Assembly (NCBI GenBank): GCA_020073165.1
Contig: JAIQFP010000013.1
Coordinates: forward strand, 1 to 64,000
Length of the DNA stretch: 64,000 nt
Source of the DNA: Terriglobia bacterium
GTDB taxonomy: Bacteria; Acidobacteriota; Terriglobia; Terriglobales; Acidobacteriaceae
Reading direction: 5' to 3'
In this document: piece after piece, positions 1 to 64,000 of the stretch
Numbering within the stretch: the stretch's first letter is position 1
How the letters are laid out: each line of letters begins with the position of its first letter
Program-made: the position numbers and the translations under genes
Notes under the pieces: model-generated
The model's input: only the letters and a program-made list of their open reading frames with translations
The model's database searches: none
What the model was told of the DNA's origin: nothing

Positions 1-68
1 CGCAACGTGGGTTCGGCTTGCGGCTCGGTCTGCGCGTCGGTGTGGGGAGTAAAGATGTTTTCGGTCAT
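1..68 (-). CDS. Start of a gene following virB9, possibly virB10 (partial)
   Basis: An ATG at 68 opens a reading frame that runs off the left edge after 22 codons. It begins 5 bases after the virB9 stop and has an AAGGG ribosome binding sequence about 8 bases upstream, so it is probably the next gene of the same operon. The visible peptide starts MTENIFTPHTDAQ and is polar and rich in Glu, Pro and Gln, as VirB10 cytoplasmic tails often are. The VirB10 call rests on gene order alone. Confidence 0.45.
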   Translation of the reverse strand, partial: MTENIFTPHTDAQTEPQAEPTL

Positions 69-73
69 GGCGG

Positions 74-838
74 CTATCCCTTGCGCGTGAATTCCATTTT
101 CTTTTTGCCCAGTTCTACATATCCGCTGTCCATGATCTTCGGGATGATGTATGTCCCCTCCCGGAGCTCGTAGGTGACGAGGTTTGGCTTGCCGTCTTTC
201 ATTTCATACACGCTGAACTTTTCAGGGGCGTTCGTCTTGATGTAGGTGAACTTGTCGTCGTGATAGATCGACTGGATATCGAAAGGCGCTTCGTTCGCCT
301 TGTAGACATAATCGAACTTGAGCTGCGTTGGATAGGCGCTCTTGTACTCGTCAACGGCCTGTTCAACGTGCGATTGAAGAGCGGCAAGCTGCTGTCGTGA
401 CTGTTCAAGCTGGGCGGCCGGCACAAACTGCGGGGGGCCGCTCGCGGCCACAATCGCGGAACGGTCGGCAGGTTCGACGATCACTTTTAGGTCAGGGCTG
501 GTGGCAGGGGTGGAGCCCGATATGTCTTGGAGTGTGAAACTGTAAATGTTGCCCTTGTCGGTGATGAGGTTCAAGTTGGAGTTAATGCCTTGCTTTGCCG
601 GATGCACAAAGCAGAAGTTGCCGACCACGTCCACAATCCAGAAATCCTTGTCGCCAGTGGCCGCTTCCATGATCTTTTCGGTGGTGGGCAGCTCAATAAG
701 GGTCGTATATTTTAACTTCGCGCGGATCGGAATGATGTCCTGGGAGTGATACTGCACCGTGCGCGCGGAATCTTGCGCTACGAGGCCGATGGACGAAACG
801 ATCAACAGACAATTGATAATCCATCTCGGATGGTTCAC
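74..838 (-). CDS. virB9: VirB9/TrbG/CagX-family type IV secretion outer-membrane complex protein
   Basis: This 254-residue protein has a short N-terminal signal-like hydrophobic segment (about residues 8-21, ending near VAQ). The N-terminal VirB9 beta domain follows, with a typical DIIPIRAKLKYTT start and an FWIVDVVGNFCFVHPAK stretch. The C-terminal domain contains FDYVYK and the strongly conserved pattern IYHDDKFTYIK. VirB9 proteins sit in the periplasm and outer membrane and form the core channel with VirB7 and VirB10. The start is GTG at 838; the stop of virB4 overlaps it as GTGA, and GGAG lies upstream, so the two genes are translationally coupled. The protein looks intact, unlike virB4. 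Confidence 0.85.
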   Translation of the reverse strand: MNHPRWIINCLLIVSSIGLVAQDSARTVQYHSQDIIPIRAKLKYTTLIELPTTEKIMEAATGDKDFWIVDVVGNFCFVHPAKQGINSNLNLITDKGNIYSFTLQDISGSTPATSPDLKVIVEPADRSAIVAASGPPQFVPAAQLEQSRQQLAALQSHVEQAVDEYKSAYPTQLKFDYVYKANEAPFDIQSIYHDDKFTYIKTNAPEKFSVYEMKDGKPNLVTYELREGTYIIPKIMDSGYVELGKKKMEFTRKG

Positions 839-3265
839 GGCATTTCTCCTTTGTGGTTCGTTGTAGCGGTTGATCTAGCCAGCGTGCGCGGCTGGAATGG
901 GTAGTCTTCTGCCAGGTGGCGAAGCCCATCTGCAATACCGAAGCGATCGAAGTAGTCCTGCTTTTTCAAGTTGTCGCGGGCGTTGTTGGTTGCCATCCAG
1001 TGCGAAACCGAATCGACGTTCAAATGCACTTTTTTTGAGGTCTGCGCTTTCCGAATCAGCATTTGGCCGGGTGGAACAAGGCCGCTGATAATGTCCAGTT
1101 CCGTGTCGTTGAGATGGAATGCCTCCCGGTAAACTTCGCGGTTCATCTCTGGATTGGCGAGAAAGATTTTTGTCGGGCAGCTCTCCGCCACTATCGCCAG
1201 CATCCCCGATTCCTCAAGCTCTTTGATTGATTGCGTTGCCAGGATCATGGCGGCGTTGTGTTTACGCCAAGTCTTCTGCGCCTGCACCACATAATTGCGG
1301 ATCGTCTCGTTCTTGATGAAGAGCCATCTCCAAGACTTCCGGCGCGTCATTCCAACCGTGGAAGTTGAATGTCTGAAAGCGGGAGAACGAAAGCGTGTCT
1401 TCAGCGTTGTCAAACAGAAAGCCGTACTGTCCTCCGCGGCTCCAGCGGTGTAGGCGTTCCTTCAGCTCGCCAATTATGTTGCAAAAGTTCGAGATCGTGC
1501 GCTGGTTCGGCTCTAGGACGTAAATCCGCTCGATCGCATCCCAGAGGCGGCGTTCCTCCTTGAAGTCGATCCTGTAACGCTGCTCGTTGCCCTCAACGAG
1601 GACGCGGAAGAAGCTAAAGAGAAATTGCAGATTCTCTTTGGTCTTAGGCAGGGAGAATGGATTGATCGTAAAATCCCGCACTTCCTGGCCCACGTTCAGG
1701 TACGAGCCGCCGAAAATCGTTGTAAGCGACTGGAAGCTGCCGCCGATATCGAAGATGAACGTCAGCGGCGCGTACTTCTGTGCGTTCTGCAGAAGAAAAT
1801 TGCAGAGGTACGATTTGCCACTTCCGGTCATGCCGAGAATCAGCGTGTGGGCGACCTCGCCGTTGTGCAGGTTCAGGAAGTACGGCGTGCTGTTGTCGGT
1901 TTCGAGCGCAGCCAGGTACTCCGTGCCGAGATGCGAGTTCGTCTTCTCTCCGGAAAGGATCGTAAATAGGAAAGAAAGGTCCGCATAATTGGTATTCAGC
2001 AGATACAGCTTGCGGAGGTTGATCGCGTAGTTGCCCGGAAGGGTGGCGAAATACGCGTTTAGCTGGTTGTAGGTCTCGGCAAACAGATTGCCGTCCGCAT
2101 TCGTGAAGACGCCGATGAACTCGGCCACGAGTTGATCGAGTTCCGTTCTTGAGTGACCGGATGACCCCCGGCCAAACAGCACAATCGTGAGCGAGAAATC
2201 GCCGAGTGATTGGCCGTCGCCCAGGGCACGAAGGCAATCGCCCAGGTTTTCGATGTCGGCCTGCTTGGATTCGTCCACCAGCACATCGCGTGAGTTCGTC
2301 TTCGTGGCATCGTTGCCCATCTGAGAGACGAATCCCGTCTTTGACATATTGAAGTGGCGGCGACGCTTGTTCACTTCCTTGCGCGCCTTGTCCGCGGGGA
2401 GCGGCGTCCATTCCGTGACGACATAGAAGTTGGCCGGAATCTTGAACAGTGCGTCCAGCACGAGCGGCCGCGTCTCTGTGATGGCCTCTTTCATCGTCAA
2501 CACGCGGACGATGTAGTCGCCGACGCGCAGATGGTCGCGCTCGGCTTCGATGTCGGAATTAACTACCTGATAGTCGAGAAACTGTGTGGATTGTGGCTTG
2601 CCGGCAATGCGCCGGTCATCATAATTCAGCAATCGGCGGAAAAACGTGAACTGTCCCTGCTGATCCAAGACCTCGATCTGCATGAAATCCGCGAGTTGCC
2701 GAGCGAATGCCCGAACTTGCTGGTCAAGGCGTTGAAGATCACGGTCGATATGCGTACGCAATAGCGTCTTAATGCTGTCGTTGGTGAACTGCGATTTGAG
2801 TTCGGCAATCGCGCCTTCTGGATCACGCAAGAGCCGAGCTAGTGCTGTGCCCACGCCGGTTTTCGACCTTGCGCCTTCGAGCAGGATGCAGTAGAAGACT
2901 TCAACCTGATAAAGATGGTCACGCTTTGCTTCAAAGAACTTCCTCCGCTGCTCGATCGCTGCTTCTACAACCGCGTCGTCATATTTTGCGAACGGTATGT
3001 CGGGTCGGTTAGATTTGAAGAGGTACTGGTAAACATGGAAGCCTGGGCCAAAGGCTTTGAGCGCCGCTTCCAACCGCTTCACTGCATACGCCTGTTCCGA
3101 ATGGTCAAGACTTTCGTAGTCCACACCGGGAACACTGAGAACCATGCCTAGATCGCCGCTTTTGGTAAGGAAGGCCGTCTCATTCCAGAAGCCGTAGAGG
3201 TTGATGTGGTCGTTCAGCGCCGCACTCTCTTTCCACGGCTTGATGACCTTATCGAGACGCAGCAT
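835..3265 (-). pseudogene. virB4: VirB4-family type IV secretion ATPase, disrupted by an internal deletion and frameshift
   Basis: VirB4 powers pilus assembly and substrate transfer at the inner membrane. The first frame (start 3265, stop 1262) has a normal N-terminal domain and the Walker A motif GMTGSGKSY at about residues 478-486. After GWNDAPEVLEMAL (near 1325) family similarity jumps to another frame, which continues WLFIKNETIRNYV, then TWRKHNAAMILATQS, and ends at 835. In family members these two pieces are separated by roughly 30-35 residues that include the Walker B and DEAW segment. That segment is absent here and the frame is shifted. The gene overlaps virB3 by one base (TAATG) and virB9 by four. 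A plain sequencing indel would not remove the Walker B region, so I read this as a real deletion. Confidence 0.82.
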
Positions 3266-3567
3266 TACTGCACCTCCACGCGGGGGACTTGCTGCTTCGC
3301 CGCGTCATAGCGCAACTCGTAGCGTTCGGACCTGGCCAAGATGCGGAGGAACGCCGGATCGCTGTTCGTGACCCAATGCCCGAAGGCGAAACCGCCAATG
3401 AAGACGGCGATACCCGCAAGGATGGAATCGAAGAGGTTGAAGGCCCCCACCGCTCCGACGCACACGAAGTAGAACAGCGTACGCTCTACGCCCAGGTACG
3501 TGAGAGGCTTATGCAGGCTCTTGAAGACTCGATTTGTGCGATGCTTCTGCTGTGGGTTGTCTGGCAT
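3265..3567 (-). CDS. virB3: VirB3/TrbD-family type IV secretion membrane protein
   Basis: The product is about 100 residues. After a basic N-terminus (KHRTNRVFKSLHKPLTYLGV) come two close hydrophobic stretches, TLFYFVCVGAVGAFNLF and ILAGIAVFIGGFAFGHWV. A C-terminal tail follows with DPAFLRILARS, the usual VirB3 end in which the protein contacts VirB4. VirB3 is a small inner-membrane partner of VirB4, and the TAATG overlap with virB4 fits that pairing. The frame is open further upstream, but that part only mirrors virB2 in another frame, so I place the start at the ATG at 3567. Confidence 0.8.
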   Translation of the reverse strand: MPDNPQQKHRTNRVFKSLHKPLTYLGVERTLFYFVCVGAVGAFNLFDSILAGIAVFIGGFAFGHWVTNSDPAFLRILARSERYELRYDAAKQQVPRVEVQ

Positions 3568-3605
3568 AAGCTCCTCGTCTAAAGGTGGGCCGCAAGTACA
3601 ATCCG

Positions 3606-3941
3606 CTACACACCCCAGAGCCAACTCAGGACATTCACGGCGAGAACGGCGATACCCGTTCCGGCGGCGACGCCGGCCAGCGCCTTTTTTGCTCCGGGTT
3701 CGCCGTGCGCGAAGCCGTAGCCTCCGATTACGATTGCGACCAGACTCGCAACCTTCGCAATGGTGCCGGTGAAAAGGCTTTGGATAGCTGTAAAGCCGGT
3801 GTCGAACGGTGAACCCTGTGCCAGCGCCGCCACAGGTAGGAGAAAGAGCAGGAAAAGAACAACTGTGGTTGGACGAATGCGCTTCGACTGAAGAAGGCGC
3901 TCGATTTGGTGAATGGAACGGACTCGGAAGCAACGTGGCAT
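3606..3941 (-). CDS. virB2: VirB2/TrbC-family major pilin precursor
   Basis: This 111-residue protein has a long basic N-terminus and a hydrophobic signal ending in PVAALA, with likely cleavage before QGSPFD. The mature part has two hydrophobic helices (about residues 58-73 and 90-108) joined by a short loop containing EPGAKKAL, the architecture of VirB2/TrbC conjugative pilins. The frame extends upstream, but the ATG at 3941 has a strong GGGAGGT ribosome binding site and gives a sensible signal peptide. It is the first gene of the visible minus-strand virB operon, and the 46-base repeat with the palindrome lies 65 bases upstream. Confidence 0.8.
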   Translation of the reverse strand: MPRCFRVRSIHQIERLLQSKRIRPTTVVLFLLFLLPVAALAQGSPFDTGFTAIQSLFTGTIAKVASLVAIVIGGYGFAHGEPGAKKALAGVAAGTGIAVLAVNVLSWLWGV

Positions 3942-4006
3942 TTGCACCTCCCGCAGCAAGTCAAATCGGCTGCTTGTGGCGCAAACGTAACCTGACTCAA
4001 TCGTGA

Positions 4007-4052
4007 TGTCCAACAACTTCTCGTCCGCGTGATATTCCTGGGAGGAATAACA
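4007..4052. repeat. Left copy of a 46-base inverted repeat with a 23-base palindrome (candidate operator)
   Basis: Bases 4007-4040 are the exact reverse complement of 6213-6246 (34 of 34). The match continues imperfectly to 4052. Bases 4030-4052 form a palindrome with 9-base arms (TGATATTCC and GGAATAACA, one mismatch) around a 5-base centre. Read on the minus strand, the palindrome is followed by GTTGTTGGACA and then the virB operon. TTGGAC could serve as a -35 element. A regulatory role is inference. Confidence 0.7.
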
Positions 4053-4165
4053 GCCCAACATTGAGCCGCCGAGCGAGCACAACGTACCGCTAGACGACAC
4101 TTTGCGAGAAGAATCTTTACTCAGAAAACGATGCTTGGCAAATGCGACTTTGACACCAGCGTATG

Positions 4166-5713
4166 TTAGGAGGCCCCAAGACGCCGTTGCGGTAGAGAAT
4201 CCCGCAAGAAATCATTGAAGGAAGCCGCAAGTAATTCACGACGAGCTGTCCAAAACTCCGGAGCGCGGTCGATACCCCACAGACTATCGTCTTCCGGGAT
4301 GCATTGGCTCTTGAGCACTCGCGGTGTGATTCGCTTGAGGTACACCTCTGGGCCGGTCTGCCCGATGGATTTGTTGACGTCACCCACAATGAACGCGATA
4401 TTGGCCACATTGTCCGCGTTTGATCGAGAGCCCTCAGGGAACTGCGCGCGCGGTAGGATGTGATGGCGATCTACGGCTTTCTGCAGTAGAACTTTGCCTC
4501 CGGTGTAGAAGTCTAGAATGCCGCGGTTCATACAGGCGACGTAGACGGCAAGTAGCCCACTTCTGTCTGCGAGTGCTCCAGAGAAGTCGCCAGATTCCGC
4601 CACGAGGGAGGTGCGGACTTGTCGTAAATTCTTGAGCAATCCACTAATTGGGTCGGGTTCGCGGCAGGCTTTAAGATCCTGATCGAGTGCCGTCTCGCTT
4701 GAGCCGCTATAGCGATGGAGGAGGGTGGCTAGAGCTAACCACGCGACTAGTTCGTTGGAATCACGTTGGCGCGGTGATCTCGTAGCGCATAGAGCGATGA
4801 TCGGAACGATTAGGGATCCAGACCAAAGAATATCCATGTTCACGAGCCCCAGCTCACTCCTAATGATTCCTATAGCTTGCTCTGTGCCTCGCTTTGTTTC
4901 TTTCCAAGCTGAAAGGACCTCGCGCTTCTCCAGTTCGTGCAAAGGTGTTCGATTCCGGCCGTCCGGTTTTGCAACGAACGCACACGCGCGAAAAAGGTGC
5001 ATTATGTTGAGTCTGTTGAACCCTTGTTGCCTAAGATTCTCAAGGAACGGCGCAACTTCATCTGCGATGAATCCGGAATGTCTTGCCGCGACGTTCGCGC
5101 TTTCGATGTCTTCCTTCTTGAGCCTGACACCGAGCGTGTTGATGCGCTCAAAAGCGCTTACAGCGTCTTTGAAGGTGTGGTCCACCATGCGGACCAGAGG
5201 AACTTCATAGTCCAAGATGCGTCGAACTCTTTCAAAAGACGCCTCACGCTTGTCAGCATTACTTCCGCCATCGAGGTTCCTTCTCAGCTGACGGTAGAGT
5301 TCATCGTCCCACAGCTCCGCCACGCGAACCCAATTTCGATCATTGCGGGTCGCAGCATTCGCAAGACGGAACTTGTCTTCTCGGGGATTGAATACGACTT
5401 CGATACCCTCGTCGCCACTCAATGTCCGGGCCAGCGTAATCACCCGCTGCTGGCCGTCGATGAGCCAATTCATTAGTGACGCGCGAGTTGGCCGTGGATC
5501 TCTGCGACGCGCGCGGGTTTCCTCGGTACTCTGCCACAGAAGCAGGGAGGAAATCGGAAAACCACGATAGAGGGAGTCAACTAGCCAGGGAGCTTTACTC
5601 CTTTTCCAGACGTACTCCCGCTGGAATTCTGGAATAACAACACGGCCCATCCGATAGTCGTCGATGAGTTGTTTGATCTTGACGTTCTGGTGCTCCAGAT
5701 GAGGTTCCGCCAT
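4166..5713 (-). CDS. DUF262 plus HNH (DUF1524-like) protein, GmrSD-type defence nuclease family
   Basis: The 515-residue product has an N-terminal DUF262 (ParB/sulfiredoxin-like) domain, shown by IPEFQREYVWK near residue 28 and the conserved LIDGQQRVITLAR near residue 86. The C-terminal part carries an HNH-like motif, VDRHHILPRAQF, followed by NVANIAFIVGDVNKSIG and a YLKRI helix, as in DUF1524 nucleases. Proteins joining these domains include the type IV enzymes GmrSD and BrxU and the SspE effector, which restrict modified phage DNA using nucleotide hydrolysis. The substrate here cannot be predicted. AAGGAG precedes the ATG by about 12 bases. The gene lies between the two copies of the inverted repeat and looks like element cargo. 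Both domains look intact. Confidence 0.75.
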   Translation of the reverse strand: MAEPHLEHQNVKIKQLIDDYRMGRVVIPEFQREYVWKRSKAPWLVDSLYRGFPISSLLLWQSTEETRARRRDPRPTRASLMNWLIDGQQRVITLARTLSGDEGIEVVFNPREDKFRLANAATRNDRNWVRVAELWDDELYRQLRRNLDGGSNADKREASFERVRRILDYEVPLVRMVDHTFKDAVSAFERINTLGVRLKKEDIESANVAARHSGFIADEVAPFLENLRQQGFNRLNIMHLFRACAFVAKPDGRNRTPLHELEKREVLSAWKETKRGTEQAIGIIRSELGLVNMDILWSGSLIVPIIALCATRSPRQRDSNELVAWLALATLLHRYSGSSETALDQDLKACREPDPISGLLKNLRQVRTSLVAESGDFSGALADRSGLLAVYVACMNRGILDFYTGGKVLLQKAVDRHHILPRAQFPEGSRSNADNVANIAFIVGDVNKSIGQTGPEVYLKRITPRVLKSQCIPEDDSLWGIDRAPEFWTARRELLAASFNDFLRDSLPQRRLGAS

Positions 5714-6337
5714 AAGTGGCAGTGCTCCTTAGGAAGAATTGGGCAAAATTGCTACCGTCTACCTTTTCTTTGGCTGACCGATCTTGCCCTGATGGGCAGC
5801 CTGCAATCACGCAAGCACACAATTGCGGGGGGAATTGTCATTATAGGCCACTTATGATTCCCTGAATCCCTCTTTGCGTGACGGACCACCCAGGATTGGG
5901 TGGGAGAGCCCGACCGCTGGCGAATGACGCCATAGCGCATTCCGCCCGGAATTCAGGCTTACGGGTGCGCACCTAAGTCTGGTCTACGGCGAATGGCCCA
6001 CGAAAGCTCCTTGGAACGGAAGACCGAGTCTGGCTCGTAGCGCGTACTCATCTTACGCAAACTTGTGCACAGGTGCCTGGCGCTGAAATAGATGAGGCTG
6101 TCGCTGCCTGCTTGACTCAGCACGTCTGGAATGGCCGCTGCGCACCACCGAAGTGATTTGCTCAACGAAAAGATAGGTGACGAATCGGTTTGCTGCTGTC
6201 TGATATTCCCGGCAGGAATATCACGCGGACGAGAAGTTGTTGGACAGGGCGGCAGAAATCGATCAAATTGGCTAGCACTGTGTGTCCGCGCGAAGTGAAC
6301 AAAGCGGACGGAGCGCAGTTGTGGAGAAGAGGTCTTT
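5714..6337. other. Long non-coding stretch between the defence gene and the HTH gene
   Basis: No reading frame here resembles a protein. The notable content is the right copy of the inverted repeat (6201-6246). A smaller inverted pair, GTCCGC (6284-6289) and GCGGAC (6304-6309), lies just before the HTH gene. The stretch probably holds promoters for both flanking divergent transcription units. Confidence 0.55.
6201..6246. repeat. Right copy of the 46-base inverted repeat with a perfect 23-base palindrome
   Basis: Bases 6201-6223 form a perfect palindrome with 9-base arms, TGATATTCC and GGAATATCA, around CGGCA. It is followed on the plus strand by the block that ends GTTGTTGGACA, shared exactly with the copy at 4007-4040. 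The HTH gene starts 92 bases downstream. If TTGGAC is a -35 element, TCAAAT 17 bases later is a plausible -10. The same orientation relative to the downstream gene at both sites argues for a shared operator-promoter rather than transposon ends. Confidence 0.7.
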
Positions 6338-6616
6338 ATGTCAGCCCAGCCCAGTCTGATCACCCCAAGTGAGCGGTCACACTCGCTTCGAGAGGCGCCC
6401 GTCAGTCAGCAATACGCTGCTCGCTTTCTCAACATGCACCCGAAAACTGTACTCCGCAAGGCTCGTGAAGGGTCACTTCCGGCTCATCCGGTCGGGTCCG
6501 ATCGGAAGCGCTGGCATTTTTATCTCTCGGAGTTGGATGATTGGCTTCGGTCGCAGGTAATTACAGGCCGTCGTGCGCGTCACAACATGGCCTCGGGTGT
6601 AGCGTCAGATAAGTGA
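6338..6616 (+). CDS. Small helix-turn-helix protein, excisionase/MerR-like (HTH_17)
   Basis: This 92-residue protein has a winged-helix excisionase-type domain at about residues 22-72. The pattern is VSQQYAARFLNMHPKTVLRKAREG, where the helix-turn-helix picks a DNA site, then a wing segment GSDRKRWHFYLSELDDWL. Such proteins act as recombination directionality factors or as small regulators. A GAGAAGAGG stretch upstream of the ATG can serve as ribosome binding site. The gene precedes the integrase by 179 bases in the same direction. It is a candidate both for directing excision and for binding the palindrome upstream of itself and of the virB operon. Confidence 0.75.
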   Translation: MSAQPSLITPSERSHSLREAPVSQQYAARFLNMHPKTVLRKAREGSLPAHPVGSDRKRWHFYLSELDDWLRSQVITGRRARHNMASGVASDK

Positions 6617-6795
6617 GTACAGGGATCGAATTCGTTCCCGTCGCGTGCAAGATTGCGCGGGATCACGATCTGCGGGGCCCAGCCTGTTGATTAGCAGGAA
6701 CTGCGCGAAATGACATTTGCCGTGAACTAGACTCCGCGACGCTCCCTGGGGTAAATTCGGACTGCGACCGCTGCCAGAATTCAAGGAGCAAAAGA

Positions 6796-8052
6796 ATGCT
6801 GGCGCGTTATCAAAATGGGTGTCTCCAAACAACAACCCGCAAAGATGGGGTAGAAAGATGGCAGTTCCGCTGGCTGCAAAAGGGCGCGGACGGCATTTCG
6901 CGCGAGCGCAAGAAAACCATCGGCCCGGTCAAGGACTACCCCGAAAACAGCAAAAAGCTGCAGGATTTGTTGGCTGGACTGCGGCTAAACATCAACACCG
7001 ATGGCCCGACAGAGTTGACTTCGATCACTATGACTGAGGCTGTGGAGCACTACAAGATTCATGAACTTGCTGATTGCGGCCGGGACGGTAAAGCATATTC
7101 GACCCGCAACCGGAAGACGCTGGTTCTGAACCGCTGGGTGCTTCCTCATTGGGGGAAACTCGAACTCCGGGCTATCAAGACCGTTGCGGTGGAGCAATGG
7201 CTCAAGTCACTTGTCACAAGCAAGTTTGGTAGACGCAAGCTTCTGGCAGGTGGCACGAGAGAAAAAATCCGCGACGCGATGGGCAGCGTTTTCAATCATG
7301 CAATACGGTGGGAGTTCACTGACCGCAATCCAATCGCAGGTGTGGGCAAGGGTTCTGGTGTTCGTGTTTCTGCAAAACGTGAGCGAACGCCTGACATTCT
7401 CGAAGTTGAAGAGATGCATCTGCTGCTGGGAGCACTGGGGATTCGGGAAAAGGCCATGGTGTTTCTCGACATGCCGTCGGGACTACGCCGCGGCGAACTG
7501 GCCGGGCTGAAATGGGAGGATTTCGATTTCAAGAATCTCCATGTAAGCGTGACTCGGTCGCTCGTTGACCAGCACGTAGGCCCGGTCAAAACGGAGGCAT
7601 CGAGAAAGCTGATGCCGATTGACGAGTATGTGGCTCATGATCTGTTGGCCTGGTATGAAGTGACCCCGTACAAAAAGCCGTCAGATTATGTATGGGCCAC
7701 CGATGCCAACCGCGCTGGAGCCAAGCGTGGGAAACAGCCGGTCTGGCTGAGCGCGGTAATGCGCGACTACATTCAACCCGCAGCTCGAAAGCTGGGGATC
7801 AACAAGAAGATGTCGTGGCACACATTCCGCCACACGTTTTCTACGTTGCTCAAGGGCAACGGGGAGGATGTCAAGGTTGTACAGGAGCTGTTGCGGCACT
7901 CAACAGCAAAGATGACGTTGGACACCTACACCCAGGCCCTGAGTCCGCAGAAGCGCGCGGCGCAAAGCAAGGTAGTCGGCATGATCCGCTCGAAACCAAG
8001 TTGTACCGTCGTTGTACCGCGAGTTTCCGGGGAAATCCCGGTAACTCATTGA
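6796..8052 (+). CDS. Tyrosine recombinase (site-specific integrase)
   Basis: The 418-residue protein has an N-terminal SAM-like core-binding region and a C-terminal catalytic domain. The expected residues are visible: Arg in PSGLRRGELAGLKW (about 231), HxxR in SWHTFRHTFSTLLKG (about 343-347), the second His in LLRHSTAKMT (about 367) and the nucleophile Tyr in LDTYTQ (about 378). AAGGAG sits just upstream of the ATG. The reading frame ends 7 bases before the CCA end of the tRNA-Glu gene, so it likely integrates its element into that tRNA. It appears complete. Base composition of the whole element looks less GC-rich than the core genes to the right. Confidence 0.93.
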   Translation: MLARYQNGCLQTTTRKDGVERWQFRWLQKGADGISRERKKTIGPVKDYPENSKKLQDLLAGLRLNINTDGPTELTSITMTEAVEHYKIHELADCGRDGKAYSTRNRKTLVLNRWVLPHWGKLELRAIKTVAVEQWLKSLVTSKFGRRKLLAGGTREKIRDAMGSVFNHAIRWEFTDRNPIAGVGKGSGVRVSAKRERTPDILEVEEMHLLLGALGIREKAMVFLDMPSGLRRGELAGLKWEDFDFKNLHVSVTRSLVDQHVGPVKTEASRKLMPIDEYVAHDLLAWYEVTPYKKPSDYVWATDANRAGAKRGKQPVWLSAVMRDYIQPAARKLGINKKMSWHTFRHTFSTLLKGNGEDVKVVQELLRHSTAKMTLDTYTQALSPQKRAAQSKVVGMIRSKPSCTVVVPRVSGEIPVTH

Positions 8053-8062
8053 TTAGGTTTGG

Positions 8063-8137
8063 CGTCCCCGACGGGATTTGAACCCGTGTTACCGCCGTGA
8101 AAGGGCGATGTCCTAGGCCGGGCTAGACGACGGGGAC
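8063..8137 (-). tRNA. tRNA-Glu (anticodon TTC), attachment site of the element
   Basis: The reverse strand starts GTCCCCG and ends CGGGGAC plus discriminator G, pairing as a 7-base acceptor stem. The anticodon loop is CTTTCAC, giving TTC for glutamate. The T-arm has the GGTTCAAATCC pattern. CCA is encoded at 8060-8062. The integrase gene abuts the 3' end, so the 3' half is the expected crossover site and the element has restored a full tRNA. Confidence 0.95.
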
Positions 8138-8312
8138 GATAAGGCGGGATCCGCTGGCTAACCAATTGATACTAGCAGCGGCCTTCTGCACTGTCAAAAG
8201 TCGCGCCTCGGACACGAATCCCGGCCCGCATCCCCGTTGCCACCGGTATCGTCCCCCGCCATTTACAATAGGATGCAGGCTCCTCCAGGGTGATGCATCG
8301 CCAGAGCCTGTT

Positions 8313-8906
8313 ATGGCCGATCCTCTTTACTTGAGCCTCTGGTTCCCCAGTTTTGCCGATGATGACATGTTGCCCCGCGCCCTCGCGGTCATGAAGCAGT
8401 TTCCGTTTTCTGCGCGGCAGCCCGGAATTACCTACCTCGCCCTCCATCCCGTCTCTTGGAATGAGTCCACCGTACTGGAGCAGCGTTTCCGGCCTGGCGT
8501 CGAACCCGAGCAGGCGGTGCAGTTTGCCGGTGAGCAACTTCACGAGGACTACGCTTACACGTTCGAAGCCTTCTGGGATCTTTGGACCTTAACCGAGGAT
8601 GCCAAGGAGTGGGTGCTGCAACCGTCACTCGTCAGATTCATTGTGCGCGGGGTGGAGTTTGACGAGGGCGCCTCCGAGCAGGATGGCCACATCCAGGTGG
8701 ACCTTGGGTTGGACACGCCGTTTCTTCACGAAGAGCTGCAACTCACCGCTGCCGCCGAGGCCAAAGTCCGCGCCAACGTGCAGAAGTTGGTCGAGTTCAC
8801 CACCAAGGCGGAGAAAAGTTCCGGTGCCAGGGCGCGGCTCCTGTGGTCAGAGTCCGAAGAGAACCTGGCGCAAAAGTTGATCTTCCGCCTTCAAAAAGTG
8901 CAATGA
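8313..8906 (+). CDS. Conserved hypothetical protein, 197 residues
   Basis: I do not recognise this family. The likely start is the ATG at 8313 (MADPLYLSLWFPSF); the frame is open upstream to 8166, but that part looks like non-coding translation and no good ribosome binding site marks either start. The protein is soluble, acidic and without a signal peptide. It has several aromatic stretches (YAYTFEAFWDLW, KEWVLQPSLVRFIVRG) and a C-terminal helical region. It stands alone between tRNA-Glu and the convergent ppdK gene. It is the first chromosomal gene outside the mobile element. Confidence 0.6.
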   Translation: MADPLYLSLWFPSFADDDMLPRALAVMKQFPFSARQPGITYLALHPVSWNESTVLEQRFRPGVEPEQAVQFAGEQLHEDYAYTFEAFWDLWTLTEDAKEWVLQPSLVRFIVRGVEFDEGASEQDGHIQVDLGLDTPFLHEELQLTAAAEAKVRANVQKLVEFTTKAEKSSGARARLLWSESEENLAQKLIFRLQKVQ

Positions 8907-8940
8907 CTTTGGGCCAAAGCCGCCCAACACCCCGCGGTTT

Positions 8941-11727
8941 CTATTTTGTCCTTCCGCCTTCAACCTTGAGTTTGTCGCTGGCCGCCGCCTGGGCCGCTGC
9001 CAGCCTGGCCGTCAGCACCCGGAACGGTGAGCAGGAAACGTAATTCAGTCCCACCTGGTGGCAGAACTCCACCGACGACGGCTCGCCGCCGTGCTCGCCG
9101 CAAATGCCAACCTTGAGATTGGGACGCGTCTTCCGCCCGCGCTCGGTGGCCATGCGAACCAACTGGCCTACGCCCTCGCGATCGATTACCGCAAAGGGAT
9201 CCTGTTTGAGGATACCTTCGCTGACGTATGTCGGCAGGACTTTGTTCACGTCGTCCCGGGAAAAGCCAAACGTGGTTTGCGTCAAATCGTTGGTGCCGAA
9301 CGAGAAGAATTCCGCTTCCTTGGCAATCTCGTCAGCCACCAGCGCCGCTCGTGGCAACTCGATCATGGTGCCCACCAGGTAGGGCACGCTCATTTCTTTC
9401 TCTTTGAACACCTCGTCGGCCACCCGCCGCACGATCGCTCCCTGGTGCGCCATCTCTTTCACGGTAGCGGTCAGAGGGATCATGACCTCGGGATGCACCT
9501 TGACGCCTTCCTTGGCCACGGTCACCGCCGCTTCGAAGATGGCCCGCGCCTGCATCTCGGTGATCTCGGGATAGGTGATCCCGAGGCGGCACCCGCGGTG
9601 CCCGAGCATGGGATTGAACTCATGCAACTGCTCCACCCGGCCCAAGAGCGCGGGCATGAGTTTCTTCAGATCGCTTGCCGCTTTCGCGCCGTAGTCGCGA
9701 TACTTCGCCACCAGGGACTTCTTCTCCTTGGCGCTGGCATACGGCAAAGTCGCAATGTCCACCATCAACTCCTCTCGCCGGGGAAGGAACTCGTGTAGCG
9801 GAGGATCGAGTGTACGGATGGTGACTGGGAAACCGTCCATAGCGCGGAAAACGCCGATGAAGTCCTCCCGCTGCATGGGCAGCAGCTTCTTCAGGGCGGC
9901 ACGGCGGTCCTTTTCGTTATCGGCGAGAATCATGGCGCGCATGTGCGGAATTTTCTTCTCGCCAAAGAACATGTGTTCGGTGCGGCACAGGCCAATGCCC
10001 TCGGCGCCGAACGCCCGCGCCTGGATCGCATCACGCGGAATGTCGGCATTGGCACGCACGCCCAGCTTGCGGAACGGCTCCGCCCACCTCATGAACGTCA
10101 CCAACTCGGGATCATCCGCCTTGGGAGGAATGGTGTTGAGCTTGCCCTTGATCACCCGCCCGGTCGTGCCGTCGAGTGAAATCCAATCGCCCTCTTTAAA
10201 CACCTGCCCCTTGGCCCGCATCTCGCGCGCTTTCTCATCCACCCCGATGTCGCCCGCACCTGCCACGCAGCACTTGCCCATGCCGCGCGTCACCACGGCG
10301 GCGTGGCTGGTCATGCCGCCGCGCGAGGTGAGAATGCCCTTTGCCACTTCCATGCCGTGGATATCCTCTGGTGTGGTCTCCGAGCGGACCAGGATGACCT
10401 GCGCTTTATTGTCCTTGTGCACTGCTGCGACGGCAGCATCGGCGGTGAACACGATCTGCCCGACCGCCGCGCCCGGCGACGCGGGCAAACCTGTGGCCAA
10501 CACCTCGACCTTTCCCTTCTCGTCCAGCCGCGGCACCAAGAAATCGTAAAGCTGGTTGGGCTCGACCCGGAAAATCGCCTCTTCCTTGGTGATGAGTCCT
10601 TCCTCCACCATCTGGATAGCGATCCGCACCGCGGCCAGGCCGGTGCGCTTGCCGTTGCGCGTCTGCAGCATGTACAGCTTGCCATCCTGGATGGTGAACT
10701 CGAAGTCCTGCATGTCGCGGTAGTGCTTCTCCAAACGCGTGGTGATTTCGCGCAGCTGGTTGTAAACCTGCGGCATGATCTTCTCGAGTTCCAGGATGTG
10801 CACCGGGGTACGCACGCCCGAAACCACATCTTCGCCCTGCGCATTCAGCAGAAATTCGCCATAGAACTCTTTGGTCCCTGTAGCCGGATTGCGGGTGAAG
10901 CCCACGCCCGTACCGCTGGTGTCACCCAGGTTGCCATACACCATGATCTGCACGTTGACCGCGGTACCGAGATCGTCGGAGATGTTGTTGATGCGCCGGT
11001 AGTGCTTGGCACGGTCGTTTTCCCAGGAGCGGAATACCGCATCCCGTGCCATCACGAGTTGCTCGTGCGGATCCTGCGGGAAGTCACGCTTGGCGTGCTT
11101 CTTGACCACCTTCTTGTATTCCTCGATGACTTCCTTCAAAGCCTTGGCGTCGAGATCGGTGTCGAGCTTGGCTTTCTTCTGTTTCTTTTTGTGGTCGAAC
11201 ACCTCATCAAACGCTGACTTCTCGATGTCGAGCACCACATTGCCGAACATCTGGATCAATCGCCGATAGGAATCGTAAGCGAAGCGGGGGTTGTTCTTGA
11301 CCTTGGCCAATGCCTCGACGCTCTGATCGTTCAGCCCCAGGTTGAGGATGGTATCCATCATCCCCGGCATGGAGAATTTCGCGCCCGAGCGCACGCTCAC
11401 CAGCAGCGGGTTCTCGCCCTTGCCCAGCTTCTGCCCTTGAAGTTGCTCCAGATGGGCCAGCGCTTCTTCCATCTGGCGGTCTACTTCCTTCGACACGCTG
11501 CCCTGCCGCATATAGTCCCGGCAAGCCTCGGTCTGGATAGTGAACCCCGGAGGCACCGGCAATGCCGCGTTGGTCATCTCGGCCAGGCCAGCGCCTTTGC
11601 CGCCCAGCTCATCTTTCATCTTGCCGTTGCCATCGGCCTTGCCGCCGCCAAAGAAGTACACGTACTTGGTGCTGGGCTTCTTTTCCATGGTGCTAACTTC
11701 AGTTTCGGGCATCGTCGTAGTTGCCAT
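8941..11727 (-). CDS. ppdK: Pyruvate, phosphate dikinase
   Basis: This enzyme interconverts pyruvate, ATP and phosphate with phosphoenolpyruvate, AMP and pyrophosphate in the cytosol. The 928-residue product has the family layout. The N-terminal ATP-grasp domain includes GGKGAGLAEM and TGVGFTRNPATG. The swivelling phosphohistidine domain has GGMTSHAAVVTRGMGK (near residue 475). The C-terminal TIM-barrel has GIGLCRTEHMF, SFGTNDLTQTTFGFSRDD and GICGEHGGEP. Length is in the usual range apart from a lysine-rich insert (DHKKKQKKAK) near residue 180. The ATG at 11727 has AAGGACT upstream. It is the last gene of the recO-glyQ-glyS-ppdK run, which is also clustered in some other phyla. Confidence 0.96.
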   Translation of the reverse strand: MATTTMPETEVSTMEKKPSTKYVYFFGGGKADGNGKMKDELGGKGAGLAEMTNAALPVPPGFTIQTEACRDYMRQGSVSKEVDRQMEEALAHLEQLQGQKLGKGENPLLVSVRSGAKFSMPGMMDTILNLGLNDQSVEALAKVKNNPRFAYDSYRRLIQMFGNVVLDIEKSAFDEVFDHKKKQKKAKLDTDLDAKALKEVIEEYKKVVKKHAKRDFPQDPHEQLVMARDAVFRSWENDRAKHYRRINNISDDLGTAVNVQIMVYGNLGDTSGTGVGFTRNPATGTKEFYGEFLLNAQGEDVVSGVRTPVHILELEKIMPQVYNQLREITTRLEKHYRDMQDFEFTIQDGKLYMLQTRNGKRTGLAAVRIAIQMVEEGLITKEEAIFRVEPNQLYDFLVPRLDEKGKVEVLATGLPASPGAAVGQIVFTADAAVAAVHKDNKAQVILVRSETTPEDIHGMEVAKGILTSRGGMTSHAAVVTRGMGKCCVAGAGDIGVDEKAREMRAKGQVFKEGDWISLDGTTGRVIKGKLNTIPPKADDPELVTFMRWAEPFRKLGVRANADIPRDAIQARAFGAEGIGLCRTEHMFFGEKKIPHMRAMILADNEKDRRAALKKLLPMQREDFIGVFRAMDGFPVTIRTLDPPLHEFLPRREELMVDIATLPYASAKEKKSLVAKYRDYGAKAASDLKKLMPALLGRVEQLHEFNPMLGHRGCRLGITYPEITEMQARAIFEAAVTVAKEGVKVHPEVMIPLTATVKEMAHQGAIVRRVADEVFKEKEMSVPYLVGTMIELPRAALVADEIAKEAEFFSFGTNDLTQTTFGFSRDDVNKVLPTYVSEGILKQDPFAVIDREGVGQLVRMATERGRKTRPNLKVGICGEHGGEPSSVEFCHQVGLNYVSCSPFRVLTARLAAAQAAASDKLKVEGGRTK

Positions 11728-11778
11728 ATGTATTTAGTCCTTTACTGAGATTTTCGTATCCCGCGTTCCAAACTCTCT

Positions 11779-11835
11779 GTCATCCCGAGCGAAGCCCGAA
11801 CCGCGTTTTGCGCGGCGAAGGCGAGTCGAGGAACC
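11779..11835. repeat. Intergenic GC-rich dispersed repeat of the GTCATCCCGAGCGAAG type
   Basis: Between glyS and ppdK lies a block that starts GTCATCCCGAGCGAAGC and ends GGCGAGTCGAGGAACC, with a partly self-complementary middle (CCGCG, CGCGG). Blocks of this form are recurrent intergenic repeats in many soil bacterial genomes. Nothing in it looks coding. Confidence 0.5.
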
Positions 11836-11841
11836 TTGCGT

Positions 11842-13980
11842 TTACTTCCCTTCCGTTACAATCTCCGAAAAATCCGCGATGGTTGAGAATTCCTTCAACA
11901 GCGTCGCAAGCAGCGCGAGTCGGTTAGCCCGCACCCGCTCGTCTTCGACCATCACCATGACTTTGTCGAAGAAGGTATCCACCGCAGGTCGAAGTTTCGA
12001 AATCTCGACCAACGCCGGCTCATAGTCGTGCTTTTGACGCAGTTCCTCCACCGCCTTGGCGGTCACCGGAATCATCGCGGCGAGATCCTTCTCTGCTGAC
12101 TCGCCTAACGTATTGCCGTCAATACCCGCTCCCACCTGTTTCCCCGTCTCACTCGCCTGGCGCAGGATATTCTTGATCCGCTTGAACGCCACCGAGATGG
12201 ACTCGAAGTCGGCCGACGGCCGCACCTTGCTGACCGCCTCGGCCCGCGCCGCCGCGTCCACTACGTCATCCGCGCCTGCCGCAAGAACCGCATTCACCAC
12301 GTCGTACTTGAAGCCCAAAACATCCCGCAGGTAGAACTCCAGCCGCTCCCGGAAGAAATCCTGCACCGCGCCATTGAAATCGACCTTCGCGGAGAACTTC
12401 TTCTCTGCTTCCGACCCGCGATACGCTTCTCGGGCAGCGAAGAGAACCTCGGTCAGCAGCAAGGGCAGCTTCTTCTCCGCAATCGTCTTCACAATCCCAT
12501 TGGCCTGCCGCCGCAGCGCGAACGGGTCTCTCGACCCACTAGGTATTATCCCCAGCGCAAACATCCCAGCAATGCTGTCGGCCTTGTCGCCGATCGCAAG
12601 CATGGCGCCTTCGACCGTGCGCGGCACCGAGTCTTCCATAGACTCCGGCTTGTACTGGTCGTAGATGGCGTCGGCAATCGCGAACCGCGTGCTTTCCGGC
12701 AAGTCCTCGTCGAGCTGCTGTACCCGTGCGTAGAGTCCGCCCACAATCCCCTGCAGTTCGGTGAATTCCTTCACCAGATCGGTGGTCAGGTCTGTCTTCG
12801 CGAGATAGGCGGCCTTGTGAATGACGCCCGGTCGAATCGCCATCCCGTTCTGCCGCACGCTCTCGGAAAGCCAACTGCACAGCCGCTGCACCCGCAGAGT
12901 TTTCTCGTAGTAACTGCCCAGGTCTTTCTGAAAGGTGACGTGCTTCAGCCACTCGCCGCGCTCGCGCAGCGGATGTTTCTGATCGGTCTGCCAGAAGAAG
13001 CGCGCATCGGTGAAGCGTGCCCGCAGCACCCTCTCATGTCCGTGCCGGATGATGCCCTGCGGATCACCGTCGGTATTCAGCACCGCCAGGAAATACGGGA
13101 GAAGCTTGCCGGACGCATCCTCGACGGCGAAATACTTCTGATGGTCCCGCATCACCGTGACCAACACTTCTGCCGGCAATTCCAGGAACTCGCGGTCAAA
13201 GTTACCCAGGATGACGGACGGATATTCGGTCAGGTTCACAACCGTGTCGAGCAGCGATTTGTCTTCGCGCCAGCGCGCCCCGGGGATAGCCCGCGTGGCT
13301 TCGTCGAGCGCCTTGCGGATCTGTATCAGCCGCTCCTGAGCATCCAGAACCTTGGCGGTCCGCAGGACTTCGATGTAGGCAGAGGCTTGGGGAATTTCGA
13401 CCTGGCTCTGTCCGATGACGCGGTGGCCGCGCGAGGTCTTCCCGGCAGCGATCCCGTCAAACTCCAAGGGCACGACCTCGCCATCGAGCATCGCTACCAG
13501 CCAGCGCACGGGGCGCACGAAGCGTTCGCTCGGCTTGCGCCAGTACATGTTCTTGGGCCAGGAAATCCCGTTGATCTCTTTCGGCAGAAAGTCCGCCAGG
13601 ATCTCCCTTGCGGTTCGGCCCTTCTTCTTCACCGTGGCGGCGAGATATTCGCCCTTGGGCGTAGTGACCTTCTTGACCTCGGCCAGGCTGAGGCCAACCT
13701 TCTTCGCAAAGGCGTGGGCCGGGGGCGCGGGCTCACCATCCTTATAGGCCACTTTGACGGAAGGTCCCAGGACCTGCTCTTCGACATCGGGCTGCCCGGG
13801 TGAGACGGAAGCCATCAGACTCAGGCGGCGCGGAGTGGAGAAACCCCGGACTGAAGCGGGCAAACCCAACCCCTCGCGAGCCAGGAGTTCGCCCACGCGC
13901 ATCCCCAATTGCTGCAGGGCGTCGTCAATCATGCGCGCCGGGATCTCTTCGCAACCGATTTCCAGCAGAAAATCAGGCAT
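11842..13980 (-). CDS. glyS: Glycyl-tRNA synthetase beta subunit
   Basis: The 712-residue product begins MPDFLLEIGCEEIPARM, the hallmark N-terminus of bacterial GlyS. It contains family blocks such as FSTPRRLSL, SWPKNMYW, FVRPVRWLVAML and VVNLTEYPSVILGNFD, an HD-like region (RPGVIHKAAYLAKTDLTTDLVKEF), SGSRDPFALRRQANG and a C-terminal anticodon-binding DALR-like domain. GlyS joins GlyQ in an alpha2beta2 enzyme and provides tRNA recognition. Length is normal. It lies downstream of glyQ in the same direction, separated by 173 bases carrying two GC-rich hairpins. Confidence 0.97.
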   Translation of the reverse strand: MPDFLLEIGCEEIPARMIDDALQQLGMRVGELLAREGLGLPASVRGFSTPRRLSLMASVSPGQPDVEEQVLGPSVKVAYKDGEPAPPAHAFAKKVGLSLAEVKKVTTPKGEYLAATVKKKGRTAREILADFLPKEINGISWPKNMYWRKPSERFVRPVRWLVAMLDGEVVPLEFDGIAAGKTSRGHRVIGQSQVEIPQASAYIEVLRTAKVLDAQERLIQIRKALDEATRAIPGARWREDKSLLDTVVNLTEYPSVILGNFDREFLELPAEVLVTVMRDHQKYFAVEDASGKLLPYFLAVLNTDGDPQGIIRHGHERVLRARFTDARFFWQTDQKHPLRERGEWLKHVTFQKDLGSYYEKTLRVQRLCSWLSESVRQNGMAIRPGVIHKAAYLAKTDLTTDLVKEFTELQGIVGGLYARVQQLDEDLPESTRFAIADAIYDQYKPESMEDSVPRTVEGAMLAIGDKADSIAGMFALGIIPSGSRDPFALRRQANGIVKTIAEKKLPLLLTEVLFAAREAYRGSEAEKKFSAKVDFNGAVQDFFRERLEFYLRDVLGFKYDVVNAVLAAGADDVVDAAARAEAVSKVRPSADFESISVAFKRIKNILRQASETGKQVGAGIDGNTLGESAEKDLAAMIPVTAKAVEELRQKHDYEPALVEISKLRPAVDTFFDKVMVMVEDERVRANRLALLATLLKEFSTIADFSEIVTEGK

Positions 13981-14046
13981 GTAAGCAACCGTCTATCTTC
14001 CCAGAGAACCCCACTCCCCGAATGTGAGCCCCGTCACAACCGTGTG

Positions 14047-14123
14047 GCGCGGGCGCCCCGCCCGCGCGACGTCGGCCATCCCCCGAAAACCCTTTGGCCA
14101 CACCGATGGGGGCGGGCCCCCAT
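14047..14123. repeat. Two GC-rich hairpins between glyQ and glyS
   Basis: Hairpin one has arms GCGCGGGC (14047-14054) and GCCCGCGC (14060-14067). Hairpin two has arms ATGGGGGC (14106-14113) and GCCCCCAT (14116-14123). No T-run follows, so these look like repeat units rather than terminators. They could stabilise the glyQ message end or attenuate glyS. Confidence 0.6.
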
Positions 14124-14153
14124 GACAGCCGCCGGGACGGCGGCAAGAGACGC

Positions 14154-15206
14154 TTATGAAACTGCTGGCGCCACTTCTTTCTTCGCTTTTTCTTTCCTGC
14201 CTGCGGGTTCTTCGTCCTCTGACTCGGTGGGTGCCTCTCGCTGCTGGTCCACCCAGGCCTTCGCAATCCCCACCGCCAGCGCCCGCACCCGCGCAATCAC
14301 CCCCACGCGCTCAGTCACTGAAATCGCTCCACGCGCGTCGAGAATATTGAAAAGATGTGAACACTTCAGGCACAGATCGTAAGCCCCCAGCAACGGAAAC
14401 CGCTTCTTGTCGGGGTGCCCCGTCCTTGTCTCTCCGTTCTTTGGAGAGACAGGGCGGGGATTTTGACCTTTCTCCAACGCCGCGTACTTCTCCAGCAGCC
14501 CCTTGCACTCCGCCTCGCACAACTCAAAATGCTTCCACGTCCTTTCGACGTCGGCCGCCTCGAAGTTGTACACCGAGAACTGCAGCTCATCCGCCAGCCG
14601 CACATCGCCATAGGTCGTGACCCGACCAGTTTCCGGATCGCGCGCCCACACAATGTCGTAGATCGAGTCCACATCCTGCAAGAACGCCGCAATCCGCTCC
14701 AGCCCATACGTCAACTCGGCCGAGATGGGATCCAGGTCCACGCCCCCACACTGCTGGAAGTAGGTGAACTGGGTAATCTCCAGCCCGTCGAGCATCACCT
14801 GCCACCCGATTCCCCACGCGCCCAGCGTCGGCGACTCCCAGTTGTCCTCTTCGAACTTAATGTCGTGCTGGCGCAAATCAATCCCCATCGCCCCCAGCGA
14901 CTCCAGATAAAGCTCCTGCACATTTTCCGGCGGAGGCTTCAGGATGACCTGCAACTGCAAATGCTTGAAAAGCCGGTTGGGATTCTCCCCATACCGCCCG
15001 TCGGCGGGCCGGCGCGAAGGCTGCACGTAAGCGACTTTGTAGGGCTGAGGACCGAGCACGCGCAGAAAGGTCTCCGGAGCCATGGTGCCGGCCCCGACTT
15101 CGACGTCGTAGGGCTGTTGCAACACACATCCGCGGTCAGCCCAAAAGGTCTGGAGGCGGAGGATGAGGTCTTGAAACGTCGGCGGATTGGGTTTGGTTTG
15201 GTTCAC
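14154..15206 (-). CDS. glyQ: Glycyl-tRNA synthetase alpha subunit with an inserted segment
   Basis: GlyQ forms glycyl-adenylate and charges tRNA-Gly with GlyS. Family blocks are clear: [75 protein letters not shown] and [15 protein letters not shown] choose GTG at 15206, which matches usual GlyQ N-termini; a TTG at 15239 would add 11 unusual residues that overlap an inverted repeat. Two additions are unusual. About 25 residues are inserted before [16 protein letters not shown], encoded by a palindromic repeat, and the C-terminus ends in a charged tail ([15 protein letters not shown]). Both are in frame, so the gene should be functional. Confidence 0.95.
14418..14459. repeat. Palindromic repeat inserted in frame within glyQ
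   Basis: Arm 14418-14435 (CCCCGTCCTTGTCTCTCC) pairs with 14443-14459 (GGAGAGACAGGGCGGGG) around a 7-base loop, with one wobble and one bulge. On the coding strand it encodes most of a polar insertion ([17 protein letters not shown]) absent from typical GlyQ proteins. Confidence 0.7.
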
Positions 15207-15228
15207 GCTTTGTAAAGTCGAGCAACTA

Positions 15229-15315
15229 GCACTTAGCAATTGGTATTTAGCCCGTCAGCCTTCTTGCCGCTCGATCAAGTCCGGCGATGATCTCTCACGG
15301 CCAAATGCTAAGTGC
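15229..15315. repeat. Inverted repeat spanning the recO-glyQ junction
   Basis: GCACTTAGCAATTGG (15229-15243) and CCAAATGCTAAGTGC (15301-15315) are inverted copies with one mismatch over 15 bases. The right arm contains the recO stop codon; the left arm lies just upstream of the chosen glyQ start. It may fold in the transcript and affect glyQ expression. Confidence 0.5.
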
Positions 15316-16051
15316 CGATCCTCTCCAGCATCCCCGCGGTCACCAGCTTCTTCTCAATATGCCGCTGTAAAGTCTGGATCAAGAACTTCCGCAAATCCGC
15401 GCCTTGTCGTTTCGGCCACGGCGTGCCCGCGAAACTCTCCACCGGTGCCCGAAACATCTGCGCCGCCAGCCCCCGCGACTCCACCGACATCTCTGACGAT
15501 GCCAGCCGCTTATCTTCCGGGCACATCAGCCCGTCGGCCAGCGCATGAAAGTAGGCCCGGCTCCCATTCAACGTCCGCCCACAAACCATGCACTCAGAAA
15601 GCTCTGGCAGATACCCCATCAGCCGCGTCATCCACAACTCAAAATAGGTGACGGGCATCCAGATATCCGGCCCGCGCAGCCCGGCCAGCACCGAAAGCGC
15701 CAGGCGGAACACGGTGTCGTTGGCCTCGCGGTCCGGTAGCAACTCGTCCAGCAGCTCGGCCACGTGTCCCAGGGCCACCGCCCGCGGATAACTCACCTCG
15801 GCGGCCAACGGCGACTCCAGCACTTCGCAGGAATCCAGCCGGGCCAACTCCTGCCGCTCCCGATCCTCGTAATAGGCCCGAACGTAGGTCAGCGGCTCCA
15901 GCGCCCCACCGAACCGCCGCTTGGATCTCTTCGCCGACCGCGCCACCCCGCGCACCTTGCCCTCTGCCCGCGTAAACAGCGTGACCAGCAGGTCGGCCTC
16001 CCGCAAGTCATACGTGCGCAGGACAATCGCTTCCGACTCCTTCAGCGCCAT
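15308..16051 (-). CDS. recO: DNA repair protein RecO
   Basis: RecO loads RecA on SSB-coated single-stranded DNA with RecR and anneals strands. The 247-residue product starts MALKESEAIVLRTYDLREADLL, a typical RecO OB-fold N-terminus, followed by LFTRAEGKVRGVARSAKRSK. The helical C-terminal region carries a zinc-binding segment (CMVCGRTLNGSRAYF and LMCPEDK). The frame is open upstream to 16201 but family similarity begins at the ATG at 16051. It is the first gene of the recO-glyQ-glyS-ppdK direction and is divergent from the small zinc protein gene at 16156. Confidence 0.93.
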   Translation of the reverse strand: MALKESEAIVLRTYDLREADLLVTLFTRAEGKVRGVARSAKRSKRRFGGALEPLTYVRAYYEDRERQELARLDSCEVLESPLAAEVSYPRAVALGHVAELLDELLPDREANDTVFRLALSVLAGLRGPDIWMPVTYFELWMTRLMGYLPELSECMVCGRTLNGSRAYFHALADGLMCPEDKRLASSEMSVESRGLAAQMFRAPVESFAGTPWPKRQGADLRKFLIQTLQRHIEKKLVTAGMLERIGT

Positions 16052-16155
16052 GGAAATCCAGATTAATCCTCGATTGTAATGGAGGGGTGGGGAGATGGAA
16101 AGCAGCCCGCCTGCCCGCTGGCAGAGCGGCTGATCCTGGGGTAAAATACCGGGCC

Positions 16156-16323
16156 ATGCAAACTGTTCCGGAACAAGAACGGGAGTGGAACCGGCTGGCA
16201 CGGGCGGAAAACCGCCGCTGCCCGGCCTGCGGCGAATTGATTCGCTTCGATGAGCAGGAGATTTTTAAGAAGCGCAACCTGTGCACCTACTGCGCCGAGA
16301 TGATCCCTGAGAAGAAGGACTAA
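16156..16323 (+). CDS. Small zinc-ribbon protein of unknown function, 55 residues
   Basis: The ATG at 16156 opens a short frame whose product has two cysteine pairs, CPACG near residue 21 and CTYC near residue 43, spaced as in a zinc ribbon. The rest is charged and helical (EQEREWNRLARAENRR). There is no signal peptide. I do not know its function; small zinc ribbons of this kind bind nucleic acid or protein partners. It is divergent from recO and convergent with the ferredoxin gene, with a terminator hairpin between. Confidence 0.65.
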   Translation: MQTVPEQEREWNRLARAENRRCPACGELIRFDEQEIFKKRNLCTYCAEMIPEKKD

Positions 16324-16374
16324 CTCGCCGCTGGCGTCCGAAAACCTCCCTTGGCTTCCCTCTTAAACAGAAAC

Positions 16375-16403
16375 GGCGCACACCCGCGACGCAGGTGTGC
16401 GCC
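16375..16403 (-). terminator. Hairpin terminator for the ferredoxin gene
   Basis: A perfect 10-base stem, GGCGCACACC (16375-16384) with GGTGTGCGCC (16394-16403), has a 9-base loop. Read on the minus strand it is followed by GTTTCTGTTT, a T-rich tail, so it most likely ends the ferredoxin transcript and may also act on the convergent gene. Confidence 0.7.
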
Positions 16404-16425
16404 CTTCCAGAATCTCTATCCCGTG

Positions 16426-16686
16426 CTACCGCCCGTAATACGCCGCGTTGCGTTCGGTGAAAGCTTTCCACTTTTCCGGCAGGTCATCCAGCGCGAAAAT
16501 CGCCGACACCGGACACACCGGCACGCAAGCGCCGCAATCGATGCACTCCACGGGGTCAATGTACAGCATTTCCTCGGTGGCGTGCGCCTCTTCATCCTTC
16601 TTGGGATGGATGCAATCCACCGGGCAGGCGTCCACGCAGGCGGTGTCCTTGGTCCCAATGCAAGGTTCTGCAATCACATAAGCCAT
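16426..16686 (-). CDS. 7Fe-type ferredoxin (3Fe-4S and 4Fe-4S)
   Basis: This 86-residue electron carrier has cysteines at 9, 17, 21 and 25 (CIGTKDTACVDACPVDC) and at 48, 51, 54 and 58 (CIDCGACVPVCPV). The wide 9-17 spacing is typical of 7Fe ferredoxins, in which residues equivalent to 9, 17 and 58 hold a 3Fe-4S cluster and the others a 4Fe-4S cluster. It is cytosolic. AGGAGA precedes the ATG. The upstream region has a palindrome, CATTCT-AACA-AGAATG, at 16733-16748 that could be a regulatory site. It stands alone, with no redox partner adjacent. Confidence 0.93.
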   Translation of the reverse strand: MAYVIAEPCIGTKDTACVDACPVDCIHPKKDEEAHATEEMLYIDPVECIDCGACVPVCPVSAIFALDDLPEKWKAFTERNAAYYGR

Positions 16687-16839
16687 AGCGTTCTTTGTCT
16701 CCTGAAATTAAGCGGAACTCTTAAGAACCGCACATTCTAACAAGAATGCCGGGAAGGGTACAGCCGGGAGCAGCCAGCCGGCAATACCTGCTCGCGGACG
16801 GCCGTTCCGGCCACCAGGCGGAGGAAAGCCACCCGCGCT

Positions 16840-18873
16840 CTACACTGAAGCCAACTCCCGCTCCTCGCTCGGCTGGTACTCCGTGATGTATCCCGCCACC
16901 GCGCTGGCTGCCACCGTCAGCGGCGAAGCCAGGTACATCTGTCCCGGCCCGCTGCGGCCAGGAAAGTTGCGGTTCTGCGCGCTGATTACCACCTGGTCGG
17001 GGCGCGTCGAAACTCCCGGCCCGGCATTGATGCAGGCCCCGCAACTGGGCTCGATCACCTGCGCCCCAGCCTTTTGGAAAACGTCGAGATATCCCTTGCG
17101 CAGGCAGTACTCGCGCGTCTCCTGCGATCCGAACTGGATGTAAAACTTCACCGAGTCCGCCACCCGCTTGCCGTGCTTGAGTGCATCTGCCAGCACACGG
17201 GCGTACATATCCATGTCTTCATTCTTGCCCGCGGTGCAGGTGCCGCCGTAGGCCAGTTCGACCGGCACCGGCGTATTCAGCTCGCGGATGAACTTTCCAT
17301 TCCCCGGATCGCCCGGCGTGGCCACCATCGGCGCGATCTCCGCTGCGTCCAGTTCAATCACGTGCGCGTACTGCGCATCGGGATCGCTGTACAGGCCATC
17401 CATCATGGCCTCCACTTGCCGGCGATCCATCCCACGCCGCTCCACCAGGAACTCCACCACCTTCTTGTCCGGCGCCACAATCCCTGTAAATCCGCCGATC
17501 TCGGCTGCCATGTTGGTCATGGTGGCACGTTCGTCCACGCTGAGTTCCTCGATCGCTTCGCCGGAGTACTCCATCACCTTGGCCAGCGCCTTGCCACTGC
17601 GCACGTAGTCCAGCGCCAGAATCTGCAGGATGAAGTCTTTCGCGGTCACATTCGGCCGCCGCTTGCCGCGGACAACGACCTTCACCGACTCCGGCACTTT
17701 CACCCTCACGTCTTTCGTGATCCAGGAATTGAACACGTCGGTCGTCCCGATACCGAACGCGATGCACCCGATCGCACCCACATGCGGCGTATGCGAGTCC
17801 GAGCCCACGTTCACCTGTCCAGGCAGCGCGTACGACTCCAGCATCACCGAGTGGCAGATGCCCTCGGAACCCTTGCGGTCTTTGAGTTCCCCGTGCAGCT
17901 TGATGCCCTGAGCCCTAGCGAAATCTTCCTGCTTCAGCTTGAGCTGCGTTGCCAGGTCGAGCAGCCCCATCTTCTTTTTTTCTTCTGAAATCACTTCATC
18001 CAGGAAAGTCAGGTGGTCGCGGAAGAAGCGGATGCTAGAAGCGTCGTTGACCGGCACGTCTTTCCCCACGTTCTGCTCGTAGAAGATGGCCGCCATAGGC
18101 GTGACGTACTCGTGACTGAAGCGCAGGTCCACACGGGTGAAGCCGCTGTCGCCGGGTTTGACCGCCTCCACTCCCACCTTGCCGTCCGCCGCCACCATGT
18201 GGCGGGCAAAAATCTTCTCCGCCAGCGTCATCGGACGGTGTTGGGTTTTGATCGGCGGCAAAAACACTTTGCCCTGCATGCGCGCGACATTGAAGGGGAA
18301 CAGCCCACCGTACTCGATCACCTGCCGCGTGATCTCGTCCTCACCTTGCGTAAACTCGGAAAGAGGAATCTCCTCTCCCGCGCGAATGCGGTCGATCAGA
18401 GAAAAGTTGGTCGAGGTCAGCACGCCCAGGTTCTGGCAGTTCTGCTTGTAGATGCGTTCGATGTTCTCGGCGATCACCACCTTGATCCCCGCACACATCT
18501 CGGCGTAAGGAGATTGCTCGCGGCTCGAACCCTTGCCCCTCCGCTTGCCGCTCACCGCCGCCACGAACCCGCCGCGCTTCACATCGCCGCGTTTGATCGG
18601 AGTTTCGTTGCCGCATTTCAATCCAGCGTAGGGAATCTCCCCCAAAGTGTGATCAAAATAGAAACAAAGATGCGCCGGCGTAATCTCGTCGGTCGAGATG
18701 TCATCGCGCAACTTGGGATTATTGGCAGGATTCCTGGTATCCCAGGGCAGGTCTTCGCCCGCCAGTTGCCGCCGGATCAGTTCCGGGTCCTCGGTCAGGA
18801 ACAGAATCCGCCCCTGCAAACGCACCTGTGCCGGGCGTTTCTCGATTTTGCGCTCCAATAGTGAATTGATCAC
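16840..18873 (-). CDS. Aconitase/isopropylmalate dehydratase superfamily enzyme with N-terminal swivel domain
   Basis: Members of this superfamily dehydrate and rehydrate hydroxy acids using a 4Fe-4S cluster. The product has the mobile swivel domain first (about residues 50-200, with SGKRRGKGSSREQSPY and IAENIERIYKQNCQNLG). The catalytic domains follow, with VGSDSHTPHVGAIGCIAFGIG, the cluster cysteine region GGTCTAGKNEDM, EPSCGACINAGPG and NRNFPGRSGPGQMYLASP. That order recalls AcnB without its HEAT domain, or a LeuD-LeuC fusion. It may serve as the cell's aconitase, but the substrate is uncertain. GTG at 18873 has AGGA upstream; a TTG at 18894 is possible. It is a single gene with no leuA, leuB or citrate synthase nearby. 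Confidence 0.88.
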   Translation of the reverse strand: MINSLLERKIEKRPAQVRLQGRILFLTEDPELIRRQLAGEDLPWDTRNPANNPKLRDDISTDEITPAHLCFYFDHTLGEIPYAGLKCGNETPIKRGDVKRGGFVAAVSGKRRGKGSSREQSPYAEMCAGIKVVIAENIERIYKQNCQNLGVLTSTNFSLIDRIRAGEEIPLSEFTQGEDEITRQVIEYGGLFPFNVARMQGKVFLPPIKTQHRPMTLAEKIFARHMVAADGKVGVEAVKPGDSGFTRVDLRFSHEYVTPMAAIFYEQNVGKDVPVNDASSIRFFRDHLTFLDEVISEEKKKMGLLDLATQLKLKQEDFARAQGIKLHGELKDRKGSEGICHSVMLESYALPGQVNVGSDSHTPHVGAIGCIAFGIGTTDVFNSWITKDVRVKVPESVKVVVRGKRRPNVTAKDFILQILALDYVRSGKALAKVMEYSGEAIEELSVDERATMTNMAAEIGGFTGIVAPDKKVVEFLVERRGMDRRQVEAMMDGLYSDPDAQYAHVIELDAAEIAPMVATPGDPGNGKFIRELNTPVPVELAYGGTCTAGKNEDMDMYARVLADALKHGKRVADSVKFYIQFGSQETREYCLRKGYLDVFQKAGAQVIEPSCGACINAGPGVSTRPDQVVISAQNRNFPGRSGPGQMYLASPLTVAASAVAGYITEYQPSEERELASV

Positions 18874-18958
18874 GAGTTGATCCTGTAAAATCAAAACCCC
18901 ACCCCGTTATTGTACTGCCCAACTGAGAGCCGAACACCGGGAACTGAGACCTGCTCAA

Positions 18959-19873
18959 TCAGCGCAACCCGGCCTTATGGTTGTACTTCTCCCCTGCCGG
19001 GATGGCCACCGTCAATTGGTTGTGCTTGGGCGGCAGCGGGCAGGTCGCGTAGGGCGTCACCGCGCACGGCGGATTGTAGGCCTCGTTAAAGTCCAGCACC
19101 ACCCTACCGTTGACCACCGGATCCGTCTGCAAGAACCGTCCCGGAGGATAGGTTTCCGTCTTGCTCGTAAGGTCCTTGAAAATGAAAAACAGCCCCTCTT
19201 TCGGATCGCCTCCCAGCGCCGACAAGCTCACGTCTTGGCCATTGATCTTGAACCTTGCCTCACCCGCCACCGGCGTCGGGGTCACATCTCCCAGCACGTT
19301 GGGTACGTCCACCATCTTCTTTCCGTCGGACGGCTCCCACGTCGCCGTCACCCGATACGCGGTATTGAGTGGATAGAAAATCGGTCCGCCATAATTGCGC
19401 ACCGCCGGGCTTGCCAGGTCCTTCACCCGAATCCCGATGCGCTCCCCCCGCACAATCACGCGCATCTGCAACGTCCCCAGCTCAATCACCGTCGCCTTCC
19501 CCGAAATGTCCGGCTGTAGCTTGGCGGTCGTCACTGGCTTGCCCTCGATTTTCGCGTCGCTTCCGGGCACAAACTTTACCGTCACTTCGTTACCCTGCAA
19601 ATCAAACTCGCCCGCATGCGACGGAGCCGAATGTTCAGGAAGCACAATCAAATTCTTGGCATCGGTTCCAAAGCTGTTGGCCCCAGGCTTCAACCAGAAC
19701 AGTCCTGCCAACGACAGCCAGTTCTCCTTGACGTCCTCCACCAGGTCCGCTTTCCATTTCTCGAAGGACTGCTGGTAAGCCGCATCCACGGCGGGGTTGG
19801 CCGCCTGCGCGAAGCAAGCCGCGCTCCACGCGACCATTATCGTTATTAACGCGAAGGACCGCACTCGCTGCAT
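18959..19873 (-). CDS. DUF1684 family exported protein
   Basis: The 304-residue protein starts with a cleavable signal peptide (to about residue 24, ending ACFAQA). It matches the DUF1684 pattern: FEKWKADLV, then NWLSLAGLFWLKPGANSFG, then YPLNTAYRVTATW, and near the C-terminus GRVVLDFNEAYNPPCAVTPYATCPLPP. The last block has conserved Asn, Pro and Cys residues. DUF1684 proteins are common in soil bacteria; the biochemical role is unknown. It may act in the periplasm. It precedes the aconitase-family gene in the same direction by 85 bases. Confidence 0.85.
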   Translation of the reverse strand: MQRVRSFALITIMVAWSAACFAQAANPAVDAAYQQSFEKWKADLVEDVKENWLSLAGLFWLKPGANSFGTDAKNLIVLPEHSAPSHAGEFDLQGNEVTVKFVPGSDAKIEGKPVTTAKLQPDISGKATVIELGTLQMRVIVRGERIGIRVKDLASPAVRNYGGPIFYPLNTAYRVTATWEPSDGKKMVDVPNVLGDVTPTPVAGEARFKINGQDVSLSALGGDPKEGLFFIFKDLTSKTETYPPGRFLQTDPVVNGRVVLDFNEAYNPPCAVTPYATCPLPPKHNQLTVAIPAGEKYNHKAGLR

Positions 19874-19919
19874 AAGATGACCCCCGCTGACCTAGAGCCT
19901 AAAGCCCAGAGCCTTGAGC

Positions 19920-20753
19920 CTAGCTTCTGTATGCCCGCGGATCAGGCAATTCCTCCAACCCGCGCCCGCTGAAGATGGCCCCGAACTCGGCCAGCATGGC
20001 CGGGTGCACGAGTCCATTGGACGCCAGCGTCTCCCGGCTATTGATCTGAAACGGCCCGCCGCGAAAATCACTCACCTGTCCCCCCGCTTCCTCCACCAGC
20101 AATACTCCGGCTGCCGTATCCCACGGGTTCAGATTGAACTCCCAAAATGCGTCGAACCTTCCGCAAGCCACGCAGCACAAGTCCAGCGCGGCCGAACCCG
20201 CCCGCCGTACGCCATGCGTCCGCAGCGTGATCTGATGATAAAAAAAGATGTTGGGATTCTTGTGCCGCTTGTGGCTGGGAAAACCGGTGGCCGCCAGGCA
20301 CTCCGCCAGGTTTGCAGTCTTCGAGACCTCAATCCGCTGCTGGTTCAGGTAAGCTCCGCTGCCCTGCTCGGCGGCGAACAATTCGTCCCGCGTGGGATCG
20401 TAAACCACCCCAGCGACGCTCCGGCCCTTGTATTCCAGCGCCAGCGAAATGCAAAAGACCGGAAACCCGTGGGCGAAGTTTGTCGTTCCATCCAGCGGGT
20501 CCACGTACCAGCGATAATCGCTGCCCTGGTCGTGCAGCCCGCCTTCTTCACCCAGGATGTCGTGCGACGGCCAGTGCCTGCGAATCCGCTCCAGGATCAG
20601 CGCCTCCGACTTGCGATCCGCTACCGTGACCAGGTCTACTTCGCCCTTGTACTCGACTTTCACCCGCTGGTGAAAATACTCCATCACCAGTGCTCCCGCT
20701 TCGCGGGCAATCTCCGTCATTGTGGGCAGGAACTCGGTGGATTGATCGGACAT
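19920..20753 (-). CDS. suhB: Inositol monophosphatase family protein (SuhB-like)
   Basis: The 277-residue product has the metal-dependent phosphatase motifs: GEVDLVTVADRKSE early, then LGEEGG, then YVDPLDGTTNFAHGFPVFCISLAL (Asp-Pro-Leu-Asp-Gly-Thr), and late NPWDTAAGVLLVEEAGG. These bind magnesium and hydrolyse phosphate from inositol-1-phosphate or related sugars. The bacterial homologue SuhB also binds NusA in ribosomal antitermination; whether that applies here is unknown. I start at the ATG at 20753, since the 14 residues upstream fall in an intergenic repeat. It is downstream of hfq in the same direction. Confidence 0.92.
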   Translation of the reverse strand: MSDQSTEFLPTMTEIAREAGALVMEYFHQRVKVEYKGEVDLVTVADRKSEALILERIRRHWPSHDILGEEGGLHDQGSDYRWYVDPLDGTTNFAHGFPVFCISLALEYKGRSVAGVVYDPTRDELFAAEQGSGAYLNQQRIEVSKTANLAECLAATGFPSHKRHKNPNIFFYHQITLRTHGVRRAGSAALDLCCVACGRFDAFWEFNLNPWDTAAGVLLVEEAGGQVSDFRGGPFQINSRETLASNGLVHPAMLAEFGAIFSGRGLEELPDPRAYRS

Positions 20754-20755
20754 GG

Positions 20756-20808
20756 TAGCTGGTGGCTGGCAGCTGGCAGACTGGGAACAAGCCACCAGCC
20801 TCCAGCTA
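20756..20808. repeat. Inverted repeat between hfq and the inositol monophosphatase gene
   Basis: TAGCTGGTGGCTGG (20756-20769) and CCAGCCTCCAGCTA (20795-20808) are inverted copies with one mismatch. No T-run follows. It is probably an intergenic palindromic element. Confidence 0.5.
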
Positions 20809-20812
20809 CACG

Positions 20813-21076
20813 CTACTTCTTGTCTTCCGCAATGTACATGATCTCGTGCTTGAAGATGAAAAGGTTAGGCTGGCCCTCACGCGTCACCCGCACCATGTTC
20901 TTGTCGTAGTACTCAATCCAGCCCCGCACGATTTCCCCGTGGGCCAGCTTGATGCTCACGGGCTTCTGCTTCTCCCCCAGGGCCTTCAAATAGGCTGCCT
21001 CCTCCGAAGTTTCCTCCGGAGGAACTGACTTTGCCTTGCGCTGCGAACCGGGTACTCCCTGACCGTGAAAAGGCAT
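20813..21076 (-). CDS. hfq: Divergent Hfq-like RNA chaperone
   Basis: This 87-residue protein has a polar N-terminal extension of about 25 residues and then an Sm-like fold. Strand blocks are PVSIKLAHGEIVRGWIEYYD (Sm1) and MVRVTREGQPNLFIFKHEIMYI (Sm2). FKHE replaces the YKHA of classical Hfq. Hfq hexamers bind AU-rich RNA and pair small RNAs with messages. The usual Gln of the proximal RNA-binding face (in the Q-D-x-x-L-N block) is not evident here, so its binding specificity may differ. It is divergent from the exported-protein gene at 21249. Confidence 0.8.
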   Translation of the reverse strand: MPFHGQGVPGSQRKAKSVPPEETSEEAAYLKALGEKQKPVSIKLAHGEIVRGWIEYYDKNMVRVTREGQPNLFIFKHEIMYIAEDKK

Positions 21077-21248
21077 GACGGCATTTTACACGCAGCCTGC
21101 AGAGCGGTCTTTCACAGCCCCCGCTGCGGTGCGTGTTGTGCTCCTGCGGCCCTGGTTGCAATCCCTCAGCGGCAGTCCCCGAGAATTCCCCGCTCCACCT
21201 CCACAAAACAGCGATACAATCGCCCTACTTAACCTGTGGAGGTCTACC

Positions 21249-21584
21249 GTGAGGCCTACGCTCCCCTGTCTTCTTCTCCTGTCATTGACTGTCCTCGTGC
21301 CGGCGAACGCCCAGCAAAAGCAACCCTCCTGGTCGCCGCCTCCGCGCCCTGCTGAATCTGCTTTCGGCGGCTCGCATTTCCCCACTCCCGCAAAAGAGCC
21401 GCCGGCCGCGAAAGTCGACACTTTGCAATTGCAGCGCGATGCCAGACAATTGCTGGAGCTCTCTCAGTCGCTGCAGCCGGACATCGACTCTGTCAATCGG
21501 GGGCTACTCCCCAAGGACACTCTGGAGAAGCTCAAGCGCATCGAGAAGCTTTCCAAGCGCCTGCGCAGCGAACTGGCACCGTAG
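21249..21584 (+). CDS. Small exported protein of unknown function, 111 residues
   Basis: The start is a GTG at 21249 with GGAGG 7 bases upstream; the open frame further upstream has no such site. The product has a signal peptide (LPCLLLLSLTVLVPANAQQ), then a proline-rich linker. A helical C-terminal half follows (LQLQRDARQLLELSQSLQ and LEKLKRIEKLSKRLRSEL) with heptad-like leucines, which suggests a coiled coil. I recognise no domain. Likely periplasmic. Confidence 0.65.
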   Translation: MRPTLPCLLLLSLTVLVPANAQQKQPSWSPPPRPAESAFGGSHFPTPAKEPPAAKVDTLQLQRDARQLLELSQSLQPDIDSVNRGLLPKDTLEKLKRIEKLSKRLRSELAP

Positions 21585-21660
21585 ACGGCGGGACCTGCAT
21601 CGAGGCTTTCGGCCGCCCACACTGTCTCAGCAGTACGTGCCCCGGGGCGAGTATCCCCGC

Positions 21661-24600
21661 TCAGAAGCTCACTTGCAGCCCAAACTCCAACTGCCGGGGA
21701 GAGCCTAGACCGAAAACGCCGGTTCCCAGCCCGGTTCGCGTGTTACCCGCGGCACGCTGGGCCCCTGTCGTGCCATTGGCTGAACCGATGCTGCCGTCGA
21801 GGATCCCGCTCAAGTGGCTGGCTGGGCTGTCAAAGTTCGCCAGGTTGTAGACGTTAAAGAACGCCACCATGGGCTCGATGGTCACGCTCTCGCGAACCTT
21901 GTACAGCCAACTGAGCTTCAGGTCCATGGTACGCAACCACGCCAGGCCGACTTGCCCGGGAGGAGCATCCGGAATTGGCTGTTGCACCCCGCCTAAGGCG
22001 CTCATTTGTGATCCGGTGACCACCCCAGCGTTGACCAGGGCCACGCCTGCGGGGGTCAACTGGCCAGCGTAGATGCGGTTATAAGCGTCAATCAGTTTGT
22101 TGATGCTGCCTCCCGACGAGTAGCCACCGCCGCCACCCAGCTTGGTGCCGGGGACTAGGTCTCCCACGCCCCCGTTGGAAACTGCCGTCCCATCCCCGGT
22201 CCCGTCGCCGGTCACGTCGGTGATGAAAATTCCTCCGGGCAACCCGCTGGCGGGCAGGCGCAGGTCGATCGGCAGAGGGCTGTAGAAGTGCCCGATGAGG
22301 CTTAGCCGGAACGATGCAGGAAGGTCGGCCGTGCCTCCAAACGAGATCTGGTTCCTGCGATCCAGGCCGTTGGGCCCCATAAAGCGCGTGGGGAAATTGT
22401 TGTCTTCCGCAAAGTTGATAAAGTCGGTGTCCTGGGCCGTCGCGACATACTTCGACAGCGCATAGGAGACCTGAAAATTCATGCTCCTGATGCCGCGCAT
22501 GGGGCGGTTCACATTTTGTCGGACTGAGATCTGCAGCCCGTTATAAACCGAGCGCCCGATGGGAAATAGCATTTGATTGGTGCCCAGGTTCTTGTTTTTC
22601 CCAGGGAAGGCCGCCGCCGGAAGTCCTTGCGAGGAACACGGGAATCCGCCGCAGAAGGAATTCCCCGAATCCATGCCAAACTGCGCGAAGTCGGCCATGC
22701 TGCCGGCCAAGGGATCAGGATCGCCGTTGATGTCGAAGAAGTTGAAGTTGCCCAGGTAGCAGTTGACCGCAGCTTGTGAGCTACCACCGACGGTGACTGC
22801 CACTGGACACACGCCTGCGGTGCCCTGATTGTTGGCGATGGTGGCGTTGATCGCAGCCAGCGCGGCACTGGTATCGAGGTATCGGGCGTCTCCCACATGG
22901 TTCACGTCCACGGTCAACTGGGCGTGTGTGGCGACGTTGCGCACGTAATCCACCGTGAGCACCGTGCCGTGCCGGAACTCATGTTGCATCCCGATATTCA
23001 TCTGCACGGAGCGGGCAGTCTTGTAATCGGGCGCGAACAGGTTGGTGCCCGTGGCATTGATTCCGGATGTGAGTGTGTTGCCGATGAATACGCTGTTAAC
23101 CGCCGGCCCGGCAGCGATGGTGGCTGCCTGGTACTGGGCCTGCAGTGCGGCGATATCGTTTTCCACTGTCCCAATCGGCTGATTACAGAATTGCGGATCC
23201 ACCGGTGTTCCGTCTGGCAAGGTAAAGGAAACGGGGTTGCCATTGGAACACGCCGCTTGTTGCGCCAGGAACAGGCCCTGCTGCAACCGGGGCGGGCGGT
23301 TGAACAGGTTGTTGTTCCAGATCGAGTTCTCGTAATAAAGTCCGATTCCCCCGCGGATTACGGTCTTGCCCCCGCCCCACGGGGCCCAGGCGATACCGAG
23401 CTGTGGAGCAAAGTTGGTGTTGGGCTGGTGCACTCGGTTCCCCAATCCCGGTCCAAACAGGTCCAAGATATTCCCGGTGCAAGGGGTACCGCCCGCAGCC
23501 AGGTCCGCGGCCAGGGCCGGATCCAGTTGCGAGCAAGGAATGGGCCCGATATCGCTGTCGGTCCGGCCGGTGTCCCGCACGTAACGCACGCCAACATTCA
23601 ATGTCAGGGTGGGACGAACCTTCCAGCTATCCCCCACGTACCAGGAGATGCGATTGTCCGGACCAAGGCCACCGCCCGGCAACCCGAAGCCCGGCTTTTC
23701 AGAGGAGAAGCCCTGGCCATTCCCCAGGATCACCTGTTGCGCCGGATAATTCAGGGGGTTGGATGGGTCACCGGTGGCTAGCGCCGGGTCCGATATGGAA
23801 GAGACTGCCGGAGCCAGTCCCAGGAATTCCGCCGAGCCACCACCCAGCAGACGGTTATAGCCAAAGCCGTAGCGAAAGATGTGAGCATGGTAGGTTCGGC
23901 TGCCGTCGTACTTGAATTGCTTGTCGGTCTGGAATGTGCTCTGCGGCGCAAGAAAGTTCGGCCCCGAACAGAAATCGTCCTCTCCCGCTGTCAGGCAGGT
24001 GGGATCGTTGCCGATCGCCAGTTCCAGCAACGGCGCAGGATTGAAAATGGTCGTCCCGGCCACCGCGTCGGTGATCCCGTTCCGGAACTTGGTGTAGCCG
24101 ACGCGGATGCTGTGGGTGTAACTCCCGGTATTGAAATCCACCCCGAAGGCGTGCACCGGCGTGTGGTTGTTGTTCGCGAAAGGCTGGAAGGTATTGGGAA
24201 TAAATCCCGAAACGTTCCGATTCTGCTCGAAAGAGAAGCGGTAAAACATTCGCGCCGAGCCATGGAACTGGTAATCGAGACGGCCAATCATCTGGGTCTC
24301 GCGAAAAGGAGAATTGAAATTGCCCGACAGCGACGCAAACTGATTCCCCGAAAGCACTGGGGCTTGTAAGTCCTGCTTGGTGCGCTCGCCATCCAGGAAG
24401 AAGAAGAGCCTGTCCTTGATCACCGGCCCGCCTACCCGCCCGCCAAACTGGTTCCGTTGGAACGGGCTGTCGGTTCCTCCCGGAAGAGCCGCCGCGACCC
24501 TGCTGTCGCGAAAATAGTAGAATGCCTCGCCGTGCCAGTCATTGGTCCCAGACCGCGTGACCACGTTGACCGAACCTGAAGAAGTCAGCTCGGTTGACAG

Positions 24601-25320
24601 ATCCAGCGATGACTGCCCAATCTGAAACTCCTGGATTGCCCCCTCGGGAATATTCTGCGTAGTCGTGCCGACGGTTTCATCGCTGATATCAATGCCGTCT
24701 ACCTCGATGCGGGCGGTCCGGCCGAAACGCCCGCCGAACGAGACCGAGGAGAAACCGTTCTTGGTGGGATCGAAGTTGCCCCCATCCTGGATCTGTACTC
24801 CCGGCTCAAGCTGTGCCAGTTCCAGAAAATTGCGCCCGTTAATCGGCAAAGTGTCAATCTGGCTGGCTGTCAGTACGCCCTGCACCGTCGCCTGCTCCGT
24901 GTTGACCGCCAACTGCGTGCCTTGCACTTCCACGACCTGGGTCGCCTGGCCGATTTCCAGCCGCACACTTCCCGAAGTCGTTACTCCGACTTGTACGGTC
25001 AGCGGAAGCTCCGCCGTTTTGAACCCCTTCGCCTCCACCCGCACCACATAACTCCCCGGAATCAGCGCCCCCGAAATGTAGGTGCCGGCAGAAGTGGTCG
25101 CCGTGGTGACCACCTGGCCTGTGCTGGGGTTGGTGATGGTGACCTTGGCCCCGCTCACCGCCGCGTTGCTCGGGTCCAGCACCGTGCCTTGAATGCTTCC
25201 AGTTGAGATCGTGGTTTGAGCCAATCCGGCGGAAACTAATCCCACCGCCAGCATGCAGGCCACGACCGCAGCCCGGCGCACACCCTTCGCGACCTTCCGG
25301 GAACCGTGAGCAGACGACAT
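21661..25320 (-). CDS. TonB-dependent transporter/Oar-like outer-membrane protein
   Basis: The start at 25320 follows a GGTAGGTGG ribosome site and gives a signal peptide ending near GLAQ. The N-terminal carboxypeptidase-regulatory-like domain comes first (GSIQGTVLDPSNAAVSGAKV). The TonB plug domain is next (LPINGRNFLELAQLEPGVQ and IEVDGIDISDETVG), then a very large beta-barrel. The barrel contains typical outer-membrane motifs such as FGGRVGGPVIKDRLFFFLDGE and ends LEFGLQVSF with the terminal aromatic. Total length is about 1219 residues. Acidobacteria encode many such proteins for uptake of oligosaccharides or other large substrates. The substrate is not predictable, and no TonB or ExbB gene is adjacent. 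Confidence 0.94.
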   Translation of the reverse strand: MSSAHGSRKVAKGVRRAAVVACMLAVGLVSAGLAQTTISTGSIQGTVLDPSNAAVSGAKVTITNPSTGQVVTTATTSAGTYISGALIPGSYVVRVEAKGFKTAELPLTVQVGVTTSGSVRLEIGQATQVVEVQGTQLAVNTEQATVQGVLTASQIDTLPINGRNFLELAQLEPGVQIQDGGNFDPTKNGFSSVSFGGRFGRTARIEVDGIDISDETVGTTTQNIPEGAIQEFQIGQSSLDLSTELTSSGSVNVVTRSGTNDWHGEAFYYFRDSRVAAALPGGTDSPFQRNQFGGRVGGPVIKDRLFFFLDGERTKQDLQAPVLSGNQFASLSGNFNSPFRETQMIGRLDYQFHGSARMFYRFSFEQNRNVSGFIPNTFQPFANNNHTPVHAFGVDFNTGSYTHSIRVGYTKFRNGITDAVAGTTIFNPAPLLELAIGNDPTCLTAGEDDFCSGPNFLAPQSTFQTDKQFKYDGSRTYHAHIFRYGFGYNRLLGGGSAEFLGLAPAVSSISDPALATGDPSNPLNYPAQQVILGNGQGFSSEKPGFGLPGGGLGPDNRISWYVGDSWKVRPTLTLNVGVRYVRDTGRTDSDIGPIPCSQLDPALAADLAAGGTPCTGNILDLFGPGLGNRVHQPNTNFAPQLGIAWAPWGGGKTVIRGGIGLYYENSIWNNNLFNRPPRLQQGLFLAQQAACSNGNPVSFTLPDGTPVDPQFCNQPIGTVENDIAALQAQYQAATIAAGPAVNSVFIGNTLTSGINATGTNLFAPDYKTARSVQMNIGMQHEFRHGTVLTVDYVRNVATHAQLTVDVNHVGDARYLDTSAALAAINATIANNQGTAGVCPVAVTVGGSSQAAVNCYLGNFNFFDINGDPDPLAGSMADFAQFGMDSGNSFCGGFPCSSQGLPAAAFPGKNKNLGTNQMLFPIGRSVYNGLQISVRQNVNRPMRGIRSMNFQVSYALSKYVATAQDTDFINFAEDNNFPTRFMGPNGLDRRNQISFGGTADLPASFRLSLIGHFYSPLPIDLRLPASGLPGGIFITDVTGDGTGDGTAVSNGGVGDLVPGTKLGGGGGYSSGGSINKLIDAYNRIYAGQLTPAGVALVNAGVVTGSQMSALGGVQQPIPDAPPGQVGLAWLRTMDLKLSWLYKVRESVTIEPMVAFFNVYNLANFDSPASHLSGILDGSIGSANGTTGAQRAAGNTRTGLGTGVFGLGSPRQLEFGLQVSF

Positions 25321-25619
25321 CTTCCACCTACCTTTCAGGGTCACTTCTGTGATGCTGCGAGGTGCACAAGCCGCCACGGAGGGATGAGTCTTCAAGCCCG
25401 GTGCCTGAATGCAGAGGCCCACCTTGAAGGCCCCTGTAACTGGTTATCCGTGATGGTCCTGACATTCTAGCCTTTCCTGTCAACCCTGCCAGGCGCCGCG
25501 ACGGGTCCCCAGCTAATTACGCCCCTTCCGCCGTTCGTGTCCGGGTCTTCTGCGCCTGGCAGGCAACGCTCAAAGCTGAATTTGCGGATTAAAGACTGTA
25601 ACAGTGCTAGGTTGTTCTG
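25321..25619. other. Non-coding leader upstream of the TonB-dependent transporter
   Basis: No gene is visible. On the minus strand a weak promoter candidate has CTGGCA (25487-25492) and TAGAAT (25464-25469) separated by 17 bases, giving a leader of about 140 bases. A perfect TTGACA lies inside that spacer, but no -10 is found at normal distance from it. Confidence 0.4.
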
Positions 25620-26549
25620 TCAGTGCGACTTCGATGTGTAATACCCCGTGCGGTAGCGCGCCTTGAACTCGGAATCAGCAGGCAGGCCGCTGACCCCCAC
25701 CTGGATGCGGCGGAAGTCCGAATCGGACAACCTTTGAGACGGGTAGTAAGCCAGCAGGTATTGCGTGCGCAGTTCGTCGCTGATTTTCCGGAAGGCTTCG
25801 TCGAGTTGTGGCACCGAGGTTGCATAAAAGTACTTGCCCCCGGTGTCCTCGGACAGCTGAATCAGGGCATGTTCCCCGCCCGTGTCGCGCCCGGCGCTGG
25901 CCTCGATCGGCACCACAATGATGCTGTACAGGATGGCTTCCGCTTGCTGCGCCTCCCGCACCGCCTCCTTGTAGTCCACTTTGCTCACCGTGTCCCCGCC
26001 ATCGGTGATGACCACCATCACCCGCCGTCCCTGCCGGGGCTCCAGCGCCTGCGCCCCCAGGAACAGCGCGTCATACAAAGCCGTCGCCGATCCCCCTCGC
26101 ACCCGATCGATGGCGTGATCCACCGCCTTCAGGTCGGAGGTAAACGGCGAGACCTCGTCCACGATCTCACTGAACTCGTACAGCGATAACGCGTCCACGG
26201 GCCGCAGGATGGCATGCACGAACCGCCGTGCCGAAGCCAACTCCAAAGGCAGATCTTTGCGCGTACTCAGGCTGGTATCGATCGCCAGCACGATCGACAA
26301 CGGCAGGGCTGATTCCCGGTCGAACACCGCAATCTTCTGCTCCCTGCCGTCTTCCCGAAGTTGGAAATTCTCTTTTTGAAGGTTGGCAACCGGCGAGCCG
26401 TGGGAGTCGGTGACGGTCACAAACACGTTTACCAGCTTCACATCCACGGTAATCGTGGTTTCGGGCTGCTGCCCGGAGGATTGAGCCTGCGCCATGGCAG
26501 CCGCCAACATTAGAAGAAAGATGAGACGTCTCATCGGTAGGCTGGTCAC
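25620..26549 (-). CDS. Exported VWA-domain protein of the Acidobacteria-specific type
   Basis: The 309-residue protein has a signal peptide (LIFLLMLAAAMAQAQ), a beta-rich region (VKLVNVFVTVTDSHGSPV) and a von Willebrand A domain with a complete MIDAS: DTSLS in VLAIDTSLSTRKD, Thr in GGSATALYDAL and Asp in VVITDGGDT. It ends with FKARYRTGYYTSK, the usual ending of this family. VWA domains bind partner proteins through a metal. The role in Acidobacteria is unknown. The GTG start overlaps the moaD-moaE stop, so it is translationally coupled to a gene of unrelated function. A second member lies at 63063. Confidence 0.88.
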   Translation of the reverse strand: MTSLPMRRLIFLLMLAAAMAQAQSSGQQPETTITVDVKLVNVFVTVTDSHGSPVANLQKENFQLREDGREQKIAVFDRESALPLSIVLAIDTSLSTRKDLPLELASARRFVHAILRPVDALSLYEFSEIVDEVSPFTSDLKAVDHAIDRVRGGSATALYDALFLGAQALEPRQGRRVMVVITDGGDTVSKVDYKEAVREAQQAEAILYSIIVVPIEASAGRDTGGEHALIQLSEDTGGKYFYATSVPQLDEAFRKISDELRTQYLLAYYPSQRLSDSDFRRIQVGVSGLPADSEFKARYRTGYYTSKSH

Positions 26550-27262
26550 TTAGATGCGCGCCCTCCCGCAGGGCTGCCTTCGGCCCGCCCGATCTCCGCT
26601 GGAAAAGGCTCGCCGTCCGCCCACACCGCTCCATCCTCAAAGTACTCCTTCTTCCAGATGGGCACGGTGCGCTTCAGGGCATCAATCAGCCAGCGACAGG
26701 CCTCGAACGCCGCCGCTCGATGCGCCGACGCCACCGCGATCAGCACGCTGGTCTCCCCGATCTCCAGCCGCCCCAGGCGATGTACCAGGGCCACATCCCG
26801 CACCTGGAACTGCGTCAGGGCCTGCTCCGCGAGCGCTTCCATCTGCTTCAGCGCCATCTCTTCGTAGGCTTCATAGTCCAGGTACAGCGTGCGCCGGCCC
26901 CGCGTGTTGTCCCGCGCCACTCCCTCAAACACCACGGCCGCCCCGTCCGACGACTGCTTGATCCCCCGCAGCACCGCCTCAGTGTCGATCGTCGCCCGCA
27001 CGATTGCGGCGTGCAGAGCTCCGCCGCTCACCGGAGGCAGTAGCCCAATCTCATCTCCCGCCTTCAGCTTGCACTCCGGCCCGGCATACTCCCGGTTCAC
27101 CGACATGGCAATCGACCCCACCATCTCCTTCAGCCGCGGGATTCGCCCTTCATAGTGGTTGATTACATCACCCAGCGTGGCGTTGTCCGGCAGCGTGAGC
27201 GAATCGCTCCCTCGCCCCGCGAGTTCCTTCAGCATGCCGAAAAATAGGACGTGTACCTGCAT
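26546..27262 (-). CDS. moaDE: Fused molybdopterin synthase, MoaD-MoaE
   Basis: Molybdopterin synthase adds two sulfurs to precursor Z to make molybdopterin. Residues 1-81 are a MoaD sulfur carrier (VLFFGMLKELAGRGSDSLTLP and GDEIGLLPPVSGG). Residues from about 84 on are MoaE (AVVFEGVARDNTRGRRTLYLDYEAY, VALVHRLGRLEIGE, VPIWKKEYFEDG). The diglycine that must carry the thiocarboxylate is internal at 80-81, immediately followed by ALHAAIV. For activity the chain should be cut after Gly81, as reported for the mycobacterial fusion MoaX. A normal MoaE Lys is present in WKKEYFEDG. Confidence 0.92.
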   Translation of the reverse strand: MQVHVLFFGMLKELAGRGSDSLTLPDNATLGDVINHYEGRIPRLKEMVGSIAMSVNREYAGPECKLKAGDEIGLLPPVSGGALHAAIVRATIDTEAVLRGIKQSSDGAAVVFEGVARDNTRGRRTLYLDYEAYEEMALKQMEALAEQALTQFQVRDVALVHRLGRLEIGETSVLIAVASAHRAAAFEACRWLIDALKRTVPIWKKEYFEDGAVWADGEPFPAEIGRAEGSPAGGRASK

Positions 27263-27348
27263 GCGTCATCAGTGTATCGCGCCTGTCGCGCTCGCAGAAG
27301 ACCGCGACCCGAGACCTGTAACCCGACACCTGATATACAATCTGCCCG

Positions 27349-27714
27349 ATGCTTACTTCCGACCCACTGGTCATCGAACGCTACGTAGGCGCAGCCGAGG
27401 GACAGGGCGTCCTTCTCTTGAAGGGCCCTCTGACCATGGAGAACCTGCCGCTGTTTGACAACGCCCTCCGCGTCGAGCATTCGCCCACGATGATTCTGGA
27501 TCTGACTCACGTCCCTTACATCGACTCCGCGGGGTTGGGTTCCCTGGTGACCGCCTACGTCTCGGGCCAGAAGGCCGGACGCCGCGTCGCTCTCGCGGGC
27601 GTCAACAAGCGCGTCCTCAAGGTATTCGAGATCACCAAGGTCGAGCCCTTGTTCCTCATCTTCCCCACCCTGGGCGATGCCCTGGAAGCCTTCACCAGCG
27701 CCGGCCAGGCCTAG
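27349..27714 (+). CDS. STAS-domain anti-sigma factor antagonist-like protein
   Basis: This 121-residue single-domain protein has the STAS pattern: VLLLKGPLTMENLPLFDNAL, then MILDLTHVPYIDSAGLGSLVTAY with the phosphorylatable Ser at 60, then VALAGVNKRVLKVFEITKVEPLFLIF. In the SpoIIAA/RsbV family, dephosphorylated Ser lets the protein bind an anti-sigma kinase and free a sigma factor. No partner kinase or phosphatase is adjacent. It is divergent from the fused moaDE gene and convergent with lon. Confidence 0.88.
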   Translation: MLTSDPLVIERYVGAAEGQGVLLLKGPLTMENLPLFDNALRVEHSPTMILDLTHVPYIDSAGLGSLVTAYVSGQKAGRRVALAGVNKRVLKVFEITKVEPLFLIFPTLGDALEAFTSAGQA

Positions 27715-27758
27715 CTTCTCCCGGGCTTTAGTTTCCCCGCGTGTTTGCCGCAAGAAAA

Positions 27759-27784
27759 TGCCAGCTCTCAAAGGAAAGCTGGCA
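27759..27784. terminator. Palindrome between the convergent STAS and lon genes
   Basis: TGCCAGCT (27759-27766) and AGCTGGCA (27777-27784) form an 8-base stem with a 10-base loop between two convergent stop codons. The run of T on the plus side is 18 bases away, so termination is possible but not typical. Confidence 0.45.
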
Positions 27785-27805
27785 ACTGGGAACTGACAAC
27801 CTTTT

Positions 27806-30238
<2,433 letters not shown>

Positions 30239-30245
30239 ATTGCTC

Positions 30246-30266
30246 CTTGAGTGGGTTACGCTCAAG
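30246..30266. promoter_or_regulatory. HAIR-like inverted repeat, candidate HspR operator of lon
   Basis: CTTGAGT (30246-30252), a 7-base spacer and GCTCAAG (30260-30266) match the HspR-associated inverted repeat consensus CTTGAGT-N7-ACTCAAG with one mismatch. It begins 8 bases upstream of the lon ATG and overlaps the Shine-Dalgarno sequence. HspR controls lon in some actinobacteria, which supports the reading. Confidence 0.65.
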
Positions 30267-30548
30267 TTTGGATGACGCTGCAGGCCGGAAAGATGCAGAC
30301 CTGGCGGCGATTACCCTAAGGCTGTTGGATTCTAAACCTTGTCAGCAACCTTGTACCATTCCAAAAGTGCTGGGAGGTGTTGTGTCGAATGTACCCCGGC
30401 CAAGGCCGGCGATGCGGCTTAAGGTTCGCGGCAGCGACCCTCCAAAAAAGATGGGGCCTTCCGCACTCTAAGCTGGAGGGCCCTCGGCCGCCGATGTCCG
30501 CTGGAAAGATGTCACGTAGCCAACAACTTAGCTGTCTGCCAGCCCCTG
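30267..30548. other. Non-coding stretch upstream of lon
   Basis: No gene, RNA or clear repeat is visible. A TAGAAT on the minus strand (30329-30334) could be a -10 for lon but lacks a good -35. Confidence 0.4.
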
Positions 30549-30923
30549 TTAGAACTGGTGTCTCGCCGTATCTCCGCGGAAAATCAGGGCTTGCAGCACG
30601 CGCTCGTTCTTATCGTTATAGATGTAGATTTTCTCGGTCTGCGCGGCCTTCGCCGGGAGCTTTACCAACTGGCATTTCACACTGACTTCCTTGGCGGCTT
30701 TCCCACCCAGCTGCTTGAAGACCATGATGTGGGTGTCGCCCTGCATGGTGTGCAGCACCTGGTAGTCGCCGCTGGGCAGAAGCGTGTCACCAACCCACAT
30801 GGGGTGGTCGAAGGTGATCTGCCGGGTATCGGCGACGCCGAATTGATTCTGACCGGCGCTGGCCAGTACGCTCAACCCGAGTACGCACACCGCCACAACC
30901 AGCATTATTTTCACGAAGCGCAT
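30549..30923 (-). CDS. Small exported protein of unknown function, 124 residues
   Basis: The N-terminus is a signal peptide (IMLVVAVCVLGLSVLASAG). The mature part is beta-rich with PMWVGDTLLPSGDYQVLHTMQGDTH, VMVFKQLGG-like strands and QTEKIYIYNDKNERVLQALIF. The VGDTLLPSGDYQV pattern recurs in exported acidobacterial proteins I cannot assign a function. No cysteine pairs or catalytic motif are seen. It is a single gene between lon and pheA. Confidence 0.7.
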   Translation of the reverse strand: MRFVKIMLVVAVCVLGLSVLASAGQNQFGVADTRQITFDHPMWVGDTLLPSGDYQVLHTMQGDTHIMVFKQLGGKAAKEVSVKCQLVKLPAKAAQTEKIYIYNDKNERVLQALIFRGDTARHQF

Positions 30924-31065
30924 AAATCCTCCCTTTCCTTGCGGGTCCCCTGCGGGGACGCTAAGAAAAGGCTACCGCGGGTGAAAAAAGTCCGCCGTGT
31001 GCTGCGGCACGGCGTGATGTGATACCTGAACCCAAGACATGTGCCGTGCGCCACGGGTGACCGGT

Positions 31066-31872
31066 TCAGGCTGCCGGGTAGATCCCCAGCACCTTCACCA
31101 TTTCCGCCACTTCTCCCAGGTGCCCTAACGCCTGGCGCGCGGGTCTATCATCCCCGCGCAGGAAGTCTGCGTAGAAGACATATTCCCAGGGGCGGCCACG
31201 CATGGGGCGCGATTCGATCTTGCTCAGGCTGATAGCGCGCAGGGCGAAGGCGCTGAGCGCTTTGAACAACGCCCCAGGGACGTTCTTCAAGCCGAATGCG
31301 ATCGAGGTCTTGTTAGCGCCGGGAACAATGCGCTTCACCTTTCGGATCAGGAAGAACCGTGTGAAATTTCGCTTGTCGTCTTCAATGCCCGCAACCAGAA
31401 TACGGCCTCCGTAAACCTGGGCTGCCTGCCGTCCGGCTATGCCCGCCGCGTCGCGCAGTCCGCCTTCGATGACATGCTTTACGCTGCCTGCCGTGTCGTA
31501 GAACGGTATAGGCTCGATCTTCGGATTGCGCCGGAAGAAGTCGCGACACTGCTCCAGCGCGACCGGGTGCGAGTAAGCGCGGCGGAGATCGGCTTTCCTC
31601 ACTCCCGGCGCGGCAATCAGGTTGTGGACGATGCGCAGGCGGAACTCTCTTTGGATGAAAACTTTGCGTGCCAGTAGCAGATCGAAGTGCTCGGTCACTG
31701 AGCCGGCCAGAGAATTTTCAATGGGAATGACTGCGGCCGTCACCGAGCCCCGCTCCAGGCGGTCAAAGACTTCGACCGATCGGGCACAGGGCACAATCGT
31801 GCATCCCGGCGCCAAGCGCCGGGCCGCCTCCTGGCTAAACGAGCCTGCTTCTCCCTGGATGGCGACTTTCAT
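31066..31872 (-). CDS. pheA: Prephenate dehydratase
   Basis: This enzyme converts prephenate to phenylpyruvate in phenylalanine synthesis. The 268-residue monofunctional form has MKVAIQGEAGSFSQEAAR at the N-terminus, AVIPIENSLAGSV, the catalytic Thr-Arg-Phe in KRNFTRFFLI, and a C-terminal ACT domain (VPGALFKALSAFALRAISLSKIESRP) that senses phenylalanine (ESRP motif). No chorismate mutase domain is attached. The length is typical. The start overlaps nothing; the GNAT gene upstream ends 10 bases before it, so the two may be cotranscribed. Confidence 0.95.
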   Translation of the reverse strand: MKVAIQGEAGSFSQEAARRLAPGCTIVPCARSVEVFDRLERGSVTAAVIPIENSLAGSVTEHFDLLLARKVFIQREFRLRIVHNLIAAPGVRKADLRRAYSHPVALEQCRDFFRRNPKIEPIPFYDTAGSVKHVIEGGLRDAAGIAGRQAAQVYGGRILVAGIEDDKRNFTRFFLIRKVKRIVPGANKTSIAFGLKNVPGALFKALSAFALRAISLSKIESRPMRGRPWEYVFYADFLRGDDRPARQALGHLGEVAEMVKVLGIYPAA

Positions 31873-31881
31873 CCCAGCAAC

Positions 31882-32364
31882 CTAGCTGGCCCCCTTTTGC
31901 GAAAGCAAGTCCTTCTGCAGGATAAACGCGTCCACCCCATTGGAATAGTAACGAGGTACTGTCTTCATCAGCAGATACCGGTGCCGCTTGTAGAAAGACA
32001 GTGCTGTCTTGTTGTCCACCGCAGTCTCCAGGAACACGCTGTGGCAGTTGGCACCGCGCAGCCGATCTTCGGCGGCGGTCAGCAGCTTGGAACCCACTCC
32101 GTAGCGGCGCACTGCGGGGAGCACGTCAATGGTAATGATGTGCCCAACCCCGCCGCGGCCGGCCTCGGCCACAATAAAGCCCACCGTCTCCGGTGCCAGT
32201 TCCGGTGCGGCCTTCTCGACGACCAGCGTGAAGGCCCCCCGGCGGTGCATGTAGAACTTTAGTTCCAGCCGGGTATAGGAAATCCCCGGAGGGAAGCATC
32301 TCTGGTCGATGCTCCACAGTGTCTCGAAGTCTTCGCGCCGGAAGTCTCGCAGGGCAAATGCCAC
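31882..32364 (-). CDS. GNAT-family N-acetyltransferase (RimI-like)
   Basis: The 160-residue product is a single GNAT domain. The acetyl-CoA binding segment is ITIDVLPAVRRYGVGSKLL (R-x-x-G-x-G form VRRYGVG), followed by LETAVDNKTALSFYKRHRY, where Asn and the late Tyr are typical of RimI-type enzymes. It may acetylate a protein N-terminus, though the substrate is unknown. It sits directly upstream of pheA in the same direction. Confidence 0.85.
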   Translation of the reverse strand: MAFALRDFRREDFETLWSIDQRCFPPGISYTRLELKFYMHRRGAFTLVVEKAAPELAPETVGFIVAEAGRGGVGHIITIDVLPAVRRYGVGSKLLTAAEDRLRGANCHSVFLETAVDNKTALSFYKRHRYLLMKTVPRYYSNGVDAFILQKDLLSQKGAS

Positions 32365-32504
32365 ACCGGCATTGTAGCCGGAGAGTCTCAGGGGTTCAGA
32401 AGTGCTGCATTGTCCTGCCCGGGTTCAGGGACCTGTGCAAAAATCAACGACGAAAGGGTTGCTGGTTTGCACCCCAAGTCGTAGGATGCGCATCAGAGAA
32501 TAGC

Positions 32505-33158
32505 GTGGGGCTTCCGATCCTCATTGACGCGCTGACGGCGGCGGCACTGTTCGCCCTTTGGTATTTCTGCATGACCCGCTACAACCGCCGCAAAGGTGCC
32601 CTGGCCTTACGGTGGGTGGAAGCTGCGTGCTCGGGTAAGGGCCGGGTTGTGGAAACGCAATGGCGGGGAACCTGTCGCTTGCAGGCCCAACTGGGCTTTG
32701 CGGCACACTGGTTCGAGAACGCCCGCGTCACGGTTCGCCTGCTTCCTCGTCCCATTCCACTGCAGTGGTTGTTGAGTCTATGGCGCAAGCAAGAGGAAAC
32801 CTTGACCTTTGAGGCCGACCTGGATTGCGCGCCCACCTTCCAGTTGCAGATTTTCCGCCACCGCTGGCTCACTCACAGACATGGCCGCCTGGCCTCGGGA
32901 TCGAAAACCTGGTCCATCTCACGGCCTGGCCCGGTTGTCCTGACCACCCGCACGCAGTGGACGCAGGAACTCACCCCCGTAGTCAACACCCTGATGACCT
33001 CCCGCGGTCACAGCCTGATTACAGTGCGTTTCCGCCCGGAGTCTCCACACCTCGCTGCGACTGTCGCCCTGGAATCGCTCTCCGACAAAGAGGCTGCGGC
33101 CGGTTTCCTGACCGTCGTCCGCGAACTGGCCACTGGAGCCTCGACCTCGCGGCAGTAG
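32505..33158 (+). CDS. Membrane-anchored protein of unknown function, 217 residues
   Basis: The most likely start is GTG at 32505, which gives an N-terminal membrane helix (ILIDALTAAALFALWYFCM) followed by a basic stretch. The frame is open back to 32319, but that part overlaps the divergent GNAT gene. The remaining region is beta-rich (RVVETQWRGTCRLQAQLGF and ETLTFEADLDCAPTFQLQIF) and I recognise no family. No clear ribosome binding site was found, so the start is uncertain. Confidence 0.55.
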   Translation: MGLPILIDALTAAALFALWYFCMTRYNRRKGALALRWVEAACSGKGRVVETQWRGTCRLQAQLGFAAHWFENARVTVRLLPRPIPLQWLLSLWRKQEETLTFEADLDCAPTFQLQIFRHRWLTHRHGRLASGSKTWSISRPGPVVLTTRTQWTQELTPVVNTLMTSRGHSLITVRFRPESPHLAATVALESLSDKEAAAGFLTVVRELATGASTSRQ

Positions 33159-33297
33159 GTCATCACCTCACAAATCTGAGGTTTGCCTCCGACTGTCTGC
33201 CAGGGTGTCTGGGTTCCGGGGCTTGCGAGGATGGTTGGAAACCAGCACAATAACGTCCCACGACACAGTGGTTATTCCATCAACTGAGGGTTCGCCC

Positions 33298-33753
33298 ATG
33301 AAACTTCGTGCGCTCAGCTTCGCCGTTTTCTTGCTTCTCTCCATCACCGCCGTCGCCGCGGACTCAGATCGCAAACACATTGTTTTGCCACGGGCTCCCC
33401 AAGCGAGTGCTCTTCCGTTCAGCGAAGGCGTTCTGGTGGGAAACACCCTCTATGTTGCGGGACACATTGGCATCGACCCCAAGACCGGCAAGCCAGGTGC
33501 CAGCGCCGAAGACGAGGCAAAACTGGTCATGGAAGGAATCAAGCAGACCGTCGAGGCCGCCGGCCTGAGTATGGACGATCTGGTGTCGGTTCAGGTGTTC
33601 TGCTCCGACGTCGCCAACTACGACGCGTTCAACGCGGTATACCGCACTTACTTCCACGGTGAGTATCCGGCCCGCGCTTTTCTGGGCTCGGGCAAGCTGC
33701 TGTTCGGCGCCAGATACGAGGTCATGGGAATCGCGGTGAAGCCACAGAAGTAG
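33298..33753 (+). CDS. RidA-family protein with an export signal
   Basis: RidA proteins hydrolyse reactive enamines and imines from PLP enzymes. The 151-residue product begins with a signal peptide (LRALSFAVFLLLSITAVAA), then a standard RidA domain: PFSEGVLVGNTLYVAGHIGIDP, EGIKQTVEAAGLSMDDLVSVQVF, and the conserved substrate-binding arginine in EYPARAFLGSGKLLFGARYEVMGIAV. Most characterised RidA proteins are cytosolic, so an exported copy is unusual. The ATG at 33298 is preferred, since the frame upstream lacks similarity. Confidence 0.88.
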   Translation: MKLRALSFAVFLLLSITAVAADSDRKHIVLPRAPQASALPFSEGVLVGNTLYVAGHIGIDPKTGKPGASAEDEAKLVMEGIKQTVEAAGLSMDDLVSVQVFCSDVANYDAFNAVYRTYFHGEYPARAFLGSGKLLFGARYEVMGIAVKPQK

Positions 33754-33787
33754 CTGGGGCAATAGGCACAAAATCATGACTAGCGCC

Positions 33788-33928
33788 TCATGAACAAAGG
33801 CGCCCAAGGGTAAGCAGGGCGCGATCGTACGCCTCGGACCAGGCGTGCCCGCAGTGAATGCGGATGTAGTTCTTGTATCGCCCGGTAGCGGAAAAAAATG
33901 TTCCCGGGGCTCTCCTGAGTGCGATGAT
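33788..33928 (-). pseudogene. C-terminal remnant of a MocR/aminotransferase class I gene
   Basis: On the minus strand the frame before the stop at 33788 reads APGTFFSATGRYKNYIRIHC and then GHAWSEAYDRALLTLGRL. That is the characteristic C-terminus of GntR/MocR-type PLP regulators and related aminotransferases (substrate-binding Arg in the NYIRI block). Nothing upstream resembles the rest of the protein: the remnant ends where the divergent acetyltransferase gene begins. It is a 47-codon relic. Confidence 0.65.
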
Positions 33929-33938
33929 CAATCGAATC

Positions 33939-34646
33939 ATGACTTTATCTGTGAATGCCCAGTCTGACCTGCCAATCGGCGCTCCCGTCGATCCTTCCCC
34001 GCCCAGGCGTCCCCAACGCGTAACCCACGTTGGCCGTACCGTGACCCTGGCTCCGCTTGACCCCGCCGCCCATGCCGACGCCCTCTACGAGGGCACGCAA
34101 GGAAAAGAGAACGAACACCTGTGGCGCTACCTGTGGAACGGCCCGTTCCCCGATCGCGGCCCGTTTGATCTCCAGATGAAGCAGAACGCCACGTCGGAGG
34201 ACCCGCTGTTTCTTGCCATTCTCGACAATGCTTCGGGGCGTGCGGTGGGCTACGCGGCCTACCTGCGCATCGAGCCCGCGCATCGTGTCATCGAGGTGGG
34301 GCACATTTTGTACACGCCACGCCTGCAGCGGACCGTGGGGGCGACCGAGGCTATGTACCTGATGGCGCGGTATGTCTTTGAAGAACTCGGGTATCGCCGT
34401 TACGAGTGGAAATGCAATGCGCTGAACGCGCCTTCGCGCAGCGCGGCTCTGCGTCTCGGTTTTACCTTCGAGGGCGTTTTCCGGCAGCACATGATCATCA
34501 AGGGTCGCAATCGCGATACTGCCTGGTTCTCGATGCTGGATTCGGAATGGCCCGCGTGCAAAGCAGCTTTTGAACGCTGGCTGGATCCTTCGAACTTCGA
34601 CGTTCATGGGCAGCAGAAGCGGTCGCTGAGCGCGCTCCGCCAGTGA
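33939..34646 (+). CDS. GNAT-family N-acetyltransferase (RimJ/RimL-like)
   Basis: The 235-residue product has the RimJ/RimL pattern: RTVTLAPLDPAAHADALYE near the N-terminus, EVGHILYTPRLQRTVGATEAMYLM (acetyl-CoA site), YRRYEWKCNALNAPSRSAALRLGFTFEGVFRQHMIIKGRNRDTAWFSML. The last block with the N-x-x-S and FxxEG motifs is diagnostic. Substrate may be a ribosomal protein or small molecule. Upstream starts at 33924 or 33873 would overlap the aminotransferase remnant, so I take the ATG at 33939. Confidence 0.85.
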   Translation: MTLSVNAQSDLPIGAPVDPSPPRRPQRVTHVGRTVTLAPLDPAAHADALYEGTQGKENEHLWRYLWNGPFPDRGPFDLQMKQNATSEDPLFLAILDNASGRAVGYAAYLRIEPAHRVIEVGHILYTPRLQRTVGATEAMYLMARYVFEELGYRRYEWKCNALNAPSRSAALRLGFTFEGVFRQHMIIKGRNRDTAWFSMLDSEWPACKAAFERWLDPSNFDVHGQQKRSLSALRQ

Positions 34647-34679
34647 GTCGGGTCACAATCGGATCGGGAGGAGACTGCT

Positions 34680-35684
34680 TCAGGACCCGGTCTTCTTGCC
34701 CGCCGAAACTGCGAAGCGCTGGGACTCGCCGGACATCGAGTTCGCGTCGGCGCCTCTGCCCGCTACACTGCTGACCACGTACAGCGGTCGCGACTTGATC
34801 TCCTCGTAGATTCTTCCCACGTATTCGCCTATGATCCCCAGGAACAGCAGGTTGATGCCGGAGAGAAAACTTATGCTCACCATCAGGCCCGTCCACCCAG
34901 GCACGGTCTGACGCAGCATGAATTTTGCGTAAACGGAATAGACAGCAACCAACAGTGCCAACAGGATGGCAGCCGCACCCACCATGGTGGCAGCCCGCAG
35001 CGGCACCACAGAGAATGCGAAGATTCCGTCAGCCGCCCCTTTGAACCGCTTCCACACGTTGTACTTGCTTTCACCCGCCAGCCGTTCGGCGCGTTCGATG
35101 GGAAGGCCGATCTGGCGGAACCCCACCCAGCTGCGCAATCCCCGCACGTAGCGGTGGTGCTCTTTCATCTGCCGCACTTCCTCGACCACGCGGCGCGACA
35201 TCAACCCGAAGTCTCCGGAATCGAGCGGGAGTTGAAAATCAGACAAGGCCGCCATAAGCCGGTAGAAGAACCAGAAACACGCGCGCAGCCAAAGCGGCTC
35301 CTTGCGCTTCACTCGTTGCACAAACACCACGTCATAGCCCTGTTGGAATTTCTCCACCAGCAGAGGGATGGTCTCGGGTGGGTCCTGCAGATCGCCGTCG
35401 ATGACGACAGTGGCATCGCCGGTCACGTAGTCGAGAGCGGCCGTGAGGGCCGTCTGGTGGCCGAAATTGCGCGACAGGGTCACGGCACAAATGCGCGGGT
35501 CCTCTCGCACCGCTTGCGCCAGTAAGACTGGCGTCCGGTCGCTGCTCCCGTCGTCCACGAACACGATTTCGTGCGGCCCGCCTGGCATCTCGTCCAGAAC
35601 CGTGCGCGTGCGTCGCAGCAACTCCGGCAGCACCTCCTCTTCGTTGTAGATGGGGATGGCGAGCGAAAGTCGAAACGGCCTCAT
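34680..35684 (-). CDS. GT2 polyprenyl-phosphate glycosyltransferase with two C-terminal membrane helices
   Basis: The 334-residue protein has an N-terminal GT-A domain: LSLAIPIYNEEEVLPELL, EIVFVDDGSSDRT, LSRNFGHQTAL and the metal-binding DGDLQDPPE. Two membrane helices follow near residues 230-255 and 268-290, and then GEYVGRIYEEIKSRPLYV. This is the GtrB/ArnC/DPM1-like type that moves a sugar from a nucleotide to polyprenyl phosphate on the cytosolic face. It would supply the GT-C enzyme at 36440 with lipid-linked sugar. AGGAG precedes the ATG. It is divergent from the methyltransferase gene. Confidence 0.92.
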   Translation of the reverse strand: MRPFRLSLAIPIYNEEEVLPELLRRTRTVLDEMPGGPHEIVFVDDGSSDRTPVLLAQAVREDPRICAVTLSRNFGHQTALTAALDYVTGDATVVIDGDLQDPPETIPLLVEKFQQGYDVVFVQRVKRKEPLWLRACFWFFYRLMAALSDFQLPLDSGDFGLMSRRVVEEVRQMKEHHRYVRGLRSWVGFRQIGLPIERAERLAGESKYNVWKRFKGAADGIFAFSVVPLRAATMVGAAAILLALLVAVYSVYAKFMLRQTVPGWTGLMVSISFLSGINLLFLGIIGEYVGRIYEEIKSRPLYVVSSVAGRGADANSMSGESQRFAVSAGKKTGS

Positions 35685-35826
35685 TAGCTCCTAGCCTCCA
35701 TAGAGTCCCAGCAAGCTCCGAGCGCGAACTGATGGCTGGAACGTATGATAGCAAGGACTGAGCCATTGCCGGATTTGCTTTTCGTCGTTCGCCTAGGCTA
35801 TCTTGAAAACACTCGTAGCAGAATCC

Positions 35827-36429
35827 ATGGTTCAAATCCGCTCAGTCTTAGGCCTGCCTCAGGCATACGAACTCTACCATTACCTCATTGGAGCGCCGGG
35901 ACGCAGCCGTGCGCTGGTCAAAGACTACATTCAATCCAAGCCCGGCGACCGCATTCTGGAGATCGGCTGCGGACCCGGGTCCATTGTGCCGTATCTGCCG
36001 GAGTCGGAGTACGTGGGATTTGACGCCAGTCCGACGTACATCAAACGCGCGCAGCGACGCTTCCCGAAACTCAAATTCGTATGTCAGCGGGTCAGCCAGT
36101 ACAGCCTGCCGCAGCAGTCCTACTTTGATGTCGCGCTGGCGCTCGGCATTGTGCACCACCTCGACGATGCCGAGGCCCGCCAACTGTTTCAGATCGCCCA
36201 CGACGCGCTCAAGCCTGGCGGGAAGCTGGTCACGATGGATGGGGTTTACACGGAGGATCAGTCCTCCGCCGCACGCTTCTTCCTCGATCGCGATCGGGGC
36301 ACGTTTATTCGTTCTGAGGAACAATACCGCGAGCTCGCTTCCAGCGTGTTTCACACCGTCAAGTCCAGCATTCGCCACGATCTGCTGCGGATTCCCTACA
36401 CCCAGATCTTCCTGCAATGCATTCGCTAG
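35827..36429 (+). CDS. Class I SAM-dependent methyltransferase
   Basis: The 200-residue product has the Rossmann methyltransferase motifs: ILEIGCGPGSIVPYL (motif I), VGFDASPTYIKRAQ, and FDVALALGIVHHLDD, then LKPGGKLVTMDGVYTEDQ. These bind S-adenosylmethionine; the acceptor is unknown. A TTG at 35803 would add eight residues; the ATG at 35827 is preferred. No good ribosome site is seen for either. Position between a glycosyltransferase and a membrane glycosyltransferase suggests a role in surface glycan or lipid modification. Confidence 0.88.
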   Translation: MVQIRSVLGLPQAYELYHYLIGAPGRSRALVKDYIQSKPGDRILEIGCGPGSIVPYLPESEYVGFDASPTYIKRAQRRFPKLKFVCQRVSQYSLPQQSYFDVALALGIVHHLDDAEARQLFQIAHDALKPGGKLVTMDGVYTEDQSSAARFFLDRDRGTFIRSEEQYRELASSVFHTVKSSIRHDLLRIPYTQIFLQCIR

Positions 36430-36439
36430 CCGTGTAGCA

Positions 36440-38320
36440 CTACGGCCGCCAGCGGACTTCAAACTTGCCGACGCGCGCCGAATTGGGGAAGCGCTCCCGC
36501 AGCGCCGCCTGGAGATCGCTCGCCATGGGCGGCGAAAACGCCGGCTGGGTCAGGATGGCGGCTACTTTCACCTGGTGTAAATCAAGCGTGGCCAGGATGC
36601 GCGCCGTGCGTCCTTCGGGCGGGTCGAAGAAATCGAAGAGCGTGCGTGTAGGATTTTGCTTACCGGAGAGAAAATAGACCTCGGGGCAATCCGGCCCGGC
36701 GTAGATGAAGCTGTTTCCGGCGGCATGTTCCTGCACTACCGGGATCAGTTGCTCGTACTGTTTGGCCTCCTCCGGGTCCACACGCAAGCCGCCTGCTCGC
36801 GCCAGGTTCAGGCGCTGCGTCTGGGGGTTGGGCTGGTAGTAGTTGCCCATGATGTAAATGAATCCTGGAGCAACCAGGAACACCACGAATGCCAGATAGA
36901 AGACGAGGACCGAACCGAGAAGGAATCGCGACGGCCGCTCGGCCGTGGAAAACAATGCGAGCAGCGCCAGTGCTACCAGGGGAGCGACGTAACAAAAATA
37001 GATGCCTACAGCGAACGGCAGTTGGATGAGACCGCAGACTGCCGCCACCGACATCAACAGGACAACCTCCTGCTGCCGCGAAATCGAAATCCCGGCGGCC
37101 TGCCGGCTGGCGAGAACGAAGACGGCCGCCAGTGCGGCCAGAGGCAGCAACAGAGCCAAGGGAGCCCAAGCCGCAGCAAAGATGCCGGGATGTGCCTTCG
37201 CGGTGATGAAGAGCACGACCAGCGTCACGGTAACAGCCAACCGCACACCCCACCAATGGCCACGCCCTCGATAGCCCGCAATCAGCAGCGTTACCAGCAC
37301 AAGCGTCCCCAGAATCTTGTTGGGTCCGAACCCCGGAGGACGGCGGGCGGCAAAATCGAACCGCCGGACGGGCAAGACAAATACTCCGTTGATGAAGGCA
37401 GCCATCGACGCGGAACGGATATACGGAATCAGGAAGGCGGCGACGGGCAATGCCGCTCCCATCAGAAAGGGCACAAGCATGCGGCCAAGAGTGAAGAATC
37501 GCTCGCGAGTGCCATCACCGCTTCTCCGCTCACGCCAGATGCATAGGCCGGCCATCGCAGCCCCCGGCACCACGAATTCCACCACCGAAACCATGGATAG
37601 ATTGTGGCGCACTACCATGAACAGCACGACCACGAAAGCCCCAAGCGCACCGACCGAGAAAAAAGAATAGAAGCTTCGTGTGCCTGGCCCAGGCGCGGGG
37701 TGTGCCAGTTCCTGCTCGCGGAAAACCAGGAAAAGCAAGACACCGGCGACGAAATACAGGCCGGAGAGCTTGAACAGAAAGGAGATTCCTCCGCAAAAAC
37801 CCGCCAGGAACAGCCACCAGGAGCGCTCACATTCCAGATAACGGAGCACGGCAAGTGTGCCAAACGTGGCGAAAAACAGGTTGTACCAGGAGGGCGCGGC
37901 TGAACTGTAGTTGGGAATGCTCCACGCGGCGGCCAGTAGCGTCACCGCGCCCGCCACAAGGGGTGACGTAAAGCGTGAGGCAATAGCGTAAACCGCGGGC
38001 ACCCAGGCCAGGAAGCAAAGGAGCAGCACCACTCGTGGCGCCAGCAGGTTCTCCCCGAACACCAGCATGGCAACGGCATTGAGGCAGCCCAATCCGCCGG
38101 TGTAGACATCGTCGAAATCGCGATGCGGCAGTTGGCCCGCGAGCACCCGCATGGCGCTTTGGCCAATCGTGCCTTCGTCGTGTGCGACCCAGCCGCGTTT
38201 GAGGAGATCGGCGCTGTAGATTCCGCAAATTGCCCACACCAACAGCAGCACTATCCACCAATGGCGGGGTGGGCGCACGCGGTCTGTGAACTGCTCAGCG
38301 GGTGGGGCTGTGACTGTCAT
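36440..38320 (-). CDS. Membrane GT-C-type glycosyltransferase (ArnT/PMT-like)
   Basis: The 626-residue protein is strongly hydrophobic with about 11-13 membrane helices. The first helix is followed by a periplasmic loop GWVAHDEGTIGQSAMRVLAGQ with an acidic residue pair (Asp-Glu), as in GT-C enzymes that use lipid-linked sugars. A DVYTG loop follows. The C-terminal soluble part holds YAGPDCPEVYFLSGKQNP. It likely transfers a sugar from polyprenyl phosphate to a surface molecule. It overlaps the upstream sulfatase-like gene by 26 bases and is the last gene of that operon. Confidence 0.82.
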   Translation of the reverse strand: MTVTAPPAEQFTDRVRPPRHWWIVLLLVWAICGIYSADLLKRGWVAHDEGTIGQSAMRVLAGQLPHRDFDDVYTGGLGCLNAVAMLVFGENLLAPRVVLLLCFLAWVPAVYAIASRFTSPLVAGAVTLLAAAWSIPNYSSAAPSWYNLFFATFGTLAVLRYLECERSWWLFLAGFCGGISFLFKLSGLYFVAGVLLFLVFREQELAHPAPGPGTRSFYSFFSVGALGAFVVVLFMVVRHNLSMVSVVEFVVPGAAMAGLCIWRERRSGDGTRERFFTLGRMLVPFLMGAALPVAAFLIPYIRSASMAAFINGVFVLPVRRFDFAARRPPGFGPNKILGTLVLVTLLIAGYRGRGHWWGVRLAVTVTLVVLFITAKAHPGIFAAAWAPLALLLPLAALAAVFVLASRQAAGISISRQQEVVLLMSVAAVCGLIQLPFAVGIYFCYVAPLVALALLALFSTAERPSRFLLGSVLVFYLAFVVFLVAPGFIYIMGNYYQPNPQTQRLNLARAGGLRVDPEEAKQYEQLIPVVQEHAAGNSFIYAGPDCPEVYFLSGKQNPTRTLFDFFDPPEGRTARILATLDLHQVKVAAILTQPAFSPPMASDLQAALRERFPNSARVGKFEVRWRP

Positions 38321-40283
38321 GGGAGTTGGAATGGCGTGCGCTCCACTCGAGATCCCGCCCTGGGCTCGAATCGCCTGCAAACGATCTTGTCAGCATGCCC
38401 TGCATGCGTTCAGCGAGCTGGCGTGCGACCTCCCGCCCCTCCGGAGTATCGACGACATTGTTTGATTCGCCGGGATCGCTGGCCCAATCATAGAGTTGCC
38501 CGCCCAGCTTTTCATGCACAATCAGGTGCCACTGGGGGGTGACCAGCGACTTCATCGAACCAGTGGTAGACGTGGGGATTTGATGGTTGCCCGAGCGGTC
38601 CCGCCCGTCTTCATACCGGTTCTGTGCCAGCTCAGAAAGAGTCGCCGGCCACTCCGGCGGCACGCCCCAGGCATCCCAAAGCCCGCTCAAGGAGGGCTCC
38701 GGGAAGCCGGATTGCGGCTGCGCGCCCACCAACTCCATCACAGTGCTGGCGATGGACGCATTCGTCACCGGGGTGGCAACGCGCAGCCCGGGAGCGATGT
38801 GCCCGGGATACCAGAAGATCAGCGGCACGTGGATCAACTCACGGTAGAGAGCGCGGCCATGGGTGGGCAATCCGTGCTGCCATAGCCCTTCGCCATGATC
38901 AGAAGTAATGACGACCAGCGTATTGTTCAGCAACCGGCGCTGTTGCAGCGCCTCCAGGAGTTGACCAAGGTTGTCGTCCACATACCGGATGTCATCGTCG
39001 TACAGGTCCATCTCGCTGCTCTGCGGCCAAGCGGGCCGGGGATACGATCTCGGGAGACCATAAGGGCCGTGCGCGTCGAAGTAGTTCAGGAACGCGAAAA
39101 ACGGACGCTGTGGCGTGTGGTCGATCCAGCGCACGACTTCCTGGTTCACCACCGAAGCGCGTTTACGCACACCCAGGGCGCCCGAGGAGTTCCCCCATCC
39201 TTCGGCATCGGGATCGAGCAGCGAGTCGAACCCGAGCCAGCGCAGCACACGCTTCGGTTTGCTTCGGTCGGTGCGCACCAGGTAGATGCGGGAAAACTCC
39301 CGGCCGAACAGAGTGCGCACAAACATGTCAGCCGGGGAATGGAAGTAGTCCTCAAAGTGAGCGAAGCCCCGGCTGAAACCCAGATTTCCGGAGAAGAAAA
39401 GGCGGTTGGCCGAGAATGCCGCCGTGCGATAGCCCTGGCGTTCCAGTTTCTCACCTAAGGTGGGAAAGCCGCCGAGATCAGGGGAGGATCCAAACGCCGC
39501 CATAGGCGGGATCCTTCCCAGACCATGCTCAAATTGGTAGCGGCCCGTTACCAGCGAAACGTGCGAGGGAAAACTCCAGGAAGAGGTCGAGATGGCGTTC
39601 TCGAACCGCACTCCTTGCTCGCCAAGGCGATCCATGTTCGGGCTGGTCGGACGCGCGTAGCCGTAGCCCGAAAGATGATCAGCCCGCAGCGTATCCACCA
39701 CGACCACAAGCACATTCGGCGCGCCGGGAGAGGCTGGGGGAAGCTCAGCCAGGGCTCGATGTTCGCGAAACCATATTCGGCCCTGAATTCCCGCGCCAGC
39801 CACCACCAAGACTGCCGCCAGCCAGGGCGCCGTGCCTTGGAAAAAGTACCGGCTCGCGGATTCATGTCGTCGAAACCAGCGGGTGACCACCGCCGCCGTG
39901 CCCAGGCCAAGCAAAAGGCAGCTCGCCGGGTACAGGCGGGCGGTTAAGGCCAACCAGTCATAAACCGTTGCCGTAGACAGAGCAAACACAACAAGGGACG
40001 CAGCAGACATTCGCGGAATAAATCGTCCCGCTAACCCGATCAGCAGCGTGAGTCCGGAGAACAGGATGGCATCCACGATCGCGGAAATCCAGATGATTTG
40101 CTCCGACACATGCAGTGTCGGACCCCATCGCGCCCAATTAATCCTCTGGAACAAAAGCAGCCCGACGCCTTCCACTATGCCGGCCACGATGCCGAACCAC
40201 AGGGCCATCATCACAAGACCGCCAACTGACCATCGCGTCGCGCGCGGGGCCGGGGTCACATCCGGCGACATAAGCTTCGTCAT
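38295..40283 (-). CDS. Membrane-anchored sulfatase-fold enzyme 1, without C-terminal extra domain
   Basis: The 662-residue product starts with five membrane helices (about residues 20-175) and continues with an alkaline-phosphatase/sulfatase-fold domain. The metal site is VVVDTLRADHLSGYG and TSDHGEGLWQHG. At the nucleophile position the sequence is SWSFPSHVSLVTG: Ser-x-Pro-Ser-His instead of Cys/Ser-x-Pro-x-Arg, so formylglycine formation is unlikely. The helix-plus-hydrolase architecture resembles LtaS and EptA-type transferases. It overlaps the next paralogue by ATGA and ends inside the GT-C gene. A phosphotransferase or phosphohydrolase acting on surface lipid or glycan is my inference. 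Confidence 0.85.
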   Translation of the reverse strand: MTKLMSPDVTPAPRATRWSVGGLVMMALWFGIVAGIVEGVGLLLFQRINWARWGPTLHVSEQIIWISAIVDAILFSGLTLLIGLAGRFIPRMSAASLVVFALSTATVYDWLALTARLYPASCLLLGLGTAAVVTRWFRRHESASRYFFQGTAPWLAAVLVVAGAGIQGRIWFREHRALAELPPASPGAPNVLVVVVDTLRADHLSGYGYARPTSPNMDRLGEQGVRFENAISTSSWSFPSHVSLVTGRYQFEHGLGRIPPMAAFGSSPDLGGFPTLGEKLERQGYRTAAFSANRLFFSGNLGFSRGFAHFEDYFHSPADMFVRTLFGREFSRIYLVRTDRSKPKRVLRWLGFDSLLDPDAEGWGNSSGALGVRKRASVVNQEVVRWIDHTPQRPFFAFLNYFDAHGPYGLPRSYPRPAWPQSSEMDLYDDDIRYVDDNLGQLLEALQQRRLLNNTLVVITSDHGEGLWQHGLPTHGRALYRELIHVPLIFWYPGHIAPGLRVATPVTNASIASTVMELVGAQPQSGFPEPSLSGLWDAWGVPPEWPATLSELAQNRYEDGRDRSGNHQIPTSTTGSMKSLVTPQWHLIVHEKLGGQLYDWASDPGESNNVVDTPEGREVARQLAERMQGMLTRSFAGDSSPGRDLEWSARHSNSHDSHSPTR

Positions 40284-42700
40284 TGGGCTGGGGCTCCGAT
40301 GGTGGGAGCTTCTTTCATTCCGCTCACCGCGATGTGGTAGCTCATATTCGTCCCACCCCGGCCATCCCAGTCTGACACCCGTACGTACATTTGTACGCGG
40401 GAGCCAGCATCGCCCGGAACCAGCAGCTCCAGCCGGGAATCTCGGTTCACGCCAGGGTTAATGTCGTCGTTCATACACACGTCGTCGAAGGCGTCGGGAG
40501 TCGGATCGGGTATCCCCGGTGCTTGTATGCGATCGTCGCCGGGATTACGACAGGTTTGCACCGGTTCGCCGCCGGCCGCCTCAATCGCAACCACCGGATC
40601 GAAGACGTTCGCCGCTGCCGGCTTTTGTGTCGACACTTCAACGGTCACGATACTCCCCGCCTCGGCTCGCAGCTGATAATAGTCATTGACCGGTTTTGGC
40701 GATGAAGGGTGAGCCTGCCCTGCGGGAGCGACTGGCACGCCATTGTGCAAGGCAACCGCGGATGCTCGCAGGCCAGCGGCCACATCCGGCAGAGATTGTG
40801 CCAGCAAGTCTTGCATATGCGAAGCCAGCTGGCCGGCAGTGGCCTGCCCCTGTGGCGTGAGGATCAGGTTCGTTGATTCGCCCGGGTCGTGAACCCAGTC
40901 GTAGAGCTGGTCTCCAAAATTCTTGTGCACGATGAGATGCCATTGCCCGCTAACCAAAGACTTCATCGAGCCTTTGCCAACCGAGGGCACAGAGTCAGCC
41001 GTGGCCCCATGGGGATTGGTGCTGAACTTCCTCTGGGCCAACTCTGAAAGCACATCCGGCCAGGTTACTGGTGGCTGGGAAGCGTCCCAGAGCCGGCTCA
41101 GACTCGATGCCGGGAACTGGGCCGCTGCTGCGTCGTCGCCCAGGATGCTGAGCAATGTGGCTGGCAGAGCGGAAATGGTGACTGGCATCGGCACCCGCAC
41201 TCCACCCGGAACGTGACCGGGATACCAGAAGATGAGCGGGACCTGAATCTCCCCCTTGTACAGCGCTCTCCCATGGGTGCGCAGCCCGTGCTGCCCCAGC
41301 TCTTCTCCGTGATCGGCGGTGATCACGACGATGGTGTTTCCAGCCAACCCGCGCCGCTCTAACTCAGTCATTAACTGGCTGACAGAATCATCCACGTACT
41401 TGACGCCGTCGTCGTACTTGTCAACCGGTGTACTTTGCGGCCAATCTGGTGTTGCGAACGATAGCGGGCCCCCATAGGGTTCGTGGACGTCGAAATAATT
41501 CAGGAAAGCAAAAAAAGGACGGTGGCGATCACGATCGATCCATTGGACAAGTTCCTGGTTCACCGCGGTCGAGCGTTTCCTAACGCCGGGGGAGCCGGCG
41601 GAACTCCCGAGCCCCTCATCATCGCGGTCCAGGATCGCCTCAAAGCCCAGCCAGCGCAGAGCGCGCCTGTACTTGCTTCGGTCGGTGCGCGCCAGGACGA
41701 TGCGCGAAAACTCCCGTCCATAGAGCGTGCGTACGAACATGTCGGGCACAGAATGAAAGTAGTCTTCGAAATGAGTGAAGCCCCGGCCGAAACCCAGGTC
41801 GTGCGAAAACCACGCCCGATTGGCGGAAAATGCTCCGGTGCGATAGCCACGCCGCTCCAAAGCCTCTCCCAGGGTAGGCTTTCCGCCCAAATCCGGTGCA
41901 CCAGAACCGAACATAGGGATCGGCACCATGTTCTCGATGCCGTGTTCAAACTGGTAGCGACCGGTCAGCAACGAAACGTGCGAGGGAAAACTCCACGAAC
42001 AGCTCGAAAACGCGTTCTTGAACAGCACGCCTTGCTGCGCGATTCGATCGATGTTCGGGCTGGTCGCACGCGCATAGCCATAGGAGGACAGGTGGTCAGC
42101 CCGCAACGTGTCCACCACGATCACCAGCACGTTGGGGGAGCCCCGCGCGGCGGCGGGCAACTTTGCGAGGGCTTGCTGCTCTGTCCACCAGCGGCCGCCC
42201 TGGATGCCAACCAGTGCCAACACTGCCGCGGCCGCCAGCCACGGCAGGGTTCTTCTCCAGAACTGCAAAACGCCGGCTTCCCGCCGCTTCATCCAGCGAG
42301 TGAATAGGGCTGCTACTCCGATCGCGAGCAGCAGGCAACTACTGTGATAGAGCCGCGCGGTCAGGGTAAGCCAGTCATAGGCAGCGGCCGCGGACAATAG
42401 GAAAACGGCAACGCGAACCGGCGGCACCCGAGGAATCCATCGCGAGACCGCACCTACGACGATAACTAGCCCGGAAAACAAGATAAGGTCCACGATCACC
42501 GAGATCCAGACGATCGGCTCCGAGACATGAAGCATCGGACCCCATCGCGCCCAATTAATCCTCTGGAACAGAAGCAGCCCAGTGCCCTCCACCATACCGG
42601 CCACGATGCCGAACCACGCGGCCATGACCACGAGGGAGCCCACCGACCCTCGGGTCGCGCGCGGGGCGGTAATCCCATCCTGCCACACAGGCGTCGTCAT
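40280..42700 (-). CDS. Membrane-anchored sulfatase-fold enzyme 2, with C-terminal beta domain
   Basis: This 806-residue paralogue has the same five N-terminal helices and catalytic domain: VIVVDTLRADHLSSYGYARAT, CSWSFPSHVSLLTG at the nucleophile position and VVITADHGEELGQHG. It is longer than enzyme 1 because of a C-terminal domain of about 135 residues with beta strands and an Asp-rich block (DPTPDAFDDVCMNDDINPG), probably calcium-binding, then VQMYVRVSDWDGRGG. That resembles pre-peptidase-C or carbohydrate-binding beta-sandwich domains. Both ends overlap neighbours by ATGA. The three proteins are clearly diverged from each other, so this is an old tandem duplication. Confidence 0.85.
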   Translation of the reverse strand: MTTPVWQDGITAPRATRGSVGSLVVMAAWFGIVAGMVEGTGLLLFQRINWARWGPMLHVSEPIVWISVIVDLILFSGLVIVVGAVSRWIPRVPPVRVAVFLLSAAAAYDWLTLTARLYHSSCLLLAIGVAALFTRWMKRREAGVLQFWRRTLPWLAAAAVLALVGIQGGRWWTEQQALAKLPAAARGSPNVLVIVVDTLRADHLSSYGYARATSPNIDRIAQQGVLFKNAFSSCSWSFPSHVSLLTGRYQFEHGIENMVPIPMFGSGAPDLGGKPTLGEALERRGYRTGAFSANRAWFSHDLGFGRGFTHFEDYFHSVPDMFVRTLYGREFSRIVLARTDRSKYRRALRWLGFEAILDRDDEGLGSSAGSPGVRKRSTAVNQELVQWIDRDRHRPFFAFLNYFDVHEPYGGPLSFATPDWPQSTPVDKYDDGVKYVDDSVSQLMTELERRGLAGNTIVVITADHGEELGQHGLRTHGRALYKGEIQVPLIFWYPGHVPGGVRVPMPVTISALPATLLSILGDDAAAAQFPASSLSRLWDASQPPVTWPDVLSELAQRKFSTNPHGATADSVPSVGKGSMKSLVSGQWHLIVHKNFGDQLYDWVHDPGESTNLILTPQGQATAGQLASHMQDLLAQSLPDVAAGLRASAVALHNGVPVAPAGQAHPSSPKPVNDYYQLRAEAGSIVTVEVSTQKPAAANVFDPVVAIEAAGGEPVQTCRNPGDDRIQAPGIPDPTPDAFDDVCMNDDINPGVNRDSRLELLVPGDAGSRVQMYVRVSDWDGRGGTNMSYHIAVSGMKEAPTIGAPAQ

Positions 42701-45129
42701 GGGGCGAGGGCTCCGTTTGCTGCAGCTTTCGCTCCGCTCATCCTGATGCTGTAGCTCATCTTTGTCCCACCCCGGCCATCCCAGTCCGACACCCGTACGT
42801 ACATTTGTACGCGCGAACCGGCATCAGCCGGAACCTGCAGTTCCAGCCGAGAATTTCGGTTCGCAGGATTGATGTCGTCGTTCATGCACACATCGTCGAA
42901 GGCGTCGGGAGTCGGATCGGGTGTCCCGGGCGGCGGTATGTGATCGTCGCTGGGATTCCGACAGCTTTGCAGAAGTTCACCGCTGGCTCCTTCAATCTCG
43001 ACCACCGGATCGAGGGTGTTCGCCAGCGCCGGCTTTTGTGCCGAAACTTCCACGGTCACGATGCTTCCCGCATCGGCTTGCATCTGATAGTAATCCCCAA
43101 CCGGGGTTCGCGATGAAGTGTGGCCCCGTTCGGCGGGAGCGATCGGCAGACCATCGTGCAGGGAAACCGCGGAGCGCCGCAGGCCGGCGGCCACATCCGG
43201 TGACGATTGCGACAGTAGGTCTCGTATCTTCGAACTCAGTTTGCCGGCAACGGCCTGCCCTTCTGGTGAGTGGATCAGGTTCGTCGATTCGCTCGCGTCG
43301 TGGGCCCAATCGTAGAGCTGATCGCCGAGACTCTTGTGCACGATGAGATGCCACTGCCCGCTCAAGAGCGATTTCATCGGACCCACCATGGACGTGGGCA
43401 CAATTTTCTCTGCCGCAACGTCTTCTTTGGCGGTGGCAGGGATCTGCGCAGCTTCCGCCAGGACATCCGGCCACTGCTGTGTTCCCTGGGGGTGCGTCCA
43501 AAGCGCAGTTAAAGCGGGAGCGGGAAACTGGTTCGCGCCTGCTTGATGCAGAACGTCCATCACCGTGGCAGGAATGGATGCATTGCTTATTGCAGTCGCC
43601 ACGCGCACTCCCGCGGGTATACGCCCCGGGTACCAGAACACAAGCGGGACATGGATCTGCTCGCGGTAGAGGGTTTCGCCGTGATAGGCAATGCCGTGCT
43701 GGCCCAGCGACTCGCCATGATCGGAGGTGACAATGACGAGTGTGTTCTGGCCCAAGCCACGCCTTTCTATGTCCGCCATCAACTGGCCAATGGCATCATC
43801 CACGTAGCGGACGCTGTCGTCATATTGATCGACGACGGTTTCCTGCGCCCACGCCGGCCTGCCGAAGGATACCGGACCACCGTAAGGATGGTGCACGTCA
43901 TAGTAATTCAGAAAGGCCAAGAAGGGCTGCGCTCGCTTGCCCCCATCGATCCACCTCAGGAGTTCCTGATTCACGGCGGTAGCGCGTTTGCGTACGCCCT
44001 GCGCTCCCCCCATCTGCACCGAGCCTTCGTCGTCGGTGTCGAGCAGCGAGTCGAATCCCAGGAAGCGCAAGAGGCGCTTTGGCTTGCTCTTGTTGCTGCG
44101 CGTCAAATAAATCCTCGCGAACTCTTTCCCGTAAAGGGTGCGCACCAACATGTCCGCAGGGGAATGGAAGTAGTCTTCAAAATGAGTGAAGCCCCGGTTG
44201 AAGCCCAGGTCGTGGGTGAAGTAGGTGCGATTGGCCGAAAATGCCGCGGTGCGGTACCCGCGCCGCTCCAGAGCTTCTCCCAACGTAGGATATCCGTTGA
44301 AGTTCAGACTGCTCGAATCGAAGACCCCCACAGCTGGAACACTCTCCATGCCGTGCTCGAACTGATAGGCGCCGGTCAGCAGCGAGACGTGCGAGGGATA
44401 ACTCCAGGAGCAAGTGGAAAGGGCGTTCTCAAACAACACGCCCTGCCGTGCCATGCGATCGACATTCGGGCTGGTCGGACGTGCGTAGCCGTAAGAAGAG
44501 AGATGATCGGCTCTGAGCGTGTCCACTACGATGACCAGAACGTTGGGCAATTCCGGCGCTGCCGGCGGCAGCTTAGCCAACGCTCTCTGCTCAGTCCACC
44601 AGCACCCTCCCTGAATTCCAATCACCGCCACCACCACCGCGGCCACCATCCCCGGGAGGGTCCGCCTCCAGAACTGCAAAGCCGCCGCCTCGCGCCTGCG
44701 GACCCACCGCGTCAAGACGGCCGCCACACCCAGCGCAAGCAGCAGCGAACTTCCGTGATAAAGCCTGGCAGTAACCGTAAGCCAGTCATACACCGCCAGT
44801 GTGGACAGGACAAACACCGCAGTTCGGATCGCCGGCAATCGCGGCAGCAGCCGCGCTGCCGCGCCAATGACGATCACCAGGAAACCAAAGAAGAGGAGGT
44901 CAACCACGACGGAGATCCAGACGATCGGGCCCGAAACGTGGAGCATCGCGCCCCATCTGGCCCAGTTGATCCTCTGGAACAAAAGCAGGCCGGTGCCCTC
45001 GACCAGACCGGTCAGAATGGCAAACCAGGCGGCGATCAGCAGCAGCGTGCCCATCGACCACCTCGGCGAAGAAGGCTGCACTACCAGAGGAGAATTCGGC
45101 CGTTGACCAGAGTTGGTGACGGTGTTCAT
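42697..45129 (-). CDS. Membrane-anchored sulfatase-fold enzyme 3, with C-terminal beta domain
   Basis: The first gene of the coupled operon. From the ATG at 45129 it encodes 810 residues (a TTG at 45141 is possible). The five hydrophobic segments end near residue 180, followed by VIVVDTLRADHLSSYG, CSWSYPSHVSLLTG and VIVTSDHGESLGQHG. The C-terminal domain has the same Asp-rich motif (DPTPDAFDDVCMNDDINP) and VRVSDWDGRGG as enzyme 2. The His replaces the Arg of sulfatases at the same position. The cysteine before SWSYPSH is shared with enzyme 2 and replaced by serine in enzyme 1. tRNA-Cys lies 75 bases upstream. Confidence 0.85.
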   Translation of the reverse strand: MNTVTNSGQRPNSPLVVQPSSPRWSMGTLLLIAAWFAILTGLVEGTGLLLFQRINWARWGAMLHVSGPIVWISVVVDLLFFGFLVIVIGAAARLLPRLPAIRTAVFVLSTLAVYDWLTVTARLYHGSSLLLALGVAAVLTRWVRRREAAALQFWRRTLPGMVAAVVVAVIGIQGGCWWTEQRALAKLPPAAPELPNVLVIVVDTLRADHLSSYGYARPTSPNVDRMARQGVLFENALSTCSWSYPSHVSLLTGAYQFEHGMESVPAVGVFDSSSLNFNGYPTLGEALERRGYRTAAFSANRTYFTHDLGFNRGFTHFEDYFHSPADMLVRTLYGKEFARIYLTRSNKSKPKRLLRFLGFDSLLDTDDEGSVQMGGAQGVRKRATAVNQELLRWIDGGKRAQPFLAFLNYYDVHHPYGGPVSFGRPAWAQETVVDQYDDSVRYVDDAIGQLMADIERRGLGQNTLVIVTSDHGESLGQHGIAYHGETLYREQIHVPLVFWYPGRIPAGVRVATAISNASIPATVMDVLHQAGANQFPAPALTALWTHPQGTQQWPDVLAEAAQIPATAKEDVAAEKIVPTSMVGPMKSLLSGQWHLIVHKSLGDQLYDWAHDASESTNLIHSPEGQAVAGKLSSKIRDLLSQSSPDVAAGLRRSAVSLHDGLPIAPAERGHTSSRTPVGDYYQMQADAGSIVTVEVSAQKPALANTLDPVVEIEGASGELLQSCRNPSDDHIPPPGTPDPTPDAFDDVCMNDDINPANRNSRLELQVPADAGSRVQMYVRVSDWDGRGGTKMSYSIRMSGAKAAANGALAP

Positions 45130-45203
45130 CGGTGGGAACAACCAATGATAACGGACTTCTTAGGAGAAATCCTGAGCGCAACGGAAGGCTGCCAAGAACT
45201 TGG

Positions 45204-45275
45204 AGGCGCGGGTCGGAATCGAACCGACGTATAAAGGTTTTGCAGACCTCTCCCTTACCACTTGGGTACCGCGCC
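45204..45275 (-). tRNA. tRNA-Cys (anticodon GCA)
   Basis: The reverse strand starts GGCGCGG and ends CCGCGCC with discriminator T, and CCA is encoded at 45201-45203. The anticodon loop is CTGCAAA, giving GCA. The T-arm has GGTTCGATTCC. Discriminator U73 is typical of tRNA-Cys. Confidence 0.95.
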
Positions 45276-45341
45276 CTACCTCTTAAATTAGCGTCATGGG
45301 CGGAAAAAGTCCACGGCCGCCTGCGTCCACACCCACAAAGG

Positions 45342-45370
45342 TAAAAAGCCCGCGCTGCGGCGCTGGGCTT
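45342..45370 (-). terminator. Rho-independent terminator after tRNA-Gly
   Basis: Read on the minus strand, AAGCCC-AGCGC, loop CGCA, GCGC-GGGCTT forms a stem with one bulge, followed by TTTTAC. It lies between tRNA-Gly and tRNA-Cys and should end the tRNA-Gly transcript. Confidence 0.7.
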
Positions 45371-45381
45371 CCGGTAAACAC

Positions 45382-45456
<75 letters not shown>

Positions 45457-45551
45457 TCTACGCATCCGATTATAAACAACCCCTCACACCCCGGCAACGC
45501 CGCCGGCCGAGCCGCGCAAACCCCAATCCTTCGGACTCTTGCGGGCGGCAG

Positions 45552-46280
45552 CTAATACTTCGACCCCGTTCCCGCCTTCTGCATGGCTGCGTTGGCTTTG
45601 GCGGTGATCTGGTTGCGCACGTCCCACAATTCCTTGTAGAAGAGGTGCTCCATTCGCTGGTGGAGGACTTCAACCGGCGTCCCCATGGTGCCGACCACGC
45701 CGCCTCCAATGATTCTCTGGGCCAGTTTCAGGTGATGGAAGCGGAACAACTGCACGCGTTCATCAAAATCGAGCAACCGTTCAGCCACGTCATGCAACCC
45801 GAAGAACTCCTCGTGACGCCGGTAAACGTCGTCCACGCTGAGGTTGGCTTGATGTAACCGCGAGTTAAATGCTTCCCCTAACCGAGGCCCAATATGCAGC
45901 AGGGCCAGGAATCCGGGAGAGTCGAGCCCGCTGCCATGTCCCAGCCCCGCGCGGATGATGTGGTAGTCGTACGGCGTAATGGTTTCCAGAATGTGCAGCA
46001 GGGAGACGGGGTAGTCCAACATCTGGTTGGCGCGCCGCAGCAGGCGGGCTGCATTGCCGTCGTCGCCATCTGCGATGTGGCCGCGGGCCCGGTCTAGTTC
46101 CCACGCGGCGCCCTTCAGGAGTAGCTCCGAACTTTGGTGCACCACCTGGAACGTCATCTCATCTTTGTGCAGCAACTCTTCCGGACGCTTCTGCAGGGAC
46201 AGCAGTTCGTCGGTCCGCAGGTAGCGCTCGTAATCGGACGCGCCCTTCCCGGGCAGGATCGGTTTTCTCAGATCATCCAT
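45552..46280 (-). CDS. kynA: Tryptophan 2,3-dioxygenase
   Basis: This heme enzyme opens the indole ring of tryptophan to N-formylkynurenine. The 242-residue product shows the family blocks YERYLRTDELLSLQ, HKDEMTFQVVHQSSELLLKGA, YPVSLLHILETITPYDYH, GSGLDSPGFLAL, VQLFRFHHLKLAQRIIGG and GTMGTPVEVL. The second block holds an active-site His, and FRFHHLKL has the heme-ligand His. It is slightly shorter than E. coli-independent canonical forms of about 280. The ATG at 46280 is chosen; the frame upstream runs through an A/T-rich hairpin. No other kynurenine genes are adjacent. Confidence 0.92.
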   Translation of the reverse strand: MDDLRKPILPGKGASDYERYLRTDELLSLQKRPEELLHKDEMTFQVVHQSSELLLKGAAWELDRARGHIADGDDGNAARLLRRANQMLDYPVSLLHILETITPYDYHIIRAGLGHGSGLDSPGFLALLHIGPRLGEAFNSRLHQANLSVDDVYRRHEEFFGLHDVAERLLDFDERVQLFRFHHLKLAQRIIGGGVVGTMGTPVEVLHQRMEHLFYKELWDVRNQITAKANAAMQKAGTGSKY

Positions 46281-46322
46281 GGCAGCCACCTGGGGAAAAG
46301 ATCGTTGATTGATAATTGTTTC

Positions 46323-46375
46323 ATTGTTGATTGAAAACCCGCAGCCCGCTGGCTCATCCGCTTTCAATCAACAAT
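46323..46375. repeat. A/T-rich inverted repeat between the ABC ATPase and kynA
   Basis: ATTGTTGATTGAAA (46323-46336) and TTTCAATCAACAAT (46362-46375) are perfect 14-base inverted arms with a 25-base GC-richer loop. Further partial copies of ATTGTTGATTG flank both sides. It stands out by base composition and could form a cruciform or an mRNA hairpin. Confidence 0.65.
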
Positions 46376-46391
46376 CAAGAATCAACAACCA

Positions 46392-47105
46392 TCAATGCGC
46401 AGTATGCGGGTTCCACTGCGGGTCCTGTTCTGGTGCGACGATCTGGCCGTCGCGCATGTGAATCATCCGATCGCCGTAGCTGGCGGCCTCGGGATTGTGG
46501 GTGATCATGAGCACCGTCTGGCCCAGTTCGCGGTTGGAATGCCGCAGCATGTTCAGCACAATTTCCGAGTTCTTCGAATCCAGGTTGCCGGTGGGTTCGT
46601 CGGCCAGCACGATGGCCGGCTTGTTGATCAGCGCCCGCGCCAGCGCCACTCGCTGCTGTTCGCCCCCGGAAAGTTCCGACGGACGGTGATGCAGGCGCTG
46701 CGTTAGTCCCAGCAGCCCTACAATCTTGTCAAAGTACTCCTTGTCATGGTTCCCGTTGACGCCCGCTATGTCACGCGCAATTTCGATATTGGAGCGCGCG
46801 TCCAGCGTCGGCAGCAAGTTGAACTTCTGGAATACGAAGCCGATCTTGCGCTTGCGCATGCGGGTGCGCTCGGCGTCGGTAAGCTGCGCGAAGTCGTCCC
46901 CGTCCACCGTGACGTGGCCGGAATCGGCGCGGGTCAGCCCGCCCAGGAGATAAAACAGCGTGGACTTCCCGCTTCCCGACGGCCCCACCACGCTGACAAA
47001 CTCACCCTTCTGCACGTTGAAGGAAATGCCGCGCAGCGCGGGTACTTCGACTTTGCCCACGCGGTAGGTTTTGCACAGCTCTACGGCTTCGATGAAGGCG
47101 CCCAT
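46392..47105 (-). CDS. ABC transporter ATP-binding protein, LolD/MacB type
   Basis: The 237-residue product has Walker A GPSGSGKST (41-49), Q-loop FVFQKFNLLPTL, signature LSGGEQQRVALARAL, Walker B AIVLADEPTGNLDS and the switch His in MLMITHNPEAA-type context. The NLDS after Walker B and the overall form match ATPases that drive FtsX/MacB/LolCDE permeases. No permease gene is adjacent, so it is an orphan here and its partner lies elsewhere. The start at 47105 is the ATG inside the longer open frame that fits family length. Confidence 0.9.
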   Translation of the reverse strand: MGAFIEAVELCKTYRVGKVEVPALRGISFNVQKGEFVSVVGPSGSGKSTLFYLLGGLTRADSGHVTVDGDDFAQLTDAERTRMRKRKIGFVFQKFNLLPTLDARSNIEIARDIAGVNGNHDKEYFDKIVGLLGLTQRLHHRPSELSGGEQQRVALARALINKPAIVLADEPTGNLDSKNSEIVLNMLRHSNRELGQTVLMITHNPEAASYGDRMIHMRDGQIVAPEQDPQWNPHTAH

Positions 47106-47161
47106 CCAAACCACCGATATTACACGAAGCCCGGGGACGTGTGGGGTGGGTTTTCCGCGGC

Positions 47162-47578
47162 TCAAGCCGCGCTAGGCTGGGAAGGAACTCGGGGAGATGG
47201 GGCGCGCTTGGGTCCGCGTTTGCGCACCAACAGCAGGCGAATCCGCTCCAGCAGGTCAGCGGGTGCGTACATGCCTTTGGCCAGGAAAACATCGGCGCGC
47301 GTGTCGCGGTCGTAGATTCTTACCTTGCCGGAGAGCAGGATCGCTGGAGTCTGGGGAGAAAGTCCTTTGATCTCGTCAATCAGCTTGGTGCCATCCAGTC
47401 CGGGCATGATCAAATCGGTGAGCACCAGGTCCACCCCGCCCTGGCGGAAGCGATGCAGGGCTTCTTCGCCGCTGGTGCAGGCGACCACCCGGTAGCCGCG
47501 GGTTTCCAGCATGACTTTGCGGATGGAGAGCGACTGTTCGTTGTCGTCCACGCAGAGAATCGTTCGCTTCGGTTTCAT
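47162..47578 (-). CDS. Receiver-only response regulator
   Basis: The 138-residue product has a single receiver domain: acidic DD at 11-12, phosphoacceptor Asp at 55 (LVLTDLIMPG), Ser in AILLSGKV and Lys in VFLAKGMY. It lacks an output domain, as do CheY and Spo0F. A basic, proline-rich tail follows the domain. No kinase is adjacent. The ABC ATPase gene follows in the same direction, with 56 bases between. Confidence 0.88.
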   Translation of the reverse strand: MKPKRTILCVDDNEQSLSIRKVMLETRGYRVVACTSGEEALHRFRQGGVDLVLTDLIMPGLDGTKLIDEIKGLSPQTPAILLSGKVRIYDRDTRADVFLAKGMYAPADLLERIRLLLVRKRGPKRAPSPRVPSQPSAA

Positions 47579-47785
47579 TCAATTTCCGAACTGGCGACGG
47601 ACCGCACTTCGCGCCGGGGAACTCCGAAAATTTTTTGTTGGCCTGGAGAATTCAGAGCGAGATGCATGCTAACGACTCGGCGACTCTGTGTAAAGTGCCG
47701 CCGATGCTAATGGGAAACTTGCCCCATTGAAAATTTCCTTCGCTTGTGCTTGCCAGCATTTTTCCGGGGCAACTGCCTGTGCGGG

Positions 47786-48679
47786 TCAGAGGAAAACTTC
47801 TCCCCGCAACACCTCAACCACATTTCCACCGACTCGCACATTAACCACTCGGTCATGGGTCTTGGAGGCGCGAACAAAAATGCGGCTGGGCCGGCGCATT
47901 TCAATTCCCTGCTCGATGAGTACCCGCTCATCGGACTCCGCCACCCCGTGCGCCACCATCCAGGCCGCCGCGCATCCCGCCGCCGAGCCGGTGGCCGGAT
48001 CTTCCCCGTTGTAGAACATCATGCGGGCATGCAGACGGGCCGCGGGATCTGCTGTCTCCCGCGTCACGAAATAGAAAAACTTTCCCCCCGAGCGCTCCAG
48101 GTACTCTGCAGAGGCTTTCAGGTCCACCTGCAACTCGCGCATGATCCCCAGTCCCCGCAGCGGAACAACCGTGAACGCCAGGCCTGTGGACACGGTCTGG
48201 ATGGGCAATGACGGATCAACGTCCCCATCGCGCAACCCTGCGGCCCGCACCACCGCTTCGCGATCGTGCGTCGGACCGAACTTCGGATCCACCTGGGTCA
48301 TCTCTCCGAACGTCGGTTGCCCGGGCGGGTCTTCGAAGCGCACCAGCACCTTGCCGACGTTGAGGTCGAGCACCACTTCGCTTGCGCCGCTGGAGCCACG
48401 CAGCAGGAATGCCGTTCCCAGGGTGGGATGACCGGCGAACGGCAACTCTTCTTCCACGGTGAAGATGCGCACTCGCACCCCGTGCGAGCGCTCCGCGGCC
48501 GCATCACGTGGCATGACGAAGGTGGTCTCCGAGAGATTCATCTCCCGCGCCAGGGCCTGCATCTGCTCATCGCTGAGTCCCCGGCCATCGGGGAAAACCG
48601 CCAGCGGATTGCCCTCCAGGGGACGTGACGTAAACACATCCAACTGTACAAAAGGAAGCCGCCGAAGTTCTTTTGCCAT
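47786..48679 (-). CDS. PhzF-family isomerase/epimerase-like protein
   Basis: The 297-residue product starts LPFVQLDVFTSRPLEGNPLAVF and has the catalytic Glu at 51 (MNLSETTFV). FTVEEELPFAGHPTLGTAFLL, ARMMFYNGEDPATGSAAGCAAAWM and an RPSRIFVRA block follow. PhzF of phenazine synthesis isomerises a dihydro-anthranilate derivative; most family members have unknown substrates. Nothing else of phenazine synthesis is present, so the physiological role is open. Length is normal. It is divergent from the exported-protein gene at 48982. Confidence 0.92.
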   Translation of the reverse strand: MAKELRRLPFVQLDVFTSRPLEGNPLAVFPDGRGLSDEQMQALAREMNLSETTFVMPRDAAAERSHGVRVRIFTVEEELPFAGHPTLGTAFLLRGSSGASEVVLDLNVGKVLVRFEDPPGQPTFGEMTQVDPKFGPTHDREAVVRAAGLRDGDVDPSLPIQTVSTGLAFTVVPLRGLGIMRELQVDLKASAEYLERSGGKFFYFVTRETADPAARLHARMMFYNGEDPATGSAAGCAAAWMVAHGVAESDERVLIEQGIEMRRPSRIFVRASKTHDRVVNVRVGGNVVEVLRGEVFL

Positions 48680-48756
48680 GCCGCTCTATTGTATCCCCGG
48701 CGTCTGGAAGGCCTGGGGCTTTTCCCCCAGCTCAGCCACGTGAGTAGAAGGACTCA

Positions 48757-48785
48757 TTGACAGCCATACCACTACAGTGGATAGT
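48757..48785 (+). promoter_or_regulatory. Candidate sigma-70 promoter upstream of the exported protein gene at 48982
   Basis: TTGACA (48757-48762) and GATAGT (48780-48785) are separated by 17 bases. This gives a leader of nearly 190 bases. The intergenic stretch from 48680 to 48981 holds no gene. Confidence 0.45.
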
Positions 48786-48981
48786 TGTTGACTGCCTGAA
48801 TCGGGGCGGGGTTCGCAAGACCAGGGCCAATGTACGGCGTTTGCGCCAAGGCCGCGCTTCAGCAGGGTCCCATTCGAGATTGCATTTCACGCCCAATTCG
48901 GCAGTCGATGCGAGGCCGCTTGAGCGCTCACCAGGCCTCTTACACCAAACTTTTTCTTTTCCTTACAATTGAGGAGGATGC

Positions 48982-50556
48982 ATGCCAAGTACGCGTGCGG
49001 CAATACTGTGTAGCTTGCTGCTGTTGAGCTGTCTTCTGCTGTGGACCATCCCCGCGCCGGCTCAAGAGGTTCAAAGAGGGGCCTTGGTGATTCAGGCCAC
49101 CCGGCACGACCTGTCCCTTCCGCTCCGGGACCTGGCGAAGAATCCGCCTCCCCTCCAGCCCCACTTGCAGACATTATTTCCCAAGCACCCCCTGCGCTTT
49201 AGCGGCAGCTCGGGTGTTGATACTGCCGTGCAACGAATCGCGTTGCCAGACGTCAGCACCACCAACCTGCTGAGTTTTGACGGTGTCAGTGGCACCGTCT
49301 CAGGTGGCGTCACCCCGCCCGATACCAATGGCGCAGTCGGCGGCACGCAGTTTGTCGAAATCGCCAATTTCGACTTCGCCGTTTACGACAAAACCACCGG
49401 CGCGGTTGTGTTGGGCCCCACCCGCATTAACACCATCTGGTCAGGTTTTGGCGGATTGTGCGATACCACGCCCGGCGGCGACCCCGTCGTGCTCTGGGAC
49501 AAAACCGCCCAGCGCTGGCTGCTGACCGAACTCGCCTACAATGGCAGCTTCACCCAGAACTTTCTCTGCGTCGCTGTGTCCACCAGTGCGGACGCGACCG
49601 GCAGCTATAACCGCTACGCCTTCAGCTTCGGCAACACTCTCCCCGACTATCCCAAGTATGCCATCTGGCCGGACGCTTACTACGTGTCGGTGAACGCCTT
49701 CGGGGCCGGCTTTGGCGAACCCTGCGCTCTCGATCGCAATGCCATGCTGGCAGGCGGAACCGCGGCCATGATTTGCTTTCCGGCGAAGTCGCCCAATTCC
49801 AGCTTCCTGCCCTCGGACATGGATGGAACCACCCCGCCTCCCGCCGGCGCTCCCAACCATTACGTGGAACTCGGCACCTCCGGCACCAGCTTGAGTGAAT
49901 TCGACTTCCACGTGGATTTTGTGACTCCCAGCAATTCCACCTTCACCGGCCCGCACCCCATCACGGTCACGTCCTACAGCCTGGCCTGCAATGGCGGAAC
50001 CTGCATAAAACAGCCTTCCCCGGGCACCACGCTGGATTCTCTGGGCGACCGGTTGATGTTCCGTCTGGCCTACCGCAACTTTGGCGACCATGAATCCATG
50101 GTCGTGGCACATTCGGTCAAGCCGGGCAGCGGTTCAACCGCGTTGTCGGCGATGCGCTGGTATGAGTTGCGCGCCACTCCTCCGGGGGGCACGTTCTCGG
50201 TGTTCCAGCAGGGCACGTTCCAGACCAAGGCCGTCAGTCTGTGGATGGGAAGCGTCGCCATGGACAAAATGGGCAACATTGCTTTGGGGATGAGCGGATC
50301 CAGCGCCAGCATCAAGCCGGCGGTGTTGTATACCGGCCGCGTTCCCACCGATCCCCTGGGCGCGATGGAATCGGCCAAGATCGTGGTCAAAGGGACGGGC
50401 GTGGAATCCGGCTCCAACCGCTGGGGCGACTACAGCAGCATGAGCGTCGACCCGTCCGACGATTGCACCCTCTGGTACTCCCAGGAGTACTTCAAGACCA
50501 ACGGCACCAACTGGCAAACCCGCTTGAACTCGTTCAAGTTCAATAGCTGCCATTAG
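48982..50556 (+). CDS. Large exported protein of unknown function, 524 residues
   Basis: GAGGAGG precedes the ATG. A signal peptide (ILCSLLLLSCLLLWTIPAPAQ) is followed by a region rich in Gly, Thr and Asp with a pattern GVTPPDTNGAVGGTQFVEIAN. Aromatic strands come next (WLLTELAYNGSF, YAIWPDAYYVSVNAFG, MRWYELRATPPGGTFSVFQQG). The WYELR and WMGSVAMDKMGNIALGMSGSS repeats suggest a beta-propeller-like body. I recognise no catalytic motif. It is a single gene, ending with a strong terminator, and acidobacteria have several such exported paralogues. Confidence 0.75.
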   Translation: MPSTRAAILCSLLLLSCLLLWTIPAPAQEVQRGALVIQATRHDLSLPLRDLAKNPPPLQPHLQTLFPKHPLRFSGSSGVDTAVQRIALPDVSTTNLLSFDGVSGTVSGGVTPPDTNGAVGGTQFVEIANFDFAVYDKTTGAVVLGPTRINTIWSGFGGLCDTTPGGDPVVLWDKTAQRWLLTELAYNGSFTQNFLCVAVSTSADATGSYNRYAFSFGNTLPDYPKYAIWPDAYYVSVNAFGAGFGEPCALDRNAMLAGGTAAMICFPAKSPNSSFLPSDMDGTTPPPAGAPNHYVELGTSGTSLSEFDFHVDFVTPSNSTFTGPHPITVTSYSLACNGGTCIKQPSPGTTLDSLGDRLMFRLAYRNFGDHESMVVAHSVKPGSGSTALSAMRWYELRATPPGGTFSVFQQGTFQTKAVSLWMGSVAMDKMGNIALGMSGSSASIKPAVLYTGRVPTDPLGAMESAKIVVKGTGVESGSNRWGDYSSMSVDPSDDCTLWYSQEYFKTNGTNWQTRLNSFKFNSCH

Positions 50557-50571
50557 AGAATTTGGCAGGTT

Positions 50572-50608
50572 GGGCCAGAGCGCACACGCGGCGTTCTGGC
50601 CCTTTTTT
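50572..50608 (+). terminator. Rho-independent terminator after the exported protein gene
   Basis: GGGCCAGA (50572-50579) pairs perfectly with TCTGGCCC (50595-50602) and is followed by TTTTTT (50603-50608). It lies 16 bases after the stop codon. Confidence 0.88.
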
Positions 50609-50852
50609 ATTGTGCGCGCCCCGCGGAATCGGCAAACTTATGAGACCAGTCAAACGAAAGCCATCCGCCGCGCTGCGTTTGACTCGATTTCCTCCGCCCG
50701 CGTATCCTACCCAATGTATGCGCACCTGCTCCGCGCCTGTCGCCGTCGGTTGTTGTATGCGGGCGCCGGTGTGTGGCTAGCGCGGCCTTCAATCCATCCG
50801 GCGCCGTTGAGCAAGCCCAAAACTAATACTCCATACCATGAGGAGATGAACC

Positions 50853-51512
50853 GTGTCCTTACGAATCAATGAAATTGCCCCCGATTTCACTGCCGAGACC
50901 ACCCAAGGCACCATCCGCTTTCACGAATGGATCGGCGACGGCTGGGCGATCCTGTTCTCCCATCCGAAAGATTTCACCCCGGTGTGCACCACGGAACTCG
51001 GCTACATGGCGGGCCTGCAACCCGAATTCGCCAAGCGCAACTGCAAGATTATCGGCCTGAGCGTGGATCCGGTGACCAATCACAGCAAGTGGGCGGCCGA
51101 CATCGAGGAGACCCAGGGCCACAAGGTGACCTATCCGATGATCGGCGATCCCGAACTCAAGATCGCCAAACTCTATGACATGCTGCCAGCCCAGAGCGGA
51201 ACCACGTCCGAGGGCCGCACCGCCGCTGACAACGCCACCGTGCGCACCGTGTTTGTAATCGGCCCCGACAAGAAGATCAAGCTGATGCTCGTCTACCCCA
51301 TGAGCACAGGTCGCAATTTCGACGAAGTCCTGCGCGTCCTCGATTCGATCCAGCTCACCGCTAAACACAAAGTGGCTACGCCGGTGAACTGGAAGCAGGG
51401 CGGTGATGTCATCATCTCGCCCGCAGTATCGAACGAGGAAGCCCAGCAGAAGTACCCTGGCGGATGGAAGACGCTAAAGCCATATCTGCGGATCGTACCT
51501 CAGCCGAAGTAG
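50853..51512 (+). CDS. 1-Cys peroxiredoxin (Prx6/AhpC-TSA family)
   Basis: Peroxiredoxins reduce peroxides through a reactive cysteine. The 219-residue product has the peroxidatic Cys45 in HPKDFTPVCTTELGYM and the Prx6-specific long C-terminal domain (TPVNWKQGGDVIISPAVSNEEAQQKYPGGW). Conserved Pro-Thr-Arg neighbours are present. No second conserved resolving cysteine is seen, so it is a 1-Cys type. The start is GTG at 50853 after GAGGAG; the upstream ATG is out of frame. No reductase is adjacent. The gene is monocistronic. Confidence 0.95.
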   Translation: MSLRINEIAPDFTAETTQGTIRFHEWIGDGWAILFSHPKDFTPVCTTELGYMAGLQPEFAKRNCKIIGLSVDPVTNHSKWAADIEETQGHKVTYPMIGDPELKIAKLYDMLPAQSGTTSEGRTAADNATVRTVFVIGPDKKIKLMLVYPMSTGRNFDEVLRVLDSIQLTAKHKVATPVNWKQGGDVIISPAVSNEEAQQKYPGGWKTLKPYLRIVPQPK

Positions 51513-51520
51513 CCGTAGCG

Positions 51521-51563
51521 CCGGCGTCCCGCACCCTGAACGCAGTCGAAAGGGTCCCGCCGG
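51521..51563. repeat. Palindromic intergenic repeat after the peroxiredoxin gene
   Basis: CCGGCG and ACCCT on the left pair with AGGGT and CGCCGG on the right around GAACGCAGTCGAA. This is the ACCCTGAnCGnAGTCGAAAGGGT kind of repeat found between genes in many bacteria. It could act as a transcript 3' end. Confidence 0.5.
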
Positions 51564-51685
51564 CAAACGTCGGGCGGATGCAGGCGGATTTTGGGGATGG
51601 AGCTTGGAAGTGGATTCGCGAAAATCCGCACCGATCCGTGGCTGCATTACTAGAGACTAACGACCTACAACCAACGACTGCTCAC

Positions 51686-51782
51686 GGAAGCGCATGGGGT
51701 CCGGTGACTCTCCCGGTCTTCAAAACCGGCGGGCGGCATCACTGATGTCGCCGGTGCGTTCGACTCGCACACGCTTCCGCCA
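51686..51782 (+). tRNA. selC: Selenocysteine tRNA, anticodon TCA
   Basis: The sequence starts GGAAGCG and ends CGCTTCC plus G and CCA, like other bacterial selC genes. The acceptor stem is 8 pairs long, the last one mismatched. The anticodon stem CCGGT-ACCGG encloses CTTCAAA, so the anticodon is TCA, which reads UGA. A long variable arm (GGGCGGCATC to GATGTCGCC) follows, then a T-arm GTGCG-TTCGACT-CGCAC. The length (97 with CCA) is typical. No selA or selB is in the window. Confidence 0.93.
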
Positions 51783-51949
51783 TTTATTTTCAATAGCATG
51801 TGCACAGCGCGGTGGCGAGGCCTCCATCTTCTCGTCTGGAAGAAACTGCAGGCCATTGCAGTCTGGCACGTGCGAGCAAGGCCCTTGCAACTTATGTGAA
51901 CTCCGCTGCCTACAGCGAGCCGAAATCGGCGAGCAGAGCGGAATATCAC

Positions 51950-51977
51950 TTGACTTTTCCTGCAGTCAGGATACGAT
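51950..51977 (+). promoter_or_regulatory. Candidate sigma-70 promoter for the exported protein gene at 52090
   Basis: TTGACT (51950-51955) and TACGAT (51972-51977) have a 16-base spacer. The leader to the ATG at 52090 is about 105 bases. Nothing else is visible between the selC gene and this site. Confidence 0.55.
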
Positions 51978-52089
51978 GCCCGGCGGCTAGGTCGTGCCTG
52001 ATGCGGTCTCGACAACAAGAAAATCGGCGCGAAGACCGGCCCAACGTTCAAATACAACAACCACTCTAAACTTTGGAGGAGGGGAGATA

Positions 52090-52854
52090 ATGGTCAAGAA
52101 GACACTTTGCTTGGTGGCGGTAGTTGCGTTGTTCCTTACCCTGTCGGCAGTTGCCCAGCGGACAGCAGCACCTTCGGCAATTAATCGGAATGCGTTAGGG
52201 GATCTCCACGTTCGGAGCGGCAACCCTGATGCGCCTCCGGCCAATTGCAGCCCCTGCTTGTTCTATGCCGGCGACTGGGATCCGGCCAGCTCGTGGGTCG
52301 CCTTCTTCAACGGTACGGACACCGGCGGTCTCGATGGAACGGTCTATGTGCCGTTTACCGTGCCCGCAGGCCAGACCTTCAACGTTAACGGATTGTTCAC
52401 CAACAATCTGGCGCTGAACATCAACAAGGTAGACCCTAAGACTTCACCTTGGGAAGTTCGCCAGGGAATTGCGGAAGGCACCGGCGGAACCCAGGTCGCC
52501 GGCGGCAGCGCTAATACCAAGTTCGCCCCAACCGGCCGCAACTACCAGAATACTTACTTCGAGTACTATGCTCAGGTGAAGGTTCCAATTTTCCAGCTGG
52601 CGGCTGGGAGCTACTGGATGGCAGTCACGCCGCAGTGCACGAATGCTAACGATTCGGCTTGCAGCACGGCGTACTACTACATCACTGACACCATCTCCAG
52701 AACCAACCACGTTGGACCAGCAGAACCGAAGAATATGTCTTTCCACAACGCCCCGGTGTTCGGCCTTAACTGGACGAACGTTTGCAACGAAGGCTATGCA
52801 CCTCCGGCATGCTCCTTCATGTCGGCCGGCCTGACGGGCAAGAGGACGCACTAA
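52090..52854 (+). CDS. Exported protein of unknown function, 254 residues
   Basis: A strong GGAGGAGGGG ribosome site precedes the ATG. The N-terminus is a signal peptide (LVAVVALFLTLSAVAQ). The mature part has several cysteines (NCSPCLFYAGDWD, PQCTNANDSACSTAYYY, VCNEGYAPPACSF) that could form disulfides, and beta-rich stretches (VYVPFTVPAGQTFNVNGLF and YWMAVTPQC). I recognise no domain. The good promoter and ribosome site suggest high expression. It is monocistronic. Confidence 0.75.
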   Translation: MVKKTLCLVAVVALFLTLSAVAQRTAAPSAINRNALGDLHVRSGNPDAPPANCSPCLFYAGDWDPASSWVAFFNGTDTGGLDGTVYVPFTVPAGQTFNVNGLFTNNLALNINKVDPKTSPWEVRQGIAEGTGGTQVAGGSANTKFAPTGRNYQNTYFEYYAQVKVPIFQLAAGSYWMAVTPQCTNANDSACSTAYYYITDTISRTNHVGPAEPKNMSFHNAPVFGLNWTNVCNEGYAPPACSFMSAGLTGKRTH

Positions 52855-53026
52855 CATCCTCTGACGGCGCTTGGTACCATATACGGGAGAAGTTTTGAGG
52901 GCGATGCTCTCAGGGCTTCTCCCAATTCTTTTGCCGAATGCTGCAGCAAAGGGATTCCGGGGGTCCGGCAAACTCGTCCGGGCACCGGGTTTCTTGTACT
53001 CAAATTCTTTACGCTCACGGAGACTA

Positions 53027-54049
53027 ATGTTGACGCTCTGCCGTTGGATGGTCCTGATTGTGTTCGCCTCGCTCACAGCTTTGGGGCAGGCCTCTGCGCC
53101 CGCTGCTTCCAACCAAACCAATGTTCAGACCCCGGCCAGGGCTGCGGGTGCCGAAGTGGCCCCCGACACGCCGATCATCACGGTTGAGGGTTTCTGTGAA
53201 AAGGGTTCATCGGGCAGCCAATCCCCGGTGGGTGAGAAGACGGGTACGGCGCGACCCAGCGGCGCCTCCGCATCCTCCAACTCGGCTGCCGACTGCAGGA
53301 CCGTGGTCACGCGGGCGCAATTCGAGAAACTCGTCAAGGACCTGATTCCCCTGCCTACCCCCATGGCCAAACGCCAATTTGCCCAGGATTATCCCGAAAC
53401 ACTGCTGTTCGCGCGGCAGGCCCGCGAATTAGGCATTGATAAAGAGCCCGATTTTCAGGAGGTCCTGAATTTCACGATTCTGAGGACGCTCTCCAAAATG
53501 TTCGTCCAGAGGATGCAAGATCAGGCGCAGAACATCTCCGATGCTGAGGTAGCGCAAACCTACAAGGAGCACCCGGAACTGTTTGCGGAGGTTGACCTGG
53601 TGCGAATCTACGTGCCCAAGCAGAAGCAACACGATTCGGGCATACCATCGGCGGCGGACGAAGCCTCCGACGAAGCCGCTATGAGAAAAGTGGCGGAAAA
53701 AATTCAAGCTGAGGCCGCCGCAGGCGGCGATTTTGAGAAGTTGCAAGCCGAAGCCTACCAGGCTGCGGGGTTGAGCGATCCCCCGGATGTGAACGTGGGG
53801 AAAGAAACTCGCGGTACGATGCCCCTGGACTATCAACAAGCGGCTTTCAAGTTGCAGCCCGGCGAGGTCTCCCAACTGGTCATCAGTCCAATCGGCTTCC
53901 ACATTTTTAAGATCACTTCCAAAACAACGGTTCCCTTGAGCGAAGCCAAACGGATTCTGCAGTCGCTAAGGTTCAGGGAGTCCATCTCGGCGGTCAAGAC
54001 GCCCGTGAAGTGGAAACTTAACGAGGCGTACTTTGACGCCCTTCGCTAG
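53027..54049 (+). CDS. Exported peptidyl-prolyl isomerase of the parvulin type (PpiC/SurA-like)
   Basis: PpiC-type foldases help outer-membrane proteins fold in the periplasm. The 340-residue product starts at the ATG at 53027 after GGAG, with a signal peptide (WMVLIVFASLTALGQA). A SurA-like helical N-terminal region follows (ITRAQFEKLVKDLIP-type start and RQARELGIDKEPDFQEVL). The parvulin domain has VDLVRIYVPKQ, EKIQAEAAAGGDFEKLQAEAY and KLQPGEVSQLVISPIGFHIFKI, with the Gly-Phe-His block conserved. A short linker with a cysteine pair (EGFCEKG and DCRTVVTR) precedes the helical part. Not adjacent to other envelope-assembly genes. Confidence 0.82.
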   Translation: MLTLCRWMVLIVFASLTALGQASAPAASNQTNVQTPARAAGAEVAPDTPIITVEGFCEKGSSGSQSPVGEKTGTARPSGASASSNSAADCRTVVTRAQFEKLVKDLIPLPTPMAKRQFAQDYPETLLFARQARELGIDKEPDFQEVLNFTILRTLSKMFVQRMQDQAQNISDAEVAQTYKEHPELFAEVDLVRIYVPKQKQHDSGIPSAADEASDEAAMRKVAEKIQAEAAAGGDFEKLQAEAYQAAGLSDPPDVNVGKETRGTMPLDYQQAAFKLQPGEVSQLVISPIGFHIFKITSKTTVPLSEAKRILQSLRFRESISAVKTPVKWKLNEAYFDALR

Positions 54050-54134
54050 GGACAGTCCAGCAGACGGCGCAAGTAACAGCAGGCGGACTCAGTGCGTGTC
54101 CTGGTTCACCGCCATCGTCGGTTAGAGTGAGCTC

Positions 54135-56108
54135 ATGGGTTTACGGTTCCGCGTGATCTGGATTGCAGTGTTCCTGGCGTTCGTGCCGGCGGTTGCGCTG
54201 GGAGCCAGAGTCAACGTTATCCTGATCACCCTGGACACCACTCGTGCCGACCGCATGGGGTTTCTGGGCTCGAAACGCGGGCTGACGCCTAACCTTGACC
54301 TGCTGGCGGCAAGCTCTCTGGTTTTCACCCGGGCTTATTCCCAGGTTCCGCTTACCACCCCATCTCATGCCACGATTCTGACAGGCACTTACCCGCAATT
54401 TCACCAGGTGGTGGACGCGGGCCTGCCGCTGGGAGAAAACCTGCCCTACGCGCCCCAGATATTTCGAGAGGCAGGATACAAGACCGCTGCCTTCGTGGGG
54501 TCGGTGATTCTTGATCCCAAGAACGGCGGCGCCCCTGGATTCGACCGGGGATTCGATCTGTACGATGCCGGCTTCCACTCGCGCGCACCCGGCGAGGACC
54601 GCTACCAAAGCTTGAGTCGCAGAGGAACTGAGGTCGTCGAGCGCGCCCTGGCCTGGATCAAGGACAACAACCACGCTCCGTTTTTTCTTTGGATTCATCT
54701 CTACGACCCGCACGCGCCGTACGAGCCGCCCGAACCGTTCGCGACCCGCTTTCGCGAGGCCGCGTACGACGGTGAGATTGCTTACTCCGATTTTGCCCTC
54801 GGCAAGCTCTTCGACCAGTTGCGGCAGGCAAAGCTCTACGACGAATCCGTCATTGCCTTCATGTCTGACCATGGCGAGGCCCTTGGCGAGCACGGTGAAC
54901 GCGGCCATGGGATTTTCCTCTACGACCCGACGATCCATGTGCCTCTGGTGATCAAGCTGCCGAAGCCGCCTTCCGCGGGCTCGCGAGTCGATACGCGAGT
55001 GGAATTGGTTGATGTGCTCCCCACCATCCTGGACGCCGTCGGCATTCCCACGCCGAAGGCGGTGCAAGGTCGTTCGCTTGTCCCGGTGTTCCGCCAGGCA
55101 TCGGATACAGCGAGGTCGAGAGAGTCGGCCGATCGGGCCGCATATTCTGAAAGCGATTATCCACAGCGGGCCTTCGGGTGGAGCCCCCTGCGCTCGCTGC
55201 GCACCGGAAAATTCCTGTTTGTGGATGCTCCCCGGCCGGAACTCTATGACCAATCCAGAGACCCCGCGGCCGATCACAACCTGGCTCCGACTGCATCTGC
55301 CGTTAGCGACACCCTCGCCGCTCAACTTGCCAGGTTCCGGGAGCAGACCAGCAGGGCCGCTACTGCGCCGCCAGCTAGACTTGATCCAGACCAGCAAGCC
55401 AAACTTCAGGCCCTGGGATACGCAGCTTCAGGCGGTAGCTCATCGGCATCGCAAGCGAAAGGGGCCGACCCGAAAGACAGAATCTCACTCGCGAATGAGA
55501 TGACCGAAGTGTATTTCGCAATGGAGGAGTTCCATAACCAGGAAGCCATTGATAAGGCCGAGGATGTGATTGCCAAGGACCCCACCATCGCCGGCGCCTA
55601 CGGAGCCCTGGGCGAAGCTTGGATGCACATGGGCAGATTCAAGGAAGCATTGCCCGCGTTGCGCAAAGCGGCCGAGCTACAGCCGGATTCTGCCTATGCC
55701 CGCTATCAATTGGGAACTGGGCTGATCGAAACTGGCGACATGGCATCGGCGGCAACAGAGTTGGAAAAGGCAAACGCCGTTTCGCCGCAGTCGCCCCAGG
55801 TCTTGTATGCGCTGGCGTTTGCGTATGTCCAAACCGACCGTGCAGCGCAGGCAAAGAAACTGCTCGAAACCGTCCGTGAACTCAAACCCAAATATTACGA
55901 CGCTGATCTCTTGCTCGGCTTCATCTTGCTCGAGGAAAAGAATCCGGCGGCCGCTCTTCCTGTCTTGAAAGAAGCGACGGAGCTCCAACCGAACTCCGTT
56001 CAGCCACACGATTATCTTGCTGACGTCTACTCTGCATTAGGAGACCAGCCATCGGCCGACCGGGAACGTGCCCTTGCCGCCAAGCTCAAAGAGTCCGGGA
56101 ATCCGTAA
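54135..56108 (+). CDS. Sulfatase-fold hydrolase fused to TPR repeats, exported
   Basis: The 657-residue product begins with a signal peptide (VFLAFVPAVALGA). The sulfatase-fold domain (about residues 25-400) has VILITLDTTRADRMGFLG, then LTTPSHATILTG at the nucleophile position and AFMSDHGEALGEHG. Here the order is Thr-x-Pro-Ser-His, so like the operon at 38295-45129 it lacks the formylglycine motif. From about residue 450, repeats such as AEDVIAKDPTIAGAYGALGEAWMHMGRFKEALPALRKAA are tetratricopeptide units, probably for protein contacts. It is a single gene. Confidence 0.88.
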   Translation: MGLRFRVIWIAVFLAFVPAVALGARVNVILITLDTTRADRMGFLGSKRGLTPNLDLLAASSLVFTRAYSQVPLTTPSHATILTGTYPQFHQVVDAGLPLGENLPYAPQIFREAGYKTAAFVGSVILDPKNGGAPGFDRGFDLYDAGFHSRAPGEDRYQSLSRRGTEVVERALAWIKDNNHAPFFLWIHLYDPHAPYEPPEPFATRFREAAYDGEIAYSDFALGKLFDQLRQAKLYDESVIAFMSDHGEALGEHGERGHGIFLYDPTIHVPLVIKLPKPPSAGSRVDTRVELVDVLPTILDAVGIPTPKAVQGRSLVPVFRQASDTARSRESADRAAYSESDYPQRAFGWSPLRSLRTGKFLFVDAPRPELYDQSRDPAADHNLAPTASAVSDTLAAQLARFREQTSRAATAPPARLDPDQQAKLQALGYAASGGSSSASQAKGADPKDRISLANEMTEVYFAMEEFHNQEAIDKAEDVIAKDPTIAGAYGALGEAWMHMGRFKEALPALRKAAELQPDSAYARYQLGTGLIETGDMASAATELEKANAVSPQSPQVLYALAFAYVQTDRAAQAKKLLETVRELKPKYYDADLLLGFILLEEKNPAAALPVLKEATELQPNSVQPHDYLADVYSALGDQPSADRERALAAKLKESGNP

Positions 56109-56199
56109 AATGCGCACGGTGTTGCGTCGGGAGCCGGCGGACGATTGTCTTCCGTCGCGCGGGTGGCGTTGCTGAGCTTCCCGTTTCCGCGTCTGGTCC

Positions 56200-57768
56200 T
56201 TATTGCGGCATCGGGCTGGACGTGCCTTGGGCCTGGTTCTCGGCGCGGGCCCCAATGGCATCGCCCGAGAGCACGATCTCGACGCGGCGGTTTTGTTGCC
56301 GCCCTTCCGGAGTGTCGTTGGAGGCGACCGGGTCACTCTCGCCCAGGCCGCGGGACACGATCGCATCGCCCGTAATCCCCTGTTGCACCAGATAATCGCG
56401 CACCGCCTCGGCACGGCGTTCGGAGAGCGACTGGTTGTATTCGTCGCTGCCGATGCTGTCGGTATGGCCTTCCACTTCCAGGTGCAAGCCGGGATAGGCC
56501 AGAACAATGCCCGAGACTTTGGCCAGCCGCTCGCGCGCGCCGGGCAGCAGTTCGAAGCTGCCGCTCTTGAACAGCACGTCCGACATGTTGGCGATCAAAC
56601 CCCGCGCTGTGTCCCGGGTCGCCAGAATGGTGTTGAGCTGCTGCAAGAGCCGGGCGCGCAGGTCCTGCTTTTCCTTTTCCGCCTGCTGGCGCAGGTTCTC
56701 CGACTCCTGTGCCGCGCGTCGCGCTTTTTCGGTCTCTGCCGCAAGGGCTTGCTGTTGGGCTAGAGCCTCGGCTTTTGCTTTTTCCGCTTCTTCTCGTTGC
56801 CGAGCTGCTTCCTGGGCCGCTTGCTCCGCTTCCTGCTTCATGCGCTCGGCTTCGGCGCGGGCCGCTTCGGCTTCAGCTCGTCTCCTGGCCTCGGTTTCAG
56901 CGTCGGCACGGGCTCTCGCTTCCCGGGCAGCGGCCTCAGCCTGAGCTTCTTCTTCGGCCTTCTGCTTCACCGCCATCACGCGGGCCTCCTCGGCGGTTTC
57001 GGTAGCTTCCTTGGCCGCGGCCTCGATAGCAGGACGAGTCTGGTGTTGCCGGTAGGCGTCTTCGGCCCGGCTCAGTTGTTGATCGGCCTTTGCCAGGATG
57101 GATGAGGCGTACTTGTCCCCGGCGGCGATGTGCGCAATGCGTAGGGCGTTGCGCGCCTCGAACAACTGTACGGGGGTCCTGTAGTCAATCCCGAAGATAG
57201 CACCTTGGATCGGGGTGTTCGTCGAGGAGTAGGTCCCTCGCCGCAGCAGGCCGTACGTGGCGTCAATCGTCTCTGCCCCCATTCCCGCCTGCACCTGGTT
57301 CTCCAGCACCACGATGTTTCCCGGCTGCGTCACTGCGAAATAGGGCTCGGCGGTGACGATCATGCCGAACGTCTGCAGTCCGGTAAAGGCTTTAACCCGG
57401 CCCTTGCCCTGCTCCAGCACCACTTCTCCTAGGTTTACGGCGCGGCCCTGCGGGGAGACCGCCCAGAGCACATAGGTCAGGTACTCCAGACCAAACTTGG
57501 TGGCGTCTTCCATGCCCTCGAACTTGGCTTCGATCTGGATGTTGGTCTTCTTGCCTTCGACCTTGGCCTCGCCTGAAGCCTGCGACAGCAGTTCGGTTCC
57601 GCGAAAAGCGGTCTTAACACTGCCTCCGTCCAACCGGTAATGAACGGCTTTGGTGGTGCGCGACACGCTGTCTGTTTTCGCTGCAGCAGGCTGGGTTTGT
57701 GCGGCCGACACAGCGGCCGCGGCACACAGGAGAATCGCAGCAACCAGATTTTTCACGGAGATGCCCAA
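56200..57768 (-). CDS. Exported OmpA-family protein with long Ala/Glu/Arg-rich coiled coil
   Basis: The 522-residue product has a signal peptide (LVAAILLCAAAAVSAAQ) and a beta-rich N-terminal domain (about 40-195) with GIDYRTPVQLFEARNALRIA. A coiled coil of about 150 residues, made of Glu, Ala and Arg, follows (residues 225-380). The C-terminal OmpA-like peptidoglycan-binding domain (about 395-500) includes DVLFKSGSFELLPGARERL, LEVEGHTDSIGSDEYNQSLSERRAEAV and NRRVEIVL. It probably links peptidoglycan to an envelope complex. No Pal or Tol genes are near. It is upstream of the HD-GYP gene by transcription order only loosely (142 bases apart). Confidence 0.88.
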   Translation of the reverse strand: MGISVKNLVAAILLCAAAAVSAAQTQPAAAKTDSVSRTTKAVHYRLDGGSVKTAFRGTELLSQASGEAKVEGKKTNIQIEAKFEGMEDATKFGLEYLTYVLWAVSPQGRAVNLGEVVLEQGKGRVKAFTGLQTFGMIVTAEPYFAVTQPGNIVVLENQVQAGMGAETIDATYGLLRRGTYSSTNTPIQGAIFGIDYRTPVQLFEARNALRIAHIAAGDKYASSILAKADQQLSRAEDAYRQHQTRPAIEAAAKEATETAEEARVMAVKQKAEEEAQAEAAAREARARADAETEARRRAEAEAARAEAERMKQEAEQAAQEAARQREEAEKAKAEALAQQQALAAETEKARRAAQESENLRQQAEKEKQDLRARLLQQLNTILATRDTARGLIANMSDVLFKSGSFELLPGARERLAKVSGIVLAYPGLHLEVEGHTDSIGSDEYNQSLSERRAEAVRDYLVQQGITGDAIVSRGLGESDPVASNDTPEGRQQNRRVEIVLSGDAIGARAENQAQGTSSPMPQ

Positions 57769-57910
57769 TCTGGGGGAGCTTCTAAGAGCGGTCTAATCTA
57801 CTGAGTATCTTCCTTCAGCCAGCCCAGAATGAAAAGGACGGGCAGTACAGGGTGGCGAGTAGTACTTTCGTCACGCCTCTGACGCCGGGAACTCAACCCC
57901 GCAGGATGAC

Positions 57911-60388
57911 TCAATTCCCTGCCTGTGTAGCCTTGGCCAAGCGAGAATGCTTGAGCTTGTACATCCGCTGGTCGGCCGCTGCCAGCAATTTTTCGGCGCT
58001 GTCGCCGTCCGCGGGAGAGAAGGCATGGCCTACGCTGAGGGAGACCGTTCCATCGCCGCAAACTGCTCTTCCTGCCTGGGCCAGCGTGCCACGCAGGCGT
58101 TCCGCTATTTCGGTAGCGGATTGCTCTCGCAGGCCCGGCACCACTACCACAAACTCATCGCCGCCCATGCGTGATAGGTAATCGTGCTCCCGGGAGGACT
58201 TTTTCACACCCTCGGCAAACACTTGCAGCAGCTTGTCACCTTTGAGGTGACCCCACCGGGCATTGACCTGTTTGAACCCGTCGACGTCGGCAACAAAGAC
58301 CGCCAGCGGCAGGCCGGAGCGATCGCATCGAACAATTTCCCGCTCCAGGTGCAGAAAAAGCGACCTTGCGTTGGGCAGGCCGGTGAGAGAGTCGGTTGTC
58401 GCTGAATCTTCGGAGACCTGTTGCTTCCGGGCATTCTCGATGGTCAAGCCCAGTTTCGCACCAATCGCCAGCAGAATTCGCAGATGGTCTTTCGTGAATC
58501 CATCTTGCTGCGCGCGATAGAGCGCGAGCACCGCCACCATTCCCGAAATCCCTTCCAGCGGCACGGCCAGGGCCGAGCACAGCGTGCTGTACTTCGTGGG
58601 GTCGTTGAGATAGCCCGGCTCCACCGATGGGTTGCCATTCAGGATGGGCTTGTTGTTTTGCGCGACCCAGCCCGACAATCCTTCTCCGATGGGAATCTTC
58701 AAGGATGAAAACAGACGGAAGTTGTCCCCGTTCACATACTCCGGAACCAGCAGATTGTCTTGCTTGAGATAGACCGCCATCGAGTCATGCGGCACCAGAC
58801 GCTTTAACCTTGTCGAGAGCATCGAGAGCGTGTCCCCTAGGCTGAAGGAAATGCCCACCTCCTGGCTCAACTCGAACAGCACTTGCGATTCTTGCCGGGC
58901 GGCTGCGATTTGCTCAAGGTAATCGAAACCAGAGTTCTGGTCCTCGACCACTGGGACTGCCGACTCCGCGAACCCCGCTGCCGGGGCTAATCCGCGCTCG
59001 ACCTTTACGTCTTTCGACAGCGTGGCCGGCTTCTTCGCCGGCGTCTGATGGGCCAGGCGTTCCAGTTCGGTGTAGCGGCGTTGCAAGATCTCCACCACCC
59101 GCGGGTCGAAGCTCTTGCCAGCCTCCTCCGCAACCCTCGCCATCGCCTCGTCGAGGGGCAGGCCCCGGCGATACTGCCGGTCCGAAGCCAGCGCATCCAG
59201 GCAATCCACTGCCGCCAGGATTCGCGCTCCCACCGGGATGGCCTCGCCTTGCAGCCCATTCGGGTAACCGCTGCCGTCCCACTTCTCGTGATGCGCGCGA
59301 ACGATAGGCACGACCGGATACGGAAATTCCACCTGCTCCAGAATCTCTGCCCCGATGATGGGATGAATCTTCATCTTTTCAAATTCTTCCGGAGTCAGCT
59401 TGCCAGGCTTGGAAATGATGTGTTCCGGAACTGCCAGCTTGCCGATGTCGTGCAGTACCGAAGCGGCGCGCAGCGCCTCAGTTTCGTCCTCGTTCAAACC
59501 CAGGTCCTTGGCCAGCTCCATGGCGTAGATGCGCACCCGCTGCAGATGGTCGTGCGTGGTGTGATCTTTGGCTTCGATGGCGAGCGCGAGCGACTCAATG
59601 GTCCGCAGATGCAGATTCGATACTTGCTCGACGTGCCGCTTTTCGTCTTCCAGCTTGCCCACGTAGAGGCGATACGAGCGGTAAATGAGATACACCGGCG
59701 GCAGGACCAGCAGAGACGACTGCCAGCCAATGTGCCGGTTCAAGAAGCTCACCAGGCCGACGATGGCGGCGCCCACCAGGTAGTAAGAGAACGACCACAA
59801 ATAGTATTCCGACCACACCCTCAAGAACGGCTTTCCCTCGGTCAACCGGATAATCATCGACATCACGAGGGTATTGAAGGCGAAGTAGGCGATGGCCACC
59901 GCCAGCAACGCGAGTGGTTCCTCGGCGTGAGGAATGCGACTTGTAGCCAGCCGGTACACGCCAAAAGCCACAGCCGTTCCGACGGGTATTTGCGAAAGGT
60001 TGAACAAGACGTGGATTGGCTTGGGATGGGACCGCCAGTAGCTCTGCACCAGAACCGCCGCAAACCCAATGACCAGCGTCTCCCCGAAGCTCAACTCCAG
60101 CACACCCAGCATGATGAACAGGAAGTTCACCGACATGTTGCCGCGGATGCCCGGCAGCTTTATTTTTAGAGAGGATGCCAGCAGCGCGACCGCGAGGTAA
60201 CAGACGAACTTGATGGGGTCGCTCGATCGCCAGTGCAGCGTCGCGAATATAAAGCAGCCCAGCGCTAAGAACGCCAGCGCCGCGGTAAGCAGCTTCGCGC
60301 CCGATTGCGACACTTTGAGCGACATTCCAAGATTCTTGCTGAAGTATTGGCAAATGTCCGGCACAAACCGAGCGTGTGTCGTTACCAT
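57911..60388 (-). CDS. Membrane HD-GYP / GAF / GGDEF signalling protein
   Basis: The 825-residue protein has seven or so N-terminal membrane helices (residues 30-235). The HD-GYP phosphodiesterase domain follows (SVLHDIGKLAVPEHI and HHEKWDGSGYPNGLQGEAIPVGARILA), then a GAF-like sensor domain (about 500-650) and a C-terminal GGDEF domain (DSLTGLPNARSLF and SRMGGDEFVVVVPGL). The HD-GYP has the metal residues HD and the GYP-loop equivalent GSGYP. GGDEF is intact, so both synthesis and breakdown of cyclic dinucleotides are possible in one chain. No clear ribosome site is seen, so the start is uncertain; an ATG at 60325 is the alternative. Confidence 0.92.
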   Translation of the reverse strand: MVTTHARFVPDICQYFSKNLGMSLKVSQSGAKLLTAALAFLALGCFIFATLHWRSSDPIKFVCYLAVALLASSLKIKLPGIRGNMSVNFLFIMLGVLELSFGETLVIGFAAVLVQSYWRSHPKPIHVLFNLSQIPVGTAVAFGVYRLATSRIPHAEEPLALLAVAIAYFAFNTLVMSMIIRLTEGKPFLRVWSEYYLWSFSYYLVGAAIVGLVSFLNRHIGWQSSLLVLPPVYLIYRSYRLYVGKLEDEKRHVEQVSNLHLRTIESLALAIEAKDHTTHDHLQRVRIYAMELAKDLGLNEDETEALRAASVLHDIGKLAVPEHIISKPGKLTPEEFEKMKIHPIIGAEILEQVEFPYPVVPIVRAHHEKWDGSGYPNGLQGEAIPVGARILAAVDCLDALASDRQYRRGLPLDEAMARVAEEAGKSFDPRVVEILQRRYTELERLAHQTPAKKPATLSKDVKVERGLAPAAGFAESAVPVVEDQNSGFDYLEQIAAARQESQVLFELSQEVGISFSLGDTLSMLSTRLKRLVPHDSMAVYLKQDNLLVPEYVNGDNFRLFSSLKIPIGEGLSGWVAQNNKPILNGNPSVEPGYLNDPTKYSTLCSALAVPLEGISGMVAVLALYRAQQDGFTKDHLRILLAIGAKLGLTIENARKQQVSEDSATTDSLTGLPNARSLFLHLEREIVRCDRSGLPLAVFVADVDGFKQVNARWGHLKGDKLLQVFAEGVKKSSREHDYLSRMGGDEFVVVVPGLREQSATEIAERLRGTLAQAGRAVCGDGTVSLSVGHAFSPADGDSAEKLLAAADQRMYKLKHSRLAKATQAGN

Positions 60389-60685
60389 CGTGCCCTTGCT
60401 TTAACTCCATGGAGGACCAGCGGGTTCCGGAGCCAGACGCCTGGCCAGAATTACCGAAGTAATGCCAACCTCGCGCTCCTCTCGTCGAGCCGGACGGACG
60501 GGTTGTCAACTTCCAAGACCGCTTGGCTGGACAATCTGTCCTCGACACGGTGGTAACTACCCATATCTGCCTGATTTTGAAAGACAAACCTCTCGTTCGC
60601 TTCGGCAAGCTGAGTGCACTACTCCCTGTGCAACCTCCCCTCGGCGACGGCGCGGCCGTAGGCGTGCCTTTGGAGGACTCCCCGT
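60389..60685. other. Divergent intergenic region
   Basis: No gene is visible between the HD-GYP gene (minus) and the subtilase gene (plus). A short palindrome, GGACA-ATC-TGTCC (60529-60541), lies near its middle. No riboswitch fold was recognised by eye. Confidence 0.4.
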
Positions 60686-62362
60686 ATGAAGAAGCTCTTG
60701 CTCGTTCTGTTGCTGGTCACAGCGGTCCTGGCTCACGCCGACAATTCCAGGCTCTCGCCTGACGTGCGAGCCAGTACCGCGTCTCACGCGCGCGTCGTGG
60801 TCCAGTACAACAGTGCGCCTGGGCCGCTTGATCTGCAGCTGATCTTGAAATTGGCGGGGTCCATCCTGGGCCAGTTGCCGCTGGTCAACGGGCTGGTCGC
60901 GGACCTCCCGCTCTCGAATCTGCCTTTGTTGTCGAACCAGGCCAATGTCAGGTACATCAGCCTCGATCGCTCCCTGTCCCCCACCTTGAGCAACGCAGCG
61001 CCCGCAGTGAACGCGCCCGTGGCATGGCAATCCGGTTACACCGGGGCCGGCGTTGGCGTTGCCGTGATCGACAGCGGGATCAGCAGTCATCCCGACCTCA
61101 AAGGTGGGTTCCTCGGGCTCTCCCGCGTGGTCTACAACCAGAGCTTTGTTTCCGGCACATTGAGTGCTGCCGACCAATATGGACACGGCACCCACATTGC
61201 CGGGCTGATTGCCGGGAACGGCGCCAGTTCCACCGGAACGAAGTACTCAAAAACCTTTGAGGGCATTGCCCCTGACGCAAGACTGATCAATCTTCGCGTG
61301 CTCGATGCCAACGGCGCCGGGACGGACAGCGCTGTGATCTCGGCTATTTCCCAAGCCATTCTGCTCAAGCCGCTGTTCAATATCCGTGTCATCAATTTGT
61401 CGGTCGGCCGGCCGGTGTATGAGAGCTATACGCTCGATCCGGTTTGCCAGGCGGTGGAAGCCGCTTGGAAGAGCGGGATCGTCGTGGTGGTGGCCGCCGG
61501 AAATAACGGACACTTTGCGGGGACCGACGGATACGCCACCATCACCGCGCCGGGCAATGATCCTTATGTGATTACCGTCGGAGCCATGAAGCCGATGGGA
61601 ACACCCACGCGCGCCGACGATCTGATCGCCAGCTATAGCTCGAAGGGTCCCACCGTCGTGGACCACGTCGTGAAGCCCGACGTCGTGGCGCCGGGAAATC
61701 TGTTGGTGTCACTGGAAGCGCCCGGGACGTTGTACAACGCATATCCTGGTAACCGAGTGCCCTATAGCTACTACGTCGTGGGAGGCAGCAGCGCACCTTC
61801 TTCTACCTACTTCACCCTGAGCGGAACCAGTATGGCGGCTGGTGTGGTGAGTGGACTGGTCGCCGACCTGCTCCAGGCCAGCCCCCGGCTCAGCCCCGAC
61901 CAGGTCAAAGCTCGCCTGATGAAGACAGCGTGGAAAACCTTCCCCACCTACAGCAGCGTAACTGATCCCGCCACGGGCATTACCTACACCTCGCAATACG
62001 ATGTGTTCACCGTTGGCGCCGGATACGTGGACCTGCAGGCCGCGCTCCAGGATTCTGCTCTGCCCAGCGGAACGGCAATGTCTCCGACCGCTTACTACGA
62101 CGTGCAGTCGGGCAACGTTTTCATGGCATTCGATCCTTCTTCCACCTGGGGCGATTCCGCCATGTGGGGGGATTCGGCAATTTGGGGAACATCCCGCATT
62201 CAATCGAATTCCGCCATGTGGGGCGACAGTGCCATGTGGGGCGAGGTCGCTAATACTGGATTTGCCACGATTTGGTCCGACAGCGCCATGTGGGGCGACA
62301 GTGCCATGTGGGGGGATAGCGCCATGTGGGGCGACAGCGCCATCAACGGAGAGAGCCACTGA
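60686..62362 (+). CDS. Exported subtilisin-like serine protease (S8) with C-terminal WGDSA repeats
   Basis: TTTGGAGGA precedes the ATG. A signal peptide (LLVLLLVTAVLAHA) is followed by a short propeptide-like region. The S8 catalytic domain has the triad: Asp in VAVIDSGISSHPDLKG, His in GHGTHIAGLIAGNG and Ser in TLSGTSMAAGVVSGLVADL. The C-terminal 72 residues contain WGDSA-type repeats ending with INGESH. Such tails are common in acidobacterial exported proteases. They could act as surface-binding or self-assembly modules. Length is 558 residues. Confidence 0.92.
   Translation: MKKLLLVLLLVTAVLAHADNSRLSPDVRASTASHARVVVQYNSAPGPLDLQLILKLAGSILGQLPLVNGLVADLPLSNLPLLSNQANVRYISLDRSLSPTLSNAAPAVNAPVAWQSGYTGAGVGVAVIDSGISSHPDLKGGFLGLSRVVYNQSFVSGTLSAADQYGHGTHIAGLIAGNGASSTGTKYSKTFEGIAPDARLINLRVLDANGAGTDSAVISAISQAILLKPLFNIRVINLSVGRPVYESYTLDPVCQAVEAAWKSGIVVVVAAGNNGHFAGTDGYATITAPGNDPYVITVGAMKPMGTPTRADDLIASYSSKGPTVVDHVVKPDVVAPGNLLVSLEAPGTLYNAYPGNRVPYSYYVVGGSSAPSSTYFTLSGTSMAAGVVSGLVADLLQASPRLSPDQVKARLMKTAWKTFPTYSSVTDPATGITYTSQYDVFTVGAGYVDLQAALQDSALPSGTAMSPTAYYDVQSGNVFMAFDPSSTWGDSAMWGDSAIWGTSRIQSNSAMWGDSAMWGEVANTGFATIWSDSAMWGDSAMWGDSAMWGDSAINGESH
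62147..62344 (+). repeat. Coding tandem repeat encoding WGDSA units
   Basis: Units of the form Trp-Gly-Asp-Ser-Ala-Met/Ile recur from residue 488 of the subtilase. The first pair is followed by degenerate units (WGTSRIQSNS, WGEVANTGFAT, WSDSAM), then four nearly identical WGDSAM units in a row. DNA copies of the last units are almost exact, so the array can probably expand or contract. Confidence 0.8.
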
Positions 62363-62478
62363 CCGGCGGCGGGGTTCCCCGCCGCTGCTGCATTCACTCG
62401 CGCCAGGGATTTTCCCAACTTCGAAGTGTGCATTCTCCGGGTCCCCTGTTCTTATCACGTATAATCGCCGCTAATTCC

Positions 62479-63056
62479 ATGGCACTCCCTGGCGGCACTC
62501 GGTTGGGGCCGTACGAAATTGTCGCACCAGCTGGGGCCGGTGGTATGGGCGAGGGTTACCGCTCCCGTGACACCTGCCTCGATCGCACGGTCGCCATCAA
62601 GATCCTGCCCACGTATCTTTCGGAGAAGCCCGAGTCCAACAAGCGCTTCGAGGCCACAGACTTTAACAATAGCCTAGGGCAGTTCTCGCGAGACGGACGG
62701 TGGGTGGCCTACGTTTCGAGCCAATCCGGACGGAATGAAATCTATGCGGTGGCCTTCCCCAATCCGGCGGCGCGTCTCCAGATTTCCTCTGGCGGCGGAG
62801 ACAACCCGCAGTGGCGCGGAGACGGCAAGGAACTGTTCTACACCGATCCCGACAGCAGGATCGTGCCGTGGACATCACCTTGCGTGGCGATACGTTGGAA
62901 ATCGGAACGCCTCATGCCCTGTGGCAGCCACGCCTGATCGCAGTCAATCCTCCCTATGCTGCGACTGCCGATGGTAAGCGTTTTCTGGCGAACGAACAGC
63001 CGTTGCAGAGTGCTTCCCAACTAACCGTTGTCTGCAAGCCGATCTCAAGAAATAGC
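62479..63056 (+). pseudogene. Relic of a PknB-like serine/threonine kinase with C-terminal WD40/TolB-like domain
   Basis: The start (MALPGGTRLGPYEIVAPAG) has the N-terminal lobe of a kinase: a glycine loop (AGAGGMGEGYRSRD, with Gly where family members have Val) and the Lys in RTVAIKILP. After SNKRFE, at about 62650, the sequence jumps to the distant C-terminal PD40-type domain (LGQFSRDGRWVAYVSSQSGR and WRGDGKELFYTDPD). The rest of the kinase is missing. A frameshift near 62860 then moves the frame on to DITLRGDTLEIGTPHALWQ and FLANEQPLQSASQLTVV. Both lesions make a product unlikely. The remnant ends just before the VWA gene. Confidence 0.75.
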
Positions 63057-63062
63057 ATTTCG

Positions 63063-64000
63063 CTAAGGGTTCGAGGGCTGTCTGGGAGCGAAGTATCCCT
63101 TCCGGCATTGCACGTTCAGCCCACGCTTGTGCGGCAGGATCTCAATCGGGTGGAAGCTTCCATCCAACCTGAAGCCCGCGGGGTGATAGCCAAGGGCATA
63201 CTGGCTGCGCAGGGCTTCTTCAACGTTCTTGAATGCCGCTTTCAGGTCCGCCTTCTCGTGGGCCGGCAGGATATGGCCACCGCTAGGGTTGGTCAGCAGA
63301 TCCAGGACGGCGTCGCCCTTGGGATAACGCTCCAACGGACTGTTCGTGCTGAGAGCGTACATGACCGCTTCGGCACGGACCGTCGCGTTTTCTGCGTCTG
63401 TCATGATCCCTTTGCTTGCCGTGTCCATACCATCGGTGATGAGGATGATCGCGCGCCGTGTGACCCGGGATTCGGTGCCGCTGCGCAGTTTGTCCGCGGC
63501 GAAAACAATGGCATCGTACAGCGCCGTGTCTCCCCCCGAAGCTAGCGTGTGGATCGACTTTGCGAGCTCATCTACATCCCCGGTCGTGTCTTGCACCAGG
63601 TTGACCTTGCCGTTGAATCCCACCACAAAGGCCTCGTCCACTTCGGGCCGCAGGATCCTTTTCAAGAACATGCCGGCCGCCTGCTTCTCATACTCGAAGC
63701 GCCCCCGGATTGAGTCGCTGAGATCGATGAGCAGAGCCACGCGCAGGGGCAGATTGCTCTGCTGCTGAAAGTAGCCGATTCGCTGCGGCGGTTGATGGTT
63801 GTCCATTAACTTCAAATCGCCGGCAGTTAGATTACTGATGAAGTGGCCCTTGGAGTTGGTTACGGTGAACACCAGATTCACTTCATCCACCCGCTTGGAG
63901 ATGGTTAGGCCAGTTTCCTGAACGTCGTTGAGATCTTCGGGAGAAACAAACCGTTGAGAAGGGCCTTGTGCCAGGGCCACCGCAGACAAACCGGCCAGCG
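63063..64000 (-). CDS. Exported VWA-domain protein of the Acidobacteria-specific type (5' end cut)
   Basis: The gene is cut by the right edge: the frame stays open to base 64000 and its visible start is inside a signal peptide (LAGLSAVALAQG). About 312 residues remain. They contain DEVNLVFTVTNSKGHFISNL, the MIDAS in VALLIDLSDSIRGRF, SGGDTALYDAIVFAADKL and AIILITDGMDTA, ending with VQCRKGYFAPRQPSNP. The layout equals that of the protein at 25620. A TTG at 63989 is not a plausible start. Convergent with the kinase relic. Confidence 0.85.
   Translation of the reverse strand, partial: LAGLSAVALAQGPSQRFVSPEDLNDVQETGLTISKRVDEVNLVFTVTNSKGHFISNLTAGDLKLMDNHQPPQRIGYFQQQSNLPLRVALLIDLSDSIRGRFEYEKQAAGMFLKRILRPEVDEAFVVGFNGKVNLVQDTTGDVDELAKSIHTLASGGDTALYDAIVFAADKLRSGTESRVTRRAIILITDGMDTASKGIMTDAENATVRAEAVMYALSTNSPLERYPKGDAVLDLLTNPSGGHILPAHEKADLKAAFKNVEEALRSQYALGYHPAGFRLDGSFHPIEILPHKRGLNVQCRKGYFAPRQPSNP

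Follow-up and report, generated by a model that had tools for sequence, protein, structure and literature searches.

EptA and MCR, together with LtaS, LtaP and OpgB, combine five N-terminal helices and a catalytic domain lying outside with a hydroxyl nucleophile, a D-H block and a His at the place where the sulfatase homologue YidJ has Lys. The formylglycine sulfatases (arylsulfatase, choline sulfatase) and the phosphonate monoester hydrolases have the sulfatase fold with a D-H-G-E block, a His corresponding to H413 in the numbering used below and a C-terminal subdomain, with a C/S-x-P-x-R motif in the sulfatases. The YejM/LapC/PbgA proteins consist of five helices and a sulfatase-like periplasmic domain, and we know of no link between them and GT-C glycosyltransferases. 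In eukaryotes, the GPI ethanolamine-phosphate transferases PIG-N, PIG-O and PIG-G work with the GT-C mannosyltransferases PIG-M, PIG-V and PIG-B; here an alkaline-phosphatase-fold transferase acts on a GT-C-made glycan, and any likeness to the locus described below is by analogy only. In Haloferax volcanii, a glycan cluster encodes Agl7, which is required to modify a lipid-linked sugar; when Agl7 is lost, the lipid-linked tetrasaccharide is non-sulfated, according to the part of PMC3871713 available. Its likeness to the present proteins is one of role and context, and the available portions of PMC12852389, PMC10716476 and PMC10869688 held nothing on its fold. Among the publications listed by a literature search, none was recognised as treating the enzyme family described here.

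The window, that is, the whole stretch of 64,000 nucleotides of acidobacterial DNA that was analysed, contains three tandem genes (A, B and C) for sulfatase-fold membrane proteins, followed by a gene for a GT-C glycosyltransferase (D). The features of this region are as follows.

42697-45129, minus strand: gene A, sulfatase-fold protein with five predicted membrane helices (810 aa, ATG at 45129)
44575-45054, minus strand: membrane part of A, helices 26-185, as placed by the AlphaFold model
44389-44409, minus strand: motif S-W-S-Y-P-S-H of A, with the proposed nucleophile Ser243 and His247
43681-43722, minus strand: D470-H471-G-E ... H478 ... H483 of A, proposed metal ligands together with the His that replaces the Lys of YidJ
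42700-43107, minus strand: extra C-terminal domain of A, acidic, with two invariant Cys
40280-42700, minus strand: gene B, paralogue (806 aa, start within the stop of A, ATGA)
41978-41998, minus strand: motif S-W-S-F-P-S-H of B
40283-40696, minus strand: extra C-terminal domain of B, the same as in A
38295-40283, minus strand: gene C, paralogue (662 aa, start within the stop of B, ATGA)
39561-39581, minus strand: motif S-W-S-F-P-S-H of C
36440-38320, minus strand: gene D, GT-C glycosyltransferase of the PMT_2 type (626 aa, ATG at 38320)
34680-35684, minus strand: possible partner, a GT2 glycosyltransferase similar to PgfS and ArnC (under the cut-off in each case) and thus of the polyprenyl-phosphate sugar type

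The first-pass annotation had described three tandem paralogues with ATGA overlaps and a GT-C gene at the end of the operon, and both descriptions agree with the open reading frames located here. The A/B junction (42697-42700) and the B/C junction (40280-40283) read 'tcat' on the plus strand, which is ATGA on the minus strand, and D, which lies just beyond the coordinates given in that annotation, overlaps C by 26 bases. The product of D was recognised as a GT-C protein both by its PMT_2 score (29.2 bits, cut-off 26.1) and by its 11 hydrophobic stretches. Identity is 57% between C and A, 60% between C and B and 65% between A and B. In a genome of the same genus (G001, locus L049, 7573-12491), two copies, B' and then A', are followed by a GT-C gene, with A' 80%, B' 78% and the adjoining ortholog of D 68% identical to their counterparts in the window. 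All four genes are under purifying selection, with dN/dS of 0.16 for A/A', 0.19 for B/B', 0.17 for D and its ortholog and 0.16-0.22 among A, B and C, the silent sites of A/C and B/C being near saturation. Genes for tRNA-Cys and tRNA-Gly lie upstream of the array. The GT2 gene was dropped as a core part of the locus, no match to it being found in 20 kb of the same-genus locus. Matches to PHROGs were of unknown function only. It should also be noted that a selenocysteine tRNA gene is present in the window at 51686-51782 (plus strand) and that the same-genus genome has one close to the corresponding locus.

Against the Pfam models, A, B and C scored 163-170 bits with Sulfatase (cut-off 25) and 60-72 bits with type I phosphodiesterase (cut-off 23), and the sulfatase C-terminal subdomain was detected in C (38.6 bits, cut-off 29.3), with A and B below the cut-off. 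Scores were 43.6-58.2 bits with the phosphoethanolamine transferase model (cut-off 500) and 17.8-25.3 bits with the LtaS model (cut-off 970), and the NCBIfam EptA, LtaS and sulfatase models among the matches listed were all far under their cut-offs. A Foldseek search gave a phosphonate monoester hydrolase as the first match, with most structural matches spanning residues 192-713 of A. When the best 1000 Foldseek chains were re-examined with VIA-align, Z scores reached 33.8 for sulfatases, compared with 30.4 for LtaP (4uop) and 30.7 for an alkaline-phosphatase superfamily protein of Vibrio (3lxq). As modelled, the catalytic fold is closer to that of sulfatases than to that of LtaS-type proteins. 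Membership of the EptA and LtaS families, whose architecture had originally been seen as a match, is not borne out by the sequence models, which are far below cut-off, and the fold is most like that of sulfatases. A, B and C differ from EptA/MCR and LtaS/LtaP/OpgB in this sulfatase-type fold, in its C-terminal subdomain and in the P-S-H motif, and their nucleophile region aligns poorly with these proteins.

An extra C-terminal domain of approximately 135 aa, not mentioned in the initial reading, is found in A and B and is absent from C. It is also carried by the orthologs of A and B and by the protein of locus L041. A Pfam scan of a slightly longer piece of A (42697-43230) gave no match up to an E value of 0.1.

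The AlphaFold model, which was built for A on 17 aligned sequences with a mean pLDDT of 65.5, placed five helices (26-54, 69-94, 100-118, 125-145 and 147-185) before the catalytic domain. Two or three of these five helices only were detected by a Kyte-Doolittle scan of A, B and C, and the N-terminal membrane part could be aligned across all 17 sequences of the family alignment. In 20 family members, K and R made up 29% of loop 2 and 25% of loop 4, but 10% of loop 1 and 16% of loop 3. These charges fit a predicted topology with the N-terminus inside and the catalytic domain outside, the N-terminal tail (10%) being uninformative. The five N-terminal helices and the membrane layout reminiscent of EptA and LtaS, both suggested at the outset, are thus reproduced in prediction.

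At the proposed active site, the candidate metal and catalytic residues D203, D411, H413, D470, H471, H478 and H483 (numbering of A) were identical in all 20 core sequences, in keeping with the metal ligands of the sulfatase/alkaline-phosphatase fold named in the first-pass annotation, and only D411 varied in the 14 wider relatives (12 D, 2 E). The motif had been read as S-(F/Y)-P-S-H with His in place of the sulfatase Arg, and it was found as S-Y-P-S-H in A and as S-F-P-S-H in B and C; His occupies the Arg place in 34 of 34 relatives (core and wider), as it does the place of H483. Of the 20 core sequences, 16 have Ser and four have Thr at position 243, and all 14 wider five-helix relatives have Thr, so that Thr occurs in 18 of the 34; the three outgroup sequences from the same genome have Thr as well.

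For comparison, the E. coli K-12 proteins EptA, OpgB, AslA, YejM and YidJ were aligned with the family. H483 was aligned to the His of EptA 'YLHGLPYA' and to the Lys of YidJ, with AslA showing a gap in one alignment and His in the other. The spacing between residues 471 and 483 of A equals that between His453 and His465 of EptA, the EptA residues named in the part of PMC7576196 available including Thr280, His383, His453 and His465. H413 does not discriminate, since His is found at this place in EptA, YidJ and AslA alike. Candidates for the Ser/Thr, Asp, Asp and His of the EptA/LtaS-type metal set are present, but the nucleophile region is misaligned with EptA, whose Thr fell one column off S243 in one alignment and was placed differently in another, and for OpgB this region remained unaligned. 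In contrast to YejM, from which both are absent in the alignment, A, B and C keep the D-H-G block and H413. From formylglycine sulfatases they differ in having no C/S-x-P-x-R motif, in allowing Thr, in the change of the YidJ Lys to His and in possessing a membrane part. The Arg form of the sulfatase motif used here was taken from the E. coli sequences, unlike the version C/S-X-P-X-A-X4-T-G printed in the portion of PMC3920027 available, which also describes known maturation systems as acting on Cys or Ser. Given the interchange of Ser and Thr, the prevalence of Thr outside the core and the action of the known maturation systems on Cys or Ser, residue 243 would most simply be a hydroxyl nucleophile, and formylglycine at Ser243 is unlikely. 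The early argument against formylglycine is supported by the Ser/Thr alternation, by the His for Arg throughout the 34 relatives and by the His replacing the Lys of YidJ. As H413 and the EptA, OpgB, AslA and haloarchaeal alignments each have their limits, the Ser/Thr alternation is the strongest single argument.

The genome encodes 16 Pfam-Sulfatase proteins, for which there are 17 matches, one frame containing two. A [S/T]-x-x-S-H motif could be read in 11 of them, A, B and C included, and Arg in one, with four unassigned. With a presence in 11 of 16, the motif is little out of the ordinary in this genome and is part of a broad class. Of the 13 other sulfatase-fold proteins, six have one hydrophobic helix, five have none and two have seven or nine, and the motif also occurs in proteins of this genome that do not have five helices; several of the 13 end in TPR-like repeats, as judged by eye. 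Within the broad motif class, the branch of A, B and C is distinguished by its five-helix anchor and by its neighbours. A further sulfatase-fold gene of the window (54135-56108, plus strand) encodes the motif T-T-P-S-H, with TPR-type matches below cut-off in the C-terminal half of the protein. The Arg-bearing motif, S-S-P-T-R with Ser and not Cys in first position, belongs to the protein of L001 (G000:C18:67776-69014), for which a serine-acting maturation enzyme might be needed. Three matches to PF03781, a broad family of the FGE type, were found in the genome.

In 12 of the 17 core loci (the window, L049, L051, L053, L054, L055, L056, L057, L058, L092, L044/L093 and L094) the array or single gene directly adjoins a GT-C gene, which strengthens the link with glycosyltransferases made originally from the window. 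PMT_2 was over its cut-off in D, in the L044 partner and in the other partners scanned except that of L049 (23.4 against 26.1 bits), and the partners at L092 and L094 were assigned through their identity (72% and 54%, respectively) to scanned partners. GT-C genes were not seen at L050, L052, L047/L095, L096 and L107, with Pfam applied to some of the neighbours there and with L096 and L107 lying near contig ends. Three groups of partners can be told apart: D and its ortholog, on the same strand as the enzyme genes; those of L051, L053, L055 and L058, which are divergent; and those of L054, L056, L057, L044, L092 and L094, also divergent. In a BLAST comparison of a set of ten of these proteins, D and its ortholog had no significant match to the second and third groups, and the best match between these two groups was local (34% over 100 residues, E 3e-6). 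Since the neighbouring enzymes are still 45-60% identical and the GT-C groups dissimilar, it would appear that gain or exchange of the partner took place about three times; rapid divergence from a single ancient GT-C gene is a possible alternative. The genome of the window has 11 PMT_2 matches in all, none less than 5 kb from the matched stretch of any of the 13 other sulfatase-fold proteins (the closest is at 5.5 kb). PF01663 phosphodiesterase genes occur as a pair beside L050, L057 and L059 and, by similarity, beside L130. At L130 (4859-9991), in a distant acidobacterial genome, the two type I phosphodiesterase-like genes and the gene of the five-helix sulfatase-fold protein form an end-to-end overlapping series.

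The distribution of the family was examined with genome counts that include the genome of the window itself. A match was obtained in 11 of the 150 near genomes searched at 1e-80, with a wider relative as one of the 11, in 20 of 398 genomes of the same family at 1e-60 (five via wider relatives only) and in 2 of 396 across the phylum, and the wider profile gave a match in 12 of 297 at 1e-80. Twelve of the loci lie on named public contigs, all from acidobacterial metagenome-assembled genomes. Three genes in a row occur only in the window among the 17 core loci; L053, like the same-genus locus, has two copies and the remaining core loci have one each. A separate three-gene array of wider relatives is present at L059. 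In a tree of 37 sequences, from which L107 (gene in two frames) and L093 and L095 (on the contigs already represented by L044 and L047) were omitted, A, B, C, A', B' and L096 were grouped with an SH-aLRT of 98. The idea of a three-gene system, raised in the first-pass annotation, is unsupported, and a conserved system of this kind was rejected, with the order being local to the window among the 17 core loci, the pair swapped in the same genus and the split between copies lying inside the six-sequence clade. L096 is from another genus and joins A on a long branch, and the duplications of A, B and C may therefore predate the genus.

A base-by-base comparison of the copies gave a different picture along their length. 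Over the opening few dozen codons, A' and B' tend to resemble the gene at the same array position; in one stretch of 120 columns the start of B' is 81% identical to A against 75% to B, and the very start of A' leans to C over a few bases. In the catalytic middle the A-like and B-like lineages are kept apart. From approximately column 1920 onwards A and B are as alike within a genome as they are with their orthologs, and more so in the last two stretches. The sequences suggest recombination between copies at the ends with separate function retained in the middle.

Glycan-related genes were also found near several wider relatives: a UDP-glucose dehydrogenase near L097, WecG and a polysaccharide deacetylase near L099, a sugar transferase and a GT2 near L102, PMT_2 and GT87 genes near L129, an O-antigen ligase and a flippase near L132 and an O-antigen ligase near L134. 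Neighbours of this type were not seen, by eye or by BLAST, at L098, L100, L103, L104, L105, L106 and L131, among others. Six of the 11 other genomes matched by the wider profile were inspected, and these had glycan or GT-C genes near L129, L132 and L134, the phosphodiesterase pair at L130, nothing clear at L131 and, at L133, a gene that the ORF caller did not recover. Four haloarchaeal plasmid loci (L113, L114, L115 and L116), hand-picked from the first 20 of 37 records, lie among glycosyltransferase, flippase or epimerase genes, and two of these four have two or three sulfatase-like genes close together. The label 'sulfatase' or 'sulfatase-like hydrolase/transferase' is carried by 18 of 20 plasmid entries among the matches listed, the two other records being without annotation. 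Seven haloarchaeal proteins that were aligned have Thr in the nucleophile column; a single one of them shows the His of P-S-H, and two have Lys in the H483 column. The sulfatase-like genes of the four loci lack the sulfatase Arg.

It is tentatively proposed, with slightly less than even confidence, that A, B and C are periplasm-facing transferases of phospho-groups acting on a glycan or lipid-linked sugar. They would be inner-membrane enzymes of five N-terminal helices and a periplasmic sulfatase-fold domain, in which a metal-activated Ser (Thr in many relatives) would attack a phosphodiester, most simply a phospholipid head group. A covalent phospho-enzyme would form, and a hydroxyl of a sugar, whether in a polysaccharide, a glycolipid or a lipid-linked glycan, would receive the phospho-group, the acceptor presumably being the glycan that the neighbouring GT-C enzyme helps to build. 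The three copies may serve three positions or acceptors. The hydroxyl nucleophile, the conserved candidate ligands, the topology signal and the GT-C pairing are supported by the data; from these we infer a phosphodiester substrate, transfer over hydrolysis, a glycan acceptor and a division of labour. In favour of phospho-transfer are the Ser/Thr alternation, the His in place of Arg, the EptA-like His483 and its spacing from H471, the GT-C neighbours (the 13 other sulfatase-fold proteins of the genome having no PMT_2 match within 5 kb) and the glycan genes near some wider relatives and at the four haloarchaeal loci. Counting against it are the fold nearest to sulfatases, the sulfatase C-terminal subdomain in C, the family models under cut-off, the His of AslA in the H483 column in one alignment, the Lys there in two haloarchaeal relatives, the occurrence of the motif in sulfatase-fold proteins without five helices and the five of 17 core loci where no GT-C was seen, and the proposal was graded lower because H413 is uninformative and S243 is not clearly matched by the Thr of EptA. 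Of the earlier suggestion of surface-modifying enzymes, the connection with glycosyltransferases stands, and the choice among phosphoglycerol, phosphoethanolamine or another donor cannot be made from sequence.

The main rival is that these proteins are periplasmic hydrolases, phosphodiesterases or phosphatases, trimming or recycling phosphorylated glycans or lipids. The type I phosphodiesterase scores, the PF01663 gene pairs at four loci (one by similarity) and the first Foldseek match all speak for hydrolysis, which would also be compatible with a membrane part that aligns in all 17 sequences and a recurring partner of the biosynthetic GT-C kind. These two observations fit hydrolysis less readily, the layout being one known from LtaS and EptA, and the hydrolase explanation is considered doubtful. 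Less probable still is the movement of sulfate by sulfatase-fold membrane sulfotransferases during glycan assembly, since the change from Lys to His follows EptA and we know of no periplasmic sulfate donor for such enzymes. The sulfatase fold and the haloarchaeal relatives among glycan genes are in keeping with it, and the requirement for Agl7 in the formation of a sulfated lipid-linked sugar in Haloferax (PMC3871713, in the part available) is a lead only.

Five helices with a sulfatase-like domain would equally suit regulators of the YejM/LapC kind that act by binding and not by turnover, E. coli LapC being annotated as a lipopolysaccharide signal transducer. This is improbable to a somewhat greater degree, considering that all 20 core sequences retain the candidate nucleophile and ligands (YejM having no D-H-G block in the alignment) and that one operon contains three diverged copies; phosphatase activity has been reported for YejM in the part of PMC7576196 available. 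A pseudoenzyme is likewise unlikely, the candidate active-site residues being kept. Ordinary formylglycine sulfatases with a variant motif are the most improbable of these explanations; the fold and the three PF03781 matches would suit them, but Ser alternates with Thr at 243, with Thr in more than half of the 34 relatives, and His stands for Arg in every one.

A, B and C belong to the known alkaline-phosphatase/sulfatase superfamily, and the five-helix anchor and the GT-C pairing are a variant within it. A broader possibility, rather unlikely on present evidence, is that they represent a new bacterial branch in which a sulfatase fold with Ser/Thr-nucleophile chemistry has been paired with three groups of GT-C enzymes, capping a GT-C sugar with a phospho-group in a GPI-like manner, with local expansion leading to several specificities. 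Such proteins might be recognisable by [S/T]-x-P-x-H combined with His for Lys, a combination absent from most of the seven aligned haloarchaeal relatives. If the branch does consist of glycan- or lipid-modifying transferases, the sulfatase counts of acidobacteria would be too high and a class of surface-modifying enzymes would be misnamed.
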